From positions 1-24,033 of IMG/VR virus record IMGVR_UViG_3300002835_014123: a DNA stretch of 24,033 nucleotides. One strand, given 5' to 3'. The stretch's first letter is position 1. Each line of letters opens with the position of its first letter. This document shows positions 1-24,033 of this stretch, one piece after another. This DNA comes from a virus. The translations under genes were made by a program, and so were the position numbers. The notes under the pieces are model-generated. The model searched no databases. It was given only the letters and a program-made list of their open reading frames with translations, and was not told the origin of the DNA.

Positions 1-458
1 GTTGTGAAGCATTCGCTTAGCTGTATCCACGAAGGGGACGAAATAATTGCCAGAACCTCCCCAAAACCTGCGTAATAGCTGACAATCGGTTGGTTCTCTC
101 CAGTTTCGCTTGTTTCAAAGTCGGTGTAAGCAGGGATCGTCTTAGCAAATGTTCCATCTGGATAATACCAATCAAAACCCATCTGGGTTGTGGTGCTAAT
201 GCCCACCTGTGTCCTTGAGACGTAAGTAGAAGCTAAGGTCGTCACTCGTTCATATGAAGAGTTGGAGGTTGCAACTGTAATTTCTGAAGCTGAATTTGTG
301 GAAGTTGTCCAAACCGAATAATTTCCCTCGGTAGTCGTTGTCTCGCTGGAGTTATAGGTAAGTGTCTCTACCATCGTGTTGACTAACTGATATATTTGTA
401 TACCCCAGTCGGTATAAACCTCTCCAACAAACATGGGAGGGCCAGCAACGCTAATCAT
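1..458 (-). CDS. Partial tail-region protein, runs off the left edge
   Basis: An open frame starts at the ATG at 458 and stays open to the window edge (about 152 codons seen; the C-terminus is missing). Its ATG overlaps the TGA of the preceding gene as ATGA, which decides the start and implies translational coupling. The visible part begins MISVAGPPMFVGEVYTDWGI and is rich in Thr and Ser, with aromatic residues and no obvious membrane segment. Its place after the tape measure gene and two minor tail genes suggests a distal-tail or tip component, but I recognise no family. The DNA looks more A+T-rich than the head genes. The frame is clear; the role is an inference from position only. Confidence 0.75.
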   Translation of the reverse strand, partial: MISVAGPPMFVGEVYTDWGIQIYQLVNTMVETLTYNSSETTTTEGNYSVWTTSTNSASEITVATSNSSYERVTTLASTYVSRTQVGISTTTQMGFDWYYPDGTFAKTIPAYTDFETSETGENQPIVSYYAGFGEVLAIISSPSWIQLSECFT

Positions 459-1048
459 GACACGATCAGGTTGTACCAGCGATCAACTCCAGGAACGCCT
501 ACGGGAGGTGTCGTTAACTTGTCGGTCTGGATCGCCAGCGATGAACTAACCACGGGATTGCCATTGCCAATCGTCCGAAACGCTTTCCCGTCCTTGGTAA
601 GGCCAAAGACAAACTTCACCTCTGAAGGCAATGCCGATGGGATGAGAGTTGGGGGCGAAGGAGGGTTTGAATCTGTAAGGATTTCTGCCGCCGTAATCTT
701 GGTTCCATCCGTGCTTAACTTGCAGATGAAATAGGTGAGTGTGTCGTTGATTGTGAACTCGGTAAAGATATTCGACGGGATAATGCCAGCCACCAAGCCG
801 GGGACGATGGTCGCCTGGTCACCGCTGGTGGCGGATGAAAGCTGGATGTCGAAGGGCTGAAGAGCAGGCTTAGACGATCCACCTCCATTGATCGAGAGTG
901 AGAACCCACCGCGTGATGCGGTGTAGCTGTAGCCGACACCCGGCTGGATCTCCCGAGCGCGAAGCTCGGCATCCAGCCACACGGCGAAGCGATCCCATGC
1001 GGCAGGAGTCAGCTCTCCTCCACTCTGAAGCCGTGGGCAACGGGACAT
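455..1048 (-). CDS. Putative minor tail protein (197 aa)
   Basis: A 197-aa protein starting MSRCPRLQSGGELTPAAWDR. A longer version starting at 1126 is possible, but it would overlap the preceding gene by 76 bases; the ATG at 1048 lies 2 bases after that gene's TAG (1051-1053), so I chose it. The N-terminal part contains a Trp-rich short helix (AAWDRFAVWLDAELR) followed by a Gly/Ser-rich beta-type segment; the rest is Thr/Pro/Ser-rich and beta-like. There is no visible Shine-Dalgarno site. It is coupled by an ATGA overlap to the next gene. Position downstream of the tape measure suggests a distal-tail or tip protein. No family is recognised. Confidence 0.8.
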   Translation of the reverse strand: MSRCPRLQSGGELTPAAWDRFAVWLDAELRAREIQPGVGYSYTASRGGFSLSINGGGSSKPALQPFDIQLSSATSGDQATIVPGLVAGIIPSNIFTEFTINDTLTYFICKLSTDGTKITAAEILTDSNPPSPPTLIPSALPSEVKFVFGLTKDGKAFRTIGNGNPVVSSSLAIQTDKLTTPPVGVPGVDRWYNLIVS

Positions 1049-1050
1049 GA

Positions 1051-1737
1051 CTAGTTGGCTGTTCCGTAGACCGTCGGCTCCCACCCACCCTGTCCGCTGG
1101 CCCGATACTCTTGGGTCACGCGCCACTTCCCGTCGATCAAAGCAACGGCATTCATTCCGGTGAGCATCCAGTTCCCCCCGCTGGGCAGTGCGGGTGCATT
1201 GGTGAGACCCGTGGCGATCTTCCCGATCTCACTCATGCTGGGCAGAGTTGTCTGATCGGCGGTGATGGAGAGGGTGATCGATGGCTTCAGCACCGAGTCC
1301 TGCCCCTTGAGGATCAGACGGGCGTAGGCGGCCAGCCCTGTGGAGCCAGCAGCCGGATCAGTGTATTTACTCCAACTCTCGGTTCCATTCTCGCAATTCT
1401 GGATGATCTTATGTGCATTCGCATCCAAGGCCCAAGGTTGTCCTGATGCAAATTTCCAGAAGCTCTTCAGCGGTTCGCTCGAGGTGGTCGTGTGGATTTC
1501 GTAGTTCCAAGTCTGTGAGGAACCACCGCCGCCGCCGCCTCCACCGCCGCCTGTCGTGTCGCCGTCAGAATCGTAGGTGAGGCGATAGACCCCCTCGGCG
1601 AAACTCTTGGTGACGTTGAAAGAGCCGCTCGGGACCTCTGGAAATGCACTCAGGCTCTCGACGGTGGTCGTGGTGATGAATCGCCCAAGGTTGGATGACC
1701 ACTTCGATGAGGTGGAGACTGTGGTTTCGGCTGGCAT
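1051..1737 (-). CDS. Two-part minor tail protein with polyglycine linker
   Basis: A 228-aa protein directly downstream of the tape measure gene (20-base gap). The N-terminal part (about residues 1-60, Thr/Ser-rich, beta-like) is joined to a C-terminal domain (about residues 73-228) by ten consecutive glycines at residues 63-72, encoded at 1522-1551 mainly by GGC and GGT codons. The C-terminal half contains Trp and Tyr residues typical of a virion beta domain and ends GGWEPTVYGTAN. No enzymatic motif is seen. The start ATG has no Shine-Dalgarno site; its leader carries CTAACCCCCGACC, resembling the leaders of the capsid and tail-tube-like genes. It is probably a structural protein of the distal tail, inferred from order. 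Confidence 0.8.
   Translation of the reverse strand: MPAETTVSTSSKWSSNLGRFITTTTVESLSAFPEVPSGSFNVTKSFAEGVYRLTYDSDGDTTGGGGGGGGGGSSQTWNYEIHTTTSSEPLKSFWKFASGQPWALDANAHKIIQNCENGTESWSKYTDPAAGSTGLAAYARLILKGQDSVLKPSITLSITADQTTLPSMSEIGKIATGLTNAPALPSGGNWMLTGMNAVALIDGKWRVTQEYRASGQGGWEPTVYGTAN
1522..1551 (-). repeat. GGN trinucleotide run encoding Gly10
   Basis: Ten successive GGN codons (GGC, GGT, one GGA) inside the minor tail gene. Such runs are prone to length change by slippage, which here would alter the hinge length without changing the frame. Confidence 0.9.
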
Positions 1738-1757
1738 GATCGTGCGATGGTCGGGGG

Positions 1758-3254
1758 TTAGTAGGCAGGCGCGAACTCGGCCATGACGGGCGACATCATG
1801 CCCTTGGCCAAATTCTGGTTGATCGATTGCAGGAGGCTGGTCTGCCTCTTGTTCTCCTCGAGGATGGGGTTGCTCCCCCCGCCGACTGAGATGCCGCCGC
1901 CTCCGATCTTGGCAAGGGTGTCGGCGAAGATGGACTGCTTGGCTACCTGGCCGATCTCGGCCCCATTGAAGGTGCTCTGCCCCATGACTCGGCTTGCGTT
2001 ATCGGCGGTCGCCTTGGCGTTGGTAGCCTTTGTCGCATCGGTCGCTGTCACCACGGGGGCCAGGCTCTCCTTGAGCTGATCCGAAAGAACGCCGATGCGT
2101 TCTTTGAGGCTTGAGCCGAGAGCGGCCTTGTTCCCGGCATCCTCCGCGCTGAGATTGGTCAGGCCATTGCCACGGCTCTGGACTTCCCCAAGGATCTGGT
2201 CAAAGGATGTCGCCTTGAACCCTTTCAGGCCGAGCTTCTCGCCAAGGACTGGGATCTTCCCAACCATCTCCATTGCCGACTCGACGGCCTTCTGGAGTCC
2301 GGCCTCCAAGTAGTCGAGGGGTGTCTTGAAAGTCCTGATAAGGAAATCCCTGATCTGAGATCCGATGTAGTAGAAGGAATCGAGAATAACTGAGATGCCC
2401 TCCTTGCTGAAGACGAGGCCGATGGTGTCACCGATGAACTGGACGACCTTGCTCCACTCGCCGGAGAAATCCGTGGAGAAGTTCCCGATGAGATTGCCGA
2501 GCTTCTGTCCAATCCCGGCGAGGTCGATGCTGTCGATCCCATTTGCCAGTGTGTCCAAGAGGCCGGTCATGCCGCTGGCCATGCCGACGAAGAGTCCCTG
2601 CAACTTGGGGCCGACGCGACCCAGCGAGTCGCTCGCCTTGTCGAAGATGCCGGCATTCTCCCCCAGTAATCGGGCGGTCTCGGAGATATTCCCGGCCTCC
2701 TTGAAATTCGGGTCCATGAAGACCTGAAGCAATTCGCCGCCGCTCTTACCAAAGAGGGCCATGGCCGCTGCCGACCTCTCCACACTATTGGGAAGCTGTG
2801 AGATGGCATTCCCGATCTGGGCGAAGGCTTGGCCGGAATCCATCGAGGCTAGGCTCTGAGGGTCGAGGCCGAGGGACTTCATCACGTCGGCCTCCTTGCC
2901 CCCTCCGACCGCCGAAGCTAGGGACTTCTGCATTTTATTCACCGCTGGGCCGAGCTTCTCGGCATCGACCCCGGCATCCTTGAACGCGAGCCGCAGGCCG
3001 TAAAGTGACTCGACGGCGACGCCAGTCCGATTCGAGAGATCGACCATCTCACTCCCGAGATCAAGGGCACCTTTCATCCCGGCCATAGAAGCCCCGATAG
3101 CGGCAATGGATGCAGCCGCTCCGGCCATCGCGGCGGTATTGATGGCCCCGAGGCCGATGGATCCGAGTTTCTTGGCGGCGGCACCGACTTGGGAAAAGGC
3201 CCCTAGGACGGCATCTTTCCCCGTTACGCCAATGCTGACAGATACGTCGCTCAT
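1758..3254 (-). CDS. Tail tape measure protein (short, 498 aa)
   Basis: A 498-aa protein starting MSDVSVSIGVTGKDAVLGAF. The N-terminus (to about residue 60) is Ala/Gly-rich and helical with a hydrophobic stretch. It is followed by a long Lys/Asp/Ala-rich helical body with alternating hydrophobic and charged segments (for example LASMDSGQAFAQIGNAISQL), which is typical of tape measure proteins that fill the tail tube and set tail length. The length is at the short end of the siphovirus range; at about 0.15 nm per residue it would fit a tail near 75 nm (family rule, not measured). It has a recognisable ribosome site (GGGAGC, 6 bases before the ATG), unlike most late genes here. The tail chaperone gene, normally adjacent, is separated from it by three genes. 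Confidence 0.85.
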   Translation of the reverse strand: MSDVSVSIGVTGKDAVLGAFSQVGAAAKKLGSIGLGAINTAAMAGAAASIAAIGASMAGMKGALDLGSEMVDLSNRTGVAVESLYGLRLAFKDAGVDAEKLGPAVNKMQKSLASAVGGGKEADVMKSLGLDPQSLASMDSGQAFAQIGNAISQLPNSVERSAAAMALFGKSGGELLQVFMDPNFKEAGNISETARLLGENAGIFDKASDSLGRVGPKLQGLFVGMASGMTGLLDTLANGIDSIDLAGIGQKLGNLIGNFSTDFSGEWSKVVQFIGDTIGLVFSKEGISVILDSFYYIGSQIRDFLIRTFKTPLDYLEAGLQKAVESAMEMVGKIPVLGEKLGLKGFKATSFDQILGEVQSRGNGLTNLSAEDAGNKAALGSSLKERIGVLSDQLKESLAPVVTATDATKATNAKATADNASRVMGQSTFNGAEIGQVAKQSIFADTLAKIGGGGISVGGGSNPILEENKRQTSLLQSINQNLAKGMMSPVMAEFAPAY

Positions 3255-3297
3255 GCTATAGCTCCCGTGCTGTCAAACAGGCTTGATCAGCCGCCGA

Positions 3298-4197
3298 TCA
3301 AAATGGTGCCGACGCTTTTTTCAGGGCTTCCTTAATTTCTTTTCCTAGAGATCGGTAAAACTTCTGGCGGGAGATCCTGATGGCTTCCTTGTGATCCGTA
3401 GGACGAAGAGCTTTGTCAGCCCATGGGAGCCTATTTACCAATGTGATCTTGGGTAGATCATTGGTGGCATTATCACTTACCGAGTGAGGAACGGCTGATG
3501 CATGCCGCTTAACCCACGCAGGAATGCCGCGAAGCGCATCCTGCACATCAGCCTTGACAGAGATGGCACAGGCCGCCCATGCGGCCTTGGTCAGCCCCAC
3601 TAGCTTCTGTTTCTCCTTGATGTATTTCTCCAGATCGTTGGATTTGTAGACGACGATGCGTGTCTGCCAGTTCTTACGAACCCGTCCATAGTCATTGCGA
3701 GTTCGCTTGTGGATAGATCTATCGACAGTTGGATCAACCTTTAGATTTGAGAACCCCTCGGATGATGACAGCAAATCCTGAAGGGCCGACATCCCGAGTC
3801 TTGAAGTCTTCTTGGTTATCCGCTTCTGCTCTTTTCTACGATTCTGAATCCTGTTTCCACCATCTATCGCGGCAATGATGGCATCGCGGAGTTCAAAGTC
3901 CCTGACAATAACCCTTTTAACAACTTCCCTTAGACTTTGCTTTGTTCTGCCGTGAAGAGTTTTAATCGGGGCCGCAGGCGTATAGACTCGGAGAATATCG
4001 TTTTGAGTGGCAATCTCCCCCTTTTTCTTTGCTTCATTGTTCCGGCCATAAGGGGGGACGGAGTAAGCTAGGTTGACAGCCATGAGTCTGGCACTCCGGC
4101 GAAGGGTAGAGGCCACGCATTTACCAGTAGCCTCCTTATACTTCAAAAGTCGTTTTTGAAGCTTTTTGTCGTCAATCTGAACTTTTGGCGTGGCCAT
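3298..4197 (-). CDS. Tail-module protein, A+T-richer than neighbours
   Basis: A 299-aa basic protein (many Lys and Arg) starting MATPKVQIDDKKLQKRLLKY. The C-terminal third carries LTKAAWAACAISVKADVQ followed by GIPAWVKRHA, a pattern I associate with phage virion-morphogenesis or gp10-like minor proteins; this family link is tentative. It lies immediately upstream of the tape measure gene on the same strand. Codon usage and base composition are visibly more A+T-rich than the genes on either side, suggesting a different recent history. The leader before the ATG has only a weak, very close AGAGG. It reads divergently from the ligase gene across an 83-base gap. Confidence 0.7.
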   Translation of the reverse strand: MATPKVQIDDKKLQKRLLKYKEATGKCVASTLRRSARLMAVNLAYSVPPYGRNNEAKKKGEIATQNDILRVYTPAAPIKTLHGRTKQSLREVVKRVIVRDFELRDAIIAAIDGGNRIQNRRKEQKRITKKTSRLGMSALQDLLSSSEGFSNLKVDPTVDRSIHKRTRNDYGRVRKNWQTRIVVYKSNDLEKYIKEKQKLVGLTKAAWAACAISVKADVQDALRGIPAWVKRHASAVPHSVSDNATNDLPKITLVNRLPWADKALRPTDHKEAIRISRQKFYRSLGKEIKEALKKASAPF

Positions 4198-4280
4198 ACC
4201 TCTTTCAACCCCCTGTCAAAGCTGGAAATCATTTGATTTCTATTATTTACAAAAACCCTTTTTCATGGGATCTTTAACCC
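4198..4280. promoter_or_regulatory. Divergent leader between tail gene and ligase
   Basis: An 83-base A+T-rich gap between two divergently transcribed genes, so it should hold the ligase promoter. It contains a perfect 7-bp palindrome arm pair, GAAATCA/TGATTTC (4225-4240), that could be an operator, perhaps for the RHH protein encoded downstream of the ligase (inference). I could not identify convincing -35/-10 boxes. Confidence 0.45.
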
Positions 4281-4283
4281 ATG
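4264..4283 (+). promoter_or_regulatory. Hairpin over the ligase start codon
   Basis: CATGGG (4264-4269) pairs with CCCATG (4278-4283) around an 8-base loop. The second arm contains the ligase ATG, and the first arm contains GGGA, the only purine-rich stretch near the start. Folding would hide both, so this could limit ligase translation. Confidence 0.5.
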
Positions 4284-5138
4284 AACTTCTCCATATCAGA
4301 GCCGATGCTGGCGGCGAATTTCCATATCTTCGCCGGGGTGGAATTGCCCTTTCTGGCCTCCGCAAAATATGACGGGATCAGATGCCTGATCGTGGAGCGC
4401 GAAGGACGACCCGCAGCCGTCACCAGAACGATGCGCCCGATCCCGAATGTGGCCACACGCCGATGGCTGGAGGAGAACTGTCCTATCGGCTTCGATGGGG
4501 AGCTTGTCGTCCGGGGGGAGGATTTTCATGGAACCTCTTCCGCGATTATGAGCCGAAACGGGAAGCCCGATTTCCTCTTCGCCCTCTTCGACTATATCGA
4601 CCCGAAGAGTGCCGCCCCCTTCTCGACTCCATTCTGCGAGAGAATCGCCCGACTGGATGACCTTCTCTCATCGCTCAACCTTGGGGGCCGTGTGCATCGA
4701 ATCGAGCAGACGACCATCGTGTGCATCACGCAACTTGATGACCTGATGGCTCATGCGCTGGCGGATGGACACGAGGGCCTTGTCCTTCGCCGTCCTGATG
4801 GCATCTACAAGACGGGACGCTCCACCTCCGAAGAGGGGTTGATGATGAAGCTGAAGCCCCAAGAGGATGCGGAAGCCGAGATCGTGGGATTTGAGCCAGA
4901 ACGAACGGATCTCTTCACGCCTGACCGCCTTGGAGCATTCTCCGTGAGGCTCCTGAGTGATCCGTCCATCCGCTTCCATGTCGGGACGGGACTCTCCGAC
5001 CGCCAGCGTGGGGAGTTCTGGAATCGGAGAGAATCAATGCGCGGGAAGATCCTTCGCTTCAGTTACCAATCGCGGGGGATGAAATCCGCTCCACGCTTCC
5101 CTGTCTTCCAAGGAATCCGAGATGAATCAGACATCTAA
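4281..5138 (+). CDS. ATP-dependent DNA ligase
   Basis: A 285-aa compact phage-type ATP-dependent ligase, which seals nicks through a lysyl-AMP intermediate. The nucleotidyltransferase motifs appear in order: motif I KYDGIR with adenylated Lys29, motif III FDGEL (71-75), motif IIIa FLFALFDYI (98-106), motif IV EGLVLR (165-170) and motif V LMMKLKP with Lys190 and Lys192. An OB-fold part follows (AEIVGFEPER, then VGTGLSDRQR and GKILRF). All key residues are present, so it is probably active. The start at 4281 follows an in-frame TAA at 4275-4277; an internal Met at residue 9 is the only close alternative. It lies on the strand opposite to all neighbours, inside the tail cassette, and overlaps the RHH gene by 17 bases. 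Confidence 0.92.
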   Translation: MNFSISEPMLAANFHIFAGVELPFLASAKYDGIRCLIVEREGRPAAVTRTMRPIPNVATRRWLEENCPIGFDGELVVRGEDFHGTSSAIMSRNGKPDFLFALFDYIDPKSAAPFSTPFCERIARLDDLLSSLNLGGRVHRIEQTTIVCITQLDDLMAHALADGHEGLVLRRPDGIYKTGRSTSEEGLMMKLKPQEDAEAEIVGFEPERTDLFTPDRLGAFSVRLLSDPSIRFHVGTGLSDRQRGEFWNRRESMRGKILRFSYQSRGMKSAPRFPVFQGIRDESDI

Positions 5139-5304
5139 GCGCGGAGGATGGAGGCCGGGGGCAGGCCGTAAGAAGGGAAGTGGAAAAGGCCGTGTCTCAG
5201 TGACTGGATCTCTATCCATGCCGAGAGAGATGTGGGAGAGGCTGGATGCCATGAGGGGGAGCATCTCCCGAGGGAAATGGCTGGCCTCAAAACTTCTCAA
5301 ATAG
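5122..5304 (+). CDS. Ribbon-helix-helix DNA-binding protein with basic arm
   Basis: A 60-aa protein. The N-terminus, GGWRPGAGRKKGSGKG, is a basic Gly/Arg arm of the GGxRPGAGRK kind seen in phage DNA-binding proteins. It is followed by a ribbon-helix-helix pattern: strand RVSVTGSLSM, helix PREMWERLDAMRG, then SRGKWLASKLL. A ribosome site AAGGA lies 9 bases before the ATG. It overlaps the ligase 3' end by 17 bases, so the two form a plus-strand operon. It ends tail-to-tail with an 8-base overlap on the tail chaperone gene of the other strand. The likely job is transcription regulation, perhaps of its own operon; this is inference. Confidence 0.75.
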   Translation: MNQTSKRGGWRPGAGRKKGSGKGRVSVTGSLSMPREMWERLDAMRGSISRGKWLASKLLK

Positions 5305-5910
5305 GTTCATCCTCCCCCGTGTCAACTGCCGCAAAGGCCAGCAACTCGCCGATCTGGACATCGGCAGGGGCCGACTCCCTCACCGTCCAGACATCGTGAG
5401 AGCGCAGCGCGGCGTGGTAGTAGGCATTCACCCGGTAGACAGGCATCTCCAGAATCGCCTCCTCACTGAAGCCCCCTTCCTTCGCCAAGGTGAAGACCAA
5501 GGCCGCAAGGGAAGGAGGCTCGATTAGTTTGGGGGTGCGGTCTCCGAGGAAGAAGATGAGGGCTTCGGAATGACCTCGACAGCCGTCTCCTTCTCCAGCC
5601 CCGTGACGACTACGAACCAATCGGCTGCGGCCTTCAGGTCGTCGTCACTCACCCCCTCGAGGAAGGCATCCTTGTCCACAAGGTAGGCTGACTTGTTCAG
5701 GGTATTGAGAGCCACCCGCTCAATCGGGGCGGCGAGCAGGTAGATGAAGGCAAAAAGGATCTCCTCATTCCGATCGGCATCGTCGATGTCGAGCCAACGC
5801 AGGATGCGAGAGAGCTTCAGCTTGATCCGGTTCGAGTAGGGGCGAACCTTCACCCCGGCGATGATAGGCTCCTCGGCGTAGAGGCGTTCGTTGAGTGTTT
5901 CCTCGCTCAT
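5297..5910 (-). CDS. Tail assembly chaperone, -1 frameshift fusion (gpGT-like)
   Basis: The frameshift product combines the 128-aa upstream frame (5910 down to 5527) with a second frame from 5527 to the TGA at 5297-5299, giving 204 aa. Base 5527 is read twice. The T-like extension begins LIEPPSLAALVFTLAKEG and ends GEDEPI; it has no start codon or ribosome site placed to make it independently. In siphoviruses a G-type protein and a minor G-T fusion chaperone the tape measure protein during tail assembly, with T binding the tube protein. Size, order between tube-like and tape measure genes, and a canonical slippery site with a stem (5471-5533) all agree. Two reverse-strand genes separate it from the tape measure. 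Confidence 0.85.
5471..5533 (-). promoter_or_regulatory. Programmed -1 ribosomal frameshift signal
   Basis: Minus-strand heptamer C CCA AAC (5533-5527) matches the X XXY YYZ rule in the reading frame of the upstream gene, one codon before its TAA. After a 7-nt spacer (TAATCGA), GCCTCCTTCC (5519-5510) pairs fully with GGAAGGGGGC (5480-5471), ten pairs with one G-U, around a 29-nt loop. Spacing and stem are those of known frameshift stimulators. Confidence 0.85.
5524..5910 (-). CDS. Tail assembly chaperone, unshifted product (gpG-like)
   Basis: A 128-aa protein starting MSEETLNERLYAEEPIIAGV and ending in a Pro/Ser-rich stretch (KPSSSSSETAPPN) with the TAA just after the slippery site. A longer reading from 6015 would overlap the preceding gene by about 100 bases with an Arg/Pro-rich N-terminus of shadow type, so I take the ATG at 5910, 4 bases after that gene's stop. 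The helical acidic body fits G-type tail chaperones. It is not a virion component in known phages. No Shine-Dalgarno site is seen. Confidence 0.85.
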   Translation of the reverse strand: MSEETLNERLYAEEPIIAGVKVRPYSNRIKLKLSRILRWLDIDDADRNEEILFAFIYLLAAPIERVALNTLNKSAYLVDKDAFLEGVSDDDLKAAADWFVVVTGLEKETAVEVIPKPSSSSSETAPPN

Positions 5911-5914
5911 AACA

Positions 5915-6364
5915 TTACAGCTTGGCAATGAGCTTCTGCCGCTCGGCCTCGGTGGCATTCGCCGGGATGTAGGCGGCACGGCCTCCACGGGTGACCTTGA
6001 TCGTCGGGGAGGCATTCTTGATCTGATCGCGGAGCGAGTTGACGTTCTCCATGAGGCACTTCATGAAGCTGATGGGGTGGTCGGGATTCCCCGCGATCCA
6101 TTCCCTGTCCTGGTATCGCTTCAGGAACTCGGCCTGACTGACCTTCTCCCCCGAGAAGGCGCGAAACTCGATCTCGGCATCCTTGAGCAACCAGACAACC
6201 GTGCGCCGGGGCTTGCCGTCAGACCCCTGCTCGATGGTGTCGAGGTAGCCATTCTCACCGAGGGAGCCGCCCGAGGTGAGTGCCGCCGCGACGGCGTGGG
6301 TATTGGCAGAGGAGAGTGGGTGCTGGTGATCGACCAGCACGGAGAGCTTTTCGTTGGTATTCAT
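5915..6364 (-). CDS. Tail-module protein of unknown function (149 aa)
   Basis: A 149-aa protein starting MNTNEKLSVLVDHQHPLSSA, placed between the second tube-like gene and the tail chaperone. It is mixed alpha/beta by eye, with a central WLLKDAEIEFRAFSGEKVSQ segment and a C-terminal KVTRGGRAAYIPANATEAER segment ending in a helix. No membrane segment, signal peptide or enzymatic motif is seen. The start ATG has no Shine-Dalgarno site; its leader is A/C-rich. Stop and next start are 4 bases apart, so translation is probably coupled to the chaperone. A conserved phage structural or assembly protein is likely by position; I do not recognise the family. Confidence 0.8.
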   Translation of the reverse strand: MNTNEKLSVLVDHQHPLSSANTHAVAAALTSGGSLGENGYLDTIEQGSDGKPRRTVVWLLKDAEIEFRAFSGEKVSQAEFLKRYQDREWIAGNPDHPISFMKCLMENVNSLRDQIKNASPTIKVTRGGRAAYIPANATEAERQKLIAKL

Positions 6365-6399
6365 CGGTTTATTCGAGACTGTTAGTGGCGTGATGGCTG

Positions 6400-6729
6400 T
6401 TAGGCCGTGGCTGCGGGGAACTGCTTCCCGCTATACTTCCACGAGGCGAAGTCGTCGTTCTTCTCGGTCTTGCTGAAGGAATCGATGACGATGATCCCTC
6501 CCGAGATGGTGGAGGGGATGTTCGAGGAGGCCACTCCTAGCGTGATCGAAGGGTAATCGCCCGATCCCTCCACGGAGAACTCTCCGGTCGGGTCAATTAA
6601 GGCAGCGGCAGAGAAGGCTCCGACACGATCCTTCAGTACCTTGGTCTCGACCTTGCGCGATGTGGTGACCTTGGAGATGGTGCCGGAGGTGAAGGAAGAG
6701 ATTCCGATGGCGGCGGTGACGGCTGGCAT
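6400..6729 (-). CDS. Small tail-tube-like protein, paralog 2
   Basis: A 109-aa protein starting MPAVTAAIGISSFTSGTISK. It shares a pattern with the next gene upstream: MPA start, a VT...K.E.K...D..G core, SV.G.G..P, TL..A..N, SG...V.S.S..E.N.DF. The two are therefore tandem paralogs. Beta-rich, Thr/Ser/Gly-rich composition and location between head-tail joining genes and the tail chaperone fit a tube subunit, although typical tube proteins are longer. The leader is SD-less and C-rich, with CTAACCGACCACCCACCATG ending at the start. Which paralog makes the bulk of the tube cannot be told from sequence. Confidence 0.75.
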   Translation of the reverse strand: MPAVTAAIGISSFTSGTISKVTTSRKVETKVLKDRVGAFSAAALIDPTGEFSVEGSGDYPSITLGVASSNIPSTISGGIIVIDSFSKTEKNDDFASWKYSGKQFPAATA

Positions 6730-6762
6730 GGTGGGTGGTCGGTTAGGGGTGGTGGGTTGCTC

Positions 6763-7080
6763 TTAGCTCCACTTCATGGCCTCAAGGCTGAAGTCGGGGA
6801 AATCCTCGTTGGACTCATCCACGGAGACGGAGGTGACGACCGCTGTGCCGGAGGTGACATTGGCATTGGCAGCCACAAGCGTGAGCGCAGGAGCACCCTT
6901 GCCCTTGACCGAGATCTTGGTCTCGGTGAACGGAAGCACTCCGACCTGCTTGGTAACTCCGCTCGAGTCCCTGATCGTCTTGATCTCCTTGGACTCGTCC
7001 TGAGTCACCTCAGTGATGACGCAGCCAGTGGGCGCGGAGATGAGTGACTGAAAAGCTGTGGAGATTCCGATGGCAGGCAT
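6763..7080 (-). CDS. Small tail-tube-like protein, paralog 1
   Basis: A 105-aa protein starting MPAIGISTAFQSLISAPTGC, paralogous to the following gene (see the shared pattern there). It contains SVKGKGAPALTLVAANANV and a terminal SVDESNEDFPDFSLEAMKW segment corresponding to the E.N.DF segment of its partner. Beta-type composition suggests a tube or tube-associated structural subunit. The start is one base from the TAA of the tiny gene before it, and no Shine-Dalgarno site is seen. The stop is followed by a 33-base gap to the paralog. Function is inferred from order, composition and duplication. Confidence 0.75.
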   Translation of the reverse strand: MPAIGISTAFQSLISAPTGCVITEVTQDESKEIKTIRDSSGVTKQVGVLPFTETKISVKGKGAPALTLVAANANVTSGTAVVTSVSVDESNEDFPDFSLEAMKWS

Positions 7081-7081
7081 A

Positions 7082-7168
7082 TTACTTGGAGGGCTGGGGT
7101 TCGGGAGCAGGGGCGGGTGATTTCACGACATCCTTCTCGAGGATGAGGGGGTTGGGCTTCTCGCTCAT
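7082..7168 (-). CDS. Tiny proline-rich protein (28 aa)
   Basis: A 28-codon frame, MSEKPNPLILEKDVVKSP followed by a Pro/Ala/Glu-rich tail ending in Lys. It fits exactly between the stop of the 7185-7598 gene (16-base gap) and the start of the tube-like gene (1-base gap), which is what a real small gene in a packed late operon would do. There is no Shine-Dalgarno site, as for its neighbours. It could be a small assembly factor or a chance frame; no family is recognised. Confidence 0.5.
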   Translation of the reverse strand: MSEKPNPLILEKDVVKSPAPAPEPQPSK

Positions 7169-7184
7169 GGAAGTGTTGGAGATG

Positions 7185-7598
7185 TCAAACGGACTCCGAG
7201 ACGCCGAGCACGGCCTCGACCTCAGCGACCCATGAGTTCGCGTCCTGGCTTGTCTTGGTTCCAGTTGACCAGACTCCGCAGAATGCCGGAGTGCCGCTGA
7301 CGCTTGGCCAGTTGGCTGTAAGAGAGGTGGAGGTCAGGGCGGTTGCCAAGCCATCGAGCACGGCATCGAGATCGTATAGCGCGGAAGCTCCCAACAGGGC
7401 CGGGGAGACAACACGGATGGTCACGGGGGCCTTCCAGAGATTCCCAGCCACATGGTCAACCGAGACCACAGAGACGATGAGGGCCAGTCTGCCCGGCTCC
7501 ATTTCCTGGTAGCTGGTCCCGCAATAGATGGCGGTGGTCGGGAAGGCCGATGCGCCCAGCGCGGACTTCAGAGCGGATTCAATGGAGAGAGGATTCAT
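7185..7598 (-). CDS. Putative tail terminator / head-tail joining protein
   Basis: A 137-aa protein starting MNPLSIESALKSALGASAFP. The layout is a short N-terminal helix, then strands (LALIVSVVSVDHVAGNLWKA, PVTIRVVS), a helix (YDLDAVLDGLATALTS) and more strands, a plan like small tail-terminator proteins (lambda gpU type). It lies just after the head-tail stopper-like gene (2-base gap) and before the tube-like genes, the usual place for a terminator. No Shine-Dalgarno site is seen. Assignment rests on order and secondary-structure pattern, not on a diagnostic motif. Confidence 0.6.
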   Translation of the reverse strand: MNPLSIESALKSALGASAFPTTAIYCGTSYQEMEPGRLALIVSVVSVDHVAGNLWKAPVTIRVVSPALLGASALYDLDAVLDGLATALTSTSLTANWPSVSGTPAFCGVWSTGTKTSQDANSWVAEVEAVLGVSESV

Positions 7599-7600
7599 GT

Positions 7601-7921
7601 CTAGGGTAGCTCAAGAGATAGCAACCACTCGGGGTGCGGGTCGGTGATGTCCTTGACCTCAACGATGATGAACTGCTCGCCATCCACGGTGATGAGGCTC
7701 CCGGAACGAGGAATGACCCGGAGCGCACTCTTGCTGAAACGGATGGTCGTGTCGGACTCGATCGTGAATCCGCCATCGCGCAGGGTCTTGGCGTCCCGGG
7801 TGGGAGGCTTGGTCGCGCGGAATCGGATCCCCTCGTAGACGCAGGGGTGGCCGTAGGCTTCCAGGCGTAGGGCGGCACCCCGCCGGGCGAAGGAGCGCAG
7901 GTTCTCTCGGAGGAGGCTCAT
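7601..7921 (-). CDS. Putative head-tail stopper protein
   Basis: A 106-aa protein, MSLLRENLRSFARRGAALRL and then strands including SLITVDGEQFIIVEVKDITD. A short N-terminal helix followed by a small beta barrel with a VDGEQFxIVEV hairpin is the plan of small phage head-closure or stopper proteins. It is first in the head-tail joining group, after the capsid gene and the terminator at about 8001-8049. Its leader consists of 7-bp tandem repeats and has no Shine-Dalgarno site. Role inferred from order and fold pattern. Confidence 0.6.
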   Translation of the reverse strand: MSLLRENLRSFARRGAALRLEAYGHPCVYEGIRFRATKPPTRDAKTLRDGGFTIESDTTIRFSKSALRVIPRSGSLITVDGEQFIIVEVKDITDPHPEWLLSLELP

Positions 7922-7931
7922 GGGAAGAAAA

Positions 7932-7959
7932 GGTGAAAGGCTAAAGGCTAAAGGCTGAA
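7932..7959. repeat. Four phased 7-bp repeats in a gene leader
   Basis: GGTGAAA, GGCTAAA, GGCTAAA and GGCTGAA follow one another without a gap, ending 11 bases before the start codon of the 7601-7921 gene. A similar 7-bp period is seen at 10851-10885. Confidence 0.8.
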
Positions 7960-8000
7960 GGAGAGTCGAGGGCCAGAACGTGGAGCATCGGGAGCTGGGA

Positions 8001-8049
8001 AAAGAATGAAGAAGGCCCCGCGAGGAACCAGAACCTCAGCGGGGCCTTC
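8001..8049 (-). terminator. Rho-independent terminator after the capsid gene
   Basis: GAAGGCCCCGC (8011-8021) pairs perfectly with GCGGGGCCTTC (8039-8049), extended by GAGG/CCTC with one bulged base and an 8-base loop. On the minus strand the stem is followed by a T-rich run (TTCATTCTTTTC). It would end the scaffold-capsid transcript. Confidence 0.75.
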
Positions 8050-8074
8050 TCGGGGCGCATGAGCAAAGTGCTTG

Positions 8075-8119
8075 CCTCCCTGTCCGGGCCCCGCTGTCGC
8101 GGAGCCCGGTGTCAGGAGG
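8075..8119. other. Compound GC-rich inverted repeat
   Basis: CCTCC-C-TG, CCGGG and CCGC on one side pair in order with GCGG, CCCGG and CAGGAGG on the other, giving three stacked helices with small bulges directly after the capsid stop codon. It may protect the capsid mRNA 3' end, or be a GC-rich chance fold. Confidence 0.4.
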
Positions 8120-8124
8120 GTAGC

Positions 8125-8982
8125 TTAGGCGGCGGCCACGATGAGTCCCATCGTGCCGGAAGTAATGCCCTTGGCGGCACCAAGCATGAGCTCGGCACTC
8201 GCAATGATGGAGCGGCTGACGGTATCGGCCCAAACGTTGTAGTAAACGTTCAGTCCGAGCTGCTCGAGCATCACCACGTCGCTGACGAGCATCTGGCCGC
8301 GGATGTGGTCCAAGGTCGGCGAGGCGGCGGCAATACCAACCGCAGAGCGGTCGCAGGCAAATCCGACCAGGCGGGTCTGACCTGCGAACTGATTGGCATA
8401 GTAGATGCCCTGGTCGAAGCCGTAGGAACCGGCCTCAAGCTTGAGCGAGGTGGTGCTGGTCGGGATGAGGTTGGAGTAGATGGTCGAGGAGACCACCAGA
8501 CCCTTGCGTGTGCTCTTGCTGACCGATGCCCAGAGCTTGGCCAGCTCGCCGTCGGCAAGCTTGGTCGTGGTCGTGGCCGGAGTAAGGACCGCCGCGCCGA
8601 AGTTGGCGACGGTGATCGGGGCGGTCACGGTCTTCCAGATCTCGTCGGCGAGCGCATCGAGGTTGGTGTCGATGAGGTCCTCGAGCTTGTGACCGTTCTG
8701 GAGGTCGGAAAGCTCCACGCCGAAAGGCTGGTAAATGTGGTCAAGCGCGACCTCGGTTTTCCCCACGGTGCTTCCACCGATGGAGTTGAAGGTGGTCGGG
8801 TTTTTCTGGGTGGCGGATCCGGACGTGACGAGACGGACGCTGACGGTCTCCTTGGCCTTCTTTACGGCGGCAGAGAAGTCGGTGGAGAAGAGGCTCAGAG
8901 GAGCGAGGCGGTTAGCCAAGGTTTTCTGAGCGCGATCGCTGATGGCATTGGCCACCAGTCCTGCATCGATGCTGTTGGGCAT
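8125..8982 (-). CDS. Major capsid protein
   Basis: A 285-aa protein starting MPNSIDAGLVANAISDRAQK. Composition (Ala, Thr, Val-rich, few Cys), the E-loop-like segment with TKLADGELAKLWASVSK and a C-terminal hydrophobic run ending GTMGLIVAAA fit the P22-coat/HK97-fold type of capsid protein. It sits after a scaffold-like gene and before head-tail joining genes, and is bracketed by terminators, as expected for the most abundant product. The leader lacks a Shine-Dalgarno site and contains CCAACCTAACCCACTACC just before the ATG, related to the tube-like gene leader. There is no obvious protease cleavage site. The family is inferred from pattern and order. Confidence 0.8.
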   Translation of the reverse strand: MPNSIDAGLVANAISDRAQKTLANRLAPLSLFSTDFSAAVKKAKETVSVRLVTSGSATQKNPTTFNSIGGSTVGKTEVALDHIYQPFGVELSDLQNGHKLEDLIDTNLDALADEIWKTVTAPITVANFGAAVLTPATTTTKLADGELAKLWASVSKSTRKGLVVSSTIYSNLIPTSTTSLKLEAGSYGFDQGIYYANQFAGQTRLVGFACDRSAVGIAAASPTLDHIRGQMLVSDVVMLEQLGLNVYYNVWADTVSRSIIASAELMLGAAKGITSGTMGLIVAAA

Positions 8983-9044
8983 GGTAGTGGGTTAGGTTGG
9001 GGTTGGGGTGCTTGGCTTTCCTAAAGCTGGATTGCTCTTGGAAA

Positions 9045-9647
9045 TTATTTGCGCCCGGCGCGGGCCGCGAAGATGGCGCTCTTGTGCTCGGCGTATATGC
9101 GCTGTGCCTCCTTCTTGTCTCCCGCCTCGACGGCGGCGAGGTAGGCGGCGTAGGGATCGAGCCCGGCGGCAGCGCTGGGCTCTCCGGCTCCGGCGGAGAC
9201 GGCGGCCTTCGGATCCACCCCGCGGATCGCGCAGAGCTGCTCGAGGCGGGTGACATTCTCCTCGGCTCGCGCGGCCTTCTCGGAGGCCTCGGTGCGGGCC
9301 AGTTTCTCGGCCTCAAGCTCGCCGCGAACGGTGGCCAGCTCGTTCTTGAATCCGGTGGCCTCGGTGACGGCGGCCTCGAACTGGCCCTTGATCTGGTCGC
9401 GCTCGCCAGTCAGCTGGGCAACGCGGCCGGTCAGCTCGGCATGGGAGGCACGGATCTCATCGAGCTTGGCCGTCGCGGCCTTGAGTGTGCGGGGGGCCTC
9501 TTCCTGATGGGAGGGCTCTCCGGCGGGCTCGCCAGCGGGAGGGACGACAGACTCACCGGCGGGAGGAGTGTCCTGGGGTGCGGCGGCGCCGCCAGCGTGA
9601 TCGTCCTTGGAGAGGAAAAGCAGGGAACGGAGAAGGTGTTTGTTCAT
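9045..9647 (-). CDS. Scaffold-like coiled-coil protein
   Basis: A 200-aa acidic protein. Residues 15-52 are low-complexity Pro/Ala/Gly/Glu. Residues about 55-137 form a heptad-rich coiled coil (KLDEIRASHAELTGRVAQLT and onward). The C-terminal part has a helical YAAYLAAVEAGDKKEAQRIY segment and a basic end, FAARAGRK. A coiled-coil core with a basic C-terminal helix just upstream of the capsid gene is the usual plan of a capsid scaffold. The start at 9647 has an A/C-rich leader (CACACCAAAACCACATG) with no Shine-Dalgarno site. The protein may be a target of the S49 protease encoded just upstream. Confidence 0.7.
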   Translation of the reverse strand: MNKHLLRSLLFLSKDDHAGGAAAPQDTPPAGESVVPPAGEPAGEPSHQEEAPRTLKAATAKLDEIRASHAELTGRVAQLTGERDQIKGQFEAAVTEATGFKNELATVRGELEAEKLARTEASEKAARAEENVTRLEQLCAIRGVDPKAAVSAGAGEPSAAAGLDPYAAYLAAVEAGDKKEAQRIYAEHKSAIFAARAGRK

Positions 9648-9853
9648 GTGGTTTTGGTGTGCGTCAAAGCGGCCTTGTCAAACAAGGCCGTGGGAACGGC
9701 CGCGTAAGACTGCCGAAGGCAGCCCAAGCAAAGCGCAGGGCGGCACCGGTCGCCGGGAGGCGACTGCCGTCAAATCGACAAGGCAGTCGAGGGTCGCCGT
9801 AACGGATGCGAAGCAACGGCCGGGATAGCCATCGGCAGACAAACAAGGCCCAG
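9648..9853 (-). other. Hairpin-rich leader of the scaffold-capsid unit
   Basis: About 200 bases without a credible gene, between a terminator and the scaffold start. On the minus strand it folds into several perfect or near-perfect hairpins: CGACTGCC/GGCAGTCG (9789-9782 with 9768-9761), GGCTGCC/GGCAGTC with a 3-base loop (about 9724-9708), GGCCGT/ACGGCC, and CGGCCTTGT/ACAAGGCCG with loop TTG (9690-9670). The last two share bases and exclude each other. The 11-mer CAAACAAGGCC occurs twice (9679-9689 and 9840-9850). It may be a structured mRNA leader, a small RNA or a dispersed palindromic repeat; I cannot tell which. Confidence 0.5.
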
Positions 9854-9889
9854 AAAAAACCCCTTCTTCTACACGTGTAGAAGAAGGGG
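9854..9889 (-). terminator. Perfect rho-independent terminator after protease-tRNA
   Basis: A 30-base perfect palindrome (9860-9889), CCCCTTCTTCTACAC and its complement, is followed on the minus strand by six T. It begins 7 bases after the CCA end of the tRNA, so it ends the portal-protease-tRNA transcript and separates it from the scaffold-capsid unit. Confidence 0.9.
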
Positions 9890-9896
9890 CGGTAAC

Positions 9897-9971
9897 TGGT
9901 GGCAGGGGTGGGAATCGAACCCACTATCTCCTCCTTATGAGGGAGGCGACTTACCGGTTGTCTTCCCTGGC
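9897..9971 (-). tRNA. tRNA with CAU anticodon (Met or Ile2), unusual
   Basis: A full cloverleaf: acceptor GCCAGGG/CCCTGCC, D arm GAC/GTC with a GG-containing loop, anticodon arm CCTCC/GGAGG with loop CTCATAA (anticodon CAT), variable AGATA, T arm GTGGG/CCCAC with TTCGATT, discriminator A and an encoded CCA. Oddities are a C-C mismatch at 2:71 and A instead of the near-universal T at position 8. It lacks initiator features (no GGG/CCC at 29-31/39-41). It starts on the base right after the protease stop codon. Met-elongator and lysidine-type Ile2 cannot be separated by eye. Confidence 0.85.
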
Positions 9972-10850
9972 TTAGATTTTTCCCTTCCCCAAGGCCGCGA
10001 AGAATGCGGAGGCGGATGGCCACTGCGCGTCGATGAGATTGGCGGCAAGCGCTCCCTTGCCCCGGAAGCTCTGCCCCTGCATGGTGGCGCTCTCAATGGC
10101 GCGGTTGCGGGTGACGTCGGAGGTGAAGCTGCGGTAGTCCTCGTCGACCCGTGACTGGATCCAGGCTGACTCCTCGGGGCTGAGGGGATTCCCCTCGAGG
10201 CCCATGGCCTTCATGGTCCCGGCCTTGAAGAGCTCGAGGCTGACGCCCATCTTGCTCATGTACTCGGTGTAGTCGTAGAGCGCGACATAGACGCCGATGC
10301 TGCCGACGTCGGCCGTCGGGGTGGCATGGATCTCGGAGCACTGCGCTGCCAGCCAGTAGGCGGCGCTGCAGCAGCTGTCGTCGGTGAAGGCGATGAGGCG
10401 GCGGGTCTTCCCCAGCTGGCGGAGCTGTCCGGCGGCCTCGGGGATGCCGGTGATGATGCCGCCCGGGGAGCGGAACCAGAGGATGACGGTCGATCCCTCG
10501 GGGCTCTGCTCGATCTCGCCGATGATCTCATCGACGTCGACGGGATCCATGTACCACTTCTCGCACTCGCTCCACGCTCGGCCGAGCACTCCCCAGGGGA
10601 GGATGACCTTGCACCCCTCGGGCAAAGCCGGGATGTCGGGCAGCTCGTCGCAGGCGCAGCAGCCCTCTTCATTCACCGGGGCGTAGCCGGCACGGGGCTT
10701 GAGCTCCGGGCGCCCCACATCGGCGCGGGCCTTGATCTGCTCGCCGCTCAGGGTCAGGCGGGTGAACATCCGCAGGGCATCCCTCCGGATCGCCCAGGGC
10801 TGGGCCATGAGTCGGGTGAGGAGATGGAGGGAGGGGCTGGAGGTCGTCAT
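9972..10850 (-). CDS. S49 (SppA-like) capsid maturation protease
   Basis: A 292-aa protein of the S49 peptidase family used by many phages as prohead protease. Visible motifs are FRSPGG (126-131, oxyanion-region Gly), the nucleophile region DDSCCSAAYWLAAQ with Ser162 as likely catalytic Ser, DVGSIGVYV (181-189), and FKAGTMKAMG with Lys209 as the likely general base. The N-terminus has a Cys-rich patch, EEGCCACDE. It lies between portal and scaffold-like/capsid genes, the expected order. The stop codon touches the 5' end of a tRNA gene. The leader is purine-poor on the coding strand, with no Shine-Dalgarno site, and shows a 7-base period. It likely acts in the prohead on scaffold or capsid tails. 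Confidence 0.9.
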   Translation of the reverse strand: MTTSSPSLHLLTRLMAQPWAIRRDALRMFTRLTLSGEQIKARADVGRPELKPRAGYAPVNEEGCCACDELPDIPALPEGCKVILPWGVLGRAWSECEKWYMDPVDVDEIIGEIEQSPEGSTVILWFRSPGGIITGIPEAAGQLRQLGKTRRLIAFTDDSCCSAAYWLAAQCSEIHATPTADVGSIGVYVALYDYTEYMSKMGVSLELFKAGTMKAMGLEGNPLSPEESAWIQSRVDEDYRSFTSDVTRNRAIESATMQGQSFRGKGALAANLIDAQWPSASAFFAALGKGKI

Positions 10851-10885
10851 GGGAAATGGGAGCTAGGAGATGGAAGCTGGGGAAG
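10851..10885. repeat. Degenerate phased 7-bp repeats at the protease start
   Basis: Five consecutive G-rich heptamers, GGGAAAT, GGGAGCT, AGGAGAT, GGAAGCT and GGGGAAG, run across the protease start/portal stop junction. They resemble the heptamer array at 7932-7959 in period and strand bias. Confidence 0.55.
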
Positions 10886-12431
10886 GATCAGCCGGATCGG
10901 TGATGGCGGCGGTCTTTCCGGAAAACTGCTCGCGGATGAGGCTGGCCAGCTCAGGGTGCGCGTCCATGGCGGCCTTGAGCTTGGAGGCGAAGCGGACTTT
11001 CTCAGCAATGACTTCGTCTTCGACATCCTCGGCATCCCGGCCCTGCATGCCGTGGTAGTCGCTCCGGGACATATTCCCGTCGGCCAGTCGCTGGTCGTAG
11101 AGCTTTCCCTCACGGGCGACGTCGACGGTGTCGTCGGCAGGCATGATGATCTTGACCTTCCACCAGTCGGCGGGGATCCCGCCCTCGACGTCGTCGAACC
11201 GGCCGGAGGCGATGCGCTGCCAGGTCCAGTATGTGACCCAGCGCTTGCAGAACTGGTCGCGCAGCTGGAACTGGCGGATGGTGTTCTTGATGCGCTGCAC
11301 CCTTTTCTGAACAAGACGCACGAGTGTGCCCTGTCCGAGCCCGGCCAGCCCGAAGACGTATTCCTCGGGATAGAGCGTGGCCTGGGCGAAGCCGCGCAAC
11401 ATGTGCTGCAGGAAGTCGGTGGTCGAGGAGGCGCGGTTACTCTCGATCACCTTCATGTCCTGTCCGGCGGGGAGATCGGCCACGTCGACTTCGCTCTCGT
11501 CGAGGGAGGTGATCTTCTGGACGATCATCTTCCCACCGGCCGGTGAGTCGATCTCGACGGCATCGGCCCCCGGCAGTAGCGGGGCAAGTCCATCGCCGTC
11601 CTCTTTCTTGGTGATGGCGTAGGCCAGTCGGGTCCGCATGAGGGTGCCGCTGATCTCGGCCCGCTCGATGTCGTCCATGCTGAAGAGCCGGGAGGCGACA
11701 CAGGCCAGTCCGCTCATGCCGCGCTGCTGGCCATTCCAGAACTGGTCGTGGAGGTGGAGGACGTCCTCGGCATTCACATCATCCCATGCGGTCCCCTCGT
11801 CGTTCTTCAAGAAGCGGTACTGGATGGGCCTGCCGAAGCGGTCTGCCATGATGCCGTCGTTCCACTTGTCCTGAGGCCGATCGGTCTTGGCGTTGGCGCA
11901 CTGCCAGGTGTTCACGAAGTGGCAGAACGGTGGCAGCGTCGCCATCACCGGCCTGAGGAACTGCGCGAATATCTCGCCGTAGAGTCGGATGCTCCGGCGG
12001 ATCAACAGCTGCGCACTGTAGAAGCTCTCGCGCCCGGCGGCGTGGAAGTAGCGGGGATCGCCGCACTCGTTATCGAAGGCGTCCGTGGCGGCCTTGTTGA
12101 AGGCCGGGTTGCTGGTGATCCAGCGGGGCCAGAGCCCGGAGTCCGCTTCGTCGAGCGAGAGGCCATCCACGACGGCCCGTACGGCAGGGACGTTGTTGTA
12201 GAGCCAGTTGGCCTTTTTATTGATGATCTCCCGGGTTGCCACGGGCATCTGCTTGGCGGAGTCGAGAGTCGGGAAGTAGAAGAAGCCCCGGTAGCCGCTG
12301 CGCTTCGCCGCGGCGAAAGCCCCGGAGAAGTCTCCCATGGAGGCCTTCCCACGGACGGTGGCTGTCTCTGGATTGCGCACGCGGCGGGGCTGTTTGATGG
12401 CCTTGGCGCGGGAGGATGATGGCTTGGGCAT
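10863..12431 (-). CDS. Portal protein (lambda gpB-like family)
   Basis: A 522-aa portal of the lambda-type family: dodecameric ring at the capsid vertex for DNA entry and tail attachment. Features are a basic N-terminus (KPSSSRAKAIKQPRRVRNPE), an NNVPAVRAVVDGL helix early in the clip/stem region, an EDVLHLHDQFWNGQQRGMSG segment matching the family's H..RPGQ.RG region, and a C-terminal acidic to Ser/Pro-rich tail. Its position between the gpW-like gene (12-base gap) and the S49 protease is the lambda order. No Shine-Dalgarno site is visible before the ATG at 12431. Length is typical of the family. Confidence 0.88.
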   Translation of the reverse strand: MPKPSSSRAKAIKQPRRVRNPETATVRGKASMGDFSGAFAAAKRSGYRGFFYFPTLDSAKQMPVATREIINKKANWLYNNVPAVRAVVDGLSLDEADSGLWPRWITSNPAFNKAATDAFDNECGDPRYFHAAGRESFYSAQLLIRRSIRLYGEIFAQFLRPVMATLPPFCHFVNTWQCANAKTDRPQDKWNDGIMADRFGRPIQYRFLKNDEGTAWDDVNAEDVLHLHDQFWNGQQRGMSGLACVASRLFSMDDIERAEISGTLMRTRLAYAITKKEDGDGLAPLLPGADAVEIDSPAGGKMIVQKITSLDESEVDVADLPAGQDMKVIESNRASSTTDFLQHMLRGFAQATLYPEEYVFGLAGLGQGTLVRLVQKRVQRIKNTIRQFQLRDQFCKRWVTYWTWQRIASGRFDDVEGGIPADWWKVKIIMPADDTVDVAREGKLYDQRLADGNMSRSDYHGMQGRDAEDVEDEVIAEKVRFASKLKAAMDAHPELASLIREQFSGKTAAITDPADPSPASIS

Positions 12432-12443
12432 AACGGGTGATGG

Positions 12444-12770
12444 CTAGAGCCAGACGCGCACTCCGAGGCGGCGACGCGGGGCGATGGCCGGGGCGCCGAA
12501 GGCTACGGCGTCGAAGGAGGCGTCCAACTCGGCACGACGCGCTAGCAGGGCGCGGATGAGGATCTTCTGGTCGAAGTTCTGAATGCCACTGTGCCCGCCA
12601 CCCTCGTAGTTCAGCGAGGTGATGAGCGTGGCGCTGAGACCCTCGTTTGCGACGCGGTCGTACTCGGCCTTCCAGTCTTCGGGAATCTCCCCTCCCCCAA
12701 GGCTGGCAAGGGTCGGGAACTGCAGTCGGTAATGCGCAATGGCAAGCTGAAAATCGTCGGCGGAGGGCAT
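12444..12770 (-). CDS. gpW-like head-tail connector
   Basis: A 108-aa protein from the ATG at 12770, MPSADDFQLAIAHYRLQFPT. An upstream in-frame start at 12791 would overlap the terminase stop region, so the inner Met is preferred. The central part, ATLITSLNYEGGGHSGIQNF followed by ILIRALLARRAELDA, matches the gpW plan: a beta hairpin followed by a helix with R..EL. It is longer than lambda gpW (68 aa). Lying between large terminase and portal is exactly the lambda gpW position. It has a basic C-terminus, PRRRLGVRVWL. It probably joins the portal ring and later neck proteins. Confidence 0.65.
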   Translation of the reverse strand: MPSADDFQLAIAHYRLQFPTLASLGGGEIPEDWKAEYDRVANEGLSATLITSLNYEGGGHSGIQNFDQKILIRALLARRAELDASFDAVAFGAPAIAPRRRLGVRVWL

Positions 12771-12800
12771 GCAAGCAAGACCGCGTGTCAAAGGAGGCCA

Positions 12801-14732
12801 CTATCCCTCTGAGACCGGCTGAGGGGAGGTTCCAAGCTGCTGCTTGCGGGTGAGGAAGCGGAGGCCGGTGATGATGTCCTTGACGCAGTCTCCGTAGTGG
12901 TTGGCCCCGGGGCGGTCGTTCCACCGGGTACGGCCATCCTCGTCGCGCAGGAGCTCCTCGGCACAGAGCTCGGCCACGAACTCGGCATCCTGTCCGACAT
13001 CGGTCGGGAACCAGATCCGGAACCGGCGCTTCTTGAGACCCGCGATGTAGAGGGTGTCCTTGGCATCGCGGTCGTTGTAGGTGAGCTCCTTGAGGTTCCG
13101 CTGGTAGGTCGGCACCTGGTGGTAGCTCCATGCCTTCACCGAGCGCGCGGCCGCTCCTCCGAGTCCGGCCGTCGGAATGAGGCGGCGACCAGGAACGGCG
13201 AGGCAGGCCTTGTAGACATCGCTCTTGCGGAACTTCGCATCGATGAAGCCGCAGCTGATCCGGAAGGGCTTCCCGTCGGGGCCGGGCCATGTCTTGGAGT
13301 TGATGATGTCGGCGATGGAGGAGGGGTCGATTTCCTCGCCCCAGTCGATGATGGCCACGTCCTCGAGGTTATCCCCGACGGCGCCAAGCGACCACTTGGC
13401 GTAGTTCCCTCCGACGTCTGCTCCGAGCACAAGCGCACGCGGCACAAAGGGGACCACTCCACGGCGGTAGGGCTGGCAGGTGTCGCCCTCGCTGGCACCG
13501 GCGATATTGGCAAGGATGTCGGCTTCCTTGGTGGTGTTCACCTCGTTGGCAAATGGGAGGCCGAGGCGGTGGTTGTAGAATTTGGCGATGCCGTCGCCGC
13601 CTTCTTTCTTGGCGTCCAAGTAGTCGAGCACGAGGTGGCCGATCGAGGAGGCGCGGTCGCTGGAAAAGAGATCGCTGATCTGCTGGCTGATGCTGCCCGG
13701 CGAGCCGTGCGAGGTAGGCATCCACCATGCCGTCTGCATGAGGGAGCGCTTGGCCGGCTCGTCGATCCGGTGCTTGCAGGAGGAGCAGGAGAGGTAGGAC
13801 TCGTCGAGGATCCGGAGCTTGTCCCATTCCCCGAGCGGGGTGCGGCAGTGGTCGAAGACGATCTGGGAGGTGGTGATGGTGCGGCGCTGTCCCTCCGGGT
13901 AGGGCGTCGGCAGCAGGACGGTGCGGCCGGATGGGTGGCGGACCTCGAGGAGGTTCTGGAAATCCATGACGGTCTCGATCGTCTGCTCGAAGAAGGAGGG
14001 CCACTGCACGTGCCCGCACGACGGACAGCGGAAGAAATAGTGCTCTTGGTTGCCGCGCTGGTAGGCTTTATGAATCGGTCCGTTGGCAAGCTTGGGCTTG
14101 GAGAGGTTAATCTGCAGTCCGTCCTCGCTGGTCTTTCCACGGGAGGCCATCTCGCGAACGGTATTCTTTGCCCCGTGCTCTTCGATTTCATCCAGGACGC
14201 GGAGCGGTGTCTGCTTGTTGGCGTACTTGCCGGTCGAGAATGAGCCGATGAACCAAATCACCATGTCGCGGAGCCGCGCCACGTAGGTGCCGACGTCATC
14301 GTCATCTCCGGTGAAGATCGTCGGATCGATGTCGGCAAGCGACGGGATGAGGCGATCAACGATGTTCTTGGCCTCCTCACGGGTATCGATGCCGTAGAGC
14401 ACGTTGCAGGGATCGTATTTACAATGCCACCGGATGATGTTCAGCGCGGCTTCGGAGAGTCCCGCCTGCGAGGCTTTCATGGCCGTGTACTCAACAACCT
14501 GTACCCAGATCCACTCGCCACGGCCCCATGACCAGCAGGGCATCACCAGCTCCCGGGCAACCTCTTGCAGCCGGCGGGTCCATGGCGTTTTGACGGATCG
14601 GTATGGACCGGCCTCGGCAGCATCTTTTGAAACAAGCCAGACGTTGGTGTCCGCCCATTCCCAGATGCTCTCGGGAGGCAGCTCCTGGAAGGCCCGGGCG
14701 AAAGCCTCAGGCAGGATGTTGCTCTGAAACAT
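12801..14732 (-). CDS. Terminase large subunit (lambda gpA-like)
   Basis: A 643-aa packaging motor and nuclease of the gpA family. The ATPase has the deviant Walker A MKASQAGLSE (85-94, compare lambda KSARVGYSK) and Walker B PLRVLDEIEE with Asp181-Glu182. Two CxxC pairs typical of the family follow: CPSCGH (236) and CSSCKH (316). The C-terminal RNase-H-like nuclease starts at VLGADVGGNYAKW with likely metal-binding Asp439; a later GFIDAKFRKSDVY supplies another acidic site. The gene overlaps the small subunit by 26 bases. No Shine-Dalgarno site is seen. A gpA-type motor generally goes with cohesive ends or unit-length cutting at cos sites (family knowledge). Confidence 0.93.
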   Translation of the reverse strand: MFQSNILPEAFARAFQELPPESIWEWADTNVWLVSKDAAEAGPYRSVKTPWTRRLQEVARELVMPCWSWGRGEWIWVQVVEYTAMKASQAGLSEAALNIIRWHCKYDPCNVLYGIDTREEAKNIVDRLIPSLADIDPTIFTGDDDDVGTYVARLRDMVIWFIGSFSTGKYANKQTPLRVLDEIEEHGAKNTVREMASRGKTSEDGLQINLSKPKLANGPIHKAYQRGNQEHYFFRCPSCGHVQWPSFFEQTIETVMDFQNLLEVRHPSGRTVLLPTPYPEGQRRTITTSQIVFDHCRTPLGEWDKLRILDESYLSCSSCKHRIDEPAKRSLMQTAWWMPTSHGSPGSISQQISDLFSSDRASSIGHLVLDYLDAKKEGGDGIAKFYNHRLGLPFANEVNTTKEADILANIAGASEGDTCQPYRRGVVPFVPRALVLGADVGGNYAKWSLGAVGDNLEDVAIIDWGEEIDPSSIADIINSKTWPGPDGKPFRISCGFIDAKFRKSDVYKACLAVPGRRLIPTAGLGGAAARSVKAWSYHQVPTYQRNLKELTYNDRDAKDTLYIAGLKKRRFRIWFPTDVGQDAEFVAELCAEELLRDEDGRTRWNDRPGANHYGDCVKDIITGLRFLTRKQQLGTSPQPVSEG

Positions 14733-15405
14733 TGGTGAGGTTACGGAAAATGTGTTCTTCCTGAGAGCGCACCCGCTCGATCGCGGTGACGACTTTGGCT
14801 TTCAACTCCTCAGCCACATCGGGAATCTGTTCGAGCACCATGCGGACCATGTTCTCTCGCATGCTCTTGAGCATCCTGACCGCGGAAGAGGCGTCCTTCT
14901 CGACGACGTCCCGCCGGATCAGCAGGCCGCGTTGCTTGGCCGCCTCGCGCTCCGAGGCCTCGGCCTTGCGCAGCGCGTCCAGTGCCTTCTCATGTTTCTT
15001 GAGGAGTCCATCGACTTCCCCACCGAGTCGGTAGGCACGCTCTAGCTGGGAGTAGACCACCGCCACCAGGGCCCGGGCCTGCACTAAAGCAGCACCCTCG
15101 TTGAGGTTGTACTCTGACAAATCGATAGACTCGACCGGCATCACCGGCATTGGAGCTTTCGGCTCGAGATCCTTGCAGGCCTCGAGGACGGAATCGGGCA
15201 CTCGCCAGGTCTTGTGCTTTGCCCACCATTCCTTGAAAGCCAGTGGCTCGTCAAGAGGGCACGGATCCCCGACTTCCTCCCCATCGGCGAGCCACCGGCG
15301 TACCGTCCTGGTCGTGGCGCCATACCGATCGGACCACTCCTTCAGTTTCTCAGAAGGGATGCCACGGCGGAGGGGCTGGCCGCTCAACTGTAGATTTTCG
15401 ACCAT
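14707..15405 (-). CDS. Terminase small subunit (DNA-binding)
   Basis: A 232-aa protein starting MVENLQLSGQPLRRGIPSEK. Residues 18-45 form a helix-turn-helix (EKLKEWSDRYGATTRTVRRW). The segment EAVLEACK-like to RALVAVVYSQLERAYRLGGE and the following heptads make a coiled coil for oligomerisation; the C-terminus contacts the large subunit in this family. It overlaps the large subunit gene by 26 bases. Directly upstream on the coding strand lies the iteron/hairpin region, a possible recognition site. The AGGGG just before the ATG is too close to be a normal ribosome site. Confidence 0.8.
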   Translation of the reverse strand: MVENLQLSGQPLRRGIPSEKLKEWSDRYGATTRTVRRWLADGEEVGDPCPLDEPLAFKEWWAKHKTWRVPDSVLEACKDLEPKAPMPVMPVESIDLSEYNLNEGAALVQARALVAVVYSQLERAYRLGGEVDGLLKKHEKALDALRKAEASEREAAKQRGLLIRRDVVEKDASSAVRMLKSMRENMVRMVLEQIPDVAEELKAKVVTAIERVRSQEEHIFRNLTNVSEQHPA

Positions 15406-15558
15406 ACCCCTAGGGCCGTGTCAAAATGACAGGAAAAAAAGCGGCGTTCTTGTCGAGAATCTGCGTCGAGTGCGCTCAACCGACATAGTAGGGGACGGAA
15501 TAGAAAAGATTCCTTTGATTTTGAAGGAAAACGGGACGGGACGGGGAATGTGACGAGC

Positions 15559-15654
15559 GATTTCGGGAAATCCGTCAGCGACGGCGATTTCATAAAATCA
15601 GTTACTACCCTATTTCCTCCTTCACTATCCCAGTGAATCTCCAAGACTTTGGAG
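15559..15654. repeat. Cluster of four short inverted repeats
   Basis: GATTTC-GG-GAAATC (15559-15572), CCGTC-AGC-GACGG (15572-15584) and GATTT-CATA-AAATC (15586-15599) lie back to back. CTCCAA-GACT-TTGGAG (15639-15654) follows after a copy of the iteron in inverted orientation. The first and third are related in sequence, suggesting paired protein sites. Confidence 0.6.
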
Positions 15655-15821
15655 AACAATGATTTAAGAGTGGGATAGTCTTGTGGGAATGTCGTTGATA
15701 CTGGGAAAGTCGAGACGGCCGCGGCGGCTCAGGTCGTGGCCCGATGAGGCGATTGGGTGCGGAATGGGATAGTCGAGGCGGCCTATCCCGGGCCTCAGTG
15801 GGATAGTCGAGTGGGATAGTC
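15623..15821. repeat. Iteron-like TGGGATAGTC repeats
   Basis: Perfect TGGGATAGTC units start at 15671, 15765, 15799 and 15812. Variants are TGGGAATGTC (15684) and TGGGAAAGTC (15702). Inverted copies are CACTATCCCA (15623-15632) and CTATCCC (15783-15789). Several continue as CGAG. Two pairs have 13-base spacing (15671/15684 and 15799/15812). The arrangement fits an initiator- or regulator-binding array beside the helicase gene. Confidence 0.75.
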
Positions 15822-15924
15822 GCACGGACCTCGAGGAGGCCCGGACGGCCGCAATGAATCGATGGGTGAGCCAGGGCGCTCTACACGTGGAGAAGGAGCA
15901 GCGACATGATGCCGATCAATAGGA

Positions 15925-15960
15925 AGGCCCTGTGCATGGCCTAAACCTTACACAGGGCCT
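15925..15960. repeat. 10-bp inverted repeat after the helicase gene
   Basis: AGGCCCTGTG (15925-15934) pairs perfectly with CACAGGGCCT (15951-15960) around a 16-base loop. It lies just past the helicase stop codon, where it could end or protect the early transcript, but no T-run follows on the minus strand. Confidence 0.5.
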
Positions 15961-15981
15961 GTCCTTTCACTATCGGCTATC

Positions 15982-17649
15982 CTACCCCTCCACCAGCTCA
16001 ACCACAAAGCTGCGCCAGTTCTTCGATCCTCGGCGGCCGAAGCGTACCTGCCCCACCCCGTCGACGGCCCAGACCTGCCCGGCCTCGTTACCGAGGATCC
16101 TGCCCATGCTGATCCTGCTGGCCCTTGTCAGCTTCTCATCACGGCGCTCGATTTTGTCTACGAAGAGGTCGTTGGCCTCACAGAGCTCGATCACCCGATC
16201 AAACTCAAACTCGGCCGCCTTCGCTGCCTCCTCATCATGGGGGCGCTCATCATCCGACTCGGCCGCCTGGATCTTCTCCACGAGCTCGAGGGCCAGCAGG
16301 CGCACCAGCGTCTTCATGTCCTTGGTCTCATCATCACCGGCCACGACCGACTCAGAACGATCGAGGGGATCGGGAAGACCGGCCGCATGGCAGATCCCTC
16401 CAACCAGCCGGGACCAGGACTCGAAGGAGGCAAGGGAGCGCGGGCCCGCAGGCCTGCCCGATTTGTCCCAGTGCCGCACCAGCGACCAGACCGCCGAGAG
16501 GATGTCAGCCCTCACCTCGGGACGCTTCAGCCATGCATCGTTGATCACGCGGTCGAAAGTCCTGCTCGAAATGTCTACCTGCTCGGTGAAGAGCTCACAG
16601 AACAGGGTACGGCGATCGGCATCACGGTCCACGTTCGGGTGATTAGCCGAGATGTAGATGACGCTCTGCTTGGGAACCTCGAAGCCCATCTGCCCACCCA
16701 TCCGGCGGCCCTTCCACGAGGGCTGAGTCACCCACATGTCCATGGCAGGCGATGCCAACCGCCGCTTCGTATTGTCGAAGAAGAGATAGGCCTCATTAGC
16801 CAGCGCCTCGGTGTCGAGGAGCTTGCGCAGCTCATCCTCATCCTTGCCGAAGAGTATCGACGACGCTTTCCCGTACAGAGCCCAGAGGATTATCTTCACC
16901 AGGAGAGACTTGCCACTGCCCTGACGATTGGCACAGAACAAGAACATCGGGATCAGATCCTCACGCTCGAGCATCCCCAGGGTGAAGGGAGTCAGCAGCG
17001 CCGCGATGAAGACCGAGAGCGCCTGCGAGACCCCGCGCTCATCGCGGCCCGGCATCGGGAACGCGGCCGTCAGATTCGCCAGGAAGGTCACCGCCTCCTC
17101 CGCAGGCATCTCCCGGTACCTGATGTCACTCCCCATGGTCAGAATCCCCGTCTCATGGTCAAAAGAGTCCGGCTGCAGCAGATCGAGGACACCATTGGCA
17201 CGGAGAACCGGGCACGGGACCATATTCACCCGCCAGATCTCCCGCTGCTGATCCTTGAAGTGAGGCGATGCCAGGACACTCTTTGCGTGATCCTTCTTCA
17301 TCGACTCCTTGATCTTGACGAACTCCTCCCCCGACTTCTCCAGCCGGTGAAGGTACGCCAGCTTCTCCGCGTAGGTGAGGAAGGTATCGGGATCCAGCCT
17401 CTCAAGGCGATTGTGCCGCCGGTCCAGATACACGGGCAGATCCCCGCGGACATAGACACCATTTGTCGAGCAGACCTGCCCCAGCTGGCGGGCAAACTCG
17501 CTGATGTAGACATTGCGGCCCGGCAGACGGATCGGCGGCAGCGAGAGGACCGGATCATGACCGGCCGCTGGCACCTCGGGAGCCTCGGGAGCGTCGATCA
17601 CACCAGCCGCCTGCAGGACCGCATTGGTTAGGTCGGCTTGGTTACTCAC
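15982..17649 (-). CDS. P-loop replicative helicase/ATPase (SF3-like)
   Basis: A 555-aa protein. I chose the GTG at 17649 over an upstream TTG at 17664 because GGGGAGG lies 6 bases before the GTG. Motifs by residue from that start: Walker A NRQGSGKSLL (Lys about 247), Walker B YLFFDN (Asp about 292), then VIYISANHPN (Asn about 336, sensor-like) and DADRRT (Arg pair about 346-347, possible arginine finger). This order fits a superfamily-3 or P4-type phage helicase that opens the origin and works with a primase; the primase is encoded two genes upstream. The N-terminal 200 residues are of unknown fold. The GTG overlaps the preceding stop (GTGAGTAA). Last gene of the early operon. Confidence 0.8.
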   Translation of the reverse strand: MSNQADLTNAVLQAAGVIDAPEAPEVPAAGHDPVLSLPPIRLPGRNVYISEFARQLGQVCSTNGVYVRGDLPVYLDRRHNRLERLDPDTFLTYAEKLAYLHRLEKSGEEFVKIKESMKKDHAKSVLASPHFKDQQREIWRVNMVPCPVLRANGVLDLLQPDSFDHETGILTMGSDIRYREMPAEEAVTFLANLTAAFPMPGRDERGVSQALSVFIAALLTPFTLGMLEREDLIPMFLFCANRQGSGKSLLVKIILWALYGKASSILFGKDEDELRKLLDTEALANEAYLFFDNTKRRLASPAMDMWVTQPSWKGRRMGGQMGFEVPKQSVIYISANHPNVDRDADRRTLFCELFTEQVDISSRTFDRVINDAWLKRPEVRADILSAVWSLVRHWDKSGRPAGPRSLASFESWSRLVGGICHAAGLPDPLDRSESVVAGDDETKDMKTLVRLLALELVEKIQAAESDDERPHDEEAAKAAEFEFDRVIELCEANDLFVDKIERRDEKLTRASRISMGRILGNEAGQVWAVDGVGQVRFGRRGSKNWRSFVVELVEG

Positions 17650-18169
17650 TGGAAGCCTCCCCAATTGAGCCTTCGATCGCTTCTAGCTTTTTCTCAAGTT
17701 CTTCAACTTCCGCATAGTTAGCATTCCATGTCTTTGTAATTTCAAGTGCCCGGCGTGCAATCCTGCAGAGCTTCTGTTTTTCGGCTTCTAAGTGTTCCGA
17801 ATGAGCATCGGCTTCCGTAAGAGCAGCGTAGCGTTCGTCTAGCCATCCCCGCGCGTCTTTAAGCTGCTCCTTGGTCTTGTTGTGCGCCTCGCGCTCGCGG
17901 CAGAGCTCCGATCTCTGCTCATTTTCTGGATAAAGGAAGCTAATCACCGACCCGCAAGCTCGCTGCTTCAAGATTGCCTTTCCTGAGGGGGTTGGATATC
18001 CGGAAACATAAATCGGCTCAGACCCGCAGTGAGGGCATGTGTTGGGAATCACCGGTCGACTTTGGGGACGTGATCCCGTGCAGAGTTCTACGTCATGAAT
18101 CGTAATTTTTCCGGAGAATGGGTCTTTTACTTGCGCACCGCACTTTGGGCATTTCGTTTCGTCGCTCAC
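17642..18169 (-). CDS. Zinc-ribbon/coiled-coil protein
   Basis: A 175-aa protein with a GTG start preceded by GGAGG at 6 bases. CPKCG (residues 7-11) opens the chain and CPHCGSEPIYVSGYPT lies near residue 45. The latter resembles small phage zinc ribbons of the Lar type, although the partner CxxC is reduced to a single Cys (RACGS). From about residue 80 a long charged coiled coil runs to the C-terminus. It sits between primase and helicase with 4- and 8-base overlaps, so a replication or host-takeover accessory role is plausible. Base composition is somewhat more A+T-rich than its neighbours. Function unknown. Confidence 0.75.
   Translation of the reverse strand: MSDETKCPKCGAQVKDPFSGKITIHDVELCTGSRPQSRPVIPNTCPHCGSEPIYVSGYPTPSGKAILKQRACGSVISFLYPENEQRSELCREREAHNKTKEQLKDARGWLDERYAALTEADAHSEHLEAEKQKLCRIARRALEITKTWNANYAEVEELEKKLEAIEGSIGEASSE
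17656..17662 (-). promoter_or_regulatory. Ribosome-binding site fixing the helicase start
   Basis: GGGGAGG on the minus strand, 6 bases before the GTG at 17649. It lies inside the coding end of the preceding gene and inside the alternative TTG-initiated frame, so it favours the GTG start. Confidence 0.75.
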
Positions 18170-19416
18170 TTCGCACCTCCTACCATCAGATCCCCGATCT
18201 CTCGGGCAGCAGACTTGCAGACAGGTGACTGGGAAGCCACATGGGAGAGACGGCGATGGATGGCCCGCATCTCATGAGCCGGGAGATCCATCAGCTCCAG
18301 GCCACGGGAGCGCACCAGCCCCTCGAGGGTGGCGACGATGTCGCGGCGCGGGATCATCTCGCAGATCGGCCGCGGAGCGGGCTCGCGGCAGACATAGAGC
18401 AGCTTCTGGAGCTGCGGACGGGGGAATGGTAGATAGGTTTTTTTCATTGGTTTTTCAGAGTCATGCGATTGCTCCACCACGTCCTTGCCCAGGCGCAGTG
18501 AATTAGGGAGCCGTGTCAAGCGGACCCCGGAGAGAGCGCCACGATCGGCGCCGAGAGTGACGAGCCCCTTGAGGATCGCGGCCTTGTTCCGATCCCAGTC
18601 GGAGGCATTCACCGCATCCACGCGGATCAGCACGTGGATCGAGCGGCCGCCGCTCGTGTAGATGGCGGCGATCCTGAGCGGCAGCTGGACGACGGCACCC
18701 ATCCAGTCCCGGGCATCAGCCTGATCGGATTCGAGCACCAGATAGCGCCACGCCACCACGCACTCGGCGATCCGACGGGAGAGCTTCGAGGGATCCTTGC
18801 CGCGGGGATTCACACGGGCCACCCCGTCTACCGGCTGAGCCAGATACCAGACCCCGCGAGGCCCCTCCAAGGGTAGCTCCTTGACATCCGGCCAGAGCGC
18901 ATCCACTTGGGAGTACTCATTTAGGAAGATCAGCACCTTCTCCCCGCGCTCAGGATAGTACAGGGCCGATAGGAACTCATGGGTCGAGCAGCATGTCGGA
19001 TCAAGATCCGAGCGATCGGCAAGCCAGGCGGCATTCACCTTGTCCACCCAGGGAGCGGCAAAGCGGGCCAGCTTTGCGGCGTCGAAGGAGGGAGCAGGCT
19101 CCGCCGGCCGCGCGGCCGGGAGCGATCCCGGCGCATGATGCGGCGTGTAGGAGTCGGAGTCCTTCAGCAGATAGCCCGTTGAGGAAGTAACCGTGTTGAC
19201 CTTGTGCAGCAGCTCATGCTCCTTCCAGGGAGGAGAGCAGCGCTCATTGTACTCCCGCAGGATGGCAAGGGCATCCTCCTTCGAGAGAGCGAAGCCATCG
19301 ACGAGCGCCTTCGCCACGGCGAAGGTCGCCGCGTGACCATTGGCACCCGAGACGGCCGCATCCATCTTCGAGACATACTTCTGGGCCCGTTCATAAACCG
19401 AGAGCTTGGCACTCAC
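18166..19416 (-). CDS. Replication primase (AEP-like with PriCT-like N-terminus)
   Basis: A 416-aa protein with a GTG start in a GTGA overlap and GGAGG 7 bases ahead. The N-terminus (about 5-75: GHAATFAVAKALVDGFALSK, YNERCSPPWKEHELLHKV) matches the PriCT-type helical domain that usually lies C-terminal of primases. The central domain carries archaeo-eukaryotic primase-like motifs: YLVLESDQ (Glu229, Asp231) for metal binding, SGGRSIH (255-261) for the sxH motif, and VRLTRLPNSLR (298-308) for the third motif. It would lay primers for phage DNA synthesis together with the helicase downstream. No polymerase gene is seen, so host polymerase is probably used. The reversed domain order is notable. 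Confidence 0.75.
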   Translation of the reverse strand: MSAKLSVYERAQKYVSKMDAAVSGANGHAATFAVAKALVDGFALSKEDALAILREYNERCSPPWKEHELLHKVNTVTSSTGYLLKDSDSYTPHHAPGSLPAARPAEPAPSFDAAKLARFAAPWVDKVNAAWLADRSDLDPTCCSTHEFLSALYYPERGEKVLIFLNEYSQVDALWPDVKELPLEGPRGVWYLAQPVDGVARVNPRGKDPSKLSRRIAECVVAWRYLVLESDQADARDWMGAVVQLPLRIAAIYTSGGRSIHVLIRVDAVNASDWDRNKAAILKGLVTLGADRGALSGVRLTRLPNSLRLGKDVVEQSHDSEKPMKKTYLPFPRPQLQKLLYVCREPAPRPICEMIPRRDIVATLEGLVRSRGLELMDLPAHEMRAIHRRLSHVASQSPVCKSAAREIGDLMVGGAK

Positions 19417-19529
19417 AGCACGACCTCCTTGCGACCACAGCGCTCACACTCGATGATCGTTGAGCGGAAGTTCTTCGAGTGAAATGCCCAGAAATGCCCC
19501 CGGAACAGACAATGAAGCCAGCGGAACAT
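19413..19529 (-). CDS. Tiny zinc-knuckle-like protein (38 aa)
   Basis: A 38-aa frame, MFRWLHCLFRGHFWAFHSKN to a C-terminal ECERCGRKEVVL. CERCG plus the upstream HC and His residues could bind one zinc ion. GGAGG lies 9 bases before the ATG, the start is 1 base after the preceding TAG, and the stop overlaps the primase start as GTGA. This fit to the operon pattern makes it a real gene. The function is unknown. Confidence 0.7.
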   Translation of the reverse strand: MFRWLHCLFRGHFWAFHSKNFRSTIIECERCGRKEVVL

Positions 19530-19530
19530 A

Positions 19531-19842
19531 CTAGCGGCCCTCCTCATGCTGCAGCTCGAGGAGCCGGTCATAGGCGCGGGCAGCTTCTAGGAATAGCCCT
19601 ACCACCATCTTGGGAGGCTTCTCCCCTCGACGTATCGCCCCCCACACAGCAGTCCCGGCCTCTGCCAGATCCTTGGCCACCTGCTGCCACTCCGAATCCT
19701 TCAGCACCGAGGCACGGCCGTGCTCGAACCCATGCTGGAACCTCTCCATCGCATCGATCGATCCATCTCCGCGGGGGCCTAGCCACCGGATCCCTTCCGT
19801 CTTCCAGATACGCTTCCAGAGCGGGTCTTGATCGGCGCTCAT
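19531..19842 (-). CDS. Early protein of unknown function (103 aa)
   Basis: A 103-aa helical protein, MSADQDPLWKRIWKTEGIRW at the N-terminus and AARAYDRLLELQHEEGR at the C-terminus. Trp-rich at the start; no metal-binding or membrane features. It starts in an ATGA overlap with the preceding gene, with GGAGG 6 bases ahead inside the recurring GGAGGTGCCAAATGAG module. Part of the early operon; function not recognised. Confidence 0.8.
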   Translation of the reverse strand: MSADQDPLWKRIWKTEGIRWLGPRGDGSIDAMERFQHGFEHGRASVLKDSEWQQVAKDLAEAGTAVWGAIRRGEKPPKMVVGLFLEAARAYDRLLELQHEEGR

Positions 19843-20060
19843 TTGGCACCTCCAGTTCTATCGATTTGGCGCACAAGTTCTTCGGCAAGACTCACGGCAT
19901 AGGTGACCATGTGTTGCTGCAAAATCGCGTTACGAGGCTCATTCAGGGTTTCTCCTGAAAGAATTCCGGCCAGCAGGTGAGTGGCGATCCGTTCACGACG
20001 CTTCCTTGCATCTATACGGGCAGCTAATTGAGCCCCTTTGATGAGTTGATCGAATCTCAT
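19839..20060 (-). CDS. Early protein of unknown function (73 aa)
   Basis: A 73-aa basic helical protein, MRFDQLIKGAQLAARIDARK, ending RTGGAK because its last codons carry the next gene's ribosome site. The segment KRRERIATHLLAGILSGETL is amphipathic. The start follows GGGAGG by 6 bases and overlaps the preceding stop as ATGA. The function is unknown; a small DNA- or protein-binding factor is possible. Confidence 0.75.
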   Translation of the reverse strand: MRFDQLIKGAQLAARIDARKRRERIATHLLAGILSGETLNEPRNAILQQHMVTYAVSLAEELVRQIDRTGGAK

Positions 20061-20500
20061 TTTCCACCTCCCGCGAGCCAGAGCTCGTGTTGCATGTCGC
20101 CGATTTGAGCCTGCTCAACAGCCGTGATTTCCTTCATGGTTAGGAGCGGACGCTTCACCAGACCCTTCGTCAGACCGATCGCCGAGCGCACACGGCAGGC
20201 CGGGAAGCGCAGCAGCGAGCAGTAATAGTCGAGGTCCTTACCAGAGAGGAAAAGGATGAGCGACTTCACCTGCTCCGCCGTTGCGTAGTTAAGGGGATGA
20301 TTCGGGACGGTGGCCGAGTTGTACTTCCGATAGAAGCGGTACTCCCGCACCTCCGTCCCAGCGACGATACCCAGCTCCCGCAGCCGCACGTAGTCGCGCA
20401 CGGCCTTCAGGAGAACAGCAAAGGCCAGCTGCACCATATTCTCAGTCTTGTATTCGGTGGCCATGAGTGCGGAGCAGTTGTCGTAGTGGAGCGAGATCAC
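20057..20500 (-). CDS. Early protein of unknown function (147 aa)
   Basis: A 147-aa protein from a GTG that overlaps the ParB-like stop as GTGA, with GGAGG 7 bases ahead. It is helical, with EYRFYRKYNSATVPNHPLNY in the middle and LSGKDLDYYCSLLRFPACRV later, a pattern unlike any enzyme I recognise. It lies between the ParB-like gene and a small basic protein gene. No membrane or zinc features. Confident as a gene; function open. Confidence 0.8.
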   Translation of the reverse strand: MISLHYDNCSALMATEYKTENMVQLAFAVLLKAVRDYVRLRELGIVAGTEVREYRFYRKYNSATVPNHPLNYATAEQVKSLILFLSGKDLDYYCSLLRFPACRVRSAIGLTKGLVKRPLLTMKEITAVEQAQIGDMQHELWLAGGGK

Positions 20501-22239
20501 GCTTCCACCTCCTCGCTTGCGGCGACCTTCTTGCCGGCCTTCTTCTTTTCCTTGGAAGGCTTGGACGCCTCGACGAGCGCCTTGAGCTCATCGGCATGGG
20601 AGGCTTTCACCCGCTCCTCGATTCCCTTGGGATCGATGGAGAGGGACTCTAGCACCTTGAGCAGCAGCCCCTCGAGAGGGGTCTCACCGTAGTTGCATTC
20701 ACGCTGGACATCATGAGCCATGAGCAGGATCAGCACATAGGGAGCGAGGGAGACCGCATCACCGACGGGGTACTTCATCAGCTCTGAGCGCAGCGTCTCC
20801 TCCGAATCATCCGGCAGGCCTAGCCACTTGGAGACAAGCGACAGGCTAGTGATACCCTGCTGGGCCAGCGCCGCATCGAGCAGACGCGGCCAGAGGACCG
20901 AGTCATCGACCCTCCCTTGGTGAAACTGCATCACGATCTCATTGAAGGCCTCATGGGCCATCTCGTGGCGGATGACCTGCTCGAGCTTCTCCATGGCGCG
21001 ATCACTCTTCTCTGCCTCCCGCTGGGCAGGGGTCTCATCCCCGTCACCCCGGGAGCGCAGCGGGGAGACCTCCCCGCTCTTCTTGGCCTGCAGCCGGATC
21101 GCCGCCACGGCCTGACGCCTGTCTACTACCTCGAGGGCCTTCCCCTTGTCGCGGATCACGACGATCTCGGGCTTCACCTCGACCGAGCCGAGGAGCTTCT
21201 TCCAGGTCGGAGGCTTCCCAGAGTGATCGGCGAGATCCTTGGCAGGCACATCATCCTTGAGGAGCACATAGTTGGAGCTCCAGACAAGGCCACCCCAGGG
21301 ATTAAGCTCCTTCTCAGCCTCACCATCCGAGAGCACCTTCTTTCCGGCCTTGAGCGCCTCGGCGCGGATGTTCTCCCAGTTGGCATCCACCTTCATCGAG
21401 TGGCAGCCGGGGTGCATGCAGAGATTCTTGGAGCCCTCCGTGGTCTCGTCGGCCTCCTTGGCATTCCCCGAGAGCCACGGGCAGTCGCTGCAGGCACCGC
21501 CGTGGAGGCGGTTCCCCATCTCATCGGACTCAAGCGGCACCAGATCGGGATCCTCCTTGTCGAAGGGGGCGCTCTTCAGATCGATCATGTAATGCTCCCG
21601 GATATGGGAGGCCGCCTTGCGGGCCGTGAGAGGCTCCTCCTCATAGGTGGGATGGAGCACCTCATCGAGGGCCTTCTGCCGCAGGGGAGCTGAGGGGATC
21701 GATGCCACGAGCCGAGCCACCGAGAAGGAGAGCTCCCCCGAGCGCATCGCCTCACGGGCGGCATCTGGCAGCTTCCTCAGGGAGAGCCGCTGATGGATGT
21801 AGTGGATGCTCTTGCTGATCGCCTCAGCCAGGGACTCCACCGAGTGACGCTTGCGGTCACCGTCGGAGAGCTCCAGGAGGGCCGCGTAGCTATCGGCCTC
21901 CTCGAGGACGTCGAGATCACGCCGCTGCAGATTCTCAATCAGCTGCAGCTCGACCACATCATTCTCGGAGAGATCATCGCGGACGATCACCGGCACCTCG
22001 GAGAGACCGGCCTCACGGGAGGCCCGCAGGCGGCACTCACCGGCGATCAGCTCAAAGCGCATCCCGACCGGCGGCGGAAGATCCTCCCGGGAACGGACCA
22101 GCAGCGGCTGAATGATCCCGCGCGAGGCGATCGAGGAGGCCAGCTCCTTGATATACTCCTCGGGGAAGTGGCGACGTGGATTAGTGGGACTCGGGGCGAT
22201 CTCCTCGATGGAGACAAATGTGAAAGTAGGATGTTTCAT
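20497..22239 (-). CDS. ParB-like protein with central cysteine cluster
   Basis: A 580-aa protein. Residues about 8-110 are a ParB/Spo0J N-terminal domain: IAPSPTNPRRHF, the GECRLRAS motif (67-74) that binds nucleotide in this family, and IENLQRRDLD (101-110). An HTH of KorB/ParB type follows (about 130-180, SVESLAEAISKSIHYIHQRL). Next comes CSDCPW (250-255) and CMHPGC (274-279), a four-cysteine set likely to bind zinc. The C-terminal half is helical and ends in Lys-rich KPSKEKKKAGKK. The protein is much longer than chromosomal ParB. No ParA is visible, so roles in replication control, DNA binding or plasmid-like maintenance are all possible. It lacks a Shine-Dalgarno site (A-rich leader). Confidence 0.85.
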   Translation of the reverse strand: MKHPTFTFVSIEEIAPSPTNPRRHFPEEYIKELASSIASRGIIQPLLVRSREDLPPPVGMRFELIAGECRLRASREAGLSEVPVIVRDDLSENDVVELQLIENLQRRDLDVLEEADSYAALLELSDGDRKRHSVESLAEAISKSIHYIHQRLSLRKLPDAAREAMRSGELSFSVARLVASIPSAPLRQKALDEVLHPTYEEEPLTARKAASHIREHYMIDLKSAPFDKEDPDLVPLESDEMGNRLHGGACSDCPWLSGNAKEADETTEGSKNLCMHPGCHSMKVDANWENIRAEALKAGKKVLSDGEAEKELNPWGGLVWSSNYVLLKDDVPAKDLADHSGKPPTWKKLLGSVEVKPEIVVIRDKGKALEVVDRRQAVAAIRLQAKKSGEVSPLRSRGDGDETPAQREAEKSDRAMEKLEQVIRHEMAHEAFNEIVMQFHQGRVDDSVLWPRLLDAALAQQGITSLSLVSKWLGLPDDSEETLRSELMKYPVGDAVSLAPYVLILLMAHDVQRECNYGETPLEGLLLKVLESLSIDPKGIEERVKASHADELKALVEASKPSKEKKKAGKKVAASEEVEA

Positions 22240-22246
22240 CTGGTTT

Positions 22247-22756
22247 TTATTGGGTTGGTTTTTTGGTTATCTTCTTGGGTGTTTTCTTTTTCTTCTGACT
22301 GCGATTGCTATTGCCGGCCGCTCGGGCCGCGTACTTCTCACAAGCCGTGGCCGACTTCTGCCAGGGGAGTTGAGCTCCGTGGCCCGAGGCCGCGGCGATG
22401 GGTCGGTTGACCAGTTGCTTGATGCGCCACGAGCCGGCCGCGCGCGTCTCCCCTAGCATCAGCCCGATCTCCTCAAGGCTCATGTTCAGGATCAGCGCGG
22501 GGCGCAGGGCCTTGGTCACCGCAAAGACCCGGCGCACGACATAGCCGGGATGGGGACCGTCGGAGAAAAAGAACTCCAGCAGCCGCCGAAAAGCCTCCAA
22601 CCGGATGGCATGCTCATCGTCGGTATCGCCTGTCTCCATTTTCACCAGCTCATCGAGCGGGGTGCGCATATAGACCGGCTCCCGGCCGTGGGCCTGCTCC
22701 CGCGACCAGACCGAGCGCAGCACCCCATCAATGACCTCCTCAGTGATCTCGCTCAT
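22247..22756 (-). CDS. Putative HTH protein with Lys-rich tail (169 aa)
   Basis: A 169-aa protein from the ATG at 22756 (ATGA overlap; GGAGGTG 12-17 bases ahead), in preference to a longer frame from 22855 that would cover the whole preceding small gene. The segment LNMSLEEIGLMLGETRAAGS with WRIKQLV looks like a helix-turn-helix. The C-terminus is strongly basic (SQKKKKTPKKITKKP), fit for nucleic-acid contact. It lies directly before the ParB-like gene (7-base gap). A regulator or DNA-binding accessory is likely, by pattern only. Confidence 0.7.
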   Translation of the reverse strand: MSEITEEVIDGVLRSVWSREQAHGREPVYMRTPLDELVKMETGDTDDEHAIRLEAFRRLLEFFFSDGPHPGYVVRRVFAVTKALRPALILNMSLEEIGLMLGETRAAGSWRIKQLVNRPIAAASGHGAQLPWQKSATACEKYAARAAGNSNRSQKKKKTPKKITKKPTQ

Positions 22757-22920
22757 CGGATCTTTTGCACCTCCAGCTTGCGCACCTCCCAGGCACGGTA
22801 ACGGCGACGACTCGCCGAGGCGGCACCCCCTCTCCGCCCGAGGAGACGGCAGCACTCATGGTAACTCTTGCCAGTCTCCCGCATCATGCGGGCCAGCTTC
22901 TCGTGGAAGTCGCAGGTCAT
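22753..22920 (-). CDS. Small Arg-rich protein (55 aa)
   Basis: A 55-aa frame, MTCDFHEKLARMMRETGKSY to a C-terminal EVRKLEVQKIR. It has a helix followed by a basic RRR segment, suggesting a small nucleic-acid binder. GGAGG lies 7 bases before the ATG; it overlaps the preceding gene as ATGA and the next gene likewise. These overlaps and the ribosome site support it strongly, although it is short. Confidence 0.75.
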   Translation of the reverse strand: MTCDFHEKLARMMRETGKSYHECCRLLGRRGGAASASRRRYRAWEVRKLEVQKIR

Positions 22921-23213
22921 GGCGCCACCTCCTTATTGCAGATGATGCAGTGCCACCGCCTGCTTCCATCACGATCCTGCCAGCGATGTGACTCCTCTTT
23001 GCAAACATGGCAGACAGGAGGAATCTCAGACTTCGATCCACAGATAAGCTTACGGGTCGTATGGAGTACTGCAGTTAGTTGCTTCCTCAACTCAGAAGAC
23101 TTCCGCTTCATCACCTCATGGATGCCGGAGCCCCAGCACTCGAAGCAGAGAGGACCGACATGGCTGCAGCGGAGCGTGCCGGCCTCCACCTCACAGATCT
23201 CGCAGGGGCTCAT
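22917..23213 (-). CDS. Double zinc-finger-like early protein (98 aa)
   Basis: A 98-aa protein from the ATG at 23213 (ATGA overlap, GGGAGG 6 bases ahead). Longer reading from 23306 has no support because it would overlap two other genes. The N-terminus has CEICEVEAGTLRC and LCFEC, a four- or five-Cys set, and the C-terminus has CHVCKEE and CIICNKE, another four-Cys pair with His between. Two treble-clef or ribbon-type zinc sites are likely. The linker is basic. A protein- or nucleic-acid-binding adaptor is plausible; family unknown. Confidence 0.8.
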   Translation of the reverse strand: MSPCEICEVEAGTLRCSHVGPLCFECWGSGIHEVMKRKSSELRKQLTAVLHTTRKLICGSKSEIPPVCHVCKEESHRWQDRDGSRRWHCIICNKEVAP

Positions 23214-23299
23214 CGTCCACCTCCCGACTTGTAGAGATTCCAGAGCAAGGCCGAGGCCGTGGCCACCAGCAGGGCAGTATAGAAAGGACCCATTTTCAT
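23210..23299 (-). CDS. Tiny membrane protein (29 aa)
   Basis: A 29-aa frame, MKMGPFYTALLVATASALLW, with one membrane-type segment of about 17 residues and a short Lys/Gly/Arg tail. GGGAGGTG lies 4-9 bases before the ATG, and both ends overlap neighbours as ATGA. Such fit is unlikely by chance, so I call it a real gene. It may act at the inner membrane on host physiology or superinfection; function unknown. Confidence 0.75.
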   Translation of the reverse strand: MKMGPFYTALLVATASALLWNLYKSGGGR

Positions 23300-23739
23300 C
23301 GGGCACCTCCCGGAGGATAGGTAGAACGGATCCTCAGGCCCGTGCGACGCTGGAGCATCGCCTTCTCATAGCCGGTCACCCGCTTGTACCATGACCAGAT
23401 CCTTCCAAGGGTCGAAGGAGTGAAAGCAGGAGTAGAGAGCGTATAGAGGGCATGATGCCCACCCTTCCCGAAAATCTCCATGGCCAGCACGGTCTTCTCG
23501 ACCCTGCTATCTACTTTTTTCAGCCGGTCACCGATTAGGAAGAAGACATCCTCTGGATTGCGCTGCAGGAAACTCACCGGATTGGCAAACCCCAGCGCAA
23601 GTAATGCCTTCTTTGCTTTGCCATCCCACAACCGGGACTGCATCCGTCGCAGGCAACCGATGAGTGTTTCATCATCAAGGACGGCCCTCTCCTTGCGGAT
23701 ATAGGCTAGGGCAGCATCCATGCAGGGATCAGTGCTCAT
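23296..23739 (-). CDS. Early protein of unknown function (147 aa)
   Basis: A 147-aa protein from the ATG at 23739, MSTDPCMDAALAYIRKERAV, preceded by GGAGG at 6 bases in the recurring module. A longer frame from 23940 exists but would overlap the tiny gene upstream and the leader repeats, so the inner start is preferred. It is helical and basic in the C-terminal third (LGRIWSWYKRVTGYEKAMLQ). It ends with a TGA overlapping the next ATG. Function not recognised. Confidence 0.8.
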   Translation of the reverse strand: MSTDPCMDAALAYIRKERAVLDDETLIGCLRRMQSRLWDGKAKKALLALGFANPVSFLQRNPEDVFFLIGDRLKKVDSRVEKTVLAMEIFGKGGHHALYTLSTPAFTPSTLGRIWSWYKRVTGYEKAMLQRRTGLRIRSTYPPGGAR

Positions 23740-23834
23740 TTGGCACCTCCCATCCAGCGAGCCAACAGCTCCGCCAATTCCTCCCGACCCCAGAAAAGCG
23801 TGAGGCACAACGCCCCGAAGAGAAGGGCGATCAC
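23736..23834 (-). CDS. Tiny membrane protein (32 aa, GTG start)
   Basis: A 32-aa frame starting VIALLFGALCLTLFWG, with one hydrophobic segment and a C-terminal helix ending WMGGAK. GGAGG precedes the GTG by 6 bases, and the TGA overlaps the next ATG. It is the first gene of the early operon. The final GGAK is encoded by the next gene's ribosome site. The function is unknown; a host-membrane effector is possible. Confidence 0.7.
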   Translation of the reverse strand: MIALLFGALCLTLFWGREELAELLARWMGGAK

Positions 23835-23959
23835 AGGGCACCTCCTTCAGCTTGCAAGAGAAGTGTGAATCCTTCACACTGCCCCCTGAAATCGACGGCC
23901 TCAATAGCACGAATTGTGAAACTCGTGTGAAACAGGTCACGATTTACAGAGTAAATCAC
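23835..23959. promoter_or_regulatory. Early leader with operator-like TGTGAA repeats
   Basis: A 125-base non-coding leader. AGTGTGAA-TCC-TTCACACT is a perfect 8-bp inverted repeat (23862-23880). TGTGAAAC occurs twice in direct orientation at 23915-23922 and 23926-23933, 11 bases apart (one helical turn). GATTTAC-AGA-GTAAATC (23941-23957) is a further hairpin or dyad next to the tRNA. These are likely binding sites of a regulator not encoded in this window. No convincing -35/-10 pair was found. Confidence 0.6.
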
Positions 23960-24033
23960 TGCCCTGTGGTGTAACGGTAACACAGTGCCCTTTGGAGGCA
24001 TTATTCATGGTTCGAATCCATGCGGGGCAGCCA
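23960..24033 (+). tRNA. tRNA-Gln (anticodon UUG)
   Basis: A complete cloverleaf with encoded CCA ends exactly at the window edge: acceptor TGCCCTG/CGGGGCA, D arm GTGT/ACAC with AACGGTA loop, anticodon arm GTGCC/GGCAT with loop CTTTGGA (anticodon TTG), T arm CATGG/CCATG with TTCGAAT. All conserved positions are present (T8 included). It faces away from the early genes, on the opposite strand. Confidence 0.95.

Follow-up and report, generated by a model that had tools for sequence, protein, structure and literature searches.

The array of short repeats at positions 15623-15821 (minus strand) of the analysed window, i.e. the whole stretch of 24,033 bases deposited in IMG/VR, is probably the replication origin of this phage, or the part of that origin to which the initiator binds. 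Sequence comparisons with related phages form the basis of this assignment: the motif of the array appears to change with the helicase clade and to stay the same when the terminase is swapped. The most likely initiator is the helicase encoded beside the array: its adjoining position fits this role, and, as indirect evidence, the motif class tracks helicase identity. A predicted cos site of the lambda/N15 type separates the array from the small terminase gene (terS), so that array and cos would be two distinct elements.

The iteron array and its genomic context

Nearly all genes of the window are read on the minus strand, in the order ParB-like protein, primase, helicase, array, terS, terL and lambda-type portal. 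The ParB-like protein (20497-22239) has N-terminal and HTH domains and was also found in the related genomes G001, G003 and G007. The primase (phrog_2597; 18166-19416, minus strand) is the upstream partner of the candidate initiator, a DUF5906-like AAA+ helicase with the Walker A motif NRQGSGKSL (15982-17664, minus strand). Downstream lie terS (phrog_57, small terminase; 14707-15405, minus strand) and terL of the GpA (lambda) family (12801-14732, minus strand). The array lies in the gap bounded by the helicase stop (15982) and the start of terS (15405).

Exact copies of TGGGATAGTC begin at 15671, 15765, 15799 and 15812 (plus strand), with variant units at 15684 (two mismatches) and 15702 (one mismatch) and inverted units at 15623 (one mismatch) and 15781 (two mismatches). 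Two pairs, 15671/15684 and 15799/15812, have a start-to-start spacing of 13 nt. These positions bear out in every detail the counts given in the initial annotation (four perfect, two variant and two inverted units, two 13-base pairs). The motif search of the full element that it had proposed found the exact word confined to the array, with no further copy in the 24,033-base record. In the sense of the genes the unit reads GACTATCCCA(C), and it is non-palindromic. A 10-mer repeated four times within 210 bp occurred in one of 200 first-order Markov sequences of equal length, and no other 10-mer is repeated in this way elsewhere in the window. Far stronger support for the reality of the array than this chance test comes from its conserved position, as G001-G004 and G007 carry an array at the corresponding site.

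A hairpin, TCTCCAA-n-TTGGAGA (15638-15655, minus strand), is placed between the opposed iterons at 15671 and 15623; its DNA fold z-score of -1.95 is modest, and CTCCAA-n-TTGGAG or a one-base variant is also present in G001, G003, G004 and G007. The unstranded AT-rich stretch at 15587-15646 has a GC content of 37%, versus 60% for the window, and belongs to the lowest 0.6% of its 60-mers. The region thus has what is looked for in an origin of the iteron type, namely several direct short repeats within a small non-coding region and an AT-rich stretch. No DnaA box was found in the window, and Rfam gave no match.

The same gap contains a 15-nt inverted repeat, AGGCCCTGTGCATGG / CCTTACACAGGGCCT, at 15925-15960, just 3' of the helicase gene and absent from the terminator scan listing. 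An 18-codon frame, MHRAFLLIGIMSLLLLHV (15881-15937, minus strand, read by eye), resembles a truncated 5' part of the short, lipoprotein-like gene located in the corresponding gap of G001 and G003.

A predicted cos site in the gap between helicase and terS

The initial annotation overlooked the putative cos site, which comprises three elements on the minus strand. A cosQ-like GGAATCT (15507-15513) is located 33 nt before cosN, a distance of 31-33 nt in the relatives (cosN being placed by homology where needed). Homology to the contig ends of relatives predicts cosN itself at 15469-15480, with the 12-nt 5' overhang GTTGAGCGCACT; the window contig reads through the site, and its cosN is the homologue of these ends. 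The R3-like palindrome TGTCATTTTGACA (15419-15431), which covers bp 50-62 as counted from the left end, is a candidate TerS site, and the terS start codon follows at bp 76. TTGACA is found at bp 57 in six genomes (the window, G001, G004, L235, L252 and G022) and elsewhere in G007, L253, L258, L259 and L266, for which the cosN positions are partly estimated.

The prediction of cosN relies on the ends of related contigs. Both ends of G001 (31,085 bp) fall in this gap and carry the exact 12-nt terminal repeat GTTGAGCGGGTG, while G022 (29,109 bp) has the 12-nt terminal repeat CTAATTTGTCCT, with the array at one end and terS toward the other. The exact repeats of these two relatives correspond to the 12-nt staggered ends of a lambda-type cos, and they are explained by a 12-nt overhang, which we infer to be 5', filled in when the libraries were prepared. 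In four further contigs, an end falls on, or at most one base from, an edge of the homologous 12 nt: L234 begins with GTTGAACAGTCT and L233 exactly 12 nt later; the right end of G003 is the homologous cosN base, its left end starting short of cosN; and G023/L256 stops 44 nt past the beginning of GGAATCT, which is one base off the expected position, and its ends share no 12-nt overlap.

Two further observations concern cos-related sequences. At its 5' end (15384-15405), terS includes CAGTTGAGCGG, which matches the cosN region of G001 over 11 nt. In the Akkermansia phage Moulinsart (L018, about 318-365), a laboratory phage, GGAATCTCTTT is present and a cosN is predicted near GCTTGGGTGACT; the published sequence is a linear record whose ends lie elsewhere.

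The array motif and the helicase

Alignment of the helicase yielded 29 loci, and 16 records, including the window, were compared between the helicase stop and the GGAATCT element. All 16 keep the layout helicase stop - iterons - cosQ-like element - cosN, with 3-9 motif copies per record versus about 0-0.5 expected. On visual inspection, the motifs were sorted into five or more classes. The class ACTATCCCA unites the window, G001, G003, G004, G007 and L264, and L266 has an intermediate, mixed form related to it. The class ACTCGTCAC or ACTCGCCAC is represented by L235, L248, L252, L253 and L255, TGGTCAC by L256 and L258, ATCGGCACC by L259, and TGCAGA, a weak class of three copies, by L261.

Helicase identity separates these classes completely (same-class pairs 42-95%, different-class pairs 22-40%; AUC 1.0, permutation p 0.0005), whereas the corresponding ranges for TerL overlap (22-88% versus 19-52%; AUC 0.62, permutation p 0.057), it being understood that permutation removes relatedness only in part. 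Individual pairs dissociate in both directions: G007 shares the motif of the window at a TerL identity of 23%, and L252 has a different motif at 52%. Primase identity gave an AUC of 0.93; the primase travels with the helicase, a point that we counted against the assignment of the array as an origin. Three parts of the helicase, tested separately, reached an AUC of 0.99 each, and the DNA-reading domain is therefore not singled out by these data.

A DUF5906 match was obtained for 11 of the 15 helicase relatives (best E 6e-6); the helicase of the window is itself below the Pfam cut-off for this domain, and in hhalign it matches P4 alpha weakly, over the AAA+ part. Its predicted structure was set aside, as pLDDT values of 36 for the whole protein and 55 for the C-terminal part are too low for use or search, or for assigning a DNA-binding domain. 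Sequence searches of the PDB gave nothing credible for either the helicase or TerS, and alignment of the helicase against genome contigs revealed no relative.

No array precedes terS in G005, G006 and L237-L240, in which the terminase is present (TerS about 29-34%) and the helicase was undetected. The helicase relatives L260, L262 and L263, as well as the Akkermansia phages, have no array at this place, and L257 has no clear one. G007 (L016) is an apparent natural recombinant, in which a replication module of the window type, the array and a cosN-like sequence are joined to a remote terminase, with the junction at or near cosN.

The array word was also searched for in other DNA. Paired ACTATCCCA was found in 48 IMG/VR stretches, against 16 for the reversed-word control, one of which was an array. 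The other ACTATCCCA arrays belong to phages with no helicase relative in the record and with weak terminase similarity, and they may be coincidental. In the genome collection, the 112 stretches found were mostly chance-like or simple tandem repeats. Direct and inverted ACTATCCCA arrays, which may reflect either coincidence or a shared factor, were seen in the further unrelated phages L066, L073 and L086. The unrelated phages L045, L048, L052, L062, L063, L078, L079 and L091 carry arrays of CCGTGGGATAGTAAA (common 9-mer TGGGATAGT), which often adjoin a gene of about 220-240 aa; three of these loci have a GpA-like terminase.

Comparison with known replication and packaging sites

The closest counterparts of the array are the crr of phage P4 and the origin of pRN1. 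In P4, the annotated crr has ori type 1 repeats in both orientations, which are bound by alpha and likewise lie beside the 3' end of the alpha gene. However, alpha combines primase, helicase and origin-binding domains in a single protein, while the window has separate primase and helicase genes, and the crr words are TGTTCAC/GTTCACC as opposed to GACTATCCCA. Since the array differs from P4 in both respects, the single alpha polypeptide and the repeat sequence, we liken it to P4 crr but do not class it as such. In pRN1, the origin is located directly 3' of the primase/SF3-helicase replication gene and has a stem-loop (PMC4234260). It requires a stem-loop of about 100 nt rather than iterons (PMC4234260), whereas the hairpin of the window is small.

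The predicted cos site resembles those of lambda and N15 in the order and spacing of its cosQ-like, cosN and R3-like elements, in the predicted 12-nt staggered cut, in the position of terS just downstream and in the GpA terminase. The R3 site of lambda spans bp 50-65; in N15, R3 occurs once and terS starts at bp 89 (PMC9026076), compared with bp 76 in the window. In lambda DE3, GGGTCCT is placed 30 nt before the annotated cos, compared with 33 nt for GGAATCT here. On the other hand, all three sequences (cosQ, cosN and R3) differ in the window, where we saw a single R3-like element and found no R2/R1 of the lambda type. Among open-licence papers, we found none describing this arrangement of array and cos.

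Possible functions of the array

The initial annotation considered the array to be the replication origin or a site bound by the ParB-like protein, the helicase or the small terminase. An origin next to the helicase gene is favoured by the motif, which follows the helicase and is kept on a terminase swap. Binding of TerS, our own initial idea, was dropped because of the coupling of motif and helicase and the separate R3-like element. A site of the cosB type, at which TerS on the iterons at the right end guides the cutting of cosN, would suit both the proximity of the array to cosN (about 140-350 bp) and the phrog_57 assignment of TerS. We nevertheless consider it unlikely: the motif does not track TerL (AUC 0.62), lambda has its cosB on the other flank of cosN, and a better candidate for TerS is the R3-like palindrome, which lies across cosN on the terS side, at the distance of lambda R3, with TTGACA at the same position in six genomes. 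A regulatory site (operator or activator) that acts on transcription of the late genes, from terS onwards, and is bound by a regulator from the replication module seems no more probable. Such a site would be well placed between replication and late genes of the same direction, but a scan of 15380-16000 for promoters of the sigma-70 type found none, the array is beyond cosN as seen from terS, and the spacing, inverted copies and hairpin are better suited to an origin.

Still less credible is a centromere-like role of the array, with binding by the ParB-like protein, even though this protein, with its N-terminal and HTH domains, is encoded in the window and in G001, G003 and G007. The unit lacks a palindromic form, and ParB_N was undetected in the array-bearing G018, G019, G022 and G026, evidence that is weak for some of these because they are fragments. 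It was likewise undetected in G027, G028 and G029, several of the seven records being fragments. The ParB-like protein is disfavoured as a general account of the array by the negative results for G022 and G026. A further, improbable suggestion is that origin and cos act together as a single composite switch, in which the initiator sits on the iterons within 400 bp of cosN and governs cleavage at cos, so coupling replication to packaging, the arrangement being kept across a wide phage group while the iteron word drifts with the helicase.

For the array as a replication origin, we propose that the GACTATCCCAC iterons are bound by a protein of the replication module, with the DUF5906-like helicase of the adjacent upstream gene as the most likely candidate. 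To one side the iterons form direct pairs, and copies of opposed orientation flank the AT-rich hairpin. A helicase ring would then be loaded at the array, the strands would open, and the neighbouring primase would start synthesis; initiator binding, unwinding and origin activity are thus all inferred to take place here. The lambda/N15-type cos would adjoin this origin but remain separate from it.

For a little-known group of phages, whose relatives include Akkermansia phages, these results predict an origin, its initiator and a cos site with cut positions defined to the base. Moreover, the group offers at least five natural pairs of iteron and helicase, with which the residues that read the iterons could be mapped.
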